Source: Deltaproteobacteria bacterium
GTDB taxonomy: Bacteria; Desulfobacterota; Binatia; UBA12015
NCBI GenBank assembly: GCA_016874795.1
Contig: VGTG01000007.1
Span: 1 to 64,000 of the forward strand
Length of the DNA stretch: 64,000 bases
Reading direction: 5' to 3'
In this document: one piece after another, positions 1-64,000 of the stretch
How positions within the stretch are numbered: the stretch's first letter is position 1
Layout of the letters: each line of letters opens with the position of its first letter
Program-made: the position numbers and the translations under genes
Notes under the pieces: generated by a model
What the model saw: the letters and a program-made list of their open reading frames with translations, nothing else
What the model was told of the DNA's origin: nothing
Database searches by the model: none

Positions 1-45
1 ATCAATGCGGATCGGCGCGGAGGGGGGCTGGGAGGCGCGGGAACT

Positions 46-1239
46 TCAGGCTAGCTCACGATCTCGATCGCTCGCTGCGTCGCGCGGTCGCTCGAAGAGG
101 GAGTGGCTCACCCACCACTCCTGCCCGCCGGCGTGTCCGAACAGCTCCGCGCACGCCATGAAGAAGATGCGCCAGCGCTGCAGCCAGAGCGTCGCCTGGT
201 CCGCGCCGTACGCTAGGGCAAGGAGCGGCAGCACCTGCTCGCGGCAGCGGTCGAGGTTCTCGAGCCAGGCCTCGGCGGTGCGCGCGTAATGACGCCCGTC
301 CCAGCGCCATCGCGAGACGAGCCGCAGACGGTCCTGGAAGCGCGACGGCAGGTCGTCGCTCGGCATGATGCCGCCCGAGAAGAAATGCCGGCTCATCCAG
401 TCCGCCGGACCTTCGTCGAGGAAGGCGTACGGCACGGCACGGTGACAGAACACGTGCAGGAAGAACTTTCCGCCCGGCCGGAGCCATCCGTGCACGCGCG
501 CGAAGAGCGCCCGCCAGTTCCGCATGTGCTCGAACATCTCGACCGAGACCACTCGATCGAATCGGTCGGCGATGGCGAACGAGTTCATGTCGGCCGTGAT
601 CACGCGAACGTTGTCGAGGCCGCGAGCGCGCGCCTCGCGCTCGATCCAGGCGCGCTGCGACGCCGAGTTCGATACGCCCGTAATGCGGCTCGTCGGATGA
701 TGCTCCGCCATCCACAGCGTGAGCGAGCCCCAGCCGCAGCCGAGCTCGAGGATCTCCTGTCCGCCGGCGACGTCGGCACGCGCGCACGTCTCGGCAAGCG
801 CCGCGTCCTCGGCCGCGGCGAGGGTTTCGACGCCCGCCGGCCACCAGCACGAGCTGTACTTGCGTCGCGGCCCGAGGACGAGGGCGAAGAGCTCGGCCGG
901 GACCTCGTAGTGCTGCTCGTTCGCGAGGTGCGGGACCGGAGCGATGTCGCCGTCGTCCATCTCGCGCACGAAGCGCTCGACGCGCTCCGCAGCGGTCTCG
1001 CAGTCGCCCAGCGAGAGATCCGCGCGACGCCGCCCGTTGAGCCGTCGGATGCCCCGCCGGATCACGGCATCCGGAACGTAGCCCTGCTCGACCCAGCCGA
1101 GCGCCAGGTCCGCGACGCGAACGGCCTGCGTTGTCGGGGCGCGCTCGAGAGAAGGCACCACCGCTCGAGCCTCCACGAGCTTCGGTGTCGCGCTTCCGTC
1201 GAGCTCGCGGCTGCCCGACGGCAACATCGTCGTTCCCAT
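46..1239 (-). CDS. SAM-dependent methyltransferase, cyclopropane-fatty-acid-synthase family
   Basis: This is a 397-residue class I methyltransferase. The SAM-binding motif LELGCGWG lies at residues 164-171. It is preceded by NEQHYEVPAELFALVLG (about 108-124), which replaces the HYDLGNDFF block of true CFA synthases. By family knowledge it would act on membrane lipid acyl chains; the exact product (cyclopropane, methyl or furan precursor) cannot be read from sequence. The start chosen is the first ATG after the fasciclin stop, 8 nt downstream of it, so the pair is probably one transcript; a second ATG lies four codons inside. It differs clearly from the other CFA-like gene at 6435-7724 and is not a recent duplicate. 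The chemistry is confident, the substrate is not. Confidence 0.85.
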   Translation of the reverse strand: MGTTMLPSGSRELDGSATPKLVEARAVVPSLERAPTTQAVRVADLALGWVEQGYVPDAVIRRGIRRLNGRRRADLSLGDCETAAERVERFVREMDDGDIAPVPHLANEQHYEVPAELFALVLGPRRKYSSCWWPAGVETLAAAEDAALAETCARADVAGGQEILELGCGWGSLTLWMAEHHPTSRITGVSNSASQRAWIEREARARGLDNVRVITADMNSFAIADRFDRVVSVEMFEHMRNWRALFARVHGWLRPGGKFFLHVFCHRAVPYAFLDEGPADWMSRHFFSGGIMPSDDLPSRFQDRLRLVSRWRWDGRHYARTAEAWLENLDRCREQVLPLLALAYGADQATLWLQRWRIFFMACAELFGHAGGQEWWVSHSLFERPRDAASDRDRELA

Positions 1240-1247
1240 GTCGTCGC

Positions 1248-1772
1248 CTACTCGGGCAGCAGGACCGCGTCGATGATGTGGATGACGCCGTTCGACGCGA
1301 GTACGTCGGCCTGCACGACCTCTGCGTCTTGCGCCGTCACGGTGCGGTCCGAGATCGCGATCTCCAACGGTTGCCCGTTCAGCGTGACCGCAGTCCCGGC
1401 GGCGACCGCGTCCGCGGCGAGGAGCCGGGATGGGATGACGTGGAACGTGAGGATGGCGACGAGCGTTTCCCGGTTCTCCGGACGGAGCAGATCCTCGAGG
1501 GTGCCGGGGGGAAGGGCCGCAAAGCCCTCGTCGGCGGGCGCGAACACCGTGAACGGCCCCTCCGAGCGCAGCGTCTCGGTCAGGTCGGCCGCGTCGAGCG
1601 CGGTGAGCAGGGTTCCGAACGAGCCCGCTTCGGTCGCTACGTCGACGATGTCTCGTGCCGGAGCCGGGTCGGTCGCTGGGTCGTCGTCTCCGCAACCGGC
1701 CGCACCGAGCGCGAGCAGTGCGGTCAAGGCAAGGGTCGAAGCCCGAGGCTTCGCAATGATCTCCAAGAACAC
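1248..1772 (-). CDS. fasciclin-domain lipoprotein
   Basis: This is a 174-residue secreted protein. A short charged N-terminus, a hydrophobic stretch (LALTALLALGA) and a lipobox cysteine (AAGC, followed by GDDD) indicate a lipoprotein. The rest is one fasciclin (FAS1) domain with the H1-like block GPFTVFAPADEGFAAL and the H2-like block NGVIHIIDAVLLP. FAS1 domains usually mediate adhesion at the cell surface. I chose GTG because GGGAGGA lies 8 nt upstream; an in-frame ATG 48 nt earlier would place 16 extra charged residues before the signal peptide. It is the first gene of a pair with the methyltransferase that follows. A role in the neighbouring light/B12 regulon is inferred from context only. 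Confidence 0.85.
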   Translation of the reverse strand: MFLEIIAKPRASTLALTALLALGAAGCGDDDPATDPAPARDIVDVATEAGSFGTLLTALDAADLTETLRSEGPFTVFAPADEGFAALPPGTLEDLLRPENRETLVAILTFHVIPSRLLAADAVAAGTAVTLNGQPLEIAISDRTVTAQDAEVVQADVLASNGVIHIIDAVLLPE

Positions 1773-1836
1773 CTCCAAAGTCCTCCCTTCTACTTCCAGG
1801 ATGCCGGAAGGACGCGGCACGTCAAGATCCTAAGCA

Positions 1837-1907
1837 TTCAAAACGTTCATTTAGGAGCCAAGCGCATGCCAGATTTGCATGTAAACGAGCGCATGATAAC
1901 GTTCAAA
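1837..1907. promoter_or_regulatory. two AACGTTCA-type motifs between divergent genes
   Basis: The intergenic region between the fasciclin gene and the SRPBCC fragment holds AAACGTTCAT (1841-1850) and ATAACGTTCAAA (1896-1907). The second is repeated exactly at 3566-3577, near the start of another gene. On the minus strand, sites one and three extend to a common TGAACGTT(A)TTGAAT. They are candidate operators for the MerR/B12 regulator encoded just downstream; this is inference. Confidence 0.35.
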
Positions 1908-1940
1908 GCCGATCAACTAGCCTCGCGCGGAGAAAGGACC

Positions 1941-2189
1941 ATGCGCTACGACGAGACGTTCACGACGCCCGAACAGGCGCTCGCCTTCGCCGGCGACCTC
2001 CGGAACCTGACGCGCTGGGATCCGTCGATCGAGGCGGTCGAGAAGCGGATCGAGGGCGAGATCGGCCTCGGCGCTCGGTTCATGGTGCGTTTGCGCTTCC
2101 TCGGTCGCCCGAACGAGATCGAGTACGAGCGGTCGGAGCGGAGCGGGCGCGCCTCGATCCAACCCGTTTCGACGTCGTTGCGTGCTTGA
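1941..2189 (+). pseudogene. truncated SRPBCC (polyketide cyclase/START-like) gene
   Basis: Eighty-two residues match the first half of an SRPBCC lipid/steroid-binding domain: a start with DETFTTPEQALAFAGDLRN, a W-P pair (RWDPSIEAVE), then GARFMVRLRFLGRPNEIEYE. SRPBCC proteins are usually about 140-150 residues; here the frame closes after RSGRASIQPV and the second half, including the long C-terminal helix, is absent. The next gene starts immediately afterwards, and its alternative GTG start would overlap the end of this reading frame. The ATG at 1941 has AGAAAGGA just upstream. It is probably a decayed or internally deleted gene; a short functional protein is possible but unlikely. Confidence 0.6.
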
Positions 2190-2220
2190 CCGCGACCGCC
2201 AGGTCGGCTCAATCCTGCGA

Positions 2221-3099
2221 ATGCCTCGACCCGTTCCGCTCCTTTCCCCGCGCGACCTGGGACGCGCGGTGGGTGTCAGCGAGTCCTCGGTCAAGCGCTG
2301 GGTCGACGACGGTCGCCTCCCCGCGGAGCGCACTGCCGGCGGCCACCGCCGCATCCGGCTGGCGCACGCGGTTCGCTTCGTGCGGGAGTCGGGCATGGAG
2401 GTCGTCCGGCCGGATCTTCTCCGTCCGCGGCCCGAGGGCACCCGGCGCCGGGGGGCGGGCCCAACTCCTTCGTCTTTGACCGAGGCGCTCCGCGAGCTCG
2501 ACGGCGCCGCAGCGCGAGGCATGCTCGTCGGCTCGTTCCTGCAAGGCGCTTCGGTCGCGACCCTTTGCGACGGCCCGATCCGCACTGCGCTGCACGAGCT
2601 CGGACCCCTCTGGAAGGAGAGCCCCACGGGGATCGCCCTCGAGCATCATGCGGTCGACGCCTGTATCCAGGCGCTGATGGAGATCCGCGCGATGATCTCC
2701 GTAGCCGAGCGCTCCCGCTCCGCGGTGGGCGGCGCCGTCGAGCACGATCCCTACATCTTGCCGTCCCTGATGGTGGCCGTGGTGCTCGCCGAGGCCGGCT
2801 TTCGAACGCGCAACCTCGGACCGAACGTACCCGCGAGCGCACTCCGAGCGGCGACCGAGGCGAAGGCGCCCGATCTGGTATGGCGTTCGACGAGCATCGA
2901 GATGGATCCCACGGCGTTGAGAGCCGACATCGATGAGATCCGGAAGGGCCGCTCTCTGGAGATCGTGGTCGGCGGTCGAGGTCTCGGCCGCGGAGCCTCG
3001 GGCACGACCTCCGGAGTGCACCACTGCGAGTCGATGGCCGAGCTCGCCGGGTTCGCGCGCGGCATGCAGCGCACCGCCGGACGGTCGGGACGGCGCTGA
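2221..3099 (+). CDS. MerR-type regulator with degenerate B12-binding domain (CarH/LitR-like)
   Basis: This 292-residue protein has an HTH_17/MerR helix-turn-helix (about 8-60: SPRDLGRAVGVSESSVKRWV then GGHRRI), a four-helix cobalamin-cap domain (about 85-165) and a Rossmann B12-binding domain (about 170-285). The cap keeps the W-x9-EH signature of light-sensing CarH/LitR proteins (W131, E141, H142). In the Rossmann domain the usual (E/D)xHxxG ligand motif reads DPYILP, so tyrosine replaces the histidine that coordinates cobalt and proline replaces the glycine. It may bind B12 without a lower ligand, or have lost light sensing. A GTG 39 nt upstream is an alternative start overlapping the preceding SRPBCC fragment. 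Its targets are unknown; nearby AACGTTCA motifs are candidates. Confidence 0.85.
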   Translation: MPRPVPLLSPRDLGRAVGVSESSVKRWVDDGRLPAERTAGGHRRIRLAHAVRFVRESGMEVVRPDLLRPRPEGTRRRGAGPTPSSLTEALRELDGAAARGMLVGSFLQGASVATLCDGPIRTALHELGPLWKESPTGIALEHHAVDACIQALMEIRAMISVAERSRSAVGGAVEHDPYILPSLMVAVVLAEAGFRTRNLGPNVPASALRAATEAKAPDLVWRSTSIEMDPTALRADIDEIRKGRSLEIVVGGRGLGRGASGTTSGVHHCESMAELAGFARGMQRTAGRSGRR

Positions 3100-3120
3100 G
3101 CTGCGGAGATCGGCCGTCGG

Positions 3121-3585
3121 TCAGGCCGCTTCGGCGACCCGCCCCGCCGGATGCTCGGCCGGCAGCCGCGTGTGGACGAGACGTCGGATCCACTCCGGAT
3201 CGACGCCGAGCCGGTGGCAGATCGGAATGAAGGAGAGGAAGTAGGATTCATCGTCTCCGTCGATCCAGCGCAACGCCATCCTCGCTTCCGCGCGCATTGC
3301 CTCGCTGCCCGAATCGAGATGGCGGATCGCGCACTGGATCGCGTCGAACAGGATCGCGCGGTTCAGACGGAGCTCGGGCGAATCCCGGACCGCCGGTTGG
3401 TTCAGCGGGACCTGGACCGGGTCGACGAAGGGAGCTGCGAGGGCTCTCTCGACGATCGCGGCGATCTCGTCCGGCGGCAGCCGCTTCACGCTCGGGTTCC
3501 AGGAGAGGATGTCCACCCTTCCGGCTTCTTTCATGGTCTGGGTGGACCTTCTGGCCTCGGATTCAATAACGTTCAAATCGTTCAT
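3121..3585 (-). CDS. conserved hypothetical protein with HTH-like C-terminus
   Basis: This 154-residue cytoplasmic protein lacks signal or membrane segments. The C-terminal 60 residues (EARMALRWIDGDDESYFLSF, then ICHRLGVDPEWIRRLV) have the alternation of a helix-turn-helix. They resemble the small WI-x-FSFE-x-C-x-LGxDPxYIRRxL proteins found near regulators in Deltaproteobacteria; the function of that group is not known to me. Two starts are possible: the ATG at 3585, or an internal ATG at 3534 (MKEAGRV) that would leave the TTGAACGTTATTGAAT motif upstream as a regulatory site. The gene converges on the MerR/B12 regulator with a 21-nt gap. A regulatory role is a guess. Confidence 0.6.
   Translation of the reverse strand: MNDLNVIESEARRSTQTMKEAGRVDILSWNPSVKRLPPDEIAAIVERALAAPFVDPVQVPLNQPAVRDSPELRLNRAILFDAIQCAIRHLDSGSEAMRAEARMALRWIDGDDESYFLSFIPICHRLGVDPEWIRRLVHTRLPAEHPAGRVAEAA
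3566..3577. promoter_or_regulatory. third copy of ATAACGTTCAAA motif
   Basis: The 12-mer is identical to the one at 1896-1907. It lies inside the first codons of the long form of the hypothetical gene, but would be 32-43 nt upstream of the shorter start at 3534. TCGTTCAT follows directly, and GAACGCTAAG at 3605-3614 is a weaker related sequence on the other strand. It is a possible operator of a local regulator. Confidence 0.3.
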
Positions 3586-4063
3586 TCGTGGACGATACGC
3601 GATCGAACGCTAAGCGTCAAGAGACTATAAATATTAGCTTTTGTCGGATCCAGATACGTCCAATCCGTTCAGGACACGAAGGGATCGCGGAACCTCTTCG
3701 GGCTCGCCCGGCCAACACCGGGCAGCGCCGTGAGCTCTTCCTCCGAGCTTCTGTCCATTTCGGCACGGGGTGTCAGGTGGCAATCGATGGGGATCTCGGC
3801 CGGGAAGCCGGCGAGGTCCCGCACGCGGGTGCAGAAGACCGCACGCAATCCCCACATCTTCGCTTGACGACGCTGGAGTGCTCGCTCGGCACCAGGCCGA
3901 GGTAGACATCGGCTCGCGGGTCGTCCGGAAGCGTCCATGGCCTCGACCGGTTACCGACCTCCACTTGCTCGGCTCGGCGTTCGTCCCGGCGCCCGGACCG
4001 CCATCGAGGGGGCCGCGAAGAAGGCACTTGGTTGCCCTTTGAAAACTGCGCGTCGAGGGCGTG
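3586..4063. other. gene-free interval with AT-rich start and a duplicated gene tail
   Basis: About 480 bp carry no convincing gene. The first 60 nt are the most AT-rich of the neighbourhood (GACTATAAATATTAGC), a plausible promoter zone for the minus-strand hypothetical gene. Around 3768-3836 lies a diverged copy of the last codons of the SDR-SRPBCC gene. No open frame here has a convincing start or a recognisable domain. Confidence 0.5.
3768..3836 (-). repeat. diverged direct copy of the 3' end of the SDR-SRPBCC gene
   Basis: This stretch aligns by eye with 4059-4130: both contain GGCAATCGATG, a GGCCG-GAAGC-GGCG block, CCCG and GCGGGTGCAGAAG in the same order. In the minus frame it would encode LLHPRAGPRRLPG, against LLHPRSGAAPASRPG in the intact gene. 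It looks like a small tandem duplication or recombination scar about 290 bp from the parent. Confidence 0.5.
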
Positions 4064-5479
4064 TCAGTCGGCAATCGATGCCGGTCCGGGCCGCGAAGCG
4101 GGCGCGGCCCCGGAGCGCGGGTGCAGAAGGCGCGCGAGCGTCTCGTACCGATGCTCGAAGATGCGCTCGAGATCGCGCGCGACGAACGACCCCGCCGCGA
4201 GGTCGCCGAGCGCTCCGAGCGGGAGCCGGTAGCGCACGCGATCGCGCACGAGCGTCCCGCCGTCCACCTCCTCGAGCTCGTGCGTGTGGTGCCAGACCGC
4301 GTACGGGCCCGAGAGCTGCACGTCGACGAAACGATGCGGCGGCGCCCACTCTTCGATCCGCGAGCGCCAGCGCACCGGCATCCCGTGCAGGCGCAGGCGA
4401 TAGTCGATCGTCGTGCCGAGCTCGATCTTCTCCGTCGACATACCGGTGATCGAGAAGTGGAGGAAGTCGGGCGTGATGCGCTCGAGGTTCTTCGCGTCCG
4501 CGAAGAAGGCGAACGCCTCCTCGATCGGGACCGGGACGACCTGCTCGTAGACGCTCTCGTGATCGGGGCTCGCGCAGATCGGGGCGAGCGCTTCCGCGAG
4601 TGTCGCGTAGCGATGCCGGAAGCCCGTTTCCTCGGCGACGCGCGGCCGCACGCGCTGGCTCGCGAGGAGCACCGAGGCCATCTCTCCAAAGGCGAGCTTC
4701 AGGCCGAACGCGGGGACGGGGAGGAGGGCGGGACGCCCGAGGCTCTGCGCGAGGACGCGCGTGAACTCGTGGTTCCGCACCGGCGCCGGCGCGACGGCGT
4801 TCATCGGACCGCGCACCCCCTCGCTCTCGACGGCATGGCGGAAGAGCGCGACGACGTCGTCGAGATGGATCCAGCTCATCCACTGCTTCCCCGAAGCGAC
4901 GGGCCCGCCGAGGCCGAGCCGGAAGATCGGCAGGAGGCGGCCGAGCGCGCCTTCCTCGGGCGCCAGCACGACGCCGACGCGCACGGCAACGGCACGGACG
5001 CCGAGACCCGCCGCGGCGAGCGCCTCCCTCTCCCACGCCTTGCAGACGCCGGCGAGGAAGCCTTCGCCCGGCGAGTCGTCCTCCTCGAGGATCTCATCGC
5101 CGCGGTCGCCGTAGATGCCGATCGCGGAAGCGCAGACGAAGGCGCGCGGGCGGTCGGACACGGATCGCTTCGCGATCGCGTCGACGATCGCGCGCGTGCT
5201 CGCGACGCGGGACTGCTCGATCGCCGCCCTCCGCGCCGCGGTCCATCGTCCCGAGGCGACGTTCTCGCCGGCGAGGTGGACGACGACGTCGACGCCGTCG
5301 AGATCGGCGGGCTCGACGCGCTCGGCGTCCCAGCGCCGCGCTTCGCAGAGCGCCGGAAGACGACGGCGCGCGCTTTCGGGATTCCGCGTCCATGCGACGA
5401 CGCCGTGTCCCGCTCCGAGAAGGCTCCGCGCGAGCGCGCGGCCGATCAGGCCAGTCGCTCCGGTGATCACGACGTTCAT
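4064..5479 (-). CDS. TIGR01777-family SDR epimerase fused to SRPBCC domain
   Basis: A 471-residue fusion. Residues 1 to about 295 form a TIGR01777/YfcH-type extended short-chain dehydrogenase: the Rossmann motif GATGLIG near the N-terminus, VVHLAGENVASGRW, SAIGIYGDRG and the closing GPMNAVAPAPVRN block. Residues about 310-455 form an SRPBCC hydrophobic-ligand domain (VYEQVVPVPIEEAFAFFADA; GTTIDYRLRLHGMPVRWRS). Such fusions are common beside photolyase and LitR genes; the substrate is unknown, presumably a lipid. It is the last gene of the leftward six-gene operon, and its ATG overlaps the preceding TGA as ATGA. A degenerate copy of its 3' end lies 290 bp beyond its stop. Confidence 0.88.
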   Translation of the reverse strand: MNVVITGATGLIGRALARSLLGAGHGVVAWTRNPESARRRLPALCEARRWDAERVEPADLDGVDVVVHLAGENVASGRWTAARRAAIEQSRVASTRAIVDAIAKRSVSDRPRAFVCASAIGIYGDRGDEILEEDDSPGEGFLAGVCKAWEREALAAAGLGVRAVAVRVGVVLAPEEGALGRLLPIFRLGLGGPVASGKQWMSWIHLDDVVALFRHAVESEGVRGPMNAVAPAPVRNHEFTRVLAQSLGRPALLPVPAFGLKLAFGEMASVLLASQRVRPRVAEETGFRHRYATLAEALAPICASPDHESVYEQVVPVPIEEAFAFFADAKNLERITPDFLHFSITGMSTEKIELGTTIDYRLRLHGMPVRWRSRIEEWAPPHRFVDVQLSGPYAVWHHTHELEEVDGGTLVRDRVRYRLPLGALGDLAAGSFVARDLERIFEHRYETLARLLHPRSGAAPASRPGPASIAD

Positions 5480-6441
5480 GCCGACTCCCGTACGTGCACC
5501 GAAGCGCCCGTGGCAAGGCCGCGACAGACGTTCCAGAGACGCTCGCGCTCGTCCGCCGACTCGTGCGTGAACGGAAGGAGGTGCGTCGTGCGCGGCGTTC
5601 GATCGAACCAGAAGAGACCGCTCTCGCGGCCGGGTGACGCCGCCGTCGCGAGCCAGACGACGGTGTCCGCGCCCTCCGCCGGAGTGCGGAGGCGATGCCG
5701 GAGTAGGCGCCAGAAGCGGGGCAGGGACGTGCGCACGGCCTCGGTGTCCGCCCAGCCCGGGTGCATCGAATGGAAGGAGATCTGCGCGCGGCTTCGCTCG
5801 GCGAGGAGCTCCGCGACGACGACTTGCATCCGCTTCGTCTGCGCGTACGCGACGACGCCGTCGTACGCGCGGCCGCTCCAGTCGAGATCTTCCATCGAGA
5901 GACGCTGCGTGTACATGCCTCCCGAGGACACGAAGATCACGCGCGCGCCGGCGCGGAGCCGCGGCTCGAAGAGGCGCGTCAGGAGGAAGGGCCCCGCGAC
6001 ATGCGTCGCGAACGTGAGCTCGAACCCATCGCGCGTGATGATTCGCTCCGCCGGCAGGACCCCGGCGTTGTGCACGAGTACGTCGACGTGCTCCTCGGCG
6101 AGGCTCGAAGCGAAGGCGCGGACGCTCTCGAGGTCGGAGAGGTCGACGAGGTCGACGAAGACGCGCGCGTTCCCCGTCGCGGCGACGATCGCGCCCTGCG
6201 CGCTCGCGCCGCGCTCGCGGTTCCGGCAGAGGAGATGGACGTGCGCACCACGCTGCGCGAGCTCGGCGGCCGTCGCGAGCCCGATGCCGGAGGAAGCGCC
6301 GGTGACGAGGCAGATCCGGCCGGAGAGGTCGACGTCCAGATCGCGCGGATCGAAGGACCGCGCGTGGCGGGCGAACCCGGAGCGGTCGAAGGAGTAGAGG
6401 ATCGACGCGTCGAGGAGCGCGCCGCGAAGCTCGCTCAGCAC
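5476..6441 (-). CDS. short-chain dehydrogenase/reductase
   Basis: A 321-residue classical SDR. It has TGASSGIG (cofactor loop), the HNAG motif, an SSGGMY block and a YAQTKRM active-site YxxxK. The GTG start overlaps the stop of the upstream methyltransferase (GTGCTGA) and the gene ends in an ATGA overlap with the next one, so it is embedded in the lipid operon. About 45 residues precede the Rossmann fold (LYSFDRSGFARHARSFDPRD), longer than usual, as in dehydrogenase/reductase-SDR homologues linked to retinoid or lipid redox in eukaryotes. A fatty-acyl or isoprenoid carbonyl substrate is inferred from operon context. Cytoplasmic or membrane-associated; no transmembrane helix is seen. Confidence 0.88.
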   Translation of the reverse strand: MLSELRGALLDASILYSFDRSGFARHARSFDPRDLDVDLSGRICLVTGASSGIGLATAAELAQRGAHVHLLCRNRERGASAQGAIVAATGNARVFVDLVDLSDLESVRAFASSLAEEHVDVLVHNAGVLPAERIITRDGFELTFATHVAGPFLLTRLFEPRLRAGARVIFVSSGGMYTQRLSMEDLDWSGRAYDGVVAYAQTKRMQVVVAELLAERSRAQISFHSMHPGWADTEAVRTSLPRFWRLLRHRLRTPAEGADTVVWLATAASPGRESGLFWFDRTPRTTHLLPFTHESADERERLWNVCRGLATGASVHVRESA

Positions 6442-7724
6442 GTGGTGCCTCCCCAGAGCGGCTTCGCGAACAGGAGCTGGACGTCGCCGATGTAGCGCTC
6501 CGCGAAACCGCCTTCGCAGTAGCTGAGGTAGTATTCCCACATCCGAACGAACTCCTCCGAGAACCCGAGTGCGCGAACGCGCGTGAGGTTCGCGAGGAAG
6601 CTCGAGCGCCACTCGCGGAGCGTCCGCGCGTAGTGCGGCGTGATGTCCTCGAGGTCGACGAGCCGCAGGTCCGAACTCCGCGTCGTCGAGTCGAGGAGGG
6701 CCGTGACCGACGGGATGCAGCTCCCCGGGAAGATGTACCGCTTGATGAAATCGGTCGAGCGGCGCGCCTGCTCGTAGCTCTGGTCCTCGATCGTGATCGC
6801 CTGGATCAGCGCGAGCCCGTGCGGCGCGAGACGGTCGGACACGGCGCGGAAGTAGGCGTCGAAGTAGCGATCGCCGACGGCCTCGATCATCTCGATCGAG
6901 ACGAGCTTGTCGAAGGTCCCGTCGAGGTCACGGTAGTCCTTCCGCAGGAGGGTGATCCGATCGGCGAACCCGGCCTCCTGCACGCGTCGCGAAGCGAGAT
7001 CGTGCTGCTCCTGCGAGATCGTCGTCGTGGTGACGCGGCAGCCGAATCGAGAGGCCGCGTGCAGCGCGAGCTCGCCCCAGCCGGTGCCGATCTCCAGCAG
7101 GTGATCTTCGGGGCGGAGCTCGAGCTTGCGGCACACGAGGTCGATCTTGGCGCGGCTCGCCTCCTCGAGCGTCGCTTCCGGAGATTCGAAGTACGCGCAG
7201 GAGTAGCTCATCGTCGGATCGAGGAAGAGCGCGAAGAAGTCGTTGCCGAGGTCGTAGTGGCCGTGGATGTTGCGGCGAGCGCCGCGCCGGGTGTTGCGGC
7301 GGAGCGCTTCCAGGACGCGGAGCTGCGGCGTGCGAAGAGGCGTCCGGAGCGGCTCGCTGCTCTCCCACACACGCCGGTTGCGCGTCAGCAGCCGGACGAG
7401 AGCCGTCAGGTCGTCCGCCGTCCACTCGCCGCGCATGTACGACTCCGCTGCGCCGAGGGTGCCGTGCAGCGCGAGCGAGCGATAGAAGCGCGGCGAGGCG
7501 ACCGTGACCGTCGCGTCCGGGCCCGGCTCCGCGCCCGCGAAGTCGAGCTCTCCCGAGGCGTCGGCGATGCGGATCCGTCCGTACTGGAGGCTCGCGAGCC
7601 GAGAGGAGAGGAGCCGACGTGCGAATCGATCGACGAGCGAGAGCCGCGACCTCTGGGGTGTGACGGCGTCGCGCGCCCCGGCGGGCGTCGAGACGGAAAG
7701 AGCATTCGCATTCGTCGCGTTCAT
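6435..7724 (-). CDS. cyclopropane-fatty-acyl-phospholipid synthase-like methyltransferase
   Basis: A 429-residue protein of the CFA synthase family with the lipid-binding N-terminal domain (about 35-150), HGHYDLGNDFF (154-164), the SAM motif EIGTGWGE (211-218) and the SIEMIEAVG and FIKRYIFPG blocks. The family transfers a methylene or methyl from SAM to the double bond of membrane phospholipid acyl chains. Operon partners (desaturase, FAD oxidoreductase, DUF1365) match sets reported with light- or singlet-oxygen-induced lipid modification, so cyclopropane or methylated/furan fatty acids are both possible. The start is ambiguous: the ATG chosen has AAGGGA 11 nt upstream; a GTG nine bases earlier would overlap the preceding TGA. 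Confidence 0.9.
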   Translation of the reverse strand: MNATNANALSVSTPAGARDAVTPQRSRLSLVDRFARRLLSSRLASLQYGRIRIADASGELDFAGAEPGPDATVTVASPRFYRSLALHGTLGAAESYMRGEWTADDLTALVRLLTRNRRVWESSEPLRTPLRTPQLRVLEALRRNTRRGARRNIHGHYDLGNDFFALFLDPTMSYSCAYFESPEATLEEASRAKIDLVCRKLELRPEDHLLEIGTGWGELALHAASRFGCRVTTTTISQEQHDLASRRVQEAGFADRITLLRKDYRDLDGTFDKLVSIEMIEAVGDRYFDAYFRAVSDRLAPHGLALIQAITIEDQSYEQARRSTDFIKRYIFPGSCIPSVTALLDSTTRSSDLRLVDLEDITPHYARTLREWRSSFLANLTRVRALGFSEEFVRMWEYYLSYCEGGFAERYIGDVQLLFAKPLWGGTTC

Positions 7725-7729
7725 GGCAT

Positions 7730-8554
7730 TCACGATCCCTTCGGTGTCCCGCCCGCTAGCGCGGGATGCGGGAAGAACGGCGCACGCTTCCACCAGAGTC
7801 GAAGAGCTTGCGCGTGGATGGCCGTGATCACACGGCCGGTCATCATCGGATGGCGAAGCAGCACCCGCGCGAGGCCCCGGCCGTCGATCGGGCGGCGATC
7901 GAGGCGCATCGTCGCGTCGAAGAAGCGCCGCCCGCTGGAGAGGCTCTCCATGTGCACGACCAGCCGCTCCGACGGCGCGACGAAGCGCCAATCGTAGTCG
8001 ACGTCCATGCCGATGAAGGGCGAGACGTGGAACGTCTTCGGGAAGTGGAAGCGCAAACGCCGGCTCCCGTCGCGGCGCTCGGCAACCGCGGCGTCGAGCA
8101 CGTAGCAATGACGCTCGCCCCAGGGCGTGTTCGTCACCTCCGCGACGATCGTCTCGAGCTCGCCGCCCGAACGATCGAAGCAATAGTAGAAGCTGACCGG
8201 ATTGAAGCAGTAGCCGCAATAGCGAAGATGGGTCAGGAGCCGGATCGGTCCCTCGGGGCGCCGGCCCGTGTGCTCGCACACGAGGCTCCGGATCGTCTCC
8301 TGCAGAGGCTCTTCTTTCGGTCCGACGTGATCTTCCCGCCGGAAAGCGGCGACGGCGGGGCGGTCGACCGCCCAGAGCCAGCGTCCGGCGAACACGGACG
8401 GAAGCTCGTCGAGATCGAGGTAGAGAAGGAACACGCGGTAGCGGAACGCGTGCTCGATCGGCTCGGTCCGCCGATGGCGCACCCAGCCCTCGTAGAGGCA
8501 GCTCTCTCGTGCGCTCGGGTTCGTCTGTGGGATCGGAAGCACGGTCGCGCTCAT
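7730..8554 (-). CDS. DUF1365 family protein
   Basis: A 274-residue DUF1365 protein. Diagnostic blocks are YEGWVRHRRTEPIEHAFRYR near the N-terminus, LLTHLRYCGYCFNPVSFYYC in the middle, and FHVSPFIGMDVDYDWRF towards the end. No biochemical activity is firmly assigned to this family; it almost always lies between an FAD amine-oxidase-like gene and a CFA-like methyltransferase, as here, so it probably takes part in the same acyl-chain modification. Its ATG overlaps the upstream TGA as ATGA. Conserved Cys, His and Asp residues could bind a metal, but this is not established. Some homologues are annotated as plasmid partitioning proteins, which I consider wrong. Confidence 0.9.
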   Translation of the reverse strand: MSATVLPIPQTNPSARESCLYEGWVRHRRTEPIEHAFRYRVFLLYLDLDELPSVFAGRWLWAVDRPAVAAFRREDHVGPKEEPLQETIRSLVCEHTGRRPEGPIRLLTHLRYCGYCFNPVSFYYCFDRSGGELETIVAEVTNTPWGERHCYVLDAAVAERRDGSRRLRFHFPKTFHVSPFIGMDVDYDWRFVAPSERLVVHMESLSSGRRFFDATMRLDRRPIDGRGLARVLLRHPMMTGRVITAIHAQALRLWWKRAPFFPHPALAGGTPKGS

Positions 8555-9840
8555 CCCGCCGCGGCGAGGACGCGCGCGTCTCTCTCTGCGTCGCGCTCGC
8601 GCCGGGCGGCGAGCGCTTCGACCACGCGCAGCCCGCTCCACATGCCGTCCTCGTGGAAGCCGTATCGCCAGTAGGCGCCGCAGTAGTGCGTCCGGTTTCG
8701 TCCGCTGATCTCCGACCAGCGTGCCTGCGCCGCGGCGCCCTCGAGAGTGAAAACGGGATGGTGGTAGGTGATCCGCCGCAGGACACGCTCCGGCCGGATC
8801 GCGAAGGACGGGTTCAACGTCACGCAGAACTGCTCGGGAGCGTTCAGGCCCTGCAGGTGGTTCATCCAGTAGGTGACCGCGACCGGGCGCTTGGGATCGC
8901 CCGGGACGTGGTAGTTCCAGCTCGCCCAGGCGCGGGGGAGACGCGGCAGGATACTTTCGTCCGTGTGCAGGACCGCTTCGTTCTCCTGGTAGGGGATCGC
9001 GCCGAGCACCGAGCGCTCCGCTTCGCTCGGATCGGCGAGCAAGCGGAGCGCCTGGTCGCTGTGCGTCGCGATCACGACCTCGTCGAAGTGCCGCGGCGGT
9101 CCCTCGTGCGGCACGACGACGACGCCCGTCGCGAGCCGCGCGATCCGGCGCACGCCGGTCCGGAGGTGGATGCGGTCGCGGAACGGCTCGACGAGCCGCT
9201 CGACGTAGCGCTCCGAGCCTCCGAGGACCGTTCGCCAGACGGGCCGGTCGAAGAGCTGGAGGAAGCCGTGATTCTGGAAGAAGCGCACGAAGAAGCGGGC
9301 GGGCATCTCGCTCATCGCTGCCGGGGTCGCGGACCAGATCGCGGCGCCGAGCGGGACGAGAAAGCTCGCGATGAATTGCGGTGAGTAGTCGTTCTGCACG
9401 AGCCAGGTGCGGAGCGGAAGCTCGCCGTCGGCCTCTTCGAGGAGCCGGGGCGACTCGCGCTGGAAGCGGAGCGCGTCCGCCATCATGCGGAGGAACCAGG
9501 GGCGGAAGAGATTCCGCCGCTGCGCGAAGAGCGTGTTGACGGATCGTCCCGACCACTCGAGGCCGGTCCGCCGGCACGAGAGCGAGAAGCTCATGTCGGC
9601 CGCGCGCGAAGCGACGCCGAGCCCGTCGAGCATCGCGTCGAAGTGCGGGTAGGTCCGCCGGTTGAACACGATGAAGCCCGTGTCGACGGAGATCTCTCCG
9701 GCGGCGCTCGGGACCCGGTGGGTATGCGTGTGGCCGCCGATGCGATCGTCCGCTTCGAAGACCTCGACGTCGTGCTCCGCGGAGATCCCGCGGGCGGCGA
9801 CGAGGCCCGAGATGCCCGTGCCGATCACGGCGATCTTCAC
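8551..9840 (-). CDS. FAD-dependent amine-oxidase-like oxidoreductase
   Basis: A 429-residue flavoprotein with an N-terminal dinucleotide fold (KIAVIGTGISGL, G7-x-G9-x-x-G12), then an acidic ribose-binding end (VEVFEADDRIGGHTHT) and the NAD(P)-binding Rossmann/amine oxidase layout. The conserved VDTGFIVFNRRTYPHF block identifies the subfamily that travels with DUF1365 and CFA-like genes. In furan-fatty-acid producers a flavin desaturase acts on the methylated acyl chain; assigning that role here is inference. The GTG start overlaps the desaturase stop (GTGA) and the stop overlaps the next ATG, indicating translational coupling. No signal peptide. Confidence 0.88.
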   Translation of the reverse strand: MKIAVIGTGISGLVAARGISAEHDVEVFEADDRIGGHTHTHRVPSAAGEISVDTGFIVFNRRTYPHFDAMLDGLGVASRAADMSFSLSCRRTGLEWSGRSVNTLFAQRRNLFRPWFLRMMADALRFQRESPRLLEEADGELPLRTWLVQNDYSPQFIASFLVPLGAAIWSATPAAMSEMPARFFVRFFQNHGFLQLFDRPVWRTVLGGSERYVERLVEPFRDRIHLRTGVRRIARLATGVVVVPHEGPPRHFDEVVIATHSDQALRLLADPSEAERSVLGAIPYQENEAVLHTDESILPRLPRAWASWNYHVPGDPKRPVAVTYWMNHLQGLNAPEQFCVTLNPSFAIRPERVLRRITYHHPVFTLEGAAAQARWSEISGRNRTHYCGAYWRYGFHEDGMWSGLRVVEALAARRERDAERDARVLAAAG

Positions 9841-10787
9841 GACGCGACCTCGAGCGCGCGAACCGGTACCGGCCGGAGGTCGCGAACGACGCCGATCCGC
9901 GCGAGGAGCCAGAGCGCGTAGTAGGTGAGGTCGATCTCCCACCACGCGAAGCCCTGTCGCGCCACGCCGGGGAAGCGGTGATGGTTGTTGTGCCAGCCCT
10001 CGCCGAAGGTGAGGAGAGCGAGCCAGAGCGAGTTTCGGCTGTCGTCGCCGGTCGCGAAGCGACGCCGCCCGCGGCCGTGCGCGAGCGAGTTGATCGTGAA
10101 GGTCGCGTGCAGCAGCGCGACCGTCGATACGGCGAATCCCCACACGAGGAGCTGCGCTCCGCTCGTCTCGAGGTGCGGCGCGCCTGCGGCGAGGATCTCT
10201 CCGGCAGCGTAGAGGATCGCCGCGAGGGCGGCGGGGACGGCGACGTCGAAGCGGTCGAGCCAGCGAAGCTCGGGAAAGGCGGCGAGATCCGGCACGCGAT
10301 CGAGCCGCACCGCGAAGTTCTCGCGGGACGTGAGCCAGAAGACGTGGCTCCACCAGAAGCCCCGGCGTCCGGGCGAATGGGGATCTTCGTCGCGGTCCGC
10401 GTGGCGGTGGTGGTGTCGATGGTGCGACGCCCACCAGAGAGGACCGCGCTGTACGGCCGAGGCGCCGAGGATCGCCGCGACGAGCTGCGCGCCCCGCCCG
10501 AGCGAGAACGCACGGTGCGAGAAGTAGCGATGATAGAAGGCGGTGATCGCGAACATGCGGACGACGTAGAGCGCCGCCGCGACGCCGACCGCGGTCGGGC
10601 TCCAGCCGACCCACAGGACGCCGAGGCAGGCCGCATGTAGCGCGACGAAGGGGACGATCCGGACCCAGTCGACCCGGTTCCGATCGGCCGGCGAGGAGCT
10701 CTGGTCCTCGAGCGCCCACGAGTCGAACCAGCGCACGACCGGCGCCAGGCGGCCGACGTCGAGAGGCTTCGTCAAAAGCTCGGACAT
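9837..10787 (-). CDS. acyl-CoA/lipid delta-9-type fatty acid desaturase
   Basis: A 316-residue membrane desaturase with the three histidine boxes of the di-iron family: HRYFSHR (86-92), HHRHHHRH (122-129) and HNNHH (266-270, within EGWHNNHHRFPG). Four hydrophobic segments flank the boxes in the usual order. It introduces a cis double bond into acyl chains, giving the substrate for the CFA-like methyltransferase two genes downstream. It is the first gene of the leftward operon. The ATG has no Shine-Dalgarno sequence and sits 6 nt from the proposed -10 box, so it may be read from a leaderless mRNA. Regulation by the divergent LitR is inferred. Confidence 0.92.
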   Translation of the reverse strand: MSELLTKPLDVGRLAPVVRWFDSWALEDQSSSPADRNRVDWVRIVPFVALHAACLGVLWVGWSPTAVGVAAALYVVRMFAITAFYHRYFSHRAFSLGRGAQLVAAILGASAVQRGPLWWASHHRHHHRHADRDEDPHSPGRRGFWWSHVFWLTSRENFAVRLDRVPDLAAFPELRWLDRFDVAVPAALAAILYAAGEILAAGAPHLETSGAQLLVWGFAVSTVALLHATFTINSLAHGRGRRRFATGDDSRNSLWLALLTFGEGWHNNHHRFPGVARQGFAWWEIDLTYYALWLLARIGVVRDLRPVPVRALEVAS

Positions 10788-10793
10788 GCGGCA

Positions 10794-10870
10794 GCTGTAG
10801 GGTCTTTGTCCGCTTTTGTCAAGTTATGTCCTGGACAAAAGTTGACACACGGGGGAGGGTTCTCTACACG
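10794..10870. promoter_or_regulatory. mirror-image divergent promoters with shared inverted-repeat operator
   Basis: On the plus strand TTGACA (10842-10847), a 17-nt spacer and TACACG (10865-10870) face litR. On the minus strand TTGACA (10817-10822), 17 nt and TACAGC (10794-10799) face the desaturase. Between the -35 boxes sits a perfect inverted repeat, CTTTTGTC (10813-10820) and GACAAAAG (10834-10841), around TGTCCTGGACA. Both -10 boxes end 6-7 nt before an ATG. A LitR/CarH oligomer bound here would block both promoters; that is inference from the family's known dark repression. Confidence 0.7.
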
Positions 10871-10877
10871 AGGAGAC

Positions 10878-11879
10878 ATGAGCGAGAGGAAATCCTCGGG
10901 TGCCTTCCCGGTCCGCACTGCGGCGCGCCTTTCCGGGCTGAGCCCGGACCTGATCCGCGCGTGGGAGCGGCGTTACAAGGTGGTCTCACCGAGTCGCGGC
11001 CCGCGCGGCGCCCGCCTCTATTCCAGCGCGGACATCGAGCACCTGAACCTCCTCGGCGAGGCGGTCGGCGCGGGACGGAGCATCGGGGACGTCGCCGGTC
11101 TCGGCCGGGAAGCGCTTCGCAGCCTCGTCGAGCGCGATCGCGAGTCTCGCGGGCTTCCCGCCCTGGTTGCGGTTTCGCCGCCGGCGAACGCCACCGAATC
11201 GGCCGGCGCGATCGCCGCGAGGGTCCTCGCTGCGGCGCACGCGCTCGCGGCGGTCGACGTGGAGCGCGAGCTCAGCGACGGTCTCGCCGCACTCGGCCGC
11301 GCGCGGTTCGCGCGCGAGCTCGTTCCTCCGCTTCTCCGCGAGGTCGGCGATCGGTGGGCGAAGGGAGAGCTGTCGATCGCCGGCGAGCACCTCGTCTCGA
11401 ATGCGCTCCGGAGCCTGCTCGCCGGACTCGTACGCAGCCGACGAAACGGTACGGGCCCCTCCGTTCTGCTCGCGACGCCGCCTGGCGAGCGGCACGAGTT
11501 CGGTCTCTTCCTCGGCGCGTTCGCCGTGCTCGAGGCGGGCGGCAGCCCGGTCTACCTCGGATGCGAGGTCCCCGCCCGGGAGGTCGGCGTCGCCGCCGTC
11601 TCGGCGAACGTCCGCGCGGTCGGACTGAGCTGCGTCGCGCAGGCAAATCGCACGCGCGCACGCGCCGAGATCCGCGACCTCGAGGGATTGCTCCCGTCGA
11701 ACGTGCTGTTCTGGGTCGGCGGTCGGGAGGCGGAGGCGGTGTGCTCCCCCGGCTCTCGGGCGACGGTCCTGTACGATCTCGCCGCTCTCGAGGAGCGCGT
11801 GCGTCGATGGGCACGCGAAACCGGAGAGCTCGAAGGCACGCTCGAGCGAGAGCTGCTCGCGGAGCGGGAAGGACGATGA
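10878..11879 (+). CDS. litR: LitR/CarH-type MerR regulator with B12-binding photosensor domain
   Basis: A 333-residue regulator with a MerR helix-turn-helix (about 10-80: RTAARLSGLSPDLIRAWERR), a helical cap with W160, E170 and H171 (the W-x9-EH motif), and a Rossmann B12-binding domain with the lower-ligand motif ERHEFG (His206). All signatures of adenosylcobalamin photoreceptors of the CarH/LitR group are present. By family knowledge it is a DNA-bound tetramer in the dark and is released by light. The start follows AGGAG by 3 nt; a longer frame opening 72 nt upstream would run through the operator and is rejected. It heads an operon ending in photolyase and faces the lipid operon, its likely targets. 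Confidence 0.93.
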   Translation: MSERKSSGAFPVRTAARLSGLSPDLIRAWERRYKVVSPSRGPRGARLYSSADIEHLNLLGEAVGAGRSIGDVAGLGREALRSLVERDRESRGLPALVAVSPPANATESAGAIAARVLAAAHALAAVDVERELSDGLAALGRARFARELVPPLLREVGDRWAKGELSIAGEHLVSNALRSLLAGLVRSRRNGTGPSVLLATPPGERHEFGLFLGAFAVLEAGGSPVYLGCEVPAREVGVAAVSANVRAVGLSCVAQANRTRARAEIRDLEGLLPSNVLFWVGGREAEAVCSPGSRATVLYDLAALEERVRRWARETGELEGTLERELLAEREGR

Positions 11880-13252
11880 CGTCCGCCCGCGAGCACGTGT
11901 CCTGGGGCGTCCGTGTCGCCTACGCCGCGCCCGCCTTCGCGATGGCGGTGGTCGGCATTCCGATCTACGTCTACTTGCCGAAGCTCTACACCGACGTCGT
12001 CGGCGTCGAGATGGCGACGGTGGGAGCACTGCTCCTCGGCGCGCGTGTCCTCGACGCCGTGAGCGACCCGTTCGTCGGCGTGCTCTCCGACCGCACGCGC
12101 TCGGCGCTCGGCAGGCGCCGGCCCTGGATCGTCGGCGGAGCGCTCCCGCTCGCCGTCGCGATCGTCTGTCTCTTCCATCCGCCCGAAACGGGACAGGGCG
12201 GGGCGGCGTGGCTCGGCTTCTGGGTGTTCTCGGTCTTCGCCTTCTGGGCGTGCGTGACCGTGCCCTACGAATCGCTCGGTCCCGAGATCACGTTCGACTA
12301 CGACGCGCGCACGAGCCTCCTCGCGGTGCGCGACGGTGCGCTGATCCTCGGGACGCTCGCCGCCGCAATTTCGCCCCTCGTGGTGGAGGCTCTCCTGGAC
12401 CTGCCGGCGACTCCCGCGGGCGAGCGCTCGAAGCTCTTCTGGGTGGCTGCGGCGTGGGGGCCGCTCGTCGTCGCGGCGTGCCTCTGGTGCGCGTACGTCG
12501 TCCGCGAGCCGAGCGCGGCGCCGCCCGCGAGCGCTCCGCGCACGCGCGTCGGGATCGGCGACGCGCTCGCCGCGGTGCGCAGCAATCGGCCGTTCGCGAT
12601 TCTGCTCGCGTCCTACACGGTGAGCGCGCTCGGCAGCAATCTGCCCGCGACGCTGATCCTCTACTACGTCGAGTACGTGCTCGAGGCGCCCTGGGCCGAG
12701 GGCTTTCTCGTCCTCTACTTCGTCACCGGTGTGGCCTTCCTGCCGGCCTGGGTCTGGCTCGCGCGGCGGATCGGCAAGAAGGCGGCGTGGCTCGCCTCGA
12801 TGAGCGTCAACAGCGGCGCGTTCCTCGGCGTCTTCTTCCTCGGCCCGGGGGACGCCGTCGGCTACGGCGTGCTCGTCGCCCTGTCGGGGACGGGCTTCGG
12901 GGCGACGCTCGCGATCGCCTCGTCGATGCAGGCGGACGTGATCGACTACGACGAGCTGCTCTCCGGACGGCGGCGCGAGGGTCTGTACGTCGGCATCTGG
13001 TCGGTCGCGCGCAAGCTCTCGGCGGCGCTCGGCGTCGGGCTCGCGCTGCCGCTGATCGGCGCCGCCGGCTACGTCCCGAACGCCGTGCAGGGGCCCGACG
13101 TGCAGCTCATGCTGCGCGTCCTGTACGCGCTCGTGCCGAGCCTCTGCAACGCCGCCGCGATCGCGATCGCGCTCGCCTACCCGATCTCGCGCGAGCGACA
13201 TCGCGAGATCCTGCTCTCGCTCGGACGCGCGGCGGAGGTGCGCGCCGCATGA
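11876..13252 (+). CDS. MFS transporter, glycoside-pentoside-hexuronide:cation symporter type
   Basis: A 458-residue polytopic membrane protein with about 12 hydrophobic segments. Family marks are the D-x-x-D-P block of the first loop (DAVSDPFVGVLSDRTRSALGRRRPW) and the VTVPYESLGPEIT segment, which place it in the MelB-like GPH group. Such proteins co-transport sugars or other small polar solutes with cations. Members inside LitR/photolyase clusters have no assigned substrate; export of a lipid precursor or carotenoid-related compound is speculation. The ATG overlaps the litR stop (ATGA) and the TGA overlaps the next start, so expression is coupled. Confidence 0.88.
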   Translation: MTSAREHVSWGVRVAYAAPAFAMAVVGIPIYVYLPKLYTDVVGVEMATVGALLLGARVLDAVSDPFVGVLSDRTRSALGRRRPWIVGGALPLAVAIVCLFHPPETGQGGAAWLGFWVFSVFAFWACVTVPYESLGPEITFDYDARTSLLAVRDGALILGTLAAAISPLVVEALLDLPATPAGERSKLFWVAAAWGPLVVAACLWCAYVVREPSAAPPASAPRTRVGIGDALAAVRSNRPFAILLASYTVSALGSNLPATLILYYVEYVLEAPWAEGFLVLYFVTGVAFLPAWVWLARRIGKKAAWLASMSVNSGAFLGVFFLGPGDAVGYGVLVALSGTGFGATLAIASSMQADVIDYDELLSGRRREGLYVGIWSVARKLSAALGVGLALPLIGAAGYVPNAVQGPDVQLMLRVLYALVPSLCNAAAIAIALAYPISRERHREILLSLGRAAEVRAA

Positions 13253-14724
13253 GTGCCGAGCCCGTGATCCTTCTCACCGGTGCGACCGGCTACGTCGGTG
13301 GCCGGTTGCTGCGCGCCCTCGAGGCGAGCGGGCGGCGCGTTCGCTGCATGGCGCGGCGTCCCGAGAACCTGCGCGCCTGGGTCGGTCCCGGCACCGAGAT
13401 CGTCCGCGGCGACTGCCTCGAGTGCGCTTCGCTCGACGGCGCGCTCGCCGGAGTAGAGTCCGCCTACTACCTCGTGCACTCGATGGGCGCCGGCGCGGAC
13501 TTCGAGGAGCGCGACCGTCGCTGCGCGCGCCACTTCGGCGAGGCCGCGCGTGCGGCCGGCGTCAAGCGGATCTTCTACCTCGGCGGCCTCGGCGACGGCG
13601 GCGCGGAGCTCTCGGCGCACCTGCGGAGCCGCCAGGAGACCGGCGAGGTGCTGCGCGCCGCCTCGGGCCTGCCCGTGATCGAGCTTCGTGCCTCGATCGT
13701 GCTCGGTACCGGGAGTCTCTCGTTCGAGCTCATCCGCTCGCTCGTCGAGCGTCTTCCCGTGATGCTCTGCCCGCGCTGGGTCGAGACCGAAGCGCAGCCG
13801 ATCGCGATCGACGATCTCGTCGCGTACCTTCTCGCGGCGCTCGATCTGCCGGCCGAGAGCCGGATCCTCGAGGTCGGCGGTGCGGACCGCGTCTCGTACG
13901 GTGACATCATGCGGGAGTACGCGCGCCAGCGCGGCCTCCGCCGTGTCATGATCCCCGTGCCGGTGCTGACACCGAGACTCTCGAGCCTCTGGCTCGGCCT
14001 CACGACGCCGCTCTACGCGCGAGTCGGACGGAAGCTCATCGAGGGCGTCCGCAACCCGACCGTCGTTCGCGACGGCGCGGCGCGGCGCGCGTTCCCGTCG
14101 ATCCGGCCGATCGGTCTCCGCGAGGCGATCGCGCGTGCGATGGCGAACGAGGACCGCACCCTGGCGCGATGGTCGGCGGCGCTCTCGTCGTCGGGAATCG
14201 ACTCGAAAGTCTCCGGAGGCCGGCACTTCGGGCCACGCTTGATCGATTCGCGCGCTCTGCGCGTTGCGGCCACGCCGGAGCAGGCCTTCGCCCCGATTCG
14301 GGAGATCGGCGGCGAGCGCGGCTGGTACTACGCCGATTTTCTCTGGCGCTTGCGCGGCTTCCTCGACTTGCTCGCGGGAGGCGTCGGCATGCGCCGCGGC
14401 CGGCGCGACCCGGAGTCGCTCGTCGTCGGCGACGCGCTCGACTTCTGGCGCGTCGAGGCCTACGAGCCCGACCGCCGCCTGCGTCTCGCCGCCGAGATGC
14501 GGCTCCCCGGACGCGCCTGGCTCGAGTTCGAGGTGCGACGGAGTGGCGGCGAGACGGTGATCTGCCAGACGGCGGAGTTCGATCCGGTCGGCGTCGCCGG
14601 GAGGCTCTACTGGTACGGAATCTACCCGCTGCACGCGCTGGTGTTCCGCGGCATGCTCCGTGGCATCGCCGCGCGCGCCGCTGCGCACCCGAGCGCAGCG
14701 GCGTCCGCTCCCGGACGTCGATGA
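13249..14724 (+). CDS. NAD(P)-binding SDR with C-terminal DUF2867 domain
   Basis: A 491-residue protein. The N-terminal half is an NmrA/atypical-SDR Rossmann fold (VILLTGATGYVGGRLL; YYLVHSMGAG; RIFYLGGLGD), and the last 160 residues are DUF2867 (GWYYADFLWRLRGFLDLLAGG; LDFWRVEAYEPDRRLRLAAEM). DUF2867 resembles an SRPBCC-like ligand pocket, so this gene mirrors the SDR-SRPBCC fusion that ends the divergent operon. The reaction is unknown. The first coupling (ATGA with the MFS stop) and second coupling (ATGA with photolyase) put it firmly in the litR operon. No membrane segment. Confidence 0.88.
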   Translation: MSAEPVILLTGATGYVGGRLLRALEASGRRVRCMARRPENLRAWVGPGTEIVRGDCLECASLDGALAGVESAYYLVHSMGAGADFEERDRRCARHFGEAARAAGVKRIFYLGGLGDGGAELSAHLRSRQETGEVLRAASGLPVIELRASIVLGTGSLSFELIRSLVERLPVMLCPRWVETEAQPIAIDDLVAYLLAALDLPAESRILEVGGADRVSYGDIMREYARQRGLRRVMIPVPVLTPRLSSLWLGLTTPLYARVGRKLIEGVRNPTVVRDGAARRAFPSIRPIGLREAIARAMANEDRTLARWSAALSSSGIDSKVSGGRHFGPRLIDSRALRVAATPEQAFAPIREIGGERGWYYADFLWRLRGFLDLLAGGVGMRRGRRDPESLVVGDALDFWRVEAYEPDRRLRLAAEMRLPGRAWLEFEVRRSGGETVICQTAEFDPVGVAGRLYWYGIYPLHALVFRGMLRGIAARAAAHPSAAASAPGRR

Positions 14725-16199
14725 CCATCGCGCTGCACTGGTTCCGGCGCGACCTGCGGCTCGCCGACAACACGGCGCTCACCGAGGCGCAGCGGCGGGC
14801 GGACGAGGTCGTGCCGGTTTTCGTGCTCGACTCGCACCTGCTTCGCCGCGAGGACATGGGAGCGTCGCGCGTCTCGTTCCTCCTCGAATCCTTGACCCTC
14901 CTCGGCCGGGACCTGGAGGAGCGCGGCTCGTTGCTCCTCCTGCTCGAGGGCGATCCGGCCGCGCGGCTCGCGGAGCTCGTGCGCGCGACGGGAGCGAAGC
15001 TCGTCACTGCGAATCGCGACCACAGTCCCTACGCCCGCCGCCGCGACGCCGCCGTGCGTCGCGCGATCGAGCGCGAGGGCGCCACATGGCTCGACTTCAA
15101 GGACCAGCTCCTCGTCGAGCCCGACGAGTGCCGCAAGGACGACGGCGCCCCGTACACCGTCTTCACGCCGTTCGCGCGCCGCTGGCGGTTGATCGAGAAG
15201 GAGCTCCCGCAGCGTGCGCCGCGGCTGCGCTCGCTCTCGCCCGATCTGCGAGAGCGTCTCGTCTCGCAGCCGATCCCATCTCTGGGCGAGCTCGGCTTCG
15301 GCCTCGAAGCGGACATCGAGCCCGGCGGCGAGCGACAGGCGAAGAAGCGCCTCGCGACGTTCGTCGAGGAGCGACTCCTCGCGTACGCGGGCGATCGCAA
15401 CGCGCCGGCTCTCGACGGCACGTCGCACCTCTCGGCGCATCTCAAGTTCGGGACGATCTCGCCTCGACGCGTCTACGGCGACGTGCGCGGGGCGATCGGC
15501 GACGAGCTCGCGAACCTCGATCCGGCGCGTCCGCCGGCTTCTCTGGGCGCCGCGGAGCGCGACCGCTTGCGTGAGGGCGGCACCTTCCTGAACGAGCTTT
15601 GCTGGCGCGAGTTCTACCAGGCGATCCTGTTCCACTTCCCACACGTCGTCAGCGGCCCGTTCCGCCGCGGCTTCGCGAAGCTGCGCTGGCCCGGGGACGA
15701 CCCTTCGTTGATCGAGGCGTGGCGCGAGGGGCGGACAGGCTTCCCGATCGTCGACGCCGGCATGCGCCAGCTCGCGCAGACGGGCTGGATGCACAATCGC
15801 CTTCGGATGATCACGGCGACGTTCCTCACGAAGACGCTCCTCGTCGACTGGCGCGTAGGCGAGCGGATCTTCCTGCAGCGCTTGACCGACGGCGACGTCG
15901 CAGCGAACAACGGCGGCTGGCAGTGGTGCGCCTCGACGGGGACCGACGCCTCGCCGTACTTCCGGATTTTCAACCCGACCCTGCAGTCGAAGAAGTTCGA
16001 TCCGAAGGGGGAATTTCTCCGGCGTTTCATTCCGGAGCTGCGCCGCATCGGCGACGAGCTCGTGCACGAGCCGTGGCGGAAGCCGCGCGTCCTCGAGGAG
16101 ATCGGCTACCCGCCGCCGTGCGTCGACTACGCGGCGCAGCGCGAGCGCGCGCTGGCACTGCTCGCACCGTTCGCCCGCGGCAGCGCAATTTCCGAGTGA
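14721..16199 (+). CDS. phrB: class I deoxyribodipyrimidine photolyase
   Basis: A 492-residue photolyase that uses blue light to split cyclobutane pyrimidine dimers through FADH-. The N-terminal antenna domain starts ALHWFRRDLRLADNTAL. The C-terminal FAD domain has FLNELCWREFYQAILFHFP, TGFPIVDAGMRQLAQTGWMH and GDVAANNGGWQWCASTGTD, including the tryptophans of the electron-transfer chain. Length and motifs match E. coli PhrB-like CPD photolyases rather than (6-4) or DASH enzymes. It is the last gene of the litR operon, fitting a light-induced repair function. The ATG overlaps the preceding stop. Confidence 0.95.
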   Translation: MTIALHWFRRDLRLADNTALTEAQRRADEVVPVFVLDSHLLRREDMGASRVSFLLESLTLLGRDLEERGSLLLLLEGDPAARLAELVRATGAKLVTANRDHSPYARRRDAAVRRAIEREGATWLDFKDQLLVEPDECRKDDGAPYTVFTPFARRWRLIEKELPQRAPRLRSLSPDLRERLVSQPIPSLGELGFGLEADIEPGGERQAKKRLATFVEERLLAYAGDRNAPALDGTSHLSAHLKFGTISPRRVYGDVRGAIGDELANLDPARPPASLGAAERDRLREGGTFLNELCWREFYQAILFHFPHVVSGPFRRGFAKLRWPGDDPSLIEAWREGRTGFPIVDAGMRQLAQTGWMHNRLRMITATFLTKTLLVDWRVGERIFLQRLTDGDVAANNGGWQWCASTGTDASPYFRIFNPTLQSKKFDPKGEFLRRFIPELRRIGDELVHEPWRKPRVLEEIGYPPPCVDYAAQRERALALLAPFARGSAISE

Positions 16200-16229
16200 C
16201 AGGCTCGTGTCGCCGCGATTTTCGAGGGA

Positions 16230-16632
16230 CATGTCCGGACAACGGCGTTGGGGGCGTCGTCGACGGTGGAACGGCCGCGAGCCCAACCATCCTGCGGAAG
16301 AACGCGAGCGGCGATCGCAGCGAGAAGGGGAACCTCGGGAGCGGGATCGTCGTCCTCTCGGGCTCCGGGAACGGCGCACCGAATCCGATCGAGATCGAGC
16401 GAAACACGGTCATCGCGAACGGCGGCGCAGGCATTCTCGTCGCGGCGGGGTGCCGCGGGCTTCGAGCTGAAGAGCAACACGAGCGGCGGCAGCAGCTCCT
16501 CCTACGACAGCGGCGGCTGCGAGTACGACGTGCCGGCCGGGAACCTGGACGCGACGAGCAACAAGGCGAACGGAGCGACCGTCGTGGGGAAGGACGGAAC
16601 GCCGTTCCCCGCCGGTTGCACCGGAACGCCCT
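16230..16632 (+). pseudogene. frameshifted remnant of a right-handed beta-helix repeat protein
   Basis: The translated stretch GVVDGGTAASPTILRKNASG, then IEIERNTVIANGGAGILVAA, has the asparagine/glycine pattern of parallel beta-helix repeats. Near position 16450 the homology jumps to another frame (FELKSNTSGGSSSSYDSGGC, then AGNLDATSNKANG). There is no start codon or signal peptide upstream, and the piece follows directly after photolyase. It is the C-terminal scrap of a secreted repeat protein, now non-functional. Confidence 0.6.
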
Positions 16633-16641
16633 GGAGCATTC

Positions 16642-17589
16642 TCAGCGCGCGGCCTTCACCCGGATCGCGCTTTTCGCGATCTCCGGAGCCGCTTCCGCGT
16701 GCGGCGCGGTGACGAAGGCGAGGACGCCCGCGGCGGTCATCATCAGGCCGAGCCACTGCTGCATCGAAGCGACCTCGCCGAGCACGAGGAAGCTCACGAG
16801 GAACGAAAGGAGCGGAACTGACGGCACGACGATCGCCGTCGTCCGCGCGAGATCGAGGCGTGTGATCGCCTGATACCAGACGGCCGTGCCGAAGTAGGAG
16901 AGGACGACGCCCTGCACGACGACGAACGGCAGCACGGCACCGATGCCGTCGAGCGCGCCGCGCACGTCGTCGCCGCCGAGGATCTCCCGGATCGCGAGCA
17001 CGACGGCGAGCATCGCTCCGCCGAAGACGTAGCGCGCACCGGTCAGCACCTCGGGCGAGATGCCGCGCAGGCCGCGCAGCACGACGACGTGCGAGGTCTG
17101 CCAGGCGAGTGGCGTCAAGAGCAGAAGGACGAGGCCGGACGAAGCCTCGATCCGGCTCGGGCCGAGGGCGAGTGCGATCCCGGACAGCGCGAGAGCGCTC
17201 GACGCGATCCTTCGCAGCGTCATCGGATGTCCCAGGAAGACGCGCGCGACGATCAGCGCGTAGGCAGGCTCCGTCTGCAGGCAGAGCGCCGTCTGGATCG
17301 CGGTGGTGCGCTTCGCTCCCTCGAAGAAGAGGAAGAAGGCGAGGGCGGTTCCGAGCGCGGCGACCACGAGCAGACGCTTCACCTGCGGGCCGCGCAGCAG
17401 CACGCCGATCTCCCCGCGCACGGCGAGGACGACGAGCGCCGCGACGCCCGCGAAGAGGCTCGTCACGGTCGCGACCGCGAGCGGATCGGTGCCGGCGGTC
17501 GTGAGCTGTGCGACCGCGGGAACGAAGGCGCCGTTCAGGGCGCAGAGCCCCGCGAAGAGAAGACCGAGGCGTTGCTCGTGCGCGCTCAT
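16642..17589 (-). CDS. EamA/DMT-family transporter
   Basis: A 315-residue inner-membrane protein with ten hydrophobic segments arranged as two five-helix EamA repeats, typical of the drug/metabolite transporter superfamily. Recognisable are GAFVPAVAQL in helix one, the end of repeat one around FLGHPMTLRRI, and the repeat-two signature VVPSVPLLSFLVSFLVLGE followed by the Q-W-L-G-L block. Members export amino acids, nucleosides or toxic metabolites; the substrate cannot be assigned. It stands alone, converging on the beta-helix remnant. The N-terminal start (MSAHEQRLG) is the first ATG with a normal cytoplasmic leader. Confidence 0.85.
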   Translation of the reverse strand: MSAHEQRLGLLFAGLCALNGAFVPAVAQLTTAGTDPLAVATVTSLFAGVAALVVLAVRGEIGVLLRGPQVKRLLVVAALGTALAFFLFFEGAKRTTAIQTALCLQTEPAYALIVARVFLGHPMTLRRIASSALALSGIALALGPSRIEASSGLVLLLLTPLAWQTSHVVVLRGLRGISPEVLTGARYVFGGAMLAVVLAIREILGGDDVRGALDGIGAVLPFVVVQGVVLSYFGTAVWYQAITRLDLARTTAIVVPSVPLLSFLVSFLVLGEVASMQQWLGLMMTAAGVLAFVTAPHAEAAPEIAKSAIRVKAAR

Positions 17590-17654
17590 GTCGGATCGTC
17601 GGATTCTCGCGGGTTCGTCGGAGCTCTGGCTCTGGGTCCGTCGCGGCGCGCATG

Positions 17655-17820
17655 CTAGTGCACCGCCGTCGAGATAGCGTCAACACCTCACCGCCCCTCG
17701 ACGCCCCTCGCGGCGTCACACCTCCTCGAAATATGCCAGATATTCCTTCGTCGGCGTTCCTTGCGAGGGACGCCGATGAACGGCAATCTGCTTGACGCCA
17801 TCTCGACGGCGGTGCACTAG
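17655..17820. mobile_element. 166-bp miniature inverted-repeat element with CTAG ends
   Basis: The two ends are inverted copies: CTAG plus 25 bp starting TGCACCGCCGTCGAGAT and ending GCGTCAA, with one mismatch between arms. CTAG at each outer border has the form of a 4-bp target duplication, as made by IS5-group transposases. The 108-bp interior has no gene but contains the palindrome AATATGCCAGATATT and a hairpin CGGCGT...ACGCCG. The right end lies 35 bp before the RidA gene. Only one copy is seen here. Confidence 0.7.
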
Positions 17821-17855
17821 CGAAAGTCCTTCTCGGTCACGAAGGGAGCTCCACG

Positions 17856-18356
17856 ATGGTCGAATCGTCCTCGGTCGCCGGCAAGGGGGACCGCTCGAGC
17901 GGCCGGATCGAGCGTCGTCTCGCCGAGCTCGGCATCGAGCTGCCGCCCGTCTCCGCGCCCGTCGCGAACTACCTCGGCTGCAAGCGCGTCGGCGACATGC
18001 TCCACGTCGGCGGCCACGGTCCCGTCTCGAAGAGCGGCGTGATCCGCGGCAAGGTCGGCAAGGACGTCGACCTCGCGCGCGGCCGCGAGGCCGCGCGCGC
18101 GACGGCGCTCTCGATGCTCGCGACGGTACAGGCCGAGCTCGGGACCCTCGACCGCGTCCGTCAGGTCGTCAAGGTCTTCGGGATGGTCAACTGCGCACCG
18201 GGCTTCAACCAGACGCCCGCGGTGATCGACGGCTGCTCCGACGTCCTCGTCGAGGTCTTCGGCGACCTCGGGCGCCACACGCGCAGCGCCGTCGGGATGG
18301 TGGAGCTGCCCTTCGACATCAGCGTCGAGATCGAGATGATCCTTCAGGTCGAGTGA
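17856..18356 (+). CDS. RidA/YjgF family protein
   Basis: A 166-residue member of the RidA (YjgF/YER057c/UK114) superfamily in its longer YjgH-like form. Visible blocks are PVANYLGCKRVGDMLHVGGH, AARATALSMLATVQAELGTL and the C-terminal HTRSAVGMVELPFDISVEIE. RidA proteins hydrolyse reactive enamine/imine intermediates; this subgroup lacks the canonical active-site arginine context (the usual RS/RA-x-V is SAVGMVELP), so deaminase activity is uncertain. The start follows AAGGGAG by 8 nt. It is close upstream of a DUF427 gene, a likely two-gene transcript, and just downstream of the miniature element, which may have displaced its original promoter. Confidence 0.88.
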   Translation: MVESSSVAGKGDRSSGRIERRLAELGIELPPVSAPVANYLGCKRVGDMLHVGGHGPVSKSGVIRGKVGKDVDLARGREAARATALSMLATVQAELGTLDRVRQVVKVFGMVNCAPGFNQTPAVIDGCSDVLVEVFGDLGRHTRSAVGMVELPFDISVEIEMILQVE

Positions 18357-18391
18357 AGCGACTGAGCGAGAGCGAGCGAAGGAGTCGAGCG

Positions 18392-18676
18392 ATGCAGGCG
18401 AGATGGCACGGACACATCCTCGCGGAGAGCGACGAGACGCTCGAGGTCGGAGGCTATCGCTACTTCCCGCCCGATTCCGTGCGGAAGGAGCTCTTGACGC
18501 TTTCGCCGAAGACGGCGAGCGACCTCGAGTGCCCGCACGGCGTCCAGTTCTACGACGTCGCCGACGGCGGCGAGCGCAGCCCGCGCGCCGCGTGGTCGTA
18601 CGAGGCGCCGCGCGAGTCGATGAGGAAGGTCGATCATTGGTTCGGCTTCTGGGAGGACGTCGAGATCGTCGAGTGA
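18392..18676 (+). CDS. DUF427 domain protein
   Basis: A 94-residue cytoplasmic protein matching the full DUF427 domain: ARWHGHILAESDETLEVGGY, RYFPPDSVRKELL, ECPHGVQFYDVADGG and AWSYEAPRESMRKVDHWFGF. The family forms a small beta-tent fold; its activity is unknown, and it is often a stand-alone protein near redox or lipid genes. The start follows GAAGGAG by 8 nt, 35 nt after the RidA stop, so the two genes are probably co-transcribed. It converges on the VapC toxin gene. Confidence 0.88.
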   Translation: MQARWHGHILAESDETLEVGGYRYFPPDSVRKELLTLSPKTASDLECPHGVQFYDVADGGERSPRAAWSYEAPRESMRKVDHWFGFWEDVEIVE

Positions 18677-18695
18677 GCGCCGAAGTCGGGCGCAT

Positions 18696-19088
18696 TCAGA
18701 ACAGCTCGAGATCGAGGCTCGCCGCCTTCGCGATCGTCACGAAGTCCCGGTCCCGCGTCAGTAGGCGATGGTGAGCGTCGGCAGCGGAGAGCGCGATGAT
18801 CAGGTCGATCAGGTGAGCCTGGCAGCCTTGGCGAGCGAGCGAAAAGCGTAGCATCGCAACGCGCGGCCATGCATCGCGCGGCTCGGGTAGCGTCGAAAGC
18901 GCGCGAAAGCGGCTCGCCAGGTCGTCGAACGTCGCTCGCGTCCGCGCTCCCGAGACGACTTCCGCAGCGATGATCGGCGTCGTCGCGACGCGATCCTCCG
19001 CGAGAAGCCCATCGATGCGCCGAACCGCCTCCGCTCGCCCGCGGAAGAAGTCGATCCACGCCGAGCTGTCGACGAGAACGTCGCTCAA
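18696..19088 (-). CDS. vapC: VapC-type PIN-domain toxin
   Basis: A 130-residue PIN-domain ribonuclease. The acidic residues of the active site appear in order: the aspartate of VLVDSSAWIDFFRG, the glutamate of IIAAEVVSG, and aspartates in AHLIDLIIALSAAD and LLTRDRDF. VapC toxins cleave specific tRNAs or rRNA and are held inactive by the cognate VapB. The start is a TTG whose bases overlap the vapB stop (TTGA), a coupling typical of these pairs; no ATG is available without discarding the first catalytic strand. Confidence 0.9.
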   Translation of the reverse strand: MSDVLVDSSAWIDFFRGRAEAVRRIDGLLAEDRVATTPIIAAEVVSGARTRATFDDLASRFRALSTLPEPRDAWPRVAMLRFSLARQGCQAHLIDLIIALSAADAHHRLLTRDRDFVTIAKAASLDLELF

Positions 19089-19288
19089 CGCTTGCCCTTT
19101 CGGCCGCGTGATCTCTCGAGGTCGACGTCGAGATCGATCTTGCCGGCGAGCTGGCGGAGCTGCTCGCGATGACCCTTTCGGATCAGCTCCTCGAGCCCTG
19201 CGGTCAGCGTCTCTTGCTTCGTGCGGAAGTGCCAAAGGCGACGTGCTTGCTCGAGAAGCTCCTCGGGGAGATCGACGGTCGTGCGCAT
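19085..19288 (-). CDS. vapB: VapB-type antitoxin
   Basis: A 67-residue antitoxin of the DUF2191/VapB group. It opens with a ribbon-helix-helix-like N-terminus (RTTVDLPEELLEQARRLW), then a linker (TKQETLTAGLEELIRK) and a basic tail (RSRGRKGKR). It should bind and neutralise VapC and, with it, repress its own promoter. The ATG follows GAGAG. The start lies 7 nt from a perfect 9-bp inverted repeat that is the obvious operator. The gene overlaps vapC by 4 nt. Confidence 0.88.
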   Translation of the reverse strand: MRTTVDLPEELLEQARRLWHFRTKQETLTAGLEELIRKGHREQLRQLAGKIDLDVDLERSRGRKGKR

Positions 19289-19295
19289 CTCTCAT

Positions 19296-19321
19296 GCATA
19301 TGATGCAGACGAATCATATGC
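19296..19321. promoter_or_regulatory. vapBC operator, 9-bp inverted repeat
   Basis: GCATATGAT and ATCATATGC form a perfect inverted repeat around an 8-nt spacer. It lies 8 to 33 nt upstream of the antitoxin start. It is AT-rich in a GC-rich region. Position and symmetry fit autoregulation by a VapB dimer or VapBC complex. Confidence 0.7.
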
Positions 19322-19329
19322 AACAGATG

Positions 19330-20550
19330 TCATGGGCGATCTTTGCGGCCTGGCTCGCCCTCGGGCGCGAGCTCCTCGAGCTCGCGCGCGCGGCTCTCCG
19401 GAAGAAACAGCACCAGCACCGCCGCCGCGATCAGGTTGCACGTCGCGAGCCCGGTCAGGACCGGCGCCGAACCTCCCGCGAGCGGCGCGAGCGCTCCGAC
19501 GAGCGACAGACCCGCGGTCGCGCCGAGCACGCCGAGGTAGCCGATCCAAGCACGCGCCGTCGCGCGGAGGTGCGTCGGGAAGAGCTCCGTCGCGTACGTG
19601 TAGACGACGGCCATCCCCGTCGCGTTGCCCAGGATCATCGCGGCCATCACCGGCAAGAGCCACGTCGTGTTGTAGAAGAGCATCTGCGCAATGCCGCCGA
19701 CCGAGAGACCGACCGCGGCGACCGCGTGCCGCCCGTAGCGATCCGCGAGCCGTCCGCCGAGGATCCAGCCGCAGAAGCCGGCGGTGCTCGCGGTGATGAT
19801 CAGCGCGCTCACGCCGCCGGGCGTCCAGTGATGCACCTTCGTCGCGTGCCACGACGCGAAGCTGAAGCCGGGCGACTCCGTCATCATCGCGAGGAACAGC
19901 GCTCCGCCGACGAAGAGGAAGCGCGAGCGCGCGCCGGGGGCGAGGAGATCGCGGAGCCGCCCCGCCCGGCTGGCGTCGATCTCGGCCCAGCGCTTCGTCT
20001 CGCCGAGGCCGCGCCTCGCGAACGCGATCAGCACGAGCGGGAGCGCGCCGATCAGATAGAGACCGCGCCAGCCCCAGCTCGTCGGGTGAACGAGTGGAAA
20101 CAACGCCGCCGCGACGGAGCTGCCGATTGCACCGAGCGCGCTGATGAGCCCGATCCCGCTCGCGCGGCGATCCGGCGGGAGCTCCTCGGCGACGATGACG
20201 TTCGCGAGCACGACCTCCGCCGTCAAGAAGATCGTCGCGACGAGCTGCCACGCGACGAAGTCCGTGATGCCGACGGAGAACCCGGTCGCGACCGTCGCGA
20301 GCGTGTAGCCGACGACCGTCGCGATTACGACGCTTCGCCGCCCGTAGCGATCCGCGAGCGTCCCGCAGAGGACCGAGCCGAGCGCGCCGGCGCGCACGAT
20401 CGAGAGCGCGAACCCGAGCGTCGACTCGTCCGCCGCGAGGTCGCGCCCGATGTACGGCAGCGCGAGCGTCGCGATCGAGCGGTCGTAGCCGTCGAAGAGC
20501 GTCGCGGCGCCGAGGAGGACGATCAGACGGCGATGCTCGCGAGGAATCAT
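19330..20550 (-). CDS. MFS transporter (sugar/aromatic-acid porter type)
   Basis: A 406-residue major facilitator with about 12 membrane segments. It shows the loop 2-3 motif GTLADRYGRRSVV and its repeat GGRLADRYGRHAVA in the second half, plus the DGYDRSIATLALPYIGRDL start of metabolite/H+ and aromatic-acid porters and PETLH-like LFLPESRARELEEL at the end. Uptake of an organic acid or sugar by proton symport is likely; the substrate is not readable. It is a single gene, with the vapBC operator just after its stop. The ATG lacks a strong ribosome site. Confidence 0.88.
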   Translation of the reverse strand: MIPREHRRLIVLLGAATLFDGYDRSIATLALPYIGRDLAADESTLGFALSIVRAGALGSVLCGTLADRYGRRSVVIATVVGYTLATVATGFSVGITDFVAWQLVATIFLTAEVVLANVIVAEELPPDRRASGIGLISALGAIGSSVAAALFPLVHPTSWGWRGLYLIGALPLVLIAFARRGLGETKRWAEIDASRAGRLRDLLAPGARSRFLFVGGALFLAMMTESPGFSFASWHATKVHHWTPGGVSALIITASTAGFCGWILGGRLADRYGRHAVAAVGLSVGGIAQMLFYNTTWLLPVMAAMILGNATGMAVVYTYATELFPTHLRATARAWIGYLGVLGATAGLSLVGALAPLAGGSAPVLTGLATCNLIAAAVLVLFLPESRARELEELAPEGEPGRKDRP

Positions 20551-20705
20551 TCCGGAAGGCCCGCCGCGAGCGTAGTAGACGGAAGCGCCCGTCAGGCCAA
20601 GAGCCTGTCGCCAAACCGAGGGACCGATGCCGACGCAGCTCGATCTTCATTCTTGTCGGCTGCGCTCGTACGGTTTCGCCTACGTCGGTCTTCGCGCACC
20701 GCGGC

Positions 20706-20734
20706 ATGACGACGCTCCGCCCTGGCGCTAGGAT
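20706..20734 (+). promoter_or_regulatory. candidate sigma-70 promoter of the enoyl-CoA hydratase operon
   Basis: ATGACG (20706-20711), a 17-nt spacer and TAGGAT (20729-20734) precede the GTG start of the hydratase by 23 nt. The -10 hexamer is the same as the one proposed upstream of thioredoxin. A modest match; no other candidate is better in this 200-bp interval. Confidence 0.35.
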
Positions 20735-20757
20735 CGATCCCTCGGAGGATCCCATCC

Positions 20758-21600
20758 GTGGCCCGAAAGCCCCTCTCCTTAACGGTCGTTCAAATCGATG
20801 ATCCCGCGCCCCACGTGCGCCGGATCACCTTGAACCGTCCCGAGAAGCGAAACGCCCTGAACCACGCTCTGCGCGGCGAGATCATCGCCTCTTTGCAGGA
20901 CGCGGACGCCGATCCCGACGTGCACGTGTCGATCCTGCGCGGCGCCGGGCCGTGCTTCTCGGCGGGCTACGACCTCCTCGGGAGCCCCGGGCAGGAGGAG
21001 CCCTGGTACACCGCGGGCGGCGAGGGCCACTGGCCGCGCCACGTGACCGAAGGCTGGCTCTCGATCTGGGACCTCGCCAAGCCCGTCATCGCGCAGGTGC
21101 ACGGCTACTGCCTCGCGGGAGGAAGCGAGCTCGCGACCTGCTGCGACCTCGTCTACATGGCCGAGGATGCCGAGATGGGCTACCCGGCCGTCCGCTTCGG
21201 CGTTCCCGACAACCACTTCCACCCCTGGTTCGTCGGCATGCGCAAGGCGATGGACATGATGCTGACGGGCGACTCGATCAACGGGATCGAGGCGGCGCAG
21301 CTCGGCTGGGCGAACGAGGCCTTCCCTGCCGCCGATCTCGAGGCCAGAGTGCTCGAGAAGGCGAAGCGCATCGCCGCGATGCCGCAGGACCTCGTGCAGC
21401 TCAACAAGCGCGTCGTGCACCGGCAGATGGAGATCATGGGACTTCGCACCGGCATCCGCGCCGGCTCCGAGCTCTGCGCGCTCGGGATCCACACCGAGTC
21501 GGTGCGAAACTTCGTGACGCAGGTGAAGGAGAAGGGCGTGGCCCAGGCGGCGCAGAAGCGCGACGAGACGTTCGGCGATTACCGAACGCGGCACAAGTAA
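20758..21600 (+). CDS. enoyl-CoA hydratase/isomerase family protein
   Basis: A 280-residue crotonase-fold protein. It has RITLNRPEKRNALNHALRGE, the oxyanion-hole block GPCFSAGYDLLG and the second oxyanion block GYCLAGGSELATCCDLVYMA, followed by the trimer helix YPAVRFGVPDNHF. The glutamate of GGSELA suits hydration or isomerisation of an acyl-CoA. The family also includes hydrolases and decarboxylases, so the exact reaction is open. GTG start after CGGAGGA. It is followed after 13 nt by an amidohydrolase, a pairing that suggests ring or side-chain degradation of an unusual carbon source. Confidence 0.9.
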   Translation: MARKPLSLTVVQIDDPAPHVRRITLNRPEKRNALNHALRGEIIASLQDADADPDVHVSILRGAGPCFSAGYDLLGSPGQEEPWYTAGGEGHWPRHVTEGWLSIWDLAKPVIAQVHGYCLAGGSELATCCDLVYMAEDAEMGYPAVRFGVPDNHFHPWFVGMRKAMDMMLTGDSINGIEAAQLGWANEAFPAADLEARVLEKAKRIAAMPQDLVQLNKRVVHRQMEIMGLRTGIRAGSELCALGIHTESVRNFVTQVKEKGVAQAAQKRDETFGDYRTRHK

Positions 21601-21613
21601 GGAGAACGCGAGA

Positions 21614-22846
21614 GTGACTTCTACGAACGAGCAGCCCTACGTCTGCATCACGGCCGACACGCACGCGGGCGCGTCGATCGACACCTACCGGGGGTACCTC
21701 GAGCAGCGCTGGGTCGCGGACTTCGACGCGTGGCGGGGTGGCTACAAGAACCCGTCGAAGAAGCACGTCGGCAGCAAGAAGACGAAGAACTGGGATTCGG
21801 CGGAGCGCCTGTCCGATCTCGTGGGCGACGGCGTCGTCGGCGAGGTGATCTTCCCGAACACGGTGCCGCCCTTCTATGCGAAGGCGTTCCACATCGCCGG
21901 TCCGCCGCGGCCGGAAGAGTACGAGCGCGCGCTCGCCGGAACGCGCGCCCACAATCGCTGGCTCGCGGAGTTCTGCCGCGAGGCGCCCGAGCGTCGCGCC
22001 GGGATCGGGCTCATCCACCTGAACGACATCGACGACGCGATCGAGGACGTCGCGTGGATCGCGAAGAGCGGTCTCCGCGGCGGCGTGCTCCTGCCGCTTC
22101 CCTCGCCGGGCGAGCACTGGCTGCAGCCGCTGAACCATCCCGACTATGACCGTCTCTGGGCGGCGATCCAGGACCACGACCTCGTGATGAACCAGCACTC
22201 CGGGCAGGGCTCGCCGCCGTACTCCGGAGGCCAGGGCTCGAACGCGCTCTGGGCGATGGAGATGCCCTTCTACGTGCAGCGCGGCTACACGCATCTCATC
22301 ATGGGCGGCGTCTTCGAGCGCTTCCCGAAGCTCAAGTACATCCTGACCGAGTCCGGCTGCTCGTGGGCCCCGAGCCTGATGAGCCGGATGGACGCGATGT
22401 ACATGGCGTGGAAGGCGGGCGCGATCGGCGAGATCGACACGACGCGCGACCCCGCGCTGAAGGAGCCGCCGAGCTTCTACGCGAAGCGGAACTGCTGGTA
22501 CGGCGCGAGCTTCCCCGGTCCGGCCGAGGTCGCGAGCCGCGACATCGTCGGCAAGGACAAGGTCCTCTGGGGGAACGACTACCCGCACTACGAGGGGAGC
22601 TATCCCTACTCGAAGGAGAACATGCGGTTCGCGTTCTCGGACATCCCGGAGAACGAGGTCCGCATGATGCTCGGCGAGAACGCGGCGAAGCTCTACAACT
22701 TCGACATCGAGGCGCTTCGCCCGATCGCGAAGGAAGCGAACATCACGCCGGACCTCGTCCGCACGCCGCTCGAGGAGATCCCCGAGGATTCGACGTGCCT
22801 CGCGTTCATGCGTGCTCGCGCGGAGAAGTTCGGGATCAAGATGTAG
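21614..22846 (+). CDS. amidohydrolase family protein (PF04909, ACMSD-like)
   Basis: A 410-residue metal-dependent hydrolase of the amidohydrolase-2 group. Metal-binding marks are the N-terminal TADTHAG, the mid histidine of VMNQHSGQG and the C-terminal aspartate of LWGNDYPHYEGSYPYS. Members hydrolyse or decarboxylate aromatic and lactone compounds (as in 2-amino-3-carboxymuconate semialdehyde decarboxylase); the substrate is not assigned. GTG start 13 nt after the hydratase, preceded by GGAGA. A second protein of the same family is encoded at 39166-40446 and shares the DYPH motif. Confidence 0.88.
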   Translation: MTSTNEQPYVCITADTHAGASIDTYRGYLEQRWVADFDAWRGGYKNPSKKHVGSKKTKNWDSAERLSDLVGDGVVGEVIFPNTVPPFYAKAFHIAGPPRPEEYERALAGTRAHNRWLAEFCREAPERRAGIGLIHLNDIDDAIEDVAWIAKSGLRGGVLLPLPSPGEHWLQPLNHPDYDRLWAAIQDHDLVMNQHSGQGSPPYSGGQGSNALWAMEMPFYVQRGYTHLIMGGVFERFPKLKYILTESGCSWAPSLMSRMDAMYMAWKAGAIGEIDTTRDPALKEPPSFYAKRNCWYGASFPGPAEVASRDIVGKDKVLWGNDYPHYEGSYPYSKENMRFAFSDIPENEVRMMLGENAAKLYNFDIEALRPIAKEANITPDLVRTPLEEIPEDSTCLAFMRARAEKFGIKM

Positions 22847-22894
22847 GGAGGGCAGGGCAGCTCGATCGCGTCGCCGCCGCCGCTCGCGACCTCG

Positions 22895-23312
22895 ATCGAG
22901 CGTTCCTCGACCGTGTCGAGAAGGCGCACGCCGTGCCGCCGCGCACGTGCACGTCGTTCGAGCCCGGGAGGCGGATCGTCAGCGAGCCCGGCAGCTTCGA
23001 GTTCAGCAAGAGCGTGCTCCTGACGCGATCTGGTCGGAGTCGTACGTGGTCGACGCCGTCCTGAGCGTCACCGTGAGCCAGCTCCGCGAGGCTCTCGAAG
23101 ACGACCCGCCAGCCGCATCGAGACGGTGCACCGCCCGCGGCTACCGCTGGGTCGGAACGCTCGCGCCGGAGGCCGGAGCGACCTCGCCCCGCGCGAGAAC
23201 CGAATCACCCGCGGCCACCCTCGTCGGCCGTGAAGCGGCGCTCGCCGACCTCGAAGCCGCCGCCGCGCGCGCCGCTTCGGGCCGGCGGCAGGTCGTCTTC
23301 GTCAGCGGGCTC
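22895..23312 (+). pseudogene. decayed winged-helix/AAA regulator fragment
   Basis: Two frames carry consecutive pieces of a transcriptional activator. First is a start-like TSFEPGRRIVSEPGSFEFSK. Near 23030 the frame shifts and continues as VVDAVLSVTVSQLREALEDD and ARGYRWVGTLAPEAG, the second half of an OmpR-type winged helix. TLVGREAALADLEAAAARAA then matches the beginning of an AAA ATPase domain and ends at QVVFVSG, before the P-loop is complete. No ribosome site or intact frame remains, so it is a 5' scrap of a much larger regulator. Confidence 0.65.
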
Positions 23313-23413
23313 CGCTGGCATCGTTGGGGAGGGAATCACGATGCATTCGTCGTATGGAGTCGCCTTCGTCCTTGGGACGATCGAACCGCCGTCCTCTCGA
23401 TTCGTAACTTGCG

Positions 23414-24823
23414 TTACTCCGCGGGCACGTCCTGGTGCGAGTCGAGCATGCCCGCCATCGCGCTCTCGACGAACGCGTGGATCGCGGCGTCGCCCTTCGG
23501 CAGGCCGCCGTACACCGCGCCGGTGATCGGCTTCTCCTGCGCCGGCTTCTTCGCGTAGCCGACCGCCGCGGCGAGATCGGTCGTGAACGCTTCGACGACA
23601 CCGCCCTGCGTCTGCGGCCGCGTCACGCACATGTGCAGCGCGTTCGGATGCTGCTGGCCGTTGAAGCGCCAGCCGCGCTCCCGCATGAAGTCGTTCACGT
23701 GATAGATGTCGAACGCGTCGGAGAGGAACGAGAAGCAGAACGTCGGCTTCCCGAGGATGCGGAGCTCGGAGTACTTCCGCACCGCATCCTGCATCGCGTA
23801 CGACGTCTCGAAGATGCGCTTCGCGTAGCGCAGGTAGCCCTCGCGTCCGAGGCTCACCATCGAAGCCCACGTCGCGGCGAGGAGGCCGCCCGAGCGGCTC
23901 CCTGCGATTCCCGGCGACAGGTACTTCCCGCCCGACCACTCCTGCTGCATGAAGTAGAGCCGCTTGCGCAGGTCGCGGCTCCGGAAGGCGAGGACGGAGC
24001 TGCCCTTCGGCCCGTAGCCGTACTTGTGGGTGTCGGCGGAGATCGTCGTCACGCCGGGATGACGGAAGTCGAAGACGGGGATGTCGTAGCCGAGCGCTTC
24101 GCCCCACGGGAGGATGAAGCCGCCGAGGCAGCCGTCGACGTGGAGTCCGATGCCGTGCTCGAGCGCGATCTTCGAGAGCTCGTCGATCGGATCGATCGTG
24201 CCGTAGCCGTAGTTCGAAGCCGAGCCGATCAGCGCGATCGTCTTCGGGGTCACGTGCGAGCGCACGAAGCCGACGTCGACCTGCGTCGACACGGGGTCGA
24301 TCGGCGCCTTGACGACCCGCAGGCCGAAGAGGTGCGCGCCTTTCTCGAACGCGACGTGCGCCGTCTCCGGCAGGATGATCTCGGCTCGGTCGATGCCTCG
24401 TGCATGCGCCTCCTCGCGGTAGGCGAGGATCGCGGAGAGGATGCTCTCCGTGCCGCCGGAGGTGACCGAGCCGCACGGCGAGTCTCCGGGACCCGCGGCG
24501 TCCGCGTGCAGCATGTCGAGGGTCATCGCGATGATCTCGCCCTCGAAGCGCGTCATGCTCGGGCACATGTCGCGCTGTAGCGCGTTCACGTGGCCGAACA
24601 TGCCGAAGGCTTCCTTCAGGAAGCCGTAGTGCTCCATGTCGCCGCAGTACATCGTTCCCGAGCAGCGGCCCGTCTGCCAGAAGCGGTCCTCCTCGGTCGC
24701 GATGTCGCGCAGCTCGCGCAGGATCTCCTCGCGCGACCGGCCCGTCTCGGGCATGCGCCGGTTCACCCCGTAGCGCCCGGCGTACGGATAGTAGCGGGCG
24801 TCCCTGCTGCTCTTGTCTGCCAT
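23414..24823 (-). CDS. PLP-dependent group II decarboxylase / sphingosine-1-phosphate lyase-like
   Basis: A 469-residue fold-type I PLP enzyme. The cofactor lysine is K267 in SADTHKYGYGPKG, preceded by D230 (LHVDGCLGGF) that pairs with the pyridine nitrogen, and SGGTESI (122-128) binds the phosphate. Domain order and length match the DPL1/sphingosine-1-phosphate lyase and aspartate/glutamate decarboxylase group. In bacteria such proteins can be amino-acid decarboxylases or aldehyde lyases; I cannot choose between them. The start follows GGAGG by 7 nt. It lies downstream of the FGGY kinase on the same strand. Confidence 0.88.
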   Translation of the reverse strand: MADKSSRDARYYPYAGRYGVNRRMPETGRSREEILRELRDIATEEDRFWQTGRCSGTMYCGDMEHYGFLKEAFGMFGHVNALQRDMCPSMTRFEGEIIAMTLDMLHADAAGPGDSPCGSVTSGGTESILSAILAYREEAHARGIDRAEIILPETAHVAFEKGAHLFGLRVVKAPIDPVSTQVDVGFVRSHVTPKTIALIGSASNYGYGTIDPIDELSKIALEHGIGLHVDGCLGGFILPWGEALGYDIPVFDFRHPGVTTISADTHKYGYGPKGSSVLAFRSRDLRKRLYFMQQEWSGGKYLSPGIAGSRSGGLLAATWASMVSLGREGYLRYAKRIFETSYAMQDAVRKYSELRILGKPTFCFSFLSDAFDIYHVNDFMRERGWRFNGQQHPNALHMCVTRPQTQGGVVEAFTTDLAAAVGYAKKPAQEKPITGAVYGGLPKGDAAIHAFVESAMAGMLDSHQDVPAE

Positions 24824-24854
24824 CGGAGAGCCTCCGCGATGCGAGTTTGGAGGC

Positions 24855-25127
24855 CTATACCCCGGCGGATTCCCGGCAGCACCCCCGCCGAGACCCCGCC
24901 GCGGGGCTTCCGTCGGCATGGAACAACGCGACGGCGCAGCCGAGAGCGATGCCGGAGAGGTTCCCGGCAGGGCCCGGTGCCGAGATCACGACGCCCGCCC
25001 TGTTCGGGTACGCCGCTTCCTTGCAGATGCAGAGGCCGCGGATCGGACCGTAGGTCGCTCCAGTGAAGCGCTGGACACGCGCCGAGAAGGCGTCCCGGTC
25101 GATCGCGCACGCCGAGAGGCGTTCCAT
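24855..25127 (-). CDS. possible small hypothetical protein
   Basis: A 90-residue open frame fits between the FGGY kinase (41-nt gap) and the decarboxylase (31-nt gap) in the same orientation, and its first 65 codons have the strong GC3 bias of real genes here. No known domain is recognised; the sequence has several cysteines (GLCICKEA) and a glycine-alanine stretch. No ribosome site precedes the ATG, and a 15-bp palindrome lies immediately upstream. It could be real, a decayed gene, or leader sequence of the decarboxylase. Confidence 0.3.
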   Translation of the reverse strand: MERLSACAIDRDAFSARVQRFTGATYGPIRGLCICKEAAYPNRAGVVISAPGPAGNLSGIALGCAVALFHADGSPAAGSRRGCCRESAGV

Positions 25128-25131
25128 CGGA

Positions 25132-25146
25132 CTGAACGCCGTTCAG
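25132..25146. promoter_or_regulatory. 15-bp palindrome CTGAACGCCGTTCAG
   Basis: A perfect 7+1+7 palindrome in the 41-nt space between the kinase stop and the next minus-strand frame. Its GAACG-CGTTC core is of the kind bound by TetR-family dimers. No tetR gene is in the window. It could control the decarboxylase or, less likely, serve as a kinase terminator (no T-run follows). Confidence 0.4.
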
Positions 25147-25168
25147 CCGTCGGCCACGCGGCAGCGTT

Positions 25169-26716
25169 CTATGACTCGTTCAGCGCTTCGAAGATCGGCT
25201 GGGTGCGGTCGAACGACTCGACGAACTGGGTGAAGAGCGCCTCGTAGCGCTCTCGCGTCTCGGCGCGCGGCTCCCAGGTGCGGCGCAGCGGACAGAACGC
25301 ATCCACGTCGGCGACACCGACCATGCCGAGGCGCAGGAAGGCGACGAAGGCGGCGCCGCGCGTGTTCCCCTGGCGTGCGTCCTCGAGCTGGTGGATCGGA
25401 CGGCCGGTCACGTCGGCCATGATCTGCGCCCACGCGTCCGAGGTCGCGCCGCCGCCGGAGAAGTGCAGTGTGTCGAACGTCTGCGCGGAGAAACGCTCCA
25501 CCGCCGGCACCATCCAGCGCATGTGGTACGCGACGCCCTCGAGGACCGCGCGAAGCAGGTGCGCACGCGAGGTCGCGAGCGACACGTTGAGGAAGCCGCC
25601 GCGCATGCGCGAGTTCTCGCGCGGCGCCTGCGCGCCGTTCAGCCAGGGAAGGAAGAGGACGCCGTCGCTGCCCGGAGCGACTTCGCCGACGGCCGCGTCG
25701 ATCGCGCGGAACGGATCGTCGACACGGTGATCGCCGAGCGTGTCGTTCGCGTAGACGAAGCCGCGCAGGAAGTGCTCGACGAGCTTCCCGCCGAGGCCGA
25801 TCTCCGCCATCGCGAGGTACTCGTTCGGGATCGGGCTCGGCATCGCGACGATCTGGTTCTCGATGTCCGTGTCCTTCGCGGCCGCGTGCGACAGCACCTG
25901 GATCGTCGTGCCGACGTTCAATCCGCCGCGGCCGCGCCGGAACGTACCCGTGCCCATCGTGACCGCCTGCGTGTCGTTCATCCCCGAGAACACGGGTGTC
26001 GACGGCAAGAGGCCGAGATCCCGCGCGACCTCGGGAAGGAGCGTGCCGATCACGGCGTCGACCGGAACGAGATCGGGGAGCTTCGCACGATCGATTCCGG
26101 AGTAGGCGAGGAGCGTCGGATCGTAGTCGAGCGCGGCGAGATCGCGGTTGTCCGTCAGGAGCAGCGGGAACGCCGTGCAGACGTTCGCGGTGATCATGCC
26201 GGTCAGCTTGACGTTGACGAAGTCGACCGGCTCGAGGAACGCGTGCGTCCGCTCGTACTCGCGCGGCCGCTCCTCCTTCACCCAGAGCATGTGCGAGAGC
26301 GAGTCGTTGCCGAGCGGCGCGGCACCGTGGATCTCGACCCACTTGAAGAGCGACTCGGGATGCGCGGCGTAGATCACACGCGGATACGGATGGCCTCGAC
26401 GGTCGAGCCAGAGGAGCAGGTTCATCACCGGCTCGCCGCGCTCGTCGACCGGGACGATCGAGAAGTACTGGCTCGCGCAGAGGACGCCGACGACGGCCTC
26501 CGGCGGCTTCGCCGCCTCGCGGACCACCTGGCGCGCGGCGTCGCGCACCGCCTGCCAGATCTCCTCGGGATCCTGCTCCGCGCCGTTCGGCGCGACGACG
26601 AGCGTCTGCACGTGCCGGTTCGTTCGCGCGGCGATCCGGCCGTCGCTCCCGACGAGCGCCACCTTGGGGCCGCCGGTGCCGAGGTCGATCGCGAGTACGT
26701 ATCGGACGTCGCTCAT
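25169..26716 (-). CDS. FGGY-family carbohydrate kinase (xylulokinase-like)
   Basis: A 515-residue sugar kinase of the ASKHA fold: AIDLGTGGPKVALVG at the N-terminus (phosphate-1), the substrate aspartate region NDTQAVTMGTG in the middle and the adenosine block HFSGGGATSDAWAQIMADVT near the C-terminus. It phosphorylates a pentose/ketose or polyol with ATP; the closest type is XylB, but the sugar is not certain. It is divergent from a PIG-L deacetylase, with 65 bp between starts, and upstream of the PLP decarboxylase. No sugar transporter is adjacent. Confidence 0.9.
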   Translation of the reverse strand: MSDVRYVLAIDLGTGGPKVALVGSDGRIAARTNRHVQTLVVAPNGAEQDPEEIWQAVRDAARQVVREAAKPPEAVVGVLCASQYFSIVPVDERGEPVMNLLLWLDRRGHPYPRVIYAAHPESLFKWVEIHGAAPLGNDSLSHMLWVKEERPREYERTHAFLEPVDFVNVKLTGMITANVCTAFPLLLTDNRDLAALDYDPTLLAYSGIDRAKLPDLVPVDAVIGTLLPEVARDLGLLPSTPVFSGMNDTQAVTMGTGTFRRGRGGLNVGTTIQVLSHAAAKDTDIENQIVAMPSPIPNEYLAMAEIGLGGKLVEHFLRGFVYANDTLGDHRVDDPFRAIDAAVGEVAPGSDGVLFLPWLNGAQAPRENSRMRGGFLNVSLATSRAHLLRAVLEGVAYHMRWMVPAVERFSAQTFDTLHFSGGGATSDAWAQIMADVTGRPIHQLEDARQGNTRGAAFVAFLRLGMVGVADVDAFCPLRRTWEPRAETRERYEALFTQFVESFDRTQPIFEALNES

Positions 26717-26781
26717 GGGGACCGCGGGAGCCGCGCTTGCCTATAGCCGGCTCTTCGCCGGGTTGGTACCACGCTCCCACC

Positions 26782-27504
26782 ATGACGAAGCCGGCGGATC
26801 GAGCGGCCGAGCGGATCGAGCCCGAGGCGCAGGGCTTCGAGCGCGTCCTCGTGATCGGGGCTCATCCGGACGACGCCGAGTTCTACGCCGGCGCGACGCT
26901 CACCCGGCTCGCGAGGGCCGGCGCGCACGTCTCGCTCCTCGTGATGACGGACGGCCAGCGCGGCGGGAAGGTCGCCGGCAATCTCGCTCCGGTCCGCGCC
27001 GGCGAGCAGGTCGAGGCCGCCGCGACCATCGGCATTCGCGAGCACAAGAGCCTCGGGCGAGCCGACGGAGAGCTCGTCCGCGAGATGGAGCTCCTCGCGG
27101 AGCTCGTGCTGGCGATCCGGACGTTCCGCCCTGATTTGGTCTTGACGCACGACGCGCGCACCCGCTTCACCGTCGTCGAAGGGATCGCGCAGCCGGGGCA
27201 CTCGGACCACCGCGCGACCGGCGAGATGGTGCTCGACGCGGTCGCGCCGCGCGCGCCGCTGCCGAGCTTCTTCCCGGAGCAGCTCGAGCAGCCCGGCGTC
27301 GAGCTCTGGTACCCGCGCGAGGTCTGGCTCTTCGACACGACCGAGCCGGACGTCGCCGTCGACGTGGCACCCGCACTCGCCGAGAAGCAGGCCTCGCTCC
27401 GCGCGCACGCGAGCCAGAACGAGAAGGACGGGCTCGTGCGCTGGTCCGAGAAGCACGGCGACGAGACGTTCGCGCGTCTCGTCCTCTACCGACGGCGCGG
27501 CTGA
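26782..27504 (+). CDS. PIG-L family N-acetylglucosaminyl deacetylase-like protein
   Basis: A 240-residue LmbE/PIG-L hydrolase. The zinc-binding AHPDD motif (VLVIGAHPDDAEFYAG) lies near the N-terminus and the third ligand sits in QPGHSDHRATGEM. The family deacetylates GlcNAc-linked molecules such as mycothiol or bacillithiol precursors and GlcNAc-PI. No thiol-biosynthesis partner is nearby, so the substrate is unknown. I start at the ATG after CTCCCACC rather than an earlier in-frame ATG 45 nt upstream, because the AHPDD spacing then fits the family. No signal peptide. Confidence 0.9.
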   Translation: MTKPADRAAERIEPEAQGFERVLVIGAHPDDAEFYAGATLTRLARAGAHVSLLVMTDGQRGGKVAGNLAPVRAGEQVEAAATIGIREHKSLGRADGELVREMELLAELVLAIRTFRPDLVLTHDARTRFTVVEGIAQPGHSDHRATGEMVLDAVAPRAPLPSFFPEQLEQPGVELWYPREVWLFDTTEPDVAVDVAPALAEKQASLRAHASQNEKDGLVRWSEKHGDETFARLVLYRRRG

Positions 27505-27717
27505 ATCGGCGAGGCGCCTCCTCAGGATCGACGCGGCGGCGGATCGCTCTCTCGGCGCTTCCGCACGATTGGCTCGTCGCGGGCGACGCGGACGAGCGGC
27601 TCGAGCGAAGCTTCCGCCTCCTCGCCGAGCTGGACATCGATCGCGCGAATGCGATGGGCCTCTCCGCGGCGCGCCGAGCTGATCGGGCCCTCGCTCCGGA
27701 CCCGGCCGGACCGTGCG

Positions 27718-30260
<2,543 letters not shown>

Positions 30261-30325
30261 GGGTTGCCCGACCGGCGAAGCCGGCGATTCGTCAACGGCT
30301 CGATCACCCGGCATGATGGGTCGGG

Positions 30326-31279
30326 ATGCCCGCTTCCCGACGTTCCCGACCCCGCCGTCCCGCCCGCGCGAGCGCTCTCGCGGCGCTCGCCGTCGGGGTC
30401 CTGGCTCTGCCGATCGCTTCGAGGGCCGCGCCGCCCACCGTCCGGCTCGAGACGGACGTGAGCGAGCAGTCCTACGACGTCGTCGGCCGGAACGCGGACG
30501 AGGTCTTCGCCTCGATCCAGCGCCACGGGCTCGGCGGCGAGGCGGGTCTCTCGGCGAGCGGCCTCACGACGAGCGACCTGTCGTTTTCGCTGCTCTCGTT
30601 CCCGAGCGCAGCCGGGTGCGACGGCGCAGAGCTGACCTTCGACGCACGCGTCCGCGTCACGCTGCCGAGGCACGCGCAGATCGCGTCGCTCGACGGCCCG
30701 ACGCGGCGCCAGTGGGAGGCGTACGCGGCCCTCGTCGAGTTTCACGAGTACCGCCACGTCGAGATCGAGTTCCAGGGCGTCGAGGAGCTGCAGTCGCGGC
30801 TCGAGCGCGGAGAAGCGCGCGCGGCGGCAAGCGGCTCGAGCCGCGAAACCTGCGCCGTGATCGTCGAGAAGGCGATCCGCGAGCAGGCGGAGGTGACGCG
30901 CCGGCGTCACGCCCAGTTCCACATGCAGGAGTCGCGCGTGGTCCGCGAGGAGCAGGCGAAGCTCCTCGCACAGATCGATGCGCTGGACGATTCCCTGGCC
31001 GCCTCGAAGCGCGAGATCGACAGGCTCGAGGCGGAGATCGACGCGCTCGACGCGGAGCGCGCGGGAGCGACCCGCGAGATCGACGTGCTCGTGCAGCAGC
31101 ACGGGCGCGAGCTTCCGCCGTACGAGTTCGCGCGCGCCCAGGATCTCGGTGCCGTCGTCGAGGCGCTCACGGCCGAGATCGACGAGATCGTCGACGTGCG
31201 GAACGCGCGCGTCACGCACTACAACGGCTGGATCGACGACCGGCGCGACCTCGCGATGCGGCTCGCCTGGACGCGCTGA
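30326..31279 (+). CDS. DUF922-type secreted zinc-protease-like protein with coiled coil
   Basis: A 317-residue exported protein. Residues 1-35 form a twin-basic leader and hydrophobic signal peptide ending near ASRAA. The DUF922 region holds an HExxH motif (H140-E141-x-x-H144 in VEFHEYRHVEIE) with a further RRHAQFHMQE downstream, consistent with a zinc peptidase site. Residues about 215-290 are a charged coiled coil (SKREIDRLEAEIDALDAERA). Periplasmic location is inferred; the substrate is unknown. It converges on the PBP1A gene with a 20-nt gap. Activity is not established for most DUF922 proteins. Confidence 0.8.
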   Translation: MPASRRSRPRRPARASALAALAVGVLALPIASRAAPPTVRLETDVSEQSYDVVGRNADEVFASIQRHGLGGEAGLSASGLTTSDLSFSLLSFPSAAGCDGAELTFDARVRVTLPRHAQIASLDGPTRRQWEAYAALVEFHEYRHVEIEFQGVEELQSRLERGEARAAASGSSRETCAVIVEKAIREQAEVTRRRHAQFHMQESRVVREEQAKLLAQIDALDDSLAASKREIDRLEAEIDALDAERAGATREIDVLVQQHGRELPPYEFARAQDLGAVVEALTAEIDEIVDVRNARVTHYNGWIDDRRDLAMRLAWTR

Positions 31280-31299
31280 GCCTGCGTCCCGAGCGCGCT

Positions 31300-33402
31300 T
31301 CAGCGCGGTGACTCGGGAAGCTCTGCGTCCTCTTCCGGAGCGGGTGCGGACGGAGGTGCGGCCAGCGGACGGAACCGCACGGTCGACGGCGAAGTCGCAG
31401 GCGGCGATACGCCGTGCGGCGGCGGTCCGCCATCGCTCGCTCGCGACGGAGCTGCCTGAGCTGCCGGAGCCTTCGACTCCGTCGAGGCCTGGGCGCCGGC
31501 TTTCGCCGCCTCCTCGCGCGCCGACGGGCTGTCGTCCCCGAGCGACGCGACGGTCACGTCCTCCGGCTTCGTGAAGTCCCGCACCTCGCGACCCTCGAGC
31601 GCGTGCTGCATGAACTGCGTCCAGATCGGCGTCGCTGCGCGGCCGCCCGTGTACGAGCCGAGCGTCTTGTCGGCGTCGTAGCCGATCCAGACTCCGGTCA
31701 GCATCTCCGGCGTGAAGCCGATGAACCACGCGTCCTTCGAGTCGTTCGTCGTTCCCGTCTTGCCGGCGGCGGGCCTTCCGAGCTTCTTCGCTTCCCGCGC
31801 GGTGCCGCCTTCGACGACCGAGCGCAGCATGTCTTGCACGTAGTACGCCGTCTTCGGCTTCATCACGGGCTCGAAGCGCGGTCGCGTGCCGGGGAACTCG
31901 ACGGGATCGCCGTGCGTGTCCGTGACGGACGTGATGAAGACGGGATCGAAGCGGCGACCGCCCGTCACGAACACGCCGTAGGCGCGCACGAGATCGAGGA
32001 GCGTCACCTCGCTGCTGCCGAGCGCGATGGCGTAGTGGCGCGGGAACTCGAGCGGGAAGCCGAAGAGGCGCAGGTACTCGCGCAGCGGGTCGATGCCGAG
32101 ATCGACGGCGAGGCGGACGGACACGGTGTTCAGCGACTTCTGGAGTGCCGTCCGGAGCGGCACGGATCCCATGTACTGGTTCTTGAAGTTCTTCGGCGTC
32201 CAGTACCCGCGTCGACCGTCCGGCAGCGAGATCGGCGCGTCGAGCACGACGGTCGAGGGCGTGTAGCCGTGATCGACCGCGGCGGCGTAGAGGAGCGGCT
32301 TGAACGCCGACCCGGGCTGGCGGCGCGCCTGCACGGCGCGGTTGAACTGGCTGCGCTGGAAGTCGAGCCCGCCGACGAGCGCCTTCACCTGCCCGTTGTC
32401 GGGATCGATCGCGACGAGCGCGCCCTCGATGTGGCGGCCGTCCTTCTTGTCGCCGAGACGCCGGCCGATGTCGTCGAGCGTGCCGTGCAGAGCGACCTCC
32501 GCCTCGTGCTGCATGCGGAGGTCGACGGCGGTGTAGACGCGCAGCCCGAGGTCCGCGAAGGAGGGACCGAATTCCTCCTCGAGGAGGGTGCGGACGTGCT
32601 CGACGTACCACGGCGCCGCGTCGTAGGAGGGCGGCCGCTTCCGGCCGAACTCGAGCGGCTCCTCGAGCGCGATCGTGCGCTCCTCGTCCGAGATGAATCC
32701 CGCGGCGACCATGCGGTCGAGGACGTAGCGCTGGCGCCGTTTCGCCGACTCGGGCCTGCGGAACGGGTTGTAGCGCGACGGCGCCTGCGGAAGGCCGGCG
32801 AGCATCGCGGCTTGCCCGAGCGAGAGCTCGGCGACGGTCTTGTCGAAGAACTTCCCGGCGGCGGCCGAGATGCCGTACGTGCCGGCGCCGAAGTAGATGT
32901 GATTCAGATAGAGGTAGAGGATCTCGTCCTTCGTCAGCTTCGACTCGAGCTCGATCGCGAGGATCAGCTCCTTCACCTTCCGCTCGAAGCTCCGCTCGGG
33001 AGAGAGGAGGAGCTGCTTGACGACCTGCTGCGTGATCGTGCTCGCGCCCTGAACGATCTCGCCCTCTTGCCAATTCGCGTACATCGCTCGCGCGATGCTG
33101 AGCGGATTGACGCCGCGGTGCGTATAGAACGCCGCGTCCTCGCCGGCGACGAACGCGAGGCGGACGTGCTCAGGGACGTCGGAGATCGCGATCAGGTAGC
33201 GGCGCTCGACGTAGAACTCGCCGATCGGCGTTCCGTCGGCCGCGTACACGCGCGTCGCCGTGGGCGGGCGATAGTCGAGCAGCTCGGCGACGCGCGGCAG
33301 GTCCTGCGTCAGCTCGCGCCAGACGGCGATGCCCGCGAGCGCGATGAGAACCGCGAGGGCGATGCCGCTCCACACGACGATCCGAAGCAATACCCTCAGC
33401 AC
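31300..33402 (-). CDS. mrcA: bifunctional penicillin-binding protein 1A (glycosyltransferase/transpeptidase)
   Basis: About 700 residues. A single N-terminal membrane anchor (about 10-28) is followed by a GT51 glycosyltransferase domain with the catalytic glutamate in GEDAAFYTHRG (88-97) and STITQQVVKQ. The transpeptidase domain has S365-x-x-K368 (PGSAFKPL), SLN (423-425) and K548-TG-T. The C-terminal 90 residues are a low-complexity Ala/Pro tail. It polymerises and cross-links peptidoglycan in the periplasm. The chosen GTG has GAGGG 8 nt upstream; the frame extends further but overlaps nothing recognisable. It follows the DUF748 gene on the same strand, 37 nt apart. Confidence 0.93.
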   Translation of the reverse strand: MLRVLLRIVVWSGIALAVLIALAGIAVWRELTQDLPRVAELLDYRPPTATRVYAADGTPIGEFYVERRYLIAISDVPEHVRLAFVAGEDAAFYTHRGVNPLSIARAMYANWQEGEIVQGASTITQQVVKQLLLSPERSFERKVKELILAIELESKLTKDEILYLYLNHIYFGAGTYGISAAAGKFFDKTVAELSLGQAAMLAGLPQAPSRYNPFRRPESAKRRQRYVLDRMVAAGFISDEERTIALEEPLEFGRKRPPSYDAAPWYVEHVRTLLEEEFGPSFADLGLRVYTAVDLRMQHEAEVALHGTLDDIGRRLGDKKDGRHIEGALVAIDPDNGQVKALVGGLDFQRSQFNRAVQARRQPGSAFKPLLYAAAVDHGYTPSTVVLDAPISLPDGRRGYWTPKNFKNQYMGSVPLRTALQKSLNTVSVRLAVDLGIDPLREYLRLFGFPLEFPRHYAIALGSSEVTLLDLVRAYGVFVTGGRRFDPVFITSVTDTHGDPVEFPGTRPRFEPVMKPKTAYYVQDMLRSVVEGGTAREAKKLGRPAAGKTGTTNDSKDAWFIGFTPEMLTGVWIGYDADKTLGSYTGGRAATPIWTQFMQHALEGREVRDFTKPEDVTVASLGDDSPSAREEAAKAGAQASTESKAPAAQAAPSRASDGGPPPHGVSPPATSPSTVRFRPLAAPPSAPAPEEDAELPESPR

Positions 33403-33439
33403 GTGGTTCCCTCGCTCATCCTCGACGACCTGCGCAAGC

Positions 33440-36400
33440 TCAGTACGGCGGCGGCGCCGGCGCAGCCCCGCTCGGAGGCGGCAACATCGTGCTGGTTCGC
33501 GGCGGTATCGCGCCCGACGGCGAAGAGGGTGCAAAGCCGGGAGGAGGCGGCGGCAACGTCACGCCGGGGACGCCCGGCGAAGCGACTCCCGGGCCGATCT
33601 CCGGCACCACGGGACGGGGACCGAGAGTCATCGTCGTCAACGGCGCGCGCGCGACGCGCACGCGCACGGTCGGAGGTCCCGGGCTCTCGTGATCGGGCTT
33701 CGTGCCGAGGTGCACCCGCGTCCGGGGCACGCCGTACTGGTTCGCAAGGAAGTCGGTGATGCTCATCAGGCGCATCTCATTGAGCGAGATCACGCGCTCC
33801 AGCGGGATGCGCGGCCGCTCCGCGAGGAGGTCCTCGAGGTCCTCCTCGTCGTTCGCGTCGAGCCAGCCGCGCCGCCCGACGGCGCGCTCGGCGAGCGCGT
33901 CGCGGATCCGCTCCTGCGAATCGCGGACGCCGAAGAGACTGAGCACGCTCATCACGCCGCCGCGGTCCTGGAGGTCGCGCGAGAGCTCCTGCTCCTCGAG
34001 GAAGCGGCGGTCGTTCGCCGAGAGCGGAGCGTCGAGCTCGACGATCAGCCCGTTCCGCGTCGCGGCGATGCGGCCGATCGACGCGAGCTGGTCCATCGCC
34101 TGCGGCCGCAGATCCGCACGACCGTTCGGGAACGCGACCTCGATCGGTGCCGCTTCGCGCGCGAGCCAGATCTCGTCGCGCACCGCTGCCGCGACGCTCT
34201 CCGAGAAGCCGTCCCATGCATCCGCACGAGGCGAGGCGAGGGGCAGGTGGAGCGTCACGTCTCCTTGCGAGCCGCGGAGAAGCGAGAACACCTCGGTAAG
34301 CGGCATGCCGAGCGAGTGCTGCAGCGCGTCCTCGCCGCTCGCGAAGATCGGCTGCCGCAGCGTCAAGTCCGTTTCGGCGCTCCAGCGGCCGAGGCCGACG
34401 GAGACCCGAGAGAGGAACGAGCCCGTGCCGGCGGCGAACTCGTACGGGAGCCCAGCGCGCTCGAGATACGGCGTCGCCTCCGAGAGCGGGAACGACTCGG
34501 CCCAGACCTCGAAAGTGCTGGTCGCCGGGCCCTGATTGCCCGCGAGCTGCATCACGCCGAAGTCCGACTCGTTCCCGCGGAGCCCGAGCTCGGTGAACGT
34601 GAACGCCGGCAAGTGAAGGTTGCGCACCGAGCCTTCGACGTAGTCGACGTCCCACAGAAGCGACGGCGTCACCACCTCGTCGACGATCAAGAGCCTGCCG
34701 CTCCGCGTGCGCAGCGCGGCGATCGCGAGGTTCAACGGAGCCGCGTCGTCCTTCGGCGTCGAGGCCGCGCCGCCGGCAGTCGTGCTCGCGGAAGCGGAAA
34801 CGTCCTCGCGCGCGGCGGGGTCCGCGCTCGCCTCGGCGGTCGATGCGCGTGCCGCTTCCTTCGCGGCCTCCAGGGTGCTGCGCGAGACTCCGGTCCTCGC
34901 GTCGGTTCGTGGATCGTCCTTCTCCGCTGCCGCAAGCGCTTCGCGCGCGGGGCCTTCGCTCGGCGCCGTGCCTTCGAGTGCGACCGCGTTCGGATCCGCA
35001 GTGCCATCCGCGGCGGATTTCGCGGCGGCGCGCGCCGCGGAGCGCACGGCTTCGAGGTTCGCGGCGGCGGTCGACCGCTTGCGCGCCGAAGCATCGATCG
35101 CGGAGGCCCGCGTGCGTGCCTCGGACATCGCCTTGCGCACGCGCTCCTGGATCTTCGGCAGCGGAAGCAGGTCGCTCAGGCCGGAGCTCGACACCGAAGC
35201 GACGTTCGTCTTCGAGGAGCCGGCGCTTTCCGTCGCACCGCTCGAAGGCGGATCGACCGGAGCCGTCTCGCCCGCCACGGCGGCGATCGGCAGCGGCTCG
35301 AACGGCGGCAGCGCCCATCCCTCCGCCGTGCGCGTCAGGAGCACGAACGGCGAGCCCAGGACCGCGTCCGAGACGCGGAGCTCGCTCGCGGCGCCGGCTC
35401 GCCCGTCCTCTCCGGCGAGCACCATTCCCGCGAGCGTCAGGTCGATGCCGAGAGCGCCGAACGCGAGCACGCTCGGATCCGGCCCCGCGAACCACACGTC
35501 GCGCAGTGCGAGGGCGCCACGCACGTCGAAGGCGCGCCCGCGCTTCGCTCCCGGCTCGAGCTCGATCGTGAGATCCGCCGTCGCGGTTCCCGCGCGCGCG
35601 AGATCGGCCCAAGGAAGGCCGAGCCCCTCCGCGAGCGTGGGGACGTCGAGGCCACCGGCCTTCAGATGACCCTCGACGAGGAGGCCGTGCGTCACGCGCG
35701 TCGTTCCGTCGAACGTTGCTTCGCCCTTGCCACGCGTGAAGCGCGCGCGCAGCGGCGACCAGTACGCCGCCGGCCCGAGGTTCTCGCCGGAGACGCTCGC
35801 GCGGACGTCGATGTCGCCCTGCGCGGTCGGCACGCGGAGCCGCCCGAGAGACGTGGCGAAGCGCTCGATCAGCCAGCTCCACTCGGGCACCGGCTCCGTC
35901 TTGGTGCTCGCCGGACGTCGTCCCTGCTTCGCCTTTGTGGTGGCGCGGGCCTGCTCGAGCCAGCCGGTGATCGCGGTCGCGGCGGGGCGGGCCGCGACCG
36001 TCGGTCCGTGCAGCGTCAAGGATCCGATCGCGACGCGGCGGCGGAGGAGGTCGATCCGATCGATGTCGACGAGCGCCTTCCGTACGGCGACGGCGGCATC
36101 CTCCATCCCTGGGACCTCGATCGCGACCCGCCGCAGCATGAGCCGGCCGGTCAGAATGTCGCGTCGATGCGGCTCGCGCTGGTAGCGGAGCTGGCCGGAG
36201 GCGCGTCCCTTCAGGTCCGTCCATCCGAAGTCGGGCAGGTAGGGACGAAGGTGCGCGAGCGGGACGTCCTTCGCGCGGATCAGCGCGTCGAGGACCGGCC
36301 CCTCGTCGCGGACGTCGTAGCTGCCGTCGACGCGGATGCGACCGCCCCTCACGACGGCGTCGACCTGCAGGTTCGGCACGCGGCCGAAGGCGCTCGCGCG

Positions 36401-37117
36401 GCGCCGCCGCGTCGAGAACTCGGCGTCGCGCAGGCCGACCGCGAACGATTCGGAGTCGCTTCCGGAGAGGTCTCGTAGCTGGATCTGCGAGTCGCGGAGC
36501 GCGATCCGGTCGAGCGCGAAGGTCCAGCCCGAGGGAAGCTCCCCGGCCGGGTTCGTCTGCCCGAAGGTCTCGAGGCTGAAGTTGCCGCCGGGAAGACGAT
36601 CGAGGGCGACGCGCGCCGACTCGAAGGCGAGCTCGCGGACGAGGAGCGTCTTGTGGATCAAGGGTAGCCACTGCACGTCGACACGAACGCGCTCGGCGAC
36701 GATCACCGGCGAGGCATGGGTCGAGCCCCCGGGCTGCGGCGGCGCCTGCACGGTCACGTCGTACAGGAGGACGACGGCGTCGATCGGCTCGATGCCCACC
36801 CCGCCGATCTCGACGCGCGTCCCGAGGGTCCGCGAGAGCCGCGCGGCGATCATCGGAGCGACGAAGATCTGGGGCAGGAGCCAGAGGGCGCCGATCGCGA
36901 GCGCGAAGGGGACCCAGAAGCCCCAGCGCCAGCGGCGGCGTGGGCGGTCGAGCGTCACCACGTCTCCCGGGTCGTCAGCCCGGGTGGGCGAGCTCTCTGC
37001 GTCAGGATTCGTCTCGACCTGCGACAAGCCACCCGATGGTAGCCCCGCGCTTCCCACACCTCCATCGGAGGCCGCTCCGGCGGGCCGCGGCGGCTCCCCT
37101 CGTGCTGAAGGCGCCAT
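33440..37117 (-). CDS. DUF748/AsmA-like envelope protein
   Basis: A 1225-residue protein with one N-terminal membrane helix (WGFWVPFALAIGALWLLPQ) after a 60-residue cytoplasmic leader, then a long periplasmic part rich in beta strands. Blocks such as VRVDVQWLPLIHKTLLVREL, GNFSLETFG and SGQLRYQREPHRRDILTGRL resemble DUF748/AsmA repeats, a fold thought to bridge lipids between membranes. About residues 640-790 form an Ala-rich coiled insertion; the C-terminus (from about 1020: VAFPNGRADLRPQAMDQLAS) resembles an OmpA-like peptidoglycan-binding end, and a Pro-rich tail follows. Placement before PBP1A fits an envelope-assembly role. Its ATG overlaps, on the opposite strand, that of the HAD gene. 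Confidence 0.8.
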   Translation of the reverse strand: MAPSARGEPPRPAGAASDGGVGSAGLPSGGLSQVETNPDAESSPTRADDPGDVVTLDRPRRRWRWGFWVPFALAIGALWLLPQIFVAPMIAARLSRTLGTRVEIGGVGIEPIDAVVLLYDVTVQAPPQPGGSTHASPVIVAERVRVDVQWLPLIHKTLLVRELAFESARVALDRLPGGNFSLETFGQTNPAGELPSGWTFALDRIALRDSQIQLRDLSGSDSESFAVGLRDAEFSTRRRRASAFGRVPNLQVDAVVRGGRIRVDGSYDVRDEGPVLDALIRAKDVPLAHLRPYLPDFGWTDLKGRASGQLRYQREPHRRDILTGRLMLRRVAIEVPGMEDAAVAVRKALVDIDRIDLLRRRVAIGSLTLHGPTVAARPAATAITGWLEQARATTKAKQGRRPASTKTEPVPEWSWLIERFATSLGRLRVPTAQGDIDVRASVSGENLGPAAYWSPLRARFTRGKGEATFDGTTRVTHGLLVEGHLKAGGLDVPTLAEGLGLPWADLARAGTATADLTIELEPGAKRGRAFDVRGALALRDVWFAGPDPSVLAFGALGIDLTLAGMVLAGEDGRAGAASELRVSDAVLGSPFVLLTRTAEGWALPPFEPLPIAAVAGETAPVDPPSSGATESAGSSKTNVASVSSSGLSDLLPLPKIQERVRKAMSEARTRASAIDASARKRSTAAANLEAVRSAARAAAKSAADGTADPNAVALEGTAPSEGPAREALAAAEKDDPRTDARTGVSRSTLEAAKEAARASTAEASADPAAREDVSASASTTAGGAASTPKDDAAPLNLAIAALRTRSGRLLIVDEVVTPSLLWDVDYVEGSVRNLHLPAFTFTELGLRGNESDFGVMQLAGNQGPATSTFEVWAESFPLSEATPYLERAGLPYEFAAGTGSFLSRVSVGLGRWSAETDLTLRQPIFASGEDALQHSLGMPLTEVFSLLRGSQGDVTLHLPLASPRADAWDGFSESVAAAVRDEIWLAREAAPIEVAFPNGRADLRPQAMDQLASIGRIAATRNGLIVELDAPLSANDRRFLEEQELSRDLQDRGGVMSVLSLFGVRDSQERIRDALAERAVGRRGWLDANDEEDLEDLLAERPRIPLERVISLNEMRLMSITDFLANQYGVPRTRVHLGTKPDHESPGPPTVRVRVARAPLTTMTLGPRPVVPEIGPGVASPGVPGVTLPPPPPGFAPSSPSGAIPPRTSTMLPPPSGAAPAPPPY

Positions 37118-37784
37118 GCTACGCTGCCCGGCCGTGCAGGTCCTGCTCCTCGATCTCGACGAGACGCTCTATCCGCGCGGGAACGGCGTGCTCGCGAGGA
37201 TCGACGCGCGAATCAACTCGTTCATGACGGACCGTCTCGGGATTGCCGAGGCGGACGTGAACGCCGAGCGGGTCCGCCTGCGGGATCGCTTCGGCACGAC
37301 GATGCGCGGCCTCTCGGAGAGCTTCACGCTCGACCTCGACGACTACCTGGACCACTGCCACGGCGTCGATCTGTCGGATCTGCTGGCACCGGATCCGGCG
37401 CTCCGTGCCCTGCTCGCGCGGATCCCGGCACGGAAGGCGGTCCTGACGAACGCCCCGCGGGCGCACGCCGCCCAGGTCCTCGGCCTCCTCGGGGTGGCGG
37501 AGCTCATCGAGTGCGTCGTTGCTCTCGAGGACCTCGACTACGAGCCGAAGCCCGCCGCGACCGCGTACGAGACCGCGCTGCAGCGGCTCGCCGTGGAGCC
37601 GCGAAGCTGTCTCTTCGTCGACGACATGCTCGCCTCGGTGCAGTCTGCCGTCCGCGCGGGCATGCACGCGGCCTGGATGGCGCCGCCGGGATCCCTCGGC
37701 CCCGAGGACGGCTCGCATCACGTGATCCACGCGGTCGGCGACGTCGAGCCACTCTTCTCGCGCGTCTTCACGCGATCCGCGTAA
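37116..37784 (+). CDS. HAD-family phosphatase, pyrimidine 5'-nucleotidase type
   Basis: A 222-residue HAD hydrolase with motif I DLDETLYP (nucleophile D13, D15), motif II TNAPRAH, the KP of motif III (DYEPKPAATAY) and motif IV FVDDMLASVQ. Size and helical cap fit the SDT1/pyrimidine 5'-nucleotidase group, which dephosphorylates UMP/CMP and modified pyrimidine nucleotides. The ATG shares bases with the ATG of the divergent DUF748 gene (CATG); an alternative GTG 18 nt downstream (VQVLLLDLDE) would relieve this and is closer to the family's usual N-terminus. Single gene, cytoplasmic. Confidence 0.88.
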   Translation: MLRCPAVQVLLLDLDETLYPRGNGVLARIDARINSFMTDRLGIAEADVNAERVRLRDRFGTTMRGLSESFTLDLDDYLDHCHGVDLSDLLAPDPALRALLARIPARKAVLTNAPRAHAAQVLGLLGVAELIECVVALEDLDYEPKPAATAYETALQRLAVEPRSCLFVDDMLASVQSAVRAGMHAAWMAPPGSLGPEDGSHHVIHAVGDVEPLFSRVFTRSA

Positions 37785-37789
37785 GCTCT

Positions 37790-37943
37790 TCCGCCGGCTC
37801 GCTTCGTGCTCGCGCAGCGCCTGCACGACGTCCGAGGTCGCGAGGTTGCGTGCCGCGAGTCGCTCCGGGTCGAGCCAGATGCGCATGCTGTACTCGCGCA
37901 ATCCGAAGAGGGACACGTCGCCGACGCCGTCGAGGCGCGCGAA
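37790..37943 (-). pseudogene. fragment of an AcrB-type RND efflux pump
   Basis: About 50 codons read FARLDGVGDVSLFGLREYSM and RIWLDPERLAARNLATSDVV, then QALREHEA, matching the porter-domain segment of AcrB-like inner-membrane pumps (compare the [21 protein letters not shown] block). Neither start nor the other 1000 residues are present. It is squeezed between the HAD stop and the P450 stop. It is a relic of a deleted efflux gene. Confidence 0.7.
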
Positions 37944-37948
37944 CCTCC

Positions 37949-39124
37949 CTAGCGGAAGCGGACCGGAAGCGCCTCCAGACCGCGCACGAACGCGTTCCGC
38001 ACGTACGGCAGCGGACCCTCGGTCGCGCGCCGGAGGTCCTCGAGCCGGCGGAGCATCTCCTCGAACACGACCCGGAGCTCGAGACGGGCGAGCGAGGCGC
38101 CGAGGCAGAAGTGCGTGCCGAGGCCGAACGAGAGGTGCGGATTCGGATCGCGGGTGACGTCGAATCGATCCGGATCGGTGAAGCGCGTCTCGTCGCGGTT
38201 CGCGGACGAGAACATCATCAGGACCTCTTCGCCCTCCGCGATCGGGATGCCGGCGATCTCGGTGTCGCGCGTCGCGGTGCGGCGCATGTTCAGGATCGGG
38301 GTGACCCAGCGGATGAACTCCTCGACGGCGACGGGGATGCGCTCCGGCTCGCGGCGCAGGAGCTCGAGCTGCTCGGGATGCTCCAGAAGCGCGAGAGTCG
38401 CGCCGCCGATCACGTGGCGCGTCGTGTCGCTGCCGCCGTTCAGCAGCAGTAGCGCTTCCATCGCCATGTCGTCGTCGCTTCGCTCGACGCGTCTCGCCTC
38501 GTGCGCGTCGAGCATCGCCGAGGTCGCGTCGGTGCGGCGCTCGTCGCGCCGGCTTCCGATCAGCGCGTGGATGCGCTCCCGCCAGAGCAGGACGGCCTTC
38601 ATCACGCTCTCGTTCAAGTAGCGCGGCCCGCCGCCCGCCGCGTTCGTCGTCTCGGCGATCTCGGCGAAGACCGGCCACGCCTCGACGTCGAAGCCGATCA
38701 GGCGGATGACGAGCATGACGGGCAACGGGATCGCGACGTCGCGAACGACGTCGCACTCGCCGCGATCCGCGAACGCGTCGAGAAGCCCGGTGACGGTCTC
38801 GCGGACGAGCGGCTCGAGGTCGAGGACCTTCCGTGGCGTCAAGCTCGAATTAAAGAGCCGCCGCTGCAAGAGATGGCGTGGGTCGTCCTGGCCGATCATC
38901 GAGGCATCGCCGGGGAAGTTCGGCCGGAAGCCGCGACCCGAGCAGAACAGCTCGGGGTGACGCTCGACGTGGACGATGTCGTCGTAGCGCGAGATTCCCC
39001 AGAGCTGGTTCGTCCGGTCGCGATAGACCGGCGCGTGCGTGCGGAGCCAGCGATAGGTGGGGTCGGGATCGCCGGCGTAGAAGTCCCCGTCGAGGAGATC
39101 GAGTTCGCGCTCCGGCGCCGCCAC
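37949..39124 (-). CDS. cytochrome P450
   Basis: A 391-residue soluble bacterial P450. It carries the I-helix oxygen-activation block LLNGGSDTTRH, the ExxR of the K helix (VEEFIRW), and the haem loop FGLGTHFCLGASLAR with Cys340. It would hydroxylate a hydrophobic substrate using ferredoxin and reductase supplied elsewhere. The family resembles CYP107/CYP142-type enzymes active on steroids, fatty acids or terpenes, but a subfamily cannot be fixed. It is divergent from the amidohydrolase with only 41 bp between starts, so both probably share a regulatory region and pathway. Confidence 0.93.
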   Translation of the reverse strand: MAAPERELDLLDGDFYAGDPDPTYRWLRTHAPVYRDRTNQLWGISRYDDIVHVERHPELFCSGRGFRPNFPGDASMIGQDDPRHLLQRRLFNSSLTPRKVLDLEPLVRETVTGLLDAFADRGECDVVRDVAIPLPVMLVIRLIGFDVEAWPVFAEIAETTNAAGGGPRYLNESVMKAVLLWRERIHALIGSRRDERRTDATSAMLDAHEARRVERSDDDMAMEALLLLNGGSDTTRHVIGGATLALLEHPEQLELLRREPERIPVAVEEFIRWVTPILNMRRTATRDTEIAGIPIAEGEEVLMMFSSANRDETRFTDPDRFDVTRDPNPHLSFGLGTHFCLGASLARLELRVVFEEMLRRLEDLRRATEGPLPYVRNAFVRGLEALPVRFR

Positions 39125-39165
39125 GCGCTGGATGTAGCAGCTTTCTTGGCGCAGGGAACCGTATT

Positions 39166-40446
39166 ATGCAGAAGCCCATGGAACTGAAGGACATGATACT
39201 GGTGAGCGTCGACGACCACATCATCGAGCCGCCGGATCTCTTCGCGAAGCACCTCCCGAAGAAGTGGGCCGATCGCGCGCCGAAGCTGACCTACGACGCG
39301 GCGCGGAAGGCGCAGACGTGGACGTGGGAGTACGGCGCCTCGATGACGGCGTTCATCAACGCCGTCGTCACGCTGCCGAGCGACGAGTGGGGCTTCGACC
39401 CGAGCACGCTCGCCGAGCTACGGCCCGGCTGCTACGACGTCGCGCACCGCGTGCGCGACATGGATGCGAACGGCATCCTCGCGTCGATGTGCTTCCCCTC
39501 GTTCCCGGGGATGTGCGGCAACTACTTCGCGGTCGCGAAGGACAAGGACCTCGGTCTCGCCTGTCTCCGCGCGTACAACGACTGGCACATCGACGAGTGG
39601 TGCGCCTCCCATCCGGGCCGCTTCATTCCGCTGCCGGTCTCGCCTCTGTGGAGCCCCGAGCTCGCCGCCGAAGAGGTACGCCGCGTCGCGAGAAAGGGCG
39701 CGACGGCGATCACGTTCACGGAGGACGCCGAGAACCTCGGCTACCCGAGCATCCACACCGGCGCGTGGGATCCGTTCTTCGCGGCGTGCGTCGACGAGGG
39801 CGTCGTCGTCGCGATCCACATCGCCTCGGGCCTCGCCGGCGGCTTTCCGGGACGCGATAGCGAGCCGCTCGACGTGCGCTACACGATGCCGACCTGGAAT
39901 GCGCTTCCGTGCGCGGCGAACTTCCTCTGGTCGAAGGCGCTGCAGAAGTTCCCCGATCTGAAGATCGCTCTCTCCGAGGGCGGAACGTCGTGGATCCCGG
40001 GCTTCCTCGACCGGATGGAGCGGCACTACGACAAGCAGCGCTGGACGGGCGCGGACCTCGGCGGACTGACGCCGACCGAGACATTCCAGAAGCACTTCCT
40101 CGCGTGCTTCATCTGCGATCCGTCGGGGCTCCTGCTTCGCGATCGGATCGGCATCGACAACATCGCCTACGAGGTCGACTACCCGCACTCGGACTGCACG
40201 TTCCCCGGCTCGCCGGAGGAGCTGTGGGAGCACTTCGAGCTCGCCGGTGCCACGGACGAGGAGATCCGCAAGATCGGCCACGAGAACGCTCTCCGCTGGC
40301 TCCGCTTCGACGCGTTCTCGCACGTGCCGAAGTCCGAGGCGACGGTCGGCGTTCTGCGCGCGCGCGCGGCGGACGTCGATCTACGGGTGCGCTCGAAGAA
40401 GGAGTACCGGAAGGCCTGGGAGGCCGAGCACGGCGCGGTGCGCTAG
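39166..40446 (+). CDS. amidohydrolase family protein (PF04909)
   Basis: A 426-residue metal-dependent hydrolase. Marks are SVDDHIIEPPDLF at the N-terminus, IHIASGLAGGFPG and the terminal aspartate block YEVDYPHSDCTFPGSPEEL. It belongs to the same family as the protein at 21614-22846 but to a different branch, one often found with P450 and acyl-CoA genes in terpenoid or aromatic degradation. Two ATGs are close (39166 and 39178); neither has a strong ribosome site. Its TAG stop lies in the CTAG border of an inserted miniature element. Confidence 0.88.
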   Translation: MQKPMELKDMILVSVDDHIIEPPDLFAKHLPKKWADRAPKLTYDAARKAQTWTWEYGASMTAFINAVVTLPSDEWGFDPSTLAELRPGCYDVAHRVRDMDANGILASMCFPSFPGMCGNYFAVAKDKDLGLACLRAYNDWHIDEWCASHPGRFIPLPVSPLWSPELAAEEVRRVARKGATAITFTEDAENLGYPSIHTGAWDPFFAACVDEGVVVAIHIASGLAGGFPGRDSEPLDVRYTMPTWNALPCAANFLWSKALQKFPDLKIALSEGGTSWIPGFLDRMERHYDKQRWTGADLGGLTPTETFQKHFLACFICDPSGLLLRDRIGIDNIAYEVDYPHSDCTFPGSPEELWEHFELAGATDEEIRKIGHENALRWLRFDAFSHVPKSEATVGVLRARAADVDLRVRSKKEYRKAWEAEHGAVR

Positions 40447-40628
40447 CCTGCATTTCTCACCAGATCACGTCGCGAGGCGGTCGAGAGTGCCGAAGATTCG
40501 CGAGCCTCGGACCGGAGGGCGACGCAGGCGTACTTGAACAGTACGTCGAGGAGCCCGGAGGGAGAAGCTCGCGAAGATTCGGTGCTATCGGCCGCCGCAG
40601 TAGGGATCTGGTGAGAAATGCAGGCTAG
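40443..40628 (+). mobile_element. 186-bp miniature inverted-repeat element, copy A
   Basis: The borders are CTAG followed by the perfect 20-bp terminal inverted repeat CCTGCATTTCTCACCAGATC. The 138-bp interior has no gene; it has an imperfect inner inverted repeat (GCCGAAGATTCGCGAGC and its partner), the direct repeat CGAAGATTCG and a central GTAC-TTGAACA-GTAC hairpin. It was inserted exactly at the stop codons of two convergent genes, and both TAG stops are now supplied by its CTAG borders. It appears base-for-base identical to copy B and, inverted, to copy C. Confidence 0.85.
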
Positions 40629-41632
40629 CCGCGCAGCTTTCGCACGACCTCCTGGAGTGCGTCCGGTCCCGCCTCGTTGTAGACGACCATCGTCGTCCGC
40701 TGCGCGAAGGCGTTTCGCTCGCGGATCCGCTTCGCGACCTGGTCCGGCGTACCGCTGACGCCGACGACGTCGACCATCTCGTCCGTGATGAGGCGGGTCA
40801 TGTCGAGCCACTTCCCTTCCTTCGACAGGCGGTTCAGCTCGGGCTGCAGATCGCCCCAGCCGTGGTGGTCGAGGAAGATCTTGTACGCGGGCGTCGAGCC
40901 GTAGAACGACATCTGCGCGCGCGCCTTCTGCCGCGCGCGCTCGATCTGCTCGTCGTTCGCGCCGATCATCGTGATCGTCTGCGCGGAGATCTCGACTCCC
41001 TTCGGATCGCGTCCGCCGCGCGACGCGCCCTCCGCGAGCGCCGGCAGACCGACCACGCGCACGAAGTCGGGCGAATGCAGCGGATGGACGATCCAGCCGT
41101 CCGCGACCTCGCCGGCGACGCGGATCATCCCCGGTCCGAAGCCCGCGAGCGCGATCCGCGGCACGCCGAACGGGTTCTTCGACGGGCTGAAGAACGGCGA
41201 CATCAGCGTGTGCGTGTAGAACTCGCCGCGGAACTGCAGGCGTTCGCCTTCGTTCCAGCAACGCCAGATCGCGCGGATCGCCTGCACGAACTCGCGCATC
41301 CGCGCGTTCGGCCGCGACCACGTCTCGCTGAAGCGCTTCTCGATGTGCGGGCGGATCTGCGAGCCGAGCCCGAGGACGAACCGCCCCTTCGAGAGGAGCT
41401 GCAGGTCGTTCGCCATGTAGGCGACGACCATCGGGTTCCGCGCGAAGGCGATCGCGATGCCGGTGATCAGGTCGATCCGCTCCGTCAGCGCCGCGGCGAG
41501 CGCGAGCGGGAGGAACGGGTCGTGCGTGCCCTCGAAGCTGAGGACGCCGTCGTATCCCTGATCCTCGTATTCCTTCGCGATCCGGCCGGAGGCTTCGAGC
41601 TCCGTCTGCAGAAGCGCGGCGTCGATCTTCAT
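40625..41632 (-). CDS. LLM-class F420-dependent oxidoreductase (TIGR03617-like)
   Basis: A 335-residue TIM-barrel oxidoreductase of the luciferase-like monooxygenase superfamily. Visible are GYDGVLSFEGTHDPFLPLAL, the flavin-binding LITGIAIAFARNPMVVAYMA, FVLGLGSQIRPHIEKRF and PRIALAGFGPGMIRVAGEVA. The TIGR03617 group is predicted to use F420; no F420 biosynthesis gene is in the window, and FMN use cannot be excluded. It is downstream of an acyl-CoA ligase on the same strand (39-nt gap), consistent with a degradative operon. Its TAG stop is in the border of the miniature element. Confidence 0.88.
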   Translation of the reverse strand: MKIDAALLQTELEASGRIAKEYEDQGYDGVLSFEGTHDPFLPLALAAALTERIDLITGIAIAFARNPMVVAYMANDLQLLSKGRFVLGLGSQIRPHIEKRFSETWSRPNARMREFVQAIRAIWRCWNEGERLQFRGEFYTHTLMSPFFSPSKNPFGVPRIALAGFGPGMIRVAGEVADGWIVHPLHSPDFVRVVGLPALAEGASRGGRDPKGVEISAQTITMIGANDEQIERARQKARAQMSFYGSTPAYKIFLDHHGWGDLQPELNRLSKEGKWLDMTRLITDEMVDVVGVSGTPDQVAKRIRERNAFAQRTTMVVYNEAGPDALQEVVRKLRG

Positions 41633-41671
41633 TCTCGTTCTCTCCTGGCCGGGTCGTCCGGATGCGTCCGC

Positions 41672-43255
41672 TCAGATGCGGCGCTCGCGGCCGCTCCAGT
41701 AGGGCTCGCGCACCGTGCGCCGCTGGATCTTGCCGCTGTCGAGACGCGGCAGCGACTCCGCGAAGTCGACCGCGCGCGGACACTTGAAGTGCGCGAGGCG
41801 CGCTCGCGCGTGCTCGAGGAGCTCCGCGGCGAGCTCCGGCGAGGGGCGCTGACCGTCGGTGAGCTCGACCACGGCGCGCACGCTCTCGCCCCATTCCTCG
41901 TCGGGGACGCCGATGCAGCAGACGTCGCGAACGGCAGGATGCGTCAGCAGCACCGCGTCGACCTCGGCCGGGTAGACGTTCACGCCGCCGCTGATGATGA
42001 CGTCGGCGCTTCGATCGCAGAGGTAGAGGTAGCCGTCCTCGTCGACGTAGCCGACGTCGCCGAGCGTGAAGTACCCGCCGGTCGCGTCGTACGCGCCGCG
42101 CGTCTTCGCGTCGTCGCTGAAGTAGGAGAAGCGCGTCTCGTCGTCGGGCGCCTTCAGGAACACGCGACCCGTCGTCCGCGGCGGAACGGCGGCGCCCGCG
42201 TCGTCGCGGATCTCGACCTGGTCCGGGTTGGGCTTCCCGACCGTGCCGGGATGAGCGAGCCATTCCTCGGGCGTGACGAACGAGCCCCAGCCCTCGGTCG
42301 CCGCGTAGTACTCGTAGACCACGGGCCCGAGCCAATCGATCAGCGACTGCTTCAGGTGCACCGGACACGGCGCCGCGCCGTGCAGCACGACGCGCAGGGA
42401 CGAGACGTCGGAGCGCCGTCGCGTCTCCTCCGGCAGCGCCAGCAAGCGATGGAACATCGTCGGCACCATGTGCGTGTGCGTCACGCGGTGCCGCTCGATC
42501 TCGCGCAGCGCTTCTTCCGCGTTCCAGCGGCTCATCAGCGCGACGGTCGCTCCGTAGAGGAGCGGAATCGTCAGCGAGAACGCGAGCGGCGCCGCGTGGT
42601 AGAGCGGGCCGGTGCAGAGGTGCACGTCGCCGGCGCGGTACGCGATCCTCTTCCCGACCTCGCCGAGCGCCTGCAGGCTCGTCTGGCGTCGGTACACGCC
42701 CTTCGGCCGGCCCGTCGTACCCGACGTGTAGAGCATCTGCGTGCCGCGGCACGGGTCCTCGACGTCGTCCTCTTCGAGGTCGCGGACGAAGTCGTCGTCG
42801 CGGACGAAGCCCTCGATCTCGCCGCCGAGCGAAACGAGAGTCGTCGCCTGCGGCGCTTGTCGCGCGGCGGCGATCGCGGTCTCCGGGAACCGGGCGTCCG
42901 CGAAGAACGCGCGTGCTTCGGAGTTCGAGACGACGTAGCCGACCTCGTCGCCGGTCAGATGCCAGTTGATCGGCGTGATCCGCAGGCCGCACCGCTGCGT
43001 CGCCTGGTGCACTTCCGCGAACTCGGGCCGGTTCCCGCAGAGGAGTGCCACGCCGTCGTCTTCGCGGAGACCGCGAGCGCGAAGGGCGCGCGCGAGCCGG
43101 TTCGCCCGGCGGTTCAGGGCGTCGAACGTCCGCGTCCCGTGGGACGAGACGATCGCGGGCCGCTCGGGATTCTCGCGTGCGTGGACCGCGAGCGTCATCC
43201 CGACCGCGGGTGCGCTCCTGTGGTCGAGCGGTGTGCGCCGGATCGCGTCTCCCAT
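41672..43255 (-). CDS. AMP-forming acyl-CoA ligase
   Basis: A 527-residue adenylate-forming enzyme. It has the P-loop-like motif YTSGTTGRPKGVYRR, YEYYAATEGWGSFV (A4), YFTLGDVGYVDEDGYLYLCD (A7-A8 hinge) and the catalytic lysine near the end (PRLDSGKIQRRTV). It activates a carboxylate to an acyl-CoA through an acyl-AMP. It is of the fatty-acid/steroid-side-chain group rather than acetyl-CoA synthetase. It is followed by the LLM oxidoreductase on the same strand and is divergent from a CoA-transferase. An upstream ATG would add 14 residues; the chosen one fits the family. Confidence 0.92.
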   Translation of the reverse strand: MGDAIRRTPLDHRSAPAVGMTLAVHARENPERPAIVSSHGTRTFDALNRRANRLARALRARGLREDDGVALLCGNRPEFAEVHQATQRCGLRITPINWHLTGDEVGYVVSNSEARAFFADARFPETAIAAARQAPQATTLVSLGGEIEGFVRDDDFVRDLEEDDVEDPCRGTQMLYTSGTTGRPKGVYRRQTSLQALGEVGKRIAYRAGDVHLCTGPLYHAAPLAFSLTIPLLYGATVALMSRWNAEEALREIERHRVTHTHMVPTMFHRLLALPEETRRRSDVSSLRVVLHGAAPCPVHLKQSLIDWLGPVVYEYYAATEGWGSFVTPEEWLAHPGTVGKPNPDQVEIRDDAGAAVPPRTTGRVFLKAPDDETRFSYFSDDAKTRGAYDATGGYFTLGDVGYVDEDGYLYLCDRSADVIISGGVNVYPAEVDAVLLTHPAVRDVCCIGVPDEEWGESVRAVVELTDGQRPSPELAAELLEHARARLAHFKCPRAVDFAESLPRLDSGKIQRRTVREPYWSGRERRI

Positions 43256-43343
43256 AGTATGGTCCCGAGAAGACCAGAGGAGAGACACCATGATCAAGCG
43301 TCCCTTCCTGCGGCGTTCGCTGCGTCTTCCCTGACCGCGCTCG

Positions 43344-45743
43344 ATGGCGACGAGCGGGAAGCGCGACGCCGCGGCGGCGGTGCTCCGGTCCGTCCGGGTC
43401 GTCGACCTGTCGGCGGGTATCGCCGGCGGCTACGCGACCAAGCTCTTCGCGGACGCCGGAGCGGACGTCGTCAAGGTCGAGCCGCCGGGCGGCGACCCGC
43501 TGCGGCGCCACTCGGCCACGGGGGCGGACCTCGGATCGGAGGACGGCGCTCTGTTTCGCTTCCTCCACGCGGGAAAGCGCTCGGTCGTCGGCGAGCCGGA
43601 GAGCGACGTGGTGCGCGACCTGATCCGGAGCGCCGATCTCGTCGTCGAGAGCTTCGCGCCGGAGCGGTTCGACGCCGAGTCCGTCGCGGCGGACGAGCCC
43701 GGTCTCGTCGTCCTCTCGATCACGCCCTACGGCCGGACCGGTCCGTGGCGGAATCGGCCGTGGACGGAGCTCACCCTGCAGGCGGAGTCCGGCTCGATCG
43801 GAACTCGCGGTCTGCCGGGACGCGAGCCGTTCCAGGCAGGGGGCCGGATCACCGAGTGGGTCGGCGGCACGTACGCCGGCGTCGCGGCGCTCGCGGCCGT
43901 GTCGCGTGCGCGCAAGAGCGGGCACGGCGAGCACGTCGACTTCTCGCTCTTCGAGGCGATCACGCTCGCCGGCACGAACTTCATGGAGCTGATGTCTCGT
44001 CTTCTCGGCTGGAACGGCGAGGGCGGGCTCCCGCAGAACGTCGAGACGCCTTCGATCGAGCCGACGCGCGACGGCTACGTCGGCTTCTGCACGAACTCGC
44101 GCCAGCAGATCGCGGACTTCATGGCGCTGATCGAGCGTCCCGAGCTCGCCGACGATCCCGAGCTCACGCAGGTCTTCGGTCGCTCGCTGCGCTTCGCGGA
44201 GTGGAACGAGATCGTCCACGCCTTCACGAAGCGGTACACGACCGACGAGATCCTCGAACGTGCGGCGGCGCTGCGCATCCCGTCGGCGCCCGTCCTGAAC
44301 GCGCGCACGGTGCGCGACCACGAGCAGGTCGTCGCGCGGGGCATGCTGCAGCGCGACGCGACGGGATCCTTCTGGCAGCCGCGACGTCCGTATCGCTTCG
44401 ACGACGTCGATCCGCCGCCACCGCGTCCCGCGCCGGGGCTCGGCGAGCATCAGGACCGGATCGACGCGCGGACGCCGGAGCGTCCGCGTGCGACGGCCGA
44501 GCGCCGTCTCCCGCTCGAAGGCATCCGGATCGTCGACTTGACGGCGTGGTGGGCCGGTCCGTCCGCGACGCAGATGCTCGCGACGCTCGGCGCCGACGTG
44601 ATCCACGTCGAGTCGCCGACCCGAGGCGACGCGATGCGGATGACGGGCGGCATGGTGCGGCACCGCTTCCCGGCGTTCTGGGAGGCGAGCGCGGTGTTCG
44701 CTTGCGCGAACAGCAACAAGCGTGGCTTGACGCTCGACCTCCGGCAGCCGCGCGCCCGGGAGCTCGCCCTGAGGCTGATCGCAGTCTCCGACGGAGTCTT
44801 CGACAACCATACGCCGCGTGTTCTCGAAAGCTTCGGGCTCGACTGGCCGGGGCTGCAGCTCGTGAACCCGCGCCTGATCCTCGTGCGCATGCCGGCGTTC
44901 GGGCTCTCCGGCCCGTGGCGCGATCACACGGGGTTCGCGCAGACGATGGAGCAGCTCACCGGCCTCGCGTGGATCACAGGGCACCCGGACGATCAGCCGC
45001 GCATCCAGCGCGGGCCGTGCGATCCGCTCTCGGGGATGCACGGCGCGTGGGCGTTCCTTCTCGCGCTCGCGGAGCGCGATTCGACCGGCCGCGCGGTGCA
45101 CGTCGAATCGACGATGGTCGAAGCGGCGCTCAACGCGGCCGCGGAGCCGATCCTCGAGGAGTCCGCCTACGGGCGTCTTCTCGAAAGAGCCGGCAATCGC
45201 TCGCCGACGGCTTCGCCGCAGGGGCTCTACGCTTGCGCCGGCAGCACGCCCGGGAACGAGCGCTGGCTCGCGCTCTCGATCGAGAGCGAAGCGCAGTGGG
45301 CGGCGCTCGTCGAGATCCTCGGCTCGCCGCCGTGGGCGACGGCGGACGACCTGCGCGAAGCGGGTGCGCGGAGAGCCGCGCAGGACCGGGTCGATTGCGA
45401 GCTTCGGGCGTGGGCGGCGGAGCAGGACCGGGAGAAGATTCTCGCGAGGCTCCTCGCCGCGGGGGTTCCCGCGGCGCCGGTCGTCGACCCGCGCCGTGTC
45501 GGGGAGTCGCCGCAGCACCGCGCCCGCGGCTTCTTCGAGACGGTCGAGCACGCCGTCCTCGGGGCTCAGCCGTTCACGACGGTGCCCTTCCGGTTCGGGA
45601 GCGTGGAGCGCTGGCTTCGGCGGCCCGCGCCGATGCTCGGCGAGGACAATCGCCAGATCCTGGTCGAGCTTCTCGGCCTCGATCCGTCGGAGCTCGAGGA
45701 GCTCGAGGCGTCGAAGGTGATCGGGACGCGGCTCGAGGCGTGA
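43344..45743 (+). CDS. tandem family III CoA-transferase (two CaiB/BaiF domains fused)
   Basis: A 799-residue protein made of two full-length class III CoA-transferase domains (about 1-385 and 400-790). Each has the N-terminal VRVVDLSAG/IRIVDLTAWWAGP block, GADVVKVEPPGGD or GADVIHVESPTRGD, and the VPAAPV/IPSAPV segment near its end. Class III enzymes move CoA between carboxylic acids through an aspartyl-CoA adduct; natural members are interlocked homodimers, so the fusion may fold as an internal pseudo-dimer. At the position of the common M-Q-D-A active-site run both halves read E (LFEA, MVEA), as in some members of unproved activity. Divergent from the acyl-CoA ligase, 88 bp apart. Confidence 0.9.
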   Translation: MATSGKRDAAAAVLRSVRVVDLSAGIAGGYATKLFADAGADVVKVEPPGGDPLRRHSATGADLGSEDGALFRFLHAGKRSVVGEPESDVVRDLIRSADLVVESFAPERFDAESVAADEPGLVVLSITPYGRTGPWRNRPWTELTLQAESGSIGTRGLPGREPFQAGGRITEWVGGTYAGVAALAAVSRARKSGHGEHVDFSLFEAITLAGTNFMELMSRLLGWNGEGGLPQNVETPSIEPTRDGYVGFCTNSRQQIADFMALIERPELADDPELTQVFGRSLRFAEWNEIVHAFTKRYTTDEILERAAALRIPSAPVLNARTVRDHEQVVARGMLQRDATGSFWQPRRPYRFDDVDPPPPRPAPGLGEHQDRIDARTPERPRATAERRLPLEGIRIVDLTAWWAGPSATQMLATLGADVIHVESPTRGDAMRMTGGMVRHRFPAFWEASAVFACANSNKRGLTLDLRQPRARELALRLIAVSDGVFDNHTPRVLESFGLDWPGLQLVNPRLILVRMPAFGLSGPWRDHTGFAQTMEQLTGLAWITGHPDDQPRIQRGPCDPLSGMHGAWAFLLALAERDSTGRAVHVESTMVEAALNAAAEPILEESAYGRLLERAGNRSPTASPQGLYACAGSTPGNERWLALSIESEAQWAALVEILGSPPWATADDLREAGARRAAQDRVDCELRAWAAEQDREKILARLLAAGVPAAPVVDPRRVGESPQHRARGFFETVEHAVLGAQPFTTVPFRFGSVERWLRRPAPMLGEDNRQILVELLGLDPSELEELEASKVIGTRLEA

Positions 45744-45885
45744 GCCTCGCGGCTCACGCCTCGTGCTCGACCCGCTGGCCGAGCTACCGCATCACATCGG
45801 AAGGCTGGGCGGATCAGCGGAATACGACGCGATCCGCGAAGGCTGCGACGCCAGCGGCAGCTTCTTGCGAAACCCGCTGTCGCTC

Positions 45886-46857
45886 TTACTCGGCGAGGCT
45901 CGGGAGAACGCGAATCGTTGCAATGCGCTGATGTAGCTTCTCCGAGCGGAGACGGATCGATCGCGCGCCCTTCGGCAGCGAAGCACCCGTTCGAAGAAAG
46001 GACTCCTCGTCGATCAACGTGCTACCCGCTTCCGCCTGCGAGCAAAGGAACGCGGCGAGATTCACTTGTGGGCCGACCACTCCGAAGAACTTCTTTCCCG
46101 GAGGACCGATGAGGCCGATCGTCGCGGGACCGTACGTGATGCCGAGGGCGAGGCCGATCTTCGGCGCTTGACGGCCGGCTTCCTCCCACTCGGTCCGCCA
46201 GCGCGCCTCGAGCGCTCGGAACGCCGCGTGAAGCTCCTGGCTGACCGCGCCGGCGAGGTGCTCCAGCAAGGCGTGGCCCTTCTCGCGCGTCAGCTCGGGA
46301 AGGAAGAGCGCCAGGAGCCCGTCGCCCATGTACTGGAAGACCACTCCGTGATGCGCCTCGATCACGCGGGTCATATCCGAGAGGTACTCGCCGATCCGGT
46401 CCGCGAGGTGCTGCGTGTCGTCGAGCGCGACGGTCAGCCGGGAGAAGCCCCGCATGTCGACGAAGAGCACGGCGACCGTACGAGGATGCGGCTTCAGCAT
46501 TCCGGCGCTCAGCACGCCCTGGAAGCGAAGGTCGTCGAGGGCCGAAGCGCCGACGTGGTCGATCACCCCGCCCGCGGCGCCGGTGAACCAGCGGACCCAC
46601 CCTTCGGCCACGGAGCCGAGAGCGCTTCCGACCCGGAGCGCGAGCCGCTCGAGCCAGTCGTCGATGTCGTGCGAGACGCGGCCCGCGACGACTGCGCCCC
46701 GCCCGCCGGGGATGGACTCGAGGTGCCGGCTTCCGGTCAGAAGCATCCGACGCGGCTCGTAGCGAACGGCTTCGACGGCGCCGTTCGCCGTCGCGAAAAA
46801 GAGGTCGCTCCACAGGCGACCCAGGTCTTCGGGCAATCTCCGCAACCACTCGAGCAT
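45886..46857 (-). CDS. class III adenylate/guanylate cyclase domain protein
   Basis: A 323-residue protein. The C-terminal half (from about residue 125) is a class III cyclase homology domain: the metal aspartate D134 in FVDMRGFS, the second in YMGDGLLALF (D179), and the transition-state asparagine in VGPQVNLAAF. All catalytic positions are present, so cyclic-nucleotide synthesis is expected; cAMP versus cGMP is not certain. The N-terminal 120 residues are predicted helical with no membrane segment, perhaps a membrane-peripheral sensor. No effector is adjacent. The stop falls 143 bp beyond the CoA-transferase stop; the two genes converge. Confidence 0.9.
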   Translation of the reverse strand: MLEWLRRLPEDLGRLWSDLFFATANGAVEAVRYEPRRMLLTGSRHLESIPGGRGAVVAGRVSHDIDDWLERLALRVGSALGSVAEGWVRWFTGAAGGVIDHVGASALDDLRFQGVLSAGMLKPHPRTVAVLFVDMRGFSRLTVALDDTQHLADRIGEYLSDMTRVIEAHHGVVFQYMGDGLLALFLPELTREKGHALLEHLAGAVSQELHAAFRALEARWRTEWEEAGRQAPKIGLALGITYGPATIGLIGPPGKKFFGVVGPQVNLAAFLCSQAEAGSTLIDEESFLRTGASLPKGARSIRLRSEKLHQRIATIRVLPSLAE

Positions 46858-47078
46858 GTCCCGAGGCTAGCACACCCTCCGACGCGTTGCGTTACGAGGC
46901 GGCGAAGAAGGCGCTATGCTGAGAAAACGTAGATCTTTCATATACCTACGGTGCGGATGGCAGCCGGCTAGGGAAACGCCCCGGCGACGTGTAGACGAAT
47001 CCGTCTGGTTGTTGACCATGCCGGCTCGATCGGAAACAACGACATGACCGCAGCGCGCGAAGCTGCCGAGGAGCGCGG

Positions 47079-47627
47079 GTGAAACGCGAGGACTGCATTC
47101 TCTTCAGCGGCGCAGCGAGCGGCGCCGAGGCCGAGTTCGGCGCTGCCGCCGAGCGCTACGGGATCGAGGAGGTGAACTTCACCTTCGACGGCCACAAGGA
47201 CGCGCGGTCGCGCGGAATCCGTGTGCTCACCCGGGCGGAGCTCGACAAGGGCGACGTCAGCCTCGCCTACGTCAGCCGTCTGATGAGCCGCCGCTACCCG
47301 GACACGCCGCTCTTCAAGAGGGTTCTCCAGAGCATCTGGCACCAGGTGAACAACGGCCAGGAGGTCTACGTCGTCGGGAAGATCCTCGCCGACGGTACCG
47401 TCAAGGGCGGTACGGGCTGGGGAGCGGAGTTCGCGAAGATTTGCAACAAGCCGCTGTTCGCGTTCGACCAGGACGGCAACGCCTGGTCCCGCTGGAACGG
47501 GCAGGCGTGGGAAGCCGTCTCGGAGCCCGTGATCGGCCATCCGTACTTTGCGGGCGGCGGAACGCGCTTCCTCACCGAGGGTGGGAAGAAGGCGATCGAG
47601 GGTCTCTTCCGCCGGAGCTTTGGCTAG
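47079..47627 (+). CDS. conserved hypothetical protein, SLOG/Rossmann-like
   Basis: A 182-residue cytoplasmic protein. The start ILFSGAASGAEAEFGAAAER has the glycine-rich loop pattern of SLOG/LOG-like nucleotide-binding proteins, followed by EEVNFTFDGH and the conserved SLAYVSRLMSRRYPDTP, IWHQVNNGQEVYVVG and GGTGWGAEFAKICNKPL blocks shared with uncharacterised bacterial homologues. A ligand-binding or signalling role is possible; nothing more can be said. The GTG start follows GAGGAG by 6 nt, which decides it. The stop codon is supplied by the CTAG border of miniature-element copy B. Confidence 0.75.
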   Translation: MKREDCILFSGAASGAEAEFGAAAERYGIEEVNFTFDGHKDARSRGIRVLTRAELDKGDVSLAYVSRLMSRRYPDTPLFKRVLQSIWHQVNNGQEVYVVGKILADGTVKGGTGWGAEFAKICNKPLFAFDQDGNAWSRWNGQAWEAVSEPVIGHPYFAGGGTRFLTEGGKKAIEGLFRRSFG

Positions 47628-47809
47628 CCTGCATTTCTCACCAGATCACGTCGCGAGGCGGTCGAGAGTGCCGAAGATTCGCGAGCCTCGGACCGGAGGG
47701 CGACGCAGGCGTACTTGAACAGTACGTCGAGGAGCCCGGAGGGAGAAGCTCGCGAAGATTCGGTGCTATCGGCCGCCGCAGTAGGGATCTGGTGAGAAAT
47801 GCAGGCTAG
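47624..47809 (+). mobile_element. 186-bp miniature inverted-repeat element, copy B
   Basis: Same orientation as copy A and identical to it by eye over all 186 bp. Its left CTAG provides the TAG stop of the preceding gene (TTT GGC TAG). The right border lies 19 bp from the stop of the MauG-like gene, which converges on it. No transposase gene is present nearby. Confidence 0.85.
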
Positions 47810-47828
47810 CCCCGCGACTCGGCTCTCG

Positions 47829-49787
47829 TCATAGAAGGCCGAGGAACGCGCGCAGCGCCTCGCGGTCGCTCGCCTCGAGGGGCTCTCCCGACGGAAGCTC
47901 GCCGTCGTGCACGAAGGAACCGTCGCCGAACCGCGCGCGCACGAGGACGTCGTCGAGGCTCCGCGCGGACCCGTTCGTGAAGTACGGCCGCTTCTTGTAG
48001 AGCCGCCGGAGCGAGGGCACGCGCGCGCCGTCGGCATGCACGTACGGCAGGACGCCGGTCTTCTCGTAGCCCTCTCGGCCCCACACGATCGGCTCCGACG
48101 CGAACAACCCCGACTCCCACTCCTCGAACGGAACGCGAGAAGACGCATCGTCCGAGACGAGCCGCGCCGCGTGGCAGCCTTCGCAGCGATCGCGGAACAC
48201 CTCGGCGCCGCGACGCTCGAGAGCGGAGTAGTGCCGCCGGCCGCGCGTCGCCGGATTCTGGGTGTGGTTCAGGTCCACCAGGAACGTCATCAGCGAGCGG
48301 CGGAGGTACGCCGGGGCGAGTGTCGTCGGTGCTCCTTCGACCGCGCGCAGCCACGGATGCTCTGCCGCTTCGACGGCGAACCACGGGTCGTGGCCGCTTC
48401 CACGATTCGCGACGCGGAACTCGTTCTGCACCATCCGCCCCATCGTCGGATCGAGAGCGCGGGAGAAGTACGGCCGGTTCCCGTGCAGACCGACGAGCGG
48501 CTTCGTGGTCGCGAACACGTCGTCGCGTCCCGAGAAGTGCGTGCGGCCGTCCACGTAGCCCTCGAAGTGGCACGTCTCGCAGGTGAAGCGGCTCTCGCGC
48601 CCCTCGCTCTCGTTCCAGGGGGCCATCAGCGTCGTGAAGAAGAGAGCCTCGCCGAGGCGCGATTCGACCGATCGTTCGGCGGAGAGGTCGCCGATGTGCG
48701 CGGCCGGCACCGCGCGCCAACGGTCCTCGCCGAGAACGATCCACGCGTCGAGCAGCGGATCGGCCGCGAGCGATCCGGCGTGCGCCGTCGTGCCCGGCGG
48801 AAGTACCGCACGGCGCACCGTGGGAGGCGCAGACGGGTCACCGCTCGCCCACGTCGAGTACACGAGACCTGCCGAGCCGTAGCCGCCGGTCGCGAGCGAG
48901 AGCGCGCCGGCGGAGTCACGCCCGATCCGGATCCACTTCGGCGTGACGACACCGAGCGCGGAGAGGTTCAACTCGCCGATCCGCTTCGCTTCGCGCCCGA
49001 TGCCGTCATCGCGCCCGACCCGATAGATCCATGCGAACGAGTCGATGTAGCCGAACGAGCCGTCACGACGATCCAGTGGTCGATCCTCGACGCCGCCCGC
49101 TGCCACGAGGAGGTCGCCGTCCCTCTCTTCCAGCGCGTCGATCGACCAGATCGGGCCGTCGTGGACGATGCGCGCGTGCTCGGCGCCGCTCTCGTCGAGG
49201 ACGAGGATCGCGTGGTCGAGGAGGCAGCTCGCGATGACCCAAGGGCCGACGGCGAGAATTTCGACGGGGCCTGCGCACGGCGCGACCGGGCGCGCGGATG
49301 GCGGCTCCCGGTCCGGCTCGATCGCGAGCACGCGGCCGGCGACGGCGTCGAGCACGAAGAGGCGCTTTCCGCTCTGCGAAGCGGCGACGTCTCGCAGGCC
49401 CAGGACGCCGTCGAGGCGAATCGATCGCGCGAGGGCGAGCTCGTCGTCGCGAAGCCGATGGAGCGCGATCTCGGACGACGCTTCGCCGACGGACGCGATC
49501 TCCCCGTCGGGGAGGACCGCAAGGCCCGTGGTCGAGGCCGGCGCGGCTGCGCGATCGAGCTCGCGCCCGTTCGCATCGAGAAGGACGACCGCATTCGCGC
49601 CGCGGAGCGTTCCGATCCATCGGGGAGGCGCTTCGGCGACCTGGACCAGCGCGAACGGATCGGGCCCGAGCGCCTTCGTCCACGGGCGCGGTGAAGACCA
49701 ATCGGTCCTCGCCCGGGCCGCTTCCTCGAAGGCGACGAGCTCCTCGACGGCACCGGCGGGCGCGGTACGGGCGGGCGTCGCGTGCAC
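47829..49787 (-). CDS. MauG-like dihaem cytochrome c peroxidase with N-terminal beta-propeller region
   Basis: A 652-residue protein. Residues about 50-370 show repeated beta-strand blocks (FVLDAVAGRVLAIEPD; AILVLDESGAEHARIVHDGP) of a propeller. The C-terminal part has two haem-binding CxxCH motifs (CETCH at 403-407 and CEGCH at 535-539) and peroxidase signatures such as GLHGNRPYFSRALDPTMG. It should be periplasmic, reducing peroxide or oxidising a protein substrate. The start is a problem: the first in-frame start is GTG without a ribosome site, but the codons before it read RRLLAAGLAASVLGV, a good signal peptide, with no start codon in that frame. The true N-terminus may involve a frameshift. 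Confidence 0.8.
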   Translation of the reverse strand: MHATPARTAPAGAVEELVAFEEAARARTDWSSPRPWTKALGPDPFALVQVAEAPPRWIGTLRGANAVVLLDANGRELDRAAAPASTTGLAVLPDGEIASVGEASSEIALHRLRDDELALARSIRLDGVLGLRDVAASQSGKRLFVLDAVAGRVLAIEPDREPPSARPVAPCAGPVEILAVGPWVIASCLLDHAILVLDESGAEHARIVHDGPIWSIDALEERDGDLLVAAGGVEDRPLDRRDGSFGYIDSFAWIYRVGRDDGIGREAKRIGELNLSALGVVTPKWIRIGRDSAGALSLATGGYGSAGLVYSTWASGDPSAPPTVRRAVLPPGTTAHAGSLAADPLLDAWIVLGEDRWRAVPAAHIGDLSAERSVESRLGEALFFTTLMAPWNESEGRESRFTCETCHFEGYVDGRTHFSGRDDVFATTKPLVGLHGNRPYFSRALDPTMGRMVQNEFRVANRGSGHDPWFAVEAAEHPWLRAVEGAPTTLAPAYLRRSLMTFLVDLNHTQNPATRGRRHYSALERRGAEVFRDRCEGCHAARLVSDDASSRVPFEEWESGLFASEPIVWGREGYEKTGVLPYVHADGARVPSLRRLYKKRPYFTNGSARSLDDVLVRARFGDGSFVHDGELPSGEPLEASDREALRAFLGLL

Positions 49788-49848
49788 ACCGAGAACGGAG
49801 GCCGCGAGCCCGGCCGCGAGAAGGCGTCTCGCGGGATGCGAGGGGGCC

Positions 49849-50034
49849 CTACCAGCCGCCGCCTTCGCCCTCGTCGTCCTCCTCTTCTTCCTCCTCCTGA
49901 CCGGAGTCGTCGCCCGCTTGCGCCTGGGGCGCGGGACCCGAGCCGATCGCGAGGCTCCGCTCGTGCGACAGCACGAGAGAGAGCATCAGCAAGAGAAGAG
50001 TGAGGACCCACTTCAGCGCTCCGAGCTTCCGCAT
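49849..50034 (-). CDS. small exported acidic protein
   Basis: A 61-residue protein with a hydrophobic N-terminal signal or anchor segment (KWVLTLLLLMLSLVLS), then a Pro/Ala linker and a run of glutamate and aspartate ending in GEGGGW. ATG with GGAGGAAG 8 nt upstream, a strong ribosome site. No known family. It lies immediately upstream of, and nearly overlaps, the region encoding the missing signal peptide of the MauG-like gene in the +1 frame, so the two may be linked in expression. Similar short acidic secreted peptides occur in other Deltaproteobacteria, but I cannot assign a role. Confidence 0.55.
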   Translation of the reverse strand: MRKLGALKWVLTLLLLMLSLVLSHERSLAIGSGPAPQAQAGDDSGQEEEEEEDDEGEGGGW

Positions 50035-50168
50035 CACGGCATCTTCCTCCGGGAGTGGGCGACGAACTCTTCGCCCGATGCCCCGATCCTACTTGGCATC
50101 GGACCCACGTCAACCGAGACGCCTTCCTCTCGATGGACCGCGCCGCGGCGAGCGGGTAGGACGCCCGG

Positions 50169-50576
50169 ATGGCAGCAGAGCATCCCGCCCGAGCGGCGGC
50201 ACGGCGTTCCATGGATGCGGTTCACGCGAAGGATCGCGCCGCGTGGCTCGACAACTTCGCCGACGAAGCGATCATCGAGGATCCGATCGGCGTCTCGCCT
50301 CTGTGCCCGGACGGCAAGGGACATCGCGGCAAGGAAGCGATCGCACGGTTCTGGGACTCGATCATTGCGCCGAACCGCGTGCTGTTCGAGATGCGCGAGT
50401 CGCACGCGTGCGGCGACGAGTGCGCCAACGTCGGCACGATCACGACCGTGCTGGCGGACGGATCCGTGAGCCGCGTCGCCGGTGTGTTCACCTACCGGGT
50501 CGACGCGGCGGGCAAGGTCCAGGCGCTCCGGGCGTACTGGGAGTTCGAGCGGATGGCGTTCTTTCCGCGCGCCTGA
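50169..50576 (+). CDS. SnoaL-like / NTF2-like protein
   Basis: A 135-residue single-domain protein of the NTF2/SnoaL fold: AARRSMDAVHAKDRAAWLDN, FADEAIIEDPIGVSPLCPDG, REAIARFWDSIIAP-type helix and RALRAYWEFERM at the end. Such proteins are steroid-isomerase-like, polyketide cyclases, or epoxide hydrolases, acting on hydrophobic small molecules. An aspartate in VEDPIG/IEDPIG suits a general base. It stands alone between the small acidic gene (divergent) and a LolA-like remnant. Confidence 0.82.
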   Translation: MAAEHPARAAARRSMDAVHAKDRAAWLDNFADEAIIEDPIGVSPLCPDGKGHRGKEAIARFWDSIIAPNRVLFEMRESHACGDECANVGTITTVLADGSVSRVAGVFTYRVDAAGKVQALRAYWEFERMAFFPRA

Positions 50577-50594
50577 TCGGCGCTCCGTTCGCGC

Positions 50595-50985
50595 TCAGCG
50601 CTTCAGGTGGTCCGGGGCGAAGATCGCGTCGGACAGCTCGACGTTGTAGTCGATCTCCTCCGTCTGCAGCCGCGAAGAAGCGTTCTTGGGAACGTTCTTC
50701 ATCGTCTGGTCGCGGATCGTCTGGATGTCCTCGACTTTCTCGACGACGTCGACCGACCAGACCTTGAAGGGCTTGCCCTGCTTGTCGGAGAACTCGCGGC
50801 GCAGGATGATCGCGTCCTGCGGATCGATCGCGATGACGGTCGGACCGTAGATCTCCTCCTGCGGGTGCTTCGGCGTCGCTCGGACGAGCTTCACCTTGCG
50901 GCCGCCGATCCCGGTCTCGCCGGTGAACTCGTAGGTGAAGTCGTTGATGTCCGGCTCGACCAGGTCGGAGACGTAGAAGGTCGAC
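50595..50985 (-). pseudogene. 5'-truncated outer-membrane lipoprotein-sorting protein (LolA-like)
   Basis: Residues such as FYVSDLVEPDINDFTYEFTG, GGRKVKLVRATPKHP, IDPQDAIILRREFSDKQGKP and the C-terminal AIFAPDHLKR match the last 130 residues of LolA-like sorting proteins that accompany RND/MMPL exporters. The first half, signal peptide and start codon are missing; the frame is closed by a TAA about 15 codons further upstream. A GTG at 50894 could only yield a 99-residue fragment. It is a remnant. Confidence 0.65.
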
Positions 50986-51238
50986 TTAGAAGAGGGAGAG
51001 CCGGACCGATCCCCGGATCCGCTCGGCCCGCCTTAGCGGATTTCCACGGCAATGACGACCGGAAGATCGATCGGCGGGTAGGATGGCGCCGACGGACTTC
51101 CCCTCCGATTCTCGATCCGTCTCTCCCCTCGAAACGCAGAACCGATCGCGGCGGATATTCGCGAGCCGTCTTATCTGCACGGCCGACTCGTGCTCCAAGT
51201 GCGCTGCATGGGGATGCCCGCCAGAGGAGGGGGACGAG

Positions 51239-51550
51239 ATGAAGCTACGCAACCACTTGAACCGCATTCTTTTCGAACGTGGGCTGGCCGAGGGGGAGCT
51301 CGCGTCGGTCTGCCGCCTCGACCAGGGACATCTGAACCGGATCAAGAACGGACGGGTGAAGCCTAGCCTGGTGACGGCGCTCCGGATCGGGAATGCGCTC
51401 GGGCTGCCGGTGAACCGTATTTTCTTTCTCGACGGCGTCGCCGGCGAGGAAATGCACGATCGGCACGCGTTGCCACGGCGAAACGCCCGCGCGACGCGCG
51501 AGGACGCGGCGCCGGAGGCGGCTTCCGCGACGGCGCGTCGGGGCCGCTGA
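51239..51550 (+). CDS. XRE-family helix-turn-helix regulator
   Basis: A 103-residue DNA-binding protein. Residues 1-62 are an HTH_3 domain: RNHLNRILFERGLAEGELAS, CRLDQGHLNRIKNGRVKPSL, then ALRIGNALGLPVNRIFFLD. The tail (about 70-103) is disordered and basic. The ATG follows GGAGGGGGACGAG, a very strong ribosome site, so the longer upstream frame is rejected. No partner protein or toxin is adjacent; the target is unknown. Confidence 0.85.
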   Translation: MKLRNHLNRILFERGLAEGELASVCRLDQGHLNRIKNGRVKPSLVTALRIGNALGLPVNRIFFLDGVAGEEMHDRHALPRRNARATREDAAPEAASATARRGR

Positions 51551-51559
51551 GGCGGGCGC

Positions 51560-52117
51560 TCAGAAGCGCAGGCGAGGCCGGCGTCGGCTTCGCGGATCGC
51601 CGCGAAGGATCGCGCCGAGCAGCACTCCGAAGACGAGGACGATCACGCCGACGAACCAGACGCGCCGGCCCGCGCGAGACGTATCCTGGGTGAGCGACGC
51701 GACCTGCTCGCCCAACGACCGGTTCTCGCGGGTCAGGCGCTCGGCCTGCGCGGTCGTCTTCTCGAGGTCTTCGCGGAGGAGCCCCGCTTCCGTTTCGAGA
51801 TCGGTCAGACGGATCTGCGCCGGAGGCTCGGTCGTGAGGTAGCCCTCGGGGATCCATCCTTCCTGGCCATCGGCAAGCCGGACCTGGTTCCAGTCGCCCT
51901 GTATCCCGAGGACCGCAACCGGATCGTTGCTCGACACTCCGCCGATGATCTCGAACTCGTTCCCTGCGCCGCGGCGGACGTTCAGCCGGACCTCGCCGTT
52001 CACCCAGGCGAGCTCCTCCTCCGCGCGACCGGTCGACACCAGAAGGAGCGTGGCGGCAGCCGTCCGCAGGAGGGCGGGTAGCCTCGCCCCACGGCCTCTT
52101 CCCAATCGGAATCGCAT
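51560..52117 (-). CDS. SH3-domain and membrane-anchor protein (TIGR04211/YgiM-like)
   Basis: A 185-residue protein with a signal peptide (ALLRTAAATLLLVSTGRAEE), a bacterial SH3 domain (about 37-95: VNGEVRLNVRRGAGNEFEII; GDWNQVRLADGQEGWIPEGY), a coiled coil (about 100-147: EDLEKTTAQAERLTRENRSL) and one C-terminal transmembrane helix (WFVGVIVLVFGVLLGAIL). This layout is the TIGR04211 family, periplasmic with a C-terminal inner-membrane anchor; it probably binds peptidoglycan or a cell-wall enzyme. It converges on the XRE gene, leaving 9 nt. Confidence 0.88.
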   Translation of the reverse strand: MRFRLGRGRGARLPALLRTAAATLLLVSTGRAEEELAWVNGEVRLNVRRGAGNEFEIIGGVSSNDPVAVLGIQGDWNQVRLADGQEGWIPEGYLTTEPPAQIRLTDLETEAGLLREDLEKTTAQAERLTRENRSLGEQVASLTQDTSRAGRRVWFVGVIVLVFGVLLGAILRGDPRSRRRPRLRF

Positions 52118-52276
52118 GAAACGCTCTGGCCCCGGAGGAGGTCTCCGCGCAGTATCTCGGTGGCACCGCCGCCTGACAAGTCGAAGGCATCAGGTCTGGA
52201 TTCTCGGCCACCGGCCTGGCAGGTAGTGGTCGAGGGCCGCCCCAGGAAGGGCCCCATTTCACGGAGGAAGGCTTCG

Positions 52277-52390
52277 ATGCAGGTTCAGGTTCCGGTCGAC
52301 GACTACATTCTCTTCATCGTCGGTATGGTGGTCTTCGGGATCGCGCTCGCCGGCGTCGGCGCCATCCTGAGCCGGATGCATCTGGACTGA
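52277..52390 (+). CDS. small single-span membrane protein (37 aa)
   Basis: MQVQVPVDDYILFIVGMVVF is followed by GIALAGVGAILSRMHLD: one long transmembrane helix with a short acidic N-terminus. GGAGGAAG lies 6 nt upstream of the ATG, and the codons have the local GC3 bias, so it is likely a real small protein. No family is recognised. It is 3 nt from the end of folA, which converges on it. Confidence 0.6.
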   Translation: MQVQVPVDDYILFIVGMVVFGIALAGVGAILSRMHLD

Positions 52391-52393
52391 GCT

Positions 52394-52888
52394 TCAGCGT
52401 GCTCGCTCGAGGACGGTGATCGCGAACGGGTGCGCGTGGCGCGCATCCGAAGCGTGCTCCTCGCGAGCGGTCTCTCGCCACTCGCCGGCCGCGAGCGGCG
52501 GGAAACGAACGTCGCCGTCGACCTCCGCGTCGACGCGCGTCAGGTACACGCGATCGGCCGCCGGCAGCGCGGCGGCGTAGACGCCGGCGCCGCCGATCAC
52601 GAAGGCCTCGCTGTCGCCGGCGCGCCGCGCGATCTCGAGCGCTTCGTCGAGGCTCCGCACGACGCGACATCCCGGCGCCGCGTAGTCGGGGCGTCGCGAG
52701 AGCACGACGTTCACCCGGTCCGGGAGCGGCTTTCCGATCGATTCGTACGTGCGACGTCCCATGATCACGTGGTGACCGGTCGTCCGCGTGCGGAAGCGGC
52801 TCATCTCGAGCGGCAACCGCCAGGGAAGCCGCCCGTCGCGGCCGATCACCCCGTTCCGGGAGACGGCCGCGATGAGCGCGACCGTCAT
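52394..52888 (-). CDS. folA: dihydrofolate reductase
   Basis: A 164-residue DHFR that regenerates tetrahydrofolate with NADPH. It has [20 protein letters not shown] (substrate and cofactor site), [20 protein letters not shown] and [20 protein letters not shown] (NADP-binding). The catalytic acid is the aspartate or glutamate of the LPLEMSRFR helix. ATG overlaps the thyA stop (ATGA), the usual thyA-folA coupling. Length and motifs match type I bacterial enzymes. Confidence 0.94.
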
Positions 52889-53679
52889 ACCGCCACCGCG
52901 GCGGCGATGTGCGGATGCGGGTCGTAGCTCTCGAGTGCGAAGTCCTCGTACCGGAAGTCGAAGATCGACGACGGCCGGCGAAGCAGCCGGAGCTGCGGCA
53001 AGGATCGCGGCTCGCGTGAGAGCTGCAGCCTCGCCTGCTCGAGGTGGTTCACATAGAGGTGCGCGTCTCCGAGCGTGTGCACGAGCTCGCCGGGCTCGAG
53101 ATCGGTCACGGCGGCGATCATCACCGTCAGCGCCGCGTACGACGCGATGTTGAACGGCACGCCGAGGAACACGTCCGCGCTTCGCTGGTAGAGCTGGCAG
53201 GAGAGTCGTCCGCCGGCGACGTAGAACTGGAACAGGCAGTGACACGGCGGCAGCGCCATCCGGTCGATGTCGGCGACGTTCCAGGCGCTCACGACGAGTC
53301 GTCGCGAATCCGGGTTCCTTCGGATCTCGTCGACCACCCAGGCGATCTGATCGACGGTCCCGCCATCGGCACGCGGCCACGAGCGCCACTGGCGGCCGTA
53401 GACGGGACCGAGCTCGCCCGCTTCGTCGGCCCACTCGTCCCAGATCGTCACTCCGTTTTCGCGCAGGTAGGCGACATTGGTGTCGCCGCGCAGGAACCAG
53501 AGCAGCTCGTGCAGGATCGAGCGCAGATGGAGGCGCTTCGTCGTCAAGCAGGGGAATCCGGCTCCGAGGTCGAACCGCATCTGGTGGCCGAAGACGCTCA
53601 GCGTCCCGGTGCCGGTCCGGTCCTCCTTCCGGGCCCCCTCCCGGAGAATCCGCTCGATCAGGTCCAGGTACGGCCGCAT
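52885..53679 (-). CDS. thyA: thymidylate synthase
   Basis: A 264-residue ThyA, the same length as the E. coli enzyme. It methylates dUMP with methylene-tetrahydrofolate. Blocks are [18 protein letters not shown], the catalytic cysteine loop [12 protein letters not shown], and the folate/dUMP region [20 protein letters not shown]. It is first in the pair with folA. The ATG is the earliest that gives the family's N-terminus ([12 protein letters not shown]); no ribosome site is evident, so the true leader may be unusual. A longer frame upstream is shadow sequence. Confidence 0.95.
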
Positions 53680-54114
53680 CGGGGAGGAGGGTACACCGAG
53701 GGCAGGGGGGCCTTCCACAGAGCCGGCCCGCCGGGCCGGCGGGGGCCTCTTTTGCAGGGAATCCGGCCCTTTTCCTCTTGGCAGGCTACCTGCAGTGCTT
53801 ACAGACTGATTTACCCGGAACCCCGGCGGGGGGCTGGATCTGCCTGGGGCGGGCCATGGGGGCCCGACCGAACTGGACCCGGTTCGCTGGACACAACAGG
53901 AGCAAATGCCTAGACAAAATGCAGGATGAGGAGGGTTCCCGCGCGGCTTGCCGGCGGGAGATTGGCAATGCGCCTGTAAGGTCAGCCGTGTGGAGTTCGT
54001 CCTCCATGGCCGGGGGAGGGGCACACGCGTTGCCTTTGAGGAGGCCGGGGGATCTGATCGGCGAAGCGCCGGTTGGAGCTCGCGGCCAGCCAACTGTTCG
54101 AGAGGAGGTCAGGA
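53680..54114. other. 435-bp gene-free interval carrying a long 5' leader
   Basis: No gene is seen. A GC-rich near-perfect palindrome (GCCGGC-CCGCCGG-GCCGGC, 53722-53740) lies just beyond the thyA start. A sigma-54-type promoter follows, and then about 310 nt of presumed leader to the porin. Short hairpins such as GGAG-TTCGT-CCTCC near 53995 occur in the leader, but no known riboswitch is recognisable. Confidence 0.5.
53778..53794 (+). promoter_or_regulatory. sigma-54-type promoter upstream of the porin
   Basis: TTGGCAGGCTACCTGCA matches the -24/-12 consensus of RpoN promoters: GG at 53780-53781 and GC at 53792-53793, exactly 10 nt apart, with TTGGCA and TGCA flanks. Porins of this TorF type are often co-regulated with nitrogen-assimilation genes, which supports the call. 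No NtrC site is evident. Confidence 0.5.
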
Positions 54115-55128
54115 ATGGTGTTGGACGGGAAGATGGGTCCGCTCGCCCGAAGCGGAGTGGTGGCGCTCATTGCGATGAGTGTCGTAGCGTTCGCCGGGGC
54201 GACGGCGCGTGCAGACGAGGTCGAGCAGGAAGAGATCGTCGTCGGTGAGGAAGTGGTTCAGCCTGCGGCAGCTCCGTGTCCGGAGTGCGACGTCAACAAC
54301 GGCATGGTGTCGTTCGCGATGGGCGTCGACATCACGACGGCGTACTACTTCCGCGGAATCGTTCAGGAGAAGTACGGCTTCATCGCGCAGCCCTGGGGCG
54401 AGGTGACGTTCACTCTGTGGGAAGCAGAGGAGAACTCGAACAGCTTCGTCACGGACTTCACCGGAACGCTCGGCACGTGGAACAGCGTGCAGAGCAACAA
54501 GACCGGCTCGCCGATGGACGGCACGGGCCCGGGCAACTGGTATGAGTCCGACATCTACGGCGGATTCGGCATCGGCATGGAGCACGGACTCGGCCTCGGC
54601 GTGAACTACATCGCCTACACGAGCCCGAACAACGCGTTCGGCACCGTCCAGGAGCTCGACGCGGACATCTCGTGGGACGACTCGACCCTCTACGGCGGCG
54701 AGATGCAGAACCTCGGCTTCGGCATCAACCCGTACGCGCTCTTCGCGTTCGAGCTCGACAAGAACTCCTTCCCGCTGCATGACGAGGAAGGCATCTACGT
54801 CGAGGTCGGTGCGGAGCCGTCGGTCGAGCTGATGTCGGACAGCGACTACCCGATCGGCATCGGCGTCCCGCTGACGGTCGGCCTCTCGCTGAGCGACTAC
54901 TACGCCGTGAGCGGCGTCTCGGATGACACCTTTGGCTTCTTCCAGGCCGGTCTGAGCACGTCCGTTGGTCTCGGCTTCGTTCCGCCCGAGTACGGCTCGC
55001 TGAGCGCGGGCCTCGCGGGCTACTACATCGCGTTCGGCAACTCGGTGCAGGACTACAACGACGCCGCGTTCACGACGATCGGCGGCTCGGATTGGATCGG
55101 CACCCTCAGCCTGAACTGGGAGTACTGA
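54115..55128 (+). CDS. TorF-family putative outer-membrane porin
   Basis: A 337-residue outer-membrane beta-barrel. A signal peptide (about 1-33, ending ATARADE) is followed by a short acidic linker (VEQEEIVVGEEVV), then amphipathic strands (SFAMGVDITTAYYFRGIVQE; WYESDIYGGFGIGMEHGLGL) and the C-terminal SLNWEY with the terminal aromatic typical of such barrels. Two cysteines lie in the linker (PCPECD). The start follows AGGAGG by 7 nt. Transport substrate is unknown. A stem-loop terminator follows. Expression is proposed to depend on the sigma-54 promoter 320 bp upstream. Confidence 0.88.
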   Translation: MVLDGKMGPLARSGVVALIAMSVVAFAGATARADEVEQEEIVVGEEVVQPAAAPCPECDVNNGMVSFAMGVDITTAYYFRGIVQEKYGFIAQPWGEVTFTLWEAEENSNSFVTDFTGTLGTWNSVQSNKTGSPMDGTGPGNWYESDIYGGFGIGMEHGLGLGVNYIAYTSPNNAFGTVQELDADISWDDSTLYGGEMQNLGFGINPYALFAFELDKNSFPLHDEEGIYVEVGAEPSVELMSDSDYPIGIGVPLTVGLSLSDYYAVSGVSDDTFGFFQAGLSTSVGLGFVPPEYGSLSAGLAGYYIAFGNSVQDYNDAAFTTIGGSDWIGTLSLNWEY

Positions 55129-55148
55129 TTCACGAAAGACCCGTCGTC

Positions 55149-55225
55149 CCGCTCCACGCCTCGGCGTGAGCGGGACGGACGGCGGTCTCAGGGCCCGGAG
55201 CGGCTTCGTCGCTCCGGGCCTTTTT
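55149..55225 (+). terminator. rho-independent terminator after the porin
   Basis: GGCCCGGAGCG (55192-55202) and CGCTCCGGGCC (55210-55220) form an 11-bp stem with a 7-nt loop, followed by TTTTTCTT. Just before it a second hairpin is formed by CCCGCT...AGCGGG around CACGCC-TC-GGCGTG (from 55149). The pair is placed directly after the porin stop. Confidence 0.85.
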
Positions 55226-55273
55226 CTTCGTGCGCGCGGCGGACGTTCGATTTCGAGCCGCGCCGCGCGTGCG

Positions 55274-55459
55274 CTAGCCTGCATTTCTCACCAGATCCCT
55301 ACTGCGGCGGCCGATAGCACCGAATCTTCGCGAGCTTCTCCCTCCGGGCTCCTCGACGTACTGTTCAAGTACGCCTGCGTCGCCCTCCGGTCCGAGGCTC
55401 GCGAATCTTCGGCACTCTCGACCGCCTCGCGACGTGATCTGGTGAGAAATGCAGGCTAG
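55274..55459 (-). mobile_element. 186-bp miniature inverted-repeat element, copy C (inverted)
   Basis: The reverse complement matches copies A and B by eye in full, including the terminal inverted repeats and CTAG borders. It is inserted between the porin terminator and the APH-family gene, ending 11 bp before that gene's start, so it may replace the gene's native promoter or ribosome-site region. Confidence 0.85.
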
Positions 55460-55470
55460 AGACGTTCGCG

Positions 55471-56493
55471 ATGAAACCGGACGCGATCGCCGCGGCCCTC
55501 GCACCCGTCCTCGCCGACGCCTGCGGAGCCGAGAGCGCGCGCATCGACGGGATCCGTTCGATGACCGGCGGCGCCGCACGCGAGGCGTGGCGCCTCGACG
55601 TGACGCTCGAGCGACCGTCGGGCGAGGAAGCACGCTCGTTCGTCGCGCTCGTGTTCCGACCCGCGGGGAGCGGACAGCGAGCCTTCGAGGCGGTCTCCGA
55701 AGCCGAGCTGCTGCGCGCCGCTGCGCGCGCCGGCGTGCCTGTTCCGGCGGTGATCTGCGCCGGGGAAGCGCCGCTCGGCCGTCCTTTCTACGTGATGGAC
55801 CGCATCGAAGGCGAGACGATCGGGCGACGCCTCGTTCGCGAGGAGCGCTTCGCCGCGGCGCGAGCCCGGCTTCCGCGTCAGCTCGGCGAAGCGCTCGCCG
55901 CGATCCATCGCGTGCCGGTCCACGACCTCGCGTTCCTGCCGCGCCCGAAGCCCGGCGTCACGGTGGCGCAAGCAGAGACCGACCGGCTCGAAGAGCTCTA
56001 CCGTGTGATCGCGGTCGAGCCGCATCCCGTGTTCGAGCTCGCCTTCCGCTGGCTCCGCGCCAACCTTCCCGAGACGCGCGCGACGACGCTCGTGCACGGC
56101 GACTTCCGGATCGGAAATGTGATCGTCGACGAGCACGAGGGTCTGCGCGCCGTGCTCGACTGGGAGCTCGCGCATGCGGGCGACCCGGTGCAGGACCTCG
56201 CCTGGGCTTGCGTCCGCTCGTGGCGCTTCGGCGCAGACGCGCTCACCTTCGGCGGGGTCGGTCGGCGAGAGGAGCTCTTCGCCGCATACGAGGAGGCCGG
56301 CGGCCAGCGCGTCGATCCGTCCGCCGTGCGCTTCTGGGAGGTCTTCGGCAATCTCAACTGGGGCGTGATCACGCTGATCCAAGTGCGCGGCTTCCTCGAC
56401 GGTGCGATCCGGAGCGCGGAGCTCGCCGCGATCGGCCGCCGCGCCGCCGAAACCGAATGGGAGCTCCTGAATCTCATCGAAGGAAGGGTGTGA
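55471..56493 (+). CDS. APH-family phosphotransferase
   Basis: A 340-residue protein with the aminoglycoside/choline kinase fold. Catalytic blocks are VHGDFRIGNVIVDEHEG (HGDxxxxN) and VLDWELAHAGDPVQDLAWAC (DFD-like metal site). This branch is usually found with acyl-CoA dehydrogenases and DUF6285, where it is thought to act on acyl-CoA or a hydroxyacyl substrate rather than on antibiotics. The ATG is 11 bp from the inverted-repeat element. The next gene starts 6 nt after the stop. Confidence 0.88.
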   Translation: MKPDAIAAALAPVLADACGAESARIDGIRSMTGGAAREAWRLDVTLERPSGEEARSFVALVFRPAGSGQRAFEAVSEAELLRAAARAGVPVPAVICAGEAPLGRPFYVMDRIEGETIGRRLVREERFAAARARLPRQLGEALAAIHRVPVHDLAFLPRPKPGVTVAQAETDRLEELYRVIAVEPHPVFELAFRWLRANLPETRATTLVHGDFRIGNVIVDEHEGLRAVLDWELAHAGDPVQDLAWACVRSWRFGADALTFGGVGRREELFAAYEEAGGQRVDPSAVRFWEVFGNLNWGVITLIQVRGFLDGAIRSAELAAIGRRAAETEWELLNLIEGRV

Positions 56494-56499
56494 TCCGAC

Positions 56500-56913
56500 G
56501 TGCATGATCGTCCGACGCTCCACGAGATCCTCGACGTCGTGCAGGGCTTTCTCGAAGCCGAGGTCGTGCCGACGACCACCGGGCGCACGCAGTTTCTCGC
56601 CCGCGTCGCCGCGAACCTGCTGGGTCAGGCGGATCGAGAGATCGACCTCGAGAGCGGGCACTTCGAAGAGGCGTGGAGGGGGCTCGAAGCGCTGCTGGGC
56701 GCCGCTCGGGCGCCTTCCGACCGAGCTTCGCAACGCGAAGCGTTCGAACGCCGCCTCAACCTGCTGTGCGAGGAGATCCGCTCCGGTCGCCTCGATTCGG
56801 GCTCCGCGCAGCACGAGACGCTGCTGCGGGTGCTTCGGGCCCTCGTCCGGGCGAAGCTCGAAATTTCGAACCCGGCGCTGCTCGCCGCCGACGCCGAGCG
56901 TGGAATCTGCTGA
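56500..56913 (+). CDS. DUF6285 protein
   Basis: A 137-residue all-helical protein: LHEILDVVQGFLEAEVVPTT, then TQFLARVAANLLGQADREID and EAFERRLNLLCEEIRSGRLD. It matches the DUF6285 family, which almost always follows an APH-type phosphotransferase, as here (6-nt gap). No activity is known; a regulatory or scaffolding subunit is possible. The start is a GTG with AAGGAAGGG about 18 nt upstream. Confidence 0.75.
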   Translation: MHDRPTLHEILDVVQGFLEAEVVPTTTGRTQFLARVAANLLGQADREIDLESGHFEEAWRGLEALLGAARAPSDRASQREAFERRLNLLCEEIRSGRLDSGSAQHETLLRVLRALVRAKLEISNPALLAADAERGIC

Positions 56914-56966
56914 GACGGGAAGCGCTTCGACTGCCTAGTACGGGTTGCGGGGCGCTGGTAGCGTGG

Positions 56967-56994
56967 TTGACCCTGCCGGGACCAAGAGTAGGAT
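56967..56994 (+). promoter_or_regulatory. candidate sigma-70 promoter of thioredoxin
   Basis: TTGACC (56967-56972), a 16-nt spacer and TAGGAT (56989-56994) precede the ATG by 18 nt. AAAGGAGA, a good ribosome site, lies between. The same -10 hexamer is proposed for the hydratase gene. Confidence 0.45.
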
Positions 56995-57012
56995 CGAGTA
57001 AAGGAGAGACCG

Positions 57013-57339
57013 ATGGCCGGAGTACAAGAAGTCAGCGACGCCACTTTCGATAGCGAGGTGCTCCGTTCCTCGACGCCGGTCCTGATCGATTTCTGGGCCC
57101 CCTGGTGCGGCCCGTGCCGCGCGATCTCCCCGATCGTGGAGGAGCTCGCGGGCGAGTACGCCGGGAAGCTCAAGGTCGTCAAGATGAACGTCGACGACAA
57201 TCCGCAGACACCAGCGAAGTACGGCGTCCGCGGCATCCCGAACCTGATCGTCTTCAAGTCCGGAAACGTGCACGAGCAGATCGTCGGCGCGGTTCCGAAG
57301 TCGAAGCTGACGCGCGCGATCGACAGCGCCGTCGCCTGA
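57013..57339 (+). CDS. trxA: thioredoxin
   Basis: A 108-residue thioredoxin with the active-site WCGPC (residues 31-35) in [20 protein letters not shown], the cis-proline in [12 protein letters not shown] and the conserved KxNVDDN strand ([17 protein letters not shown]). It reduces cytoplasmic disulfides using thioredoxin reductase. The length is typical. It follows DUF6285 with its own promoter. The next gene, a lipoprotein hydrolase, begins 34 nt downstream. Confidence 0.96.
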
Positions 57340-57373
57340 GAAGTCGACCGACCGAGGTCGTCCGGAGGGCCGC

Positions 57374-58339
57374 GTGAGAAGGTCCCGGGTGCTCGCCTTC
57401 GCTCTTCTCGCCGCGTGCGGGGGCGGGGTGGGCACCTCGAGCGACCCCGCAGGTCCCTTCGCCGTCGGCGTCGCTCAACGGACGTTCGTCGACGAAACGA
57501 GGCCGACCGCGGCCAACGGCGATGTCCCGGCGCAGGACTCGCGCACCCTGCGGACGCGGATCTGGTATCCCGCCGCCGGCGCGCAGCAGCGAAACGCCGG
57601 CGGCGAGCTGATCGAGGTCGCCGACGCTCCGCCCGCGCGCACGGAGGGCCCGTTTCCGTTGATCGTCTTCGCGCACGGTTTCCAGGCCGTCGTCGAGGTC
57701 TACCGCCAGCTCTACGTTGCCTGGGCCGAGCGAGGGTACGTGGTCGCTGCGGCGAACTTCCCGCTCTCGAGCTCGGGGAACGAGGGGCCGCCGGTCTTCC
57801 TCGACTACGTGAGCCAGCCGGGCGACATCAGCTTTCTGATCGATTCGATGATCGCCGTCTCCGCCGACCGCTCCGACTTCTTCGGTGGCCTCGTCGATGC
57901 CGAGCGGATCGGCGCCGCCGGGCAGTCGCTCGGCGGTTTCACGACGATGGGCGTCGCGTTCCACACGTGCTGCGCGGATCCGCGCATCGATGCCGCTGCG
58001 CCGATGGCAGCCAGCCTCGCCGAGTTCCCCGGGGGTGAGTACTTCACCGGGATCGAGAGGCCGATTCTCGTGATCCACGGCGACGAGGACGAGACGGTTC
58101 CCTACGAGGCCGGGCGCGAGATCTTCGCCCGCGCGAATCGCCCCAAGTACCTCGTGACGATCCTAGGCGGCGACCACATCGTTCCCTACGTCGCCTCGCC
58201 AAGAGAGCCGTTGACCGAGCCGGTCCGGCTCTCCTCCCTCGCGTTCTTCGACCGGTACCTGCGCGGAAGGCGCTCCGCCTTCCAGGAGCTCCTCGCCGTC
58301 GACGATCTGCTGCAAGCTCGCGTCGAAGCCGAGCCGTAA
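57374..58339 (+). CDS. alpha/beta-hydrolase lipoprotein (dienelactone hydrolase/chlorophyllase-like)
   Basis: A 321-residue lipoprotein. The leader RVLAFALLAAC ends in a lipobox cysteine followed by GGGVGTSSD. The hydrolase part has the nucleophile elbow GAAGQSLGGFTT, the acid residue in LVIHGDEDETVPYEA and the histidine in ILGGDHIVPYV. It also has RTRIWYPAAG at the start and PLIVFAHGFQ for the oxyanion hole. It belongs with carboxylesterase or PAF-acetylhydrolase-like enzymes; substrate unknown. GTG start; the protein is probably on the inner leaflet of the outer membrane or the periplasmic face. Confidence 0.85.
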   Translation: MRRSRVLAFALLAACGGGVGTSSDPAGPFAVGVAQRTFVDETRPTAANGDVPAQDSRTLRTRIWYPAAGAQQRNAGGELIEVADAPPARTEGPFPLIVFAHGFQAVVEVYRQLYVAWAERGYVVAAANFPLSSSGNEGPPVFLDYVSQPGDISFLIDSMIAVSADRSDFFGGLVDAERIGAAGQSLGGFTTMGVAFHTCCADPRIDAAAPMAASLAEFPGGEYFTGIERPILVIHGDEDETVPYEAGREIFARANRPKYLVTILGGDHIVPYVASPREPLTEPVRLSSLAFFDRYLRGRRSAFQELLAVDDLLQARVEAEP

Positions 58340-58413
58340 CGCTCCGCGCGCGAAGCGAGCGGCCGAGATGGGAAGCGAGCGTGGAGCGAGAGGGCGCGTG
58401 CCCCCTCGCTCAA

Positions 58414-59541
58414 TCAGTAGCGAGGCAGCCGCTCGCGGGAGTGGCGGCGCATGTTCACGTTGATCAGGAGCCCGATCCCGAGCATCAACGAGACCATCGA
58501 CGAGCCGCCGTAGCTGAAGAACGGCAGCGTGATGCCGACGACGGGCAACAGCCCCGTCGTCATGCCGACGTTGATCGCCGCCTGCCAGAAGACGTTGCTC
58601 AGGACGCCGAACGCGATCAGCGCTCCGAACCGCTCCTTCGCGCGGTTCACCGCCATCAACCCGCGGAGCACGACGAGCGCGTAGAGCGCGATCAGCGTGA
58701 TCGCGCCGAAGAAACCCCACTCCTCCGAGTAGACCGAGAAGATGAAGTCGGTGTGCTGCTCGGGGAGGAAGTTGAGCTGGTTCTGCGTGCCTTGAAGGAA
58801 TCCGCGTCCCGCGAGTCCGCCGGAGCCGATCGCGATCTTCGACTGGATCAGGTGATAGCCGGCGCCGAGCGGGTCCATCTCCGGGTTGAAGAACGTCGTC
58901 AAGCGCCGAAGCTGGTACTCCTTGAGCCCCGACAGCAGCACGGGGACGGCCCCCATGCAGGCGAGGACGAGGAGCCCGAGTGTCCCCCAGCTCGGACCAG
59001 CGAGCAGCACCATGCTCGCGAAGACGAAGACGAAGACGCCGGCGGTGCCGAGGTCGGGTTGCTCGAGGATCAGGAACACGGGGGGCATCGCTGCGAGCGT
59101 CGGCAGGGCGAGGTCGCGTAGACGGAGTCCGCCCGGCCGGATGCGATGATGGAAGAGCCGCGCGAGGAAGATGATCAGCGCGAGCTTCATCATCTCCGAC
59201 GGCTGCACCGTGACGGGCCCGATCGAGATCCACCGTCGCGAGCCGCCGCCGATCTCGCCCACGAGAGGCACCGCGGCGAGAAGCGCCAGCCCGGCCACGT
59301 AGAGAACGAACGCGTATCGCTCGAGGCGGCGGTAGTCGAAGACGGTGGCGCCGAGCAGTCCGACGAGCCCGATCAGGGACCAGCTCGTCTGACGCCACGC
59401 GAAGCCCGTCGGCATGCTGCGGCTCGCGTCCCAGGTCGCGCTGTAGACGGTCATCGTACCGAGCCCGACGATCGTCAGGACCGTGAGGAGAAGGAGACCG
59501 TCGAAATGCGCGATCAGCCGCCGATCCATCATCAAGCGCAC
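58414..59541 (-). CDS. rodA: rod-shape-determining peptidoglycan polymerase
   Basis: A 375-residue SEDS glycosyltransferase with about ten membrane segments. Marks are SRRWISIGPVTVQPSEMMKL, EQPDLGTAGVF, GRGFLQGTQNQLNFLPEQHT and GITLPFFSYGGSSMVSLMLG. It polymerises glycan strands with PBP2 in the elongasome. The start is open: GTG (59541, AGAAGGA 9 nt upstream) was chosen, but ATG at 59532 is possible. It is 14 nt after mrdA and last in the operon. Confidence 0.94.
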   Translation of the reverse strand: MRLMMDRRLIAHFDGLLLLTVLTIVGLGTMTVYSATWDASRSMPTGFAWRQTSWSLIGLVGLLGATVFDYRRLERYAFVLYVAGLALLAAVPLVGEIGGGSRRWISIGPVTVQPSEMMKLALIIFLARLFHHRIRPGGLRLRDLALPTLAAMPPVFLILEQPDLGTAGVFVFVFASMVLLAGPSWGTLGLLVLACMGAVPVLLSGLKEYQLRRLTTFFNPEMDPLGAGYHLIQSKIAIGSGGLAGRGFLQGTQNQLNFLPEQHTDFIFSVYSEEWGFFGAITLIALYALVVLRGLMAVNRAKERFGALIAFGVLSNVFWQAAINVGMTTGLLPVVGITLPFFSYGGSSMVSLMLGIGLLINVNMRRHSRERLPRY

Positions 59542-59555
59542 GGCGTACGTTCCTT

Positions 59556-61529
59556 CTATCCGGCCAGGGCGCGCATGCGCTCGCGCGTCTCGGGCGGGAT
59601 CTCCACTCGTTGCGGCTTCGCGGCCGGGATCTCCACTCGTTGCGGCTTCGCGGCATTTGCGACCTCGACCTTGCGGGACGGAGCGGCCTCGACGTAGCGA
59701 TAGTCGCGGCCGCGCGTCAGCGCGAAGTAGAAGTCGGCGAGATCGTGCGCGAGCGGTGCCGCCGTCGCACCACCCCCTTTGCCGGCGTGCTCGACGAGAA
59801 CGGCGATCGCGATCTCGGGATCGTCGACCGGCGCGAAAGCGACGAACCACGCGTGATCGCGGAGGTGTCGCGCGAGGTGCTCCGTCTTCACGACGTTCCG
59901 GCCCATCTTGAAGACCTGTGAGGTTCCGGTCTTGCCGCCGACGTCGATGTTCGGGAGGAGCGCGTTCTTGCCGGTCCCGCGCGGGCTGTTGACGACGTCG
60001 CGCAGGGCCTCGCGGATCTGATGGAGCGTCGAACGTTTGAACTCGACCTTCTCGACGACGTGGGGGTCGTACTGCTCGAGCACCTCGCCGCTCGGGGACT
60101 CGATCCGGTTGACGTACTGCGGGCGGTGCCGAACGCCGCCGTTCGCGACCATTGCGATCAGGTTGGCCATCTGGAGCGGCGTCGCGAGGACGTAGCCCTG
60201 GCCGATCGCGACCGACAGCGTCTCGCCTGGATACCAGCGCTCGTTGAAGCGCTTGCGCTTCCACTCGCTCGTCGGGATGAGACCGCCCTTCTCGTGGGTG
60301 AGGTCGATTCCGGTGGGCACGCCGAGGCCGAGCTTGTGCGCGTACTCGGCGATCGTGTCGACGCCGATGCGGCTACCTACCTGGTAGAAATAGACGTCGC
60401 ACGACTGAACGAGTGCGTCGTGCAGGTTCATCGAGCCGTGTCCACCGCGTTTCCAGCAGCGATACGAGCGATTGCCGAACCAGTAGGCGCCGCCGCAGAA
60501 GATGCGCGTGAACGGGTTGACGGCGCCTTCCTCGAGCGCGGCCATCGCGGTGACGATCTTGAACGTCGATCCCGGCGGGTACTGCCCCTGCAGGGCCCGG
60601 TTCGAGAGCGGGTCGAGCTTCGCCGACACGAGCCCGTCCCACTCCTTCCGCTGGATCCCCCGCGCGAACACGTTGGGGTCGAAGGCGGGCCGGCTCGCGA
60701 GTGCGAGCACCTCGCCCGTCGAGGGTCGGAGCGCGACGATCGCGCCTTCGTGATCCTCGAGGAGCTGCTCGGCGAACTGCTGCAGCCGCCGGTCGATCGT
60801 CAGCACGACGCTGCTCCCGATCGTCTCCGGGACGCGCGAGAGAACCCGCAGTCGTCGGCCGAGCGAGTCGACCTCGATCTGCTGACCGCCCGCGACGCCC
60901 CGCAGGAAGCGCTCCCAGGCGCGCTCCGAACCGAACTTCCCGATCAGGTCGCCCATCCGGTAGCTCTCGTCCGCCTCGAGGTCGGTCTGCGTGACCTCGC
61001 CGACGTAGCCGAGCACGTGCGACGCGAGCGGACCGTACGGATACGTCCGCAGCGGCCCGACCTCGAGGCTCACGCCAGGAATCTCGAGCTGGCGCGTCTC
61101 GAGCGTGACCACCGAGCTCCAGTCGACGTCGCGATGGATGACCAGACCTTCGTACGCGGGCCGTTTCCTCGCGGCGGCGCGGATCGCGTCGATCGACGGC
61201 GTGGGAAGCTCGAGCAGCTCGCTCGCTTGCGCGAGCGTCTTCTCCATGTCGCGGGTGTCTTCGGGCACGATCACGACGTCGTACGCCGGTCGATTGTCGA
61301 CGAGTGGATCGCCGTTCGCGTCGAGGATCAGGCCGCGCGTCGGAGGAATGCGCGCGAGACGGATGCGGTTGTTCTCCGCGAGCGAGCTCCAGCGCTCCGT
61401 CTCCCCGACTTGCAGCGCATAGAGGCGAGCCCCGAGGATCGCGAACACGACGAGCGAGAAGATGCCGGCCGCGACGACGCGTCGGCGGAGCTCGTTCGGC
61501 GCTTCGCGGTTAGTCAACCGCATGAGCAC
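59556..61529 (-). CDS. mrdA: penicillin-binding protein 2 (transpeptidase)
   Basis: A 657-residue PBP2. One membrane helix (about 18-38) is followed by the pedestal domain (PPTRGLILDANGDPLVDNRP) and the transpeptidase domain with S321-x-x-K324 (PGSTFKI), S376-C-D and K533-TG-T. It cross-links elongasome peptidoglycan with RodA. The first codons overlap the mreD end by 20 nt. The C-terminus carries a tandem decapeptide repeat, AAKPQRVEIP twice, encoded by a 30-bp direct repeat; this is not part of the usual fold. Confidence 0.95.
   Translation of the reverse strand: MLMRLTNREAPNELRRRVVAAGIFSLVVFAILGARLYALQVGETERWSSLAENNRIRLARIPPTRGLILDANGDPLVDNRPAYDVVIVPEDTRDMEKTLAQASELLELPTPSIDAIRAAARKRPAYEGLVIHRDVDWSSVVTLETRQLEIPGVSLEVGPLRTYPYGPLASHVLGYVGEVTQTDLEADESYRMGDLIGKFGSERAWERFLRGVAGGQQIEVDSLGRRLRVLSRVPETIGSSVVLTIDRRLQQFAEQLLEDHEGAIVALRPSTGEVLALASRPAFDPNVFARGIQRKEWDGLVSAKLDPLSNRALQGQYPPGSTFKIVTAMAALEEGAVNPFTRIFCGGAYWFGNRSYRCWKRGGHGSMNLHDALVQSCDVYFYQVGSRIGVDTIAEYAHKLGLGVPTGIDLTHEKGGLIPTSEWKRKRFNERWYPGETLSVAIGQGYVLATPLQMANLIAMVANGGVRHRPQYVNRIESPSGEVLEQYDPHVVEKVEFKRSTLHQIREALRDVVNSPRGTGKNALLPNIDVGGKTGTSQVFKMGRNVVKTEHLARHLRDHAWFVAFAPVDDPEIAIAVLVEHAGKGGGATAAPLAHDLADFYFALTRGRDYRYVEAAPSRKVEVANAAKPQRVEIPAAKPQRVEIPPETRERMRALAG
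59596..59655 (-). repeat. 30-bp tandem repeat (two units) in mrdA
   Basis: GGGATCTCCACTCGTTGCGG begins each unit; the 30-bp period is repeated twice with only the last base differing. It encodes the decapeptide AAKPQRVEIP in the extreme C-terminus of PBP2. Recent slippage is likely, since the copies are nearly identical. Confidence 0.85.
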
Positions 61530-62019
61530 GCTTTCGCCGCGGGCGGCGGAGGTTGCTGTCGAGCGCGGTGAAGGCGAGAGGCGACAGAACGAGCGCGAAC
61601 AGCGCCTCGAAGAGGAGTGCTCGCGTCAGGCCCAGCCACGCGACGTTGCGCGGAGCGGCAAGAGCAAAATACGCCATCACGGTCGTGATCTTCACGCCAC
61701 ACCCCACCGCCACCGCGGCGACGGCCGTAACCGGGTTTTCCACCCATAGTCGCTTCGAGACAAGATACACCATCGCGAAAACCAAGGTCATCGCCAGGCA
61801 GTAGAGACCGGGGGGAGATCCCGAAAACGTGTCGAGCAGGTAGCCGAGCAGGAAGGCGCCGGTCGCGCCTCCGACGGAGTGATAGTGGAGGCCCAGGTAG
61901 ACGCAAAGGATGACGATGAGGTCCGGGGCGGCCGGGAGGAAGCTGAGGCGTTCGAGCAGGGTCGTCTGCGCGACCACCGAGAGGACGCCGGCCAGGGCGA
62001 AGACGAGGAGGGCACGCAT
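61510..62019 (-). CDS. mreD: rod-shape-determining protein MreD
   Basis: A 169-residue inner-membrane protein with five or six hydrophobic segments, including LSVVAQTTLLERLSFLPAAP, the GLHYHSVGGATGAFLLGYLL core and LLFEALFALVLSPLAFTALD. The family is weakly conserved, but length, topology and position between mreC and mrdA identify it. It belongs to the elongasome membrane scaffold. The ATG overlaps the mreC stop as ATGA, and its end overlaps the mrdA start by 20 nt. Confidence 0.92.
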   Translation of the reverse strand: MRALLVFALAGVLSVVAQTTLLERLSFLPAAPDLIVILCVYLGLHYHSVGGATGAFLLGYLLDTFSGSPPGLYCLAMTLVFAMVYLVSKRLWVENPVTAVAAVAVGCGVKITTVMAYFALAAPRNVAWLGLTRALLFEALFALVLSPLAFTALDSNLRRPRRKRAHAVD

Positions 62020-62879
62020 CAGCCTCCTCCCTCGGCCTGGCCGGGGACGGGCGGGACCTCGCGATTCGGGGGCGCGACGACGAGGACCTCCTCCAGCTTG
62101 GAGAAATCGACGGCGGGACGGATCTCGGCGGTCCGGTAGAGGCCGTGCTCCTCCTCGCCGAGGTGGACGATCTCGCCGATCGGCATGCCCTTCGGGAAGA
62201 TGCCGTCCAGCCCGGAGGTGATCACCTTGTCGCCCACCCGGATGTCCTCGCGGCGCTTGACGTACTTGAGCCGGCAGCCCGCCTGGGAGCCGCCCTCGAC
62301 GATGCCGCGGGCCCGGGTTCGCCGGACGAGGGCGTCGACGCCGCTCGCATGGTCGTCGAGGAGGAGGATGCGCGCGGCGTGGGGGCTCGTCGCCACGACC
62401 TTGCCGACGACTCCGCCCGGAGTGACCACGGCGAACCCCTTGGCGACGCCGGCTCGCTCACCCTTGTTGAGCGTCGCCGTGCGGAAGAGGCCGCTCGCGT
62501 CCGCGCTCGTGATGCGCGCCGCGACGGCGTCCCCGGGCAGGGATTCCCGGAGCTCGAGTAGCTCCGTCAGCCGCTCGTTCTCCCGCGCGACTGCGCCGGC
62601 GGCGTCCGCTTCGGCTTCGAGGTCGCGCACGCGGGAGCGCAGCCACTCGCGCTCCTGCCGCGCGCCGACGAGGTCGACGTAGGAGTTCCAGGTGTCCGCG
62701 AGCGAGCTCGAGACCCGCCGCGACAGGTGCGCGATCGGAGTCACGACCTCGAGGAACACCACGCCGAGCGGATCCACCCGCCGTCCGCCGCTGCTGTTCG
62801 TCACGAGCAAGGCGAGCGAGGCCAGGAGGAGCGCAACGGTGGCGAGGGGGGTCGAGTGCCGCCGTAGCAGGCCCAGCAA
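62019..62879 (-). CDS. mreC: rod-shape-determining protein MreC
   Basis: A 286-residue bitopic protein. One N-terminal membrane helix (LATVALLLASLALLVTN) is followed by a coiled coil (about 75-110: LRSRVRDLEAEADAAGAVAR) and the two beta-barrel domains (TATLNKGERAGVAKGFAVVT; LKYVKRREDIRVGDKVITSG; GMPIGEIVHLG). It forms periplasmic filaments that link MreB to PBP2. It starts 18 nt after mreB; its TGA overlaps the mreD start. Confidence 0.94.
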   Translation of the reverse strand: MLGLLRRHSTPLATVALLLASLALLVTNSSGGRRVDPLGVVFLEVVTPIAHLSRRVSSSLADTWNSYVDLVGARQEREWLRSRVRDLEAEADAAGAVARENERLTELLELRESLPGDAVAARITSADASGLFRTATLNKGERAGVAKGFAVVTPGGVVGKVVATSPHAARILLLDDHASGVDALVRRTRARGIVEGGSQAGCRLKYVKRREDIRVGDKVITSGLDGIFPKGMPIGEIVHLGEEEHGLYRTAEIRPAVDFSKLEEVLVVAPPNREVPPVPGQAEGGG

Positions 62880-62897
62880 GCCTTCGTCCCCGGAGCG

Positions 62898-63998
<1,101 letters not shown>

Positions 63999-64000
63999 AC

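Follow-up and report, generated by a model that had tools for sequence, protein, structure and literature searches.

The window, the whole 64-kb stretch of DNA analysed here, carries at positions 2221–3099 an open frame for a 292 aa regulator. A GTG at 2182 lies in the same frame and would give a protein of 305 aa if used. The features of the locus, on the coordinates of the window, are:

1248–1820, minus strand: fasciclin-domain gene, divergent from the regulator, a probable target
1833–1850, plus strand: operator-like tandem 9-bp repeat, AGCATTCAA AACGTTCAT, matrix score 21.1
2221–3099, plus strand: regulator, with a BldC/excisionase-type wHTH (approximately aa 7–55), a four-helix bundle (approximately aa 83–157) and a Rossmann cobalamin-type domain (approximately aa 165–289)
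2611–2646, plus strand: cap signature W131-x9-E141-H142, codons 131–142
2746–2763, plus strand: DPYILP, i.e. D176-P-Y178-x2-P181, with Tyr at the lower-ligand position
3121–3585, minus strand: conserved gene with no Pfam match, a probable target
3568–3585, plus strand: operator-like tandem 9-bp repeat, AACGTTCAA ATCGTTCAT, matrix score 28.6, the best in the window
3592–3620, minus strand: promoter-like sequence, −35 TTGACG (3620–3615), N17, −10 TATCGT (3597–3592)
4064–5479, minus strand: gene with Epimerase, DUF1731 and SRPBCC parts, a recurrent neighbour
10881–11879, plus strand: canonical LitR/CarH-type regulator with a MerR_1 wHTH and ERHEFG, used for comparison

A short SRPBCC-like frame, 1908–2189 (plus strand), ends directly before the regulator and looks truncated. 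It matches positions 13–62 of the 142 positions of Polyketide_cyc2 with an E-value of 2.7e-4, below the cut-off.

In profile searches, HTH_17 is just above the Pfam cut-off in the regulator, and MerR, MerR_1, B12-binding and B12-binding_2 are all below it. Three NCBIfam models also score below their cut-offs: BldC (31 bits, E-value = 1.6e-7, cut-off 77 bits), excisionase (28 bits), and the CarH equivalog (26.5 bits, cut-off 400 bits). The CarH model is matched by 58 of 59 family members at an E-value of 0.001 or better. The wHTH scores best with the BldC and excisionase models and falls outside the MerR type. The first-pass annotation described the regulator as a paralogue of LitR, with the canonical form about 8 kb away. 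The canonical gene is present at that distance, with W-x9-EH and GERHEFG. However, the two proteins match over 125 aa only, with 26% identity and an E-value of 0.016, and the DNA-binding half of the regulator is HTH_17/BldC-like where that of LitR is MerR_1; thus the paralogy holds for the cobalamin domain only.

The CarH motif, as given in an excerpt of PMC9304148, is D/E-x-H-x2-G/P-x41-S-x-T/V-x22-27-GG. The regulator reads D176-P-Y178-x2-P181-x41-S223-T-S225-x25-G251-G252. The spacing is kept, and the sole departures are His to Tyr and T/V to Ser (S225). The light-response signature excerpted from PMC11796333 consists of GxxW, EH, GxxH and GxxxP, and three of these four elements are retained (G128xxW131, E141H142 and G200xxxP204). 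In the GxxH element the His is Tyr, and the Gly is replaced by His175, unlike in most relatives. Indexing of the protein bears out the first-pass reading that W-x9-EH is kept exactly (W131, E141, H142) and that Tyr178 of DPYILP occupies the lower-ligand position, i.e. that the cap is kept without the His that ligates cobalt. The same annotation took DPYILP as a departure from (E/D)xHxxG. This stands for His to Tyr and not for P181, since the excerpt of PMC9304148 allows either G or P at the end of the motif; the real departure is therefore His to Tyr. The codon of Y178 is TAC (2752–2754), one transition away from His. The surrounding sequence is EHDPYILPSL, with P177 between D176 and Y178.

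The Tyr is not confined to this gene. A search of 39 genomes, the window's own and its relatives, gives 15 full or near-full matches at E-values below 1e-40, the regulator included, and all are without the His. Further loci were gathered by a contig scan with HTH patterns rather than with the motif, and the best 80 of 291 by likeness to the regulator were kept. The 94 loci give 91 rows after identical open reading frames are merged, 90 of them distinct relatives. At position 178 these show Tyr in 81, His in 5 (L069, L086, L109, L127 and L128), Phe in 2, Thr in 1, and Ser in 1. Other positions are similarly conserved among the 90: W131 in 84, E141 in 90, H142 in 89, D176 in 88, P177 in 80, P181 in 81, W221 in 90, G251 in 89, and G252 in 90. 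By entropy Y178 ranks 21st among the 204 columns of the cobalamin domain. Judged from the aligned sequences, the motif is far beyond chance in the 2221–3099 family.

In an unselected draw of 246 planctomycete genomes the family is found in 45 at an E-value of 1e-30 or better; the 53 open reading frame hits, two of which are counted twice because of overlapping stretches, show Tyr in 44, His in 2, and other residues in 7. Rows with Tyr come from six named phyla (Planctomycetota, Myxococcota, Acidobacteriota, Gemmatimonadota, Rhodothermota and Verrucomicrobiota), where single placements may be wrong because most family rows are MAGs. One planctomycete subgroup, L241–L265, displays ER in place of the EH of the cap, is two residues shorter there, and retains the Tyr; the cap is thus not untouchable. 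Many members of this subgroup carry the same tandem operator. Viral relatives were also considered, and these match in the HTH only. A search of open-licence PMC papers found none on the Tyr form or on a tandem 9-bp operator, and the Tyr regulators appear to be a large family so far undescribed. Searches for CarH-type sensors use the His, as in the GxxH signature, so the Tyr family would escape them.

A tree was made from 97 rows, 89 from the family and 8 His outgroups, with one duplicate and one fragment left out; its backbone is not resolved and the outgroup branches are long. The family separates from the His outgroups at a branch support of 99/100. Two His rows are found among Tyr rows on starred branches: L069 within the myxococcal ones, and L086 next to L091. 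With six motif columns removed, the family still stands apart from two outgroups (97/97), and the starred branches of this motif-free tree force at least three changes for His and at least five for Tyr. Since His is nested among Tyr rows, it was either regained or retained more than once. The nested His members also keep W and EH, which indicates that Tyr and His have been exchanged within a working protein. The suggestion that the Tyr form might be a conserved clade is thereby upheld, and the first-pass observation is real and was understated. The 2221–3099 regulator belongs to a large sister group of the CtMerR/CarH-type regulators. The marks of this group are Tyr for His, an invariant Trp221, an HTH of the BldC type and a tandem operator common to its members, situated at light-damage genes.

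The AF2 model of the regulator has a pLDDT of 93.2 and a pTM of 0.90, and both the four-helix bundle and the Rossmann cobalamin domain are present in it. The nearest folds are the photocobilins 8j2w, 8j2x and 8j2y (Z = 20.6) and CtMerR (Z = 19.4), followed by CarH (Z = 17.2 over 200 residues) and methionine synthase (Z = 17.2). The SCHIC domain of AppA (4heh) ranks below CarH (Z = 15.6–15.8).

In other cobalamin domains an Asp pairs with the lower-ligand His. The retention of D176 in 88 of 90 relatives would fit a pairing with the Tyr. A second feature of the pocket is Trp221 (codon 221, 2881–2883), where LitR has Gly and CtMerR has Cys. It is found at the end of strand 3, is invariant in 90 of 90 relatives, and is larger than the residue of either LitR or CtMerR; the other domains compared have Cys or Phe. 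Trp221 might crowd the nucleotide tail of cobalamin. A nearby His as substitute ligand does not hold generally: His is found at W+1 in 10 and at W+2 in 59 of 90 relatives, and the 2221–3099 regulator carries Lys and Glu at these positions. Mmp10 was considered as a precedent for Tyr and cobalamin; there Leu322 lies below the cobalt. Its Tyr115 is on the iron-sulfur cluster, so no precedent for Tyr is claimed. A review consulted on the matter makes no mention of Tyr either.

Ligation in CarH by His177 and His132 is described in an excerpt of PMC10442372. According to excerpts of PMC4557120 and PMC8221060, H177A in TtCarH results in loss of AdoCbl binding, and the equivalent H193A in MxCarH abolishes function in vivo. 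The H177A result speaks against cobalamin here, unless the Tyr and the rebuilt loop compensate.

Upstream regions of 79 loci (330 nt plus 20; one of the 80 loci was too short) were scanned. CGTT-N5-CGTT is present in 26 of the 79 and TTCA-N5-TTCA likewise in 26, each compared with 0.6 in dinucleotide shuffles. A matrix trained on these regions consists of two tandem copies of A[T/A]CGTTCA[A/T]; 64 of the 79 score 17 bits or more, 61 of them in one orientation, and about a fifth are without a good operator. In a held-out test of 37 other upstream regions, 17 score at least 17 and 14 at least 20, and among 840 control pieces of 350 bp the numbers are 3 and 1. Only two sites in the window score 20 or more, and both are beside the regulator. 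The site at 1833–1850 separates the fasciclin gene from the side of the regulator, where the two diverge. If up to two mismatches are allowed, the 6.27-Mb genome contains the operator pattern 3 times; in six genomes it is found 20 times as compared with 3 times for the reversed pattern. L086 (His) and its sister L091 (Tyr) have no operator, nor is one present within the 3.9 kb of L175, a canonical His form. In two planctomycete genomes there are extra sites far from the regulator (L206 994–1518 and L198 1501–2789), which adjoin genes for DCC1-like thiol-disulfide oxidoreductases, a possible further target.

The operator at 3568–3585 follows closely on a promoter-like sequence. On the minus strand TTGACG-N17-TATCGT stops 6 bp ahead of it. 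Across the family, 23 of 57 rows (about 3 expected) show a −35-like hexamer on the divergent strand at a distance of 24–33 bp from the operator. The position just after the −10 box suggests repression, and from these sequences the 2221–3099 family would appear to act as a repressor. Because the ATG listed for the 3121–3585 gene falls within the operator, translation probably starts at a later Met (MKEAGRVD...). BldC subunits bind 9 bp each, head to tail, on direct repeats (excerpt of PMC5859096), and the tandem 9-bp repeats fit, by analogy, a putative binding site of the BldC-type HTH.

The neighbourhood was counted in the best 80 of 291 loci, up to 7 kb on each side. Homologues of the 3121–3585 gene adjoin the regulator divergently in related genomes. 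Among these 80 best loci folE is present in 18, always divergent and at a median of 289 bp; fasciclin in 20, in 17 of which it is divergent from the regulator as in the window; DUF2867 epimerase in 19; Epimerase/DUF1731 in 17; photolyase in 15; SDR in 11; and amine oxidase in 10. The Epimerase/DUF1731 gene of the window, 4064–5479, is presumably TIGR01777-like. One or more of the nine families in the set (folE, photolyase, DPRP, fasciclin, DUF2867, TIGR01777, amine oxidase, CFA and DUF1365) is found in 53 of the best 80 of 291 loci and in 2 of 20 control stretches, with the bias that the query families were chosen for recurring in these loci and that the 20 controls come from four genomes. The other 27 of the 80 show none of the nine within up to 7 kb, and the controls, random 15-kb stretches, show only DUF2867 (2) and desaturase (1). 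In the window the gene set extends to 14.7 kb and matches the family neighbourhood. Nearly the whole of 46–14724 is a light-type cluster, which also contains two CFA-like methyltransferases, SDR, DUF1365, amine oxidase, a desaturase, LitR, an MFS transporter and a DUF2867 epimerase; the MFS transporter and desaturase were assigned by eye. Among the genes that light induces under class II LitR in Pseudomonas, an excerpt of PMC9758184 lists photolyase (PhrB), furan-fatty-acid synthase, folE and cryB.

A PduO-type adenosyltransferase is present in 23 of 25 genomes with the family in one set. Among planctomycetes it is found in 23 of 24 with the family (24 of the 45 were checked) versus 14 of 20 without it (Fisher p = 0.035). 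This distribution is weakly in line with use of AdoCbl. Two of the 25, the draft MAGs G428 and G432, have the family and neither a PduO- nor a CobA-type adenosyltransferase (PF01923, PF02572). In G448 a PduO gene lies 3.2 kb from the regulator; this arrangement was set aside, as it occurs in none of the best 80 of 291 loci and there is none in the window.

Of the known systems, CtMerR of Chloracidobacterium thermophilum (PDB 8JBS/8JBT, PMC11796333) has the same domain order and is the best PDB sequence match of the regulator (E-value = 7e-18). It combines a similar excisionase-like HTH (VSESSVKRW...RTPGGHRRF) with a CarH-type domain. However, in the excerpted text CtMerR binds AdoCbl and has the His (DLHEIA, H204 as lower ligand), and it carries Cys in place of the invariant Trp221 of the Tyr family. 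CarH and class I LitR share the fold of the cobalamin domain, W-x9-EH, GxxxP, GG and the motif spacing, and differ in having a MerR-type wHTH and His as the lower ligand. An operator of the LitR type, known from class II LitR, reads T(G/A)TACA-N12-TGTA(C/T)A, which differs from the tandem 9-bp repeats of the Tyr family. BldC has the same kind of wHTH and binds 9-bp direct repeats head to tail; unlike the regulator it has 68 residues and no effector domain, and its repeat is AATTxxxxC. The photocobilins are not known to bind DNA, and the regulator matches only the first two thirds of their chains. SCHIC domains share the fold, as the AppA match shows. Class II LitR (PplR, PmlR) acts on comparable genes (photolyase, folE, CFA-like ufaM, SDR), but keeps the four-helix part alone and has a short LOV partner. 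CarA of Myxococcus, a B12-independent relative of CarH, has retained the His motif but not the Trp (excerpt of PMC9304148); the Tyr family is the reverse, with Trp kept and His lost.

The family with its conserved positions, the fold, the operator, the neighbourhood and, for many members, the promoter geometry were computed here; that the regulator represses, responds to light and binds cobalamin, and what its Tyr does, is what we infer. In the reading we prefer, with about an even chance of being right, the regulator represses light-damage genes and perceives light by means of a cobalamin that is bound in the absence of a His ligand, the Tyr facing the cobalt. This reading is favoured by the retention of all elements that hold and cap AdoCbl apart from the His. 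Two copies would bind head to tail on the two tandem 9-bp repeats that follow the −10 box closely, and would thereby keep photoprotection genes from being transcribed, among them photolyase, GTP cyclohydrolase I, fasciclin and epimerase. AdoCbl would be held base-off in the dark under the W-x9-EH cap; Tyr178 would take the place of His toward the cobalt, as a weak O-ligand or a plug, and this form may oligomerise and bind DNA. Light would break the Co-C bond and the operator would be released. A wider form of this reading, put forward tentatively, is that cobalamin photoreceptors of this class extend across phyla and have Tyr, opposite the conserved Asp, in place of the axial His; AdoCbl would be base-off and His-off with blue-shifted absorption, and the sensor would drive a repressor of the BldC type that binds tandem repeats and controls DNA-repair and pterin genes.

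The chief rival, somewhat doubtful in our judgement, is a B12-independent regulator with a cobalamin fold and no corrin bound, which would signal by oligomerisation or through a partner protein as do CarA and class II LitR, the DNA-binding and targets being unchanged. It takes this place because H177A abolishes AdoCbl binding in CarH (PMC4557120, PMC8221060, in excerpt), and the CarH relatives CarA and class II LitR work without B12 (excerpts of PMC9304148 and PMC9758184). The invariant Trp221, the change of EH to ER in the planctomycete subgroup and the two genomes with no recognised adenosyltransferase point the same way. However, the loss concerns the Trp in CarA and the Rossmann part in class II LitR, whereas the Tyr family retains W, E, D, P and GG almost without exception. 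The first-pass annotation had proposed a B12-independent or a differently tuned sensor, and both stand as candidate readings. No LOV motif is found in the six frames of the best 80 of 291 loci, and reversions to His would be odd if the domain binds nothing.

Tyr ligates heme in other proteins, and the pocket might instead bind a bilin, heme as in SCHIC, or a pterin, which would connect it with the divergent folE; the Tyr would then be a ligand or contact. The fold shared with AppA 4heh (Z = 15.6) and the standing of folE as closest divergent partner (18 of the best 80 of 291 loci) agree with such a ligand, but the sequence and fold are closer to the AdoCbl photoreceptors than to SCHIC, and there would be no stated reason for the adenosyl-contacting W and E, GG and GxxxP to persist for heme or pterin; this reading is unlikely. 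A view of the single gene, where His to Tyr is one transition, would also allow neutral decay of one LitR copy in the source genome. The frame is intact and the operator conserved, however, and with Tyr in 81 of 90 distinct relatives and in 44 of the 53 unselected planctomycete hits, conservation across the family has already refuted decay, which is hardly credible.

If cobalamin is bound, as in the preferred reading of a light-sensing repressor, then the axial His, held to be essential, is replaceable, and the natural series Tyr, His, Phe, Thr and Ser would show how the lower residue tunes the photochemistry of cobalt. Should the wider, phylum-crossing reading be true, nature would have arrived at a B12 light switch in a second way. 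If there is no cobalamin, a widespread B12-independent switch is placed over the same light-damage genes. Either way, the family offers a candidate light regulon with a defined operator for planctomycetes and several poorly studied phyla. One genome of the Rhodothermia (G431) carries both forms: L175, the canonical His form with EEHELG, W-x9-EH and a similar HTH, and a Tyr form, which together make a natural pair for comparison.

Follow-up and report, generated by a model that had tools for sequence, protein, structure and literature searches.

The 90-bp gap between divergent genes for a fatty-acid desaturase and a LitR/CarH-type regulator is probably a bidirectional, light-responsive CarH/LitR control region from which both mRNAs are made without leaders. 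It lies in the window analysed here, the first 64,000 nt of contig VGTG01000007.1 (assembly GCA_016874795.1, Deltaproteobacteria bacterium). From the anatomy of the gap, its conservation in relatives, the statistical excess of 6-nt discriminators, and the domains and B12 motifs of the adjacent regulator, we infer the sites of transcription initiation, the binding of LitR and its response to light and B12. In the dark, AdoCbl-bound LitR would oligomerise on an array of GACA half-sites; the TTGACA sites on both flanks of the dyad would serve as -35 boxes, and LitR would block RNA polymerase on both sides, repressing its own gene as well as a membrane-lipid operon. Light would break AdoCbl and cause LitR to leave the DNA, a release expected to switch on the photolyase of the litR operon together with lipid-modifying enzymes. 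Both mRNAs would have their 5' ends at the start codon or no more than about 2 nt from it, and be translated leaderless. The mirror relation of the two promoters would follow from the dyad form of the operator, in which the outer half-sites also act as -35 hexamers.

Direct reading of positions 10500-11200 places the desaturase ATG (10787, minus strand) and the litR ATG (10878, plus strand) back to back. Every element of the near-mirror promoters named in the original prediction, TTGACA-N17-TACACG and TTGACA-N17-TACAGC, is present at 10794-10870 (Table 1): both TTGACA hexamers are perfect, both spacers measure 17 nt, and the -10 boxes, claimed to lie 6-7 nt from an ATG, do so at 7 nt for litR and 6 nt for the desaturase. 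With 3/6 matches each to TATAAT, TACAGC and TACACG are weak -10 boxes, and a standard sigma-70 scan of the gap detected neither promoter because both boxes lack T at position 6. No other promoter-like site was found in the gap. Among 20,000 dinucleotide shuffles of the 90 bp, both TTGACA-N16-18-TA promoters co-occurred in 0.005% (5e-5), and three GACA pairs spaced by 10/11 bp arose in none. The desaturase start, described earlier as devoid of a ribosome site, reads CTACAGCTGCCGC-ATG and indeed has no Shine-Dalgarno sequence; an AGGAG precedes the litR ATG at a spacing of just 2 nt, within the predicted discriminator.

Table 1. Features of the divergent control region and its flanking operons (window coordinates)
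Feature	Position	Strand	Basis or remark
Cyclopropane-synthase-type SAM methyltransferase, UfaM/Cfa-like	6435..7724	-	Pfam CMAS 1.8e-88
DUF1365 protein, UfaO-type domain	7730..8554	-	Pfam 8.5e-86
FAD/NAD-binding amine-oxidase-family oxidoreductase, UfaD-like position	8551..9840	-	Pfam, start check
Fatty-acid desaturase gene, first of divergent operon	9837..10787	-	Pfam FA_desaturase 1.2e-23
Predicted -10 box of desaturase operon, TACAGC	10794..10799	-	Ends 6 nt 5' of ATG 10787
Three leftward GACA half-sites (TGTC at 10807, 10817, 10827)	10807..10830	-	10-bp period
Inverted repeat of the original prediction, centre 10827	10813..10841		Real but off-register
Predicted -35 box of desaturase operon, TTGACA, also a leftward half-site	10817..10822	-	Sequence reading
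Predicted main operator dyad, TGTCAAGTTATGTCC-T-GGACAAAAGTTGACA, centre 10832	10817..10847		13/15 pairs symmetric
Two rightward GACA half-sites (10834, 10844)	10834..10847	+	10-bp period
Predicted -35 box of litR, TTGACA, the outer right half-site	10842..10847	+	Sequence reading; kept in relatives
Predicted -10 box of litR, TACACG	10865..10870	+	Ends 7 nt 5' of ATG 10878
litR/carH-type regulator gene (MerR HTH + B12-binding_2 + B12-binding)	10878..11879	+	Pfam, alignment, PDB match
GPH-type MFS transporter	11876..13252	+	Overlaps litR stop
NAD-binding/DUF2867 protein	13249..14724	+	
DNA photolyase	14721..16199	+	Pfam

The product of the rightward gene has the domain order of class I CarH/LitR proteins, a MerR HTH followed by B12-binding_2 and B12-binding. 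MerR_1 and B12-binding_2 score above their Pfam cut-offs and B12-binding below its own (E 1.6e-5). Both AdoCbl motifs are present, Wx9EH as W160..EH170-171 and ExHxxG as ERHEFG at 204-209, and the protein matches the CarH structure 5c8d in the PDB with E 4.5e-28. Since it scores 121.4 bits against the 400-bit cut-off of the NCBIfam CarH equivalog, we classify it as a CarH homologue and not as an equivalog. Domains, motifs and CarH match thus agree with the earlier proposal that a LitR-type B12 photoreceptor is the likely regulator.

The gap contains five GACA half-sites, three facing leftward and two rightward, exactly 10 bp apart within each set. Nowhere else in the 6.27-Mb genome does the motif GACA-N6-GACA-N6-GACA occur. 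About the centre at 10832, each -35 box mirrors the other exactly. The outermost leftward half-site (10807) falls in the spacer of the desaturase promoter, where it might tighten repression on the desaturase side. As in CarH operators, the -35 is embedded in a TnnACA direct-repeat array, here with TTGACA inside the GACA arrays of both strands; the repeats differ in having a period of 10 bp instead of 11 bp and in running in two orientations rather than one. The gap is a predicted CarH-type operator of a new sub-type. A search of the whole genome for further LitR targets with GACA-N4-TTGACA found none: the pattern occurs in this gap, on both strands, and at one site on contig 206 that has no promoter-like context. 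Two other Binatia genomes (L079 and L094) have a GACA-N4-TTGACA operator too, in front of an FAD-oxidoreductase-like gene and of a gene close to litR.

Searching about 200 whole genomes from the window's own class, and a species genome collection, for relatives of LitR yielded about 100 related loci; the nearest named matches are Candidatus Binatia. When upstream regions are aligned on the -35, the same array design recurs. For same-strand GACA pairs the spacing is 11 bp in 37 of 95 loci and 10 bp in 15, where about 0.5 would be expected; in the same 95 loci, start-to-start distances of convergent TGTC..GACA cluster at 6-7, 16-18 and 26-29. The central TGTC/GACA gap is tightly fixed at 2-3 bp, and the general form of the array across relatives is TGTC-11-TGTC-6/7-GACA-11-GACA. 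Many of the promoters found use the outer half-site as the -35 of litR. The period is 11 bp in most clades. On the LitR protein tree the 10-bp period characterizes the Binatia clade of the window's own LitR, 10 of whose 11 members have it (the eleventh has no GACA pair), along with a few rows elsewhere, and the period clusters strongly on the tree (none of 500 shuffles gave as low a value). Members of this clade share the DNA-binding wing RGPRGARLY or a close variant, others having RTPGGHRLY-like sequences; because a single clade is involved, the association between wing and period is a correlation only. The wing is not required, since a 10-bp GACA pair is present without RGPRGARLY at locus L009, which belongs to another Binatia clade. 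The idea that the length between the DNA-binding and B12 domains sets the period was rejected, as loci with 10-bp and with 11-bp spacing have overlapping ranges of this length.

These comparisons bear on how the operator is read. The original prediction took it to be the inverted repeat formed by CTTTTGTC (10813-10820) and GACAAAAG (10834-10841). That repeat exists, its arms being perfect complements over 8 bp, and the left -35 does overlap its left arm while the right -35 abuts its right arm, as had been stated; its role as operator is not supported, for it is off-register in the GACA array and less symmetric than the dyad at 10832 (12/18 against 14/18 when 18 positions per side are compared). 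A classical MerR-type site, CTTTTGTC-N13-GACAAAAG, occupied by one LitR dimer would accord with the usual binding of MerR proteins to pseudo-palindromes (PMC8156234), but a centre at 10827 leaves the -35 boxes asymmetric, and what relatives conserve is the 10/11-bp GACA spacing and the 2-3 bp central gap, not the 8-bp repeat. Published work on CarH (PMC9304148) replaced an earlier inverted-repeat model by direct repeats, which are reported for both CarH and CarA. We regard the single-dimer site as highly improbable.

It is also conceivable, if rather unlikely, that two one-directional CarH operators lie side by side, three leftward half-sites serving the desaturase and two rightward ones litR, each with an oligomer of its own. 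Such an arrangement would give each promoter one set of half-sites, and the leftward set, with its three repeats, is similar to the tandem array of three at Thermus CarH. Two independent operators are hard to square, however, with central gaps fixed at 2-3 bp and with loci L004 and L005, where litR is preceded by a photolyase gene running in the same direction and the two-way array is still present. Because the array is kept there without a divergent neighbour, the mirror promoters appear to follow from the operator of the repressor. The dyad would thus be a property of the repressor's own operator, and any gene on the opposite side seems to use the outer half-site as its -35. Desaturase genes divergent from litR are found in the Acidobacteriota loci L179, L123 and L132 as well.

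The prediction of leaderless or near-leaderless starts gains comparative support, far stronger than one sequence could give, from the position of promoters in other litR loci. Requiring at least 5/6 matches at -35, TA plus at least 3/6 at -10, and an in-frame ATG or GTG start, we found the distance from -10 to start in 98 litR loci to be 6 nt in 20, 7 nt in 5 and 8 nt in 3, with about one locus at most other distances. In control ORFs of the same loci these spacings occur in 0, 1 and 2 of 618. The resulting contrast, 28/98 against 3/618 (Fisher p ~5e-23), is an upper estimate because spurious ORFs and genes inside operons are among the controls; restricted to promoter-start pairs, it is 28/59 against 3/34 (p ~1e-4), and both p-values are guides rather than exact probabilities because the loci are related by descent. 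The 6-8 nt spacing in litR spans at least eight phyla, the groups represented being Binatota, Acidobacteriota, Gemmatimonadota, Latescibacterota, Krumholzibacteriota, KSB1, Myxococcota/delta, Desulfobacteraceae and Gammaproteobacteria.

Leaderless transcripts may be common in the organism from which the window derives: 17 of 76 TTGACA-N16-18-TA sites in its genome have an ATG 6-8 nt downstream, and the reversed pattern has none. The notion that litR merely mirrors such a genomic habit was set aside; in eight other litR genomes an ATG lies 6-8 nt past 45 of 570 consensus promoters, a background above which litR stands out by far. Divergent partners are less consistent than litR in this respect. 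Divergent or target promoters place the -10 at 6 nt from the ATG in L007 and L094, 6-7 nt in L002, 7 nt in L009 and L110, and about 7 nt, with a weaker -10, in L079; in L179, L123 and L139, which have a mirrored divergent -35, no ATG was found 6-8 nt after the divergent -10. Nor is leaderlessness universal for litR, given gaps of 19 nt in L003 and 27 nt in L033, both from the window's clade. Such relatives with gaps of 19-27 nt, the AGGAG just 5' of the litR ATG, and the leaders of 48-51 nt at class II LitR targets in Pseudomonas (PMC9758184) would fit transcripts that are not leaderless, with litR expressed from an upstream or weaker promoter through a short leader that uses AGGAG. That we consider distinctly unlikely, as only 2 nt separate this Shine-Dalgarno from the ATG, the gap offers no second promoter candidate, and the cross-phylum excess at exactly 6 nt is hard to explain with a leadered litR.

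One of the closest known counterparts is the operator at the carH/litR promoter of Thermus thermophilus, on pTT27, whose CarH protein has been structurally solved. The promoter sequence in strain HB27 is TTGACA-N17-TACCCT-N6-ATG, and its tandem ACA repeats recur every 11 bp. It shares with our gap the TTGACA -35 within an ACA array, the N17 spacer and a -10 placed 6 nt before the ATG; the regulators have the same domains, and the Thermus gene, too, is divergent, from a carotenoid gene. The Thermus operator has three repeats in one orientation at 11 bp, in contrast to the 3+2 half-sites in two orientations at 10 bp described here. According to PMC9304148 and PMC8156234, the CarH/CarA operators of Myxococcales likewise embed a TTGACA -35 in a repeat and have a weak -10 (TACCTC), and those of Sorangiineae also sit between divergent genes, but their tandem repeats are of 11 bp and their targets are carotenoid genes; no discussion of leaderlessness was found in the accessible portions of these two accounts. 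Class II LitR proteins of Pseudomonas (PplR/PmlR) adjoin and control similar genes, including photolyase, short-chain dehydrogenase, FAD oxidoreductase and UfaM types; they differ in binding TGTACA-N12-TGTACA, in having a LOV partner and in start sites that were mapped well upstream of the ATG (PMC9758184).

Downstream of litR, the overlapping stop and start codons of 11876-16199 suggest one autorepressed operon. The gene set at 6435-9840 resembles furan fatty acid genes and may make a light-protective lipid. The enzyme types are those of ufaM, ufaD and ufaO of Rhodobacter sphaeroides, a SAM methylase, an NAD/FAD desaturase-like protein and a DUF1365 protein (PMC7380195); the R. sphaeroides genes are linked to ChrR, whereas the present set lies beside a predicted B12 photoreceptor gene. 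Further along, an ORF at 18696-19295 encodes a PIN-domain-like sequence (VLVDSSAWIDFFRG), judged by eye, and is possibly a VapC-type toxin.

Repression by CarH from repeats overlapping the -35 and operators at divergent promoters were already known (PMC9304148, PMC8156234). For a two-way 10-bp array or a leaderless litR across phyla we found no description in the open-access literature; none was found there on leaderless carH itself either, and an earlier mention for Thermus is possible. Since the same design lies upstream of litR in many bacterial phyla, the arrangement is more than a local oddity. We tentatively propose, as something a little short of an even chance, that a leaderless litR is a conserved trait of many phyla and that in Binatia the operator shifted from 11 to 10 bp in a two-way (3+2) form, together with the clade-specific wing RGPRGARLY, implying a re-arranged oligomer that uses both half-site orientations. 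Published CarH operators have one orientation and an 11-bp period, and the outward-facing pairs of direct repeats seen here would combine the inverted- and direct-repeat models. The two-way arrays across phyla and the 10-bp clade offer a natural test of how CarH oligomers read DNA, and a conserved leaderless start of the repressor, if true, would connect light sensing with a non-canonical way of starting translation.
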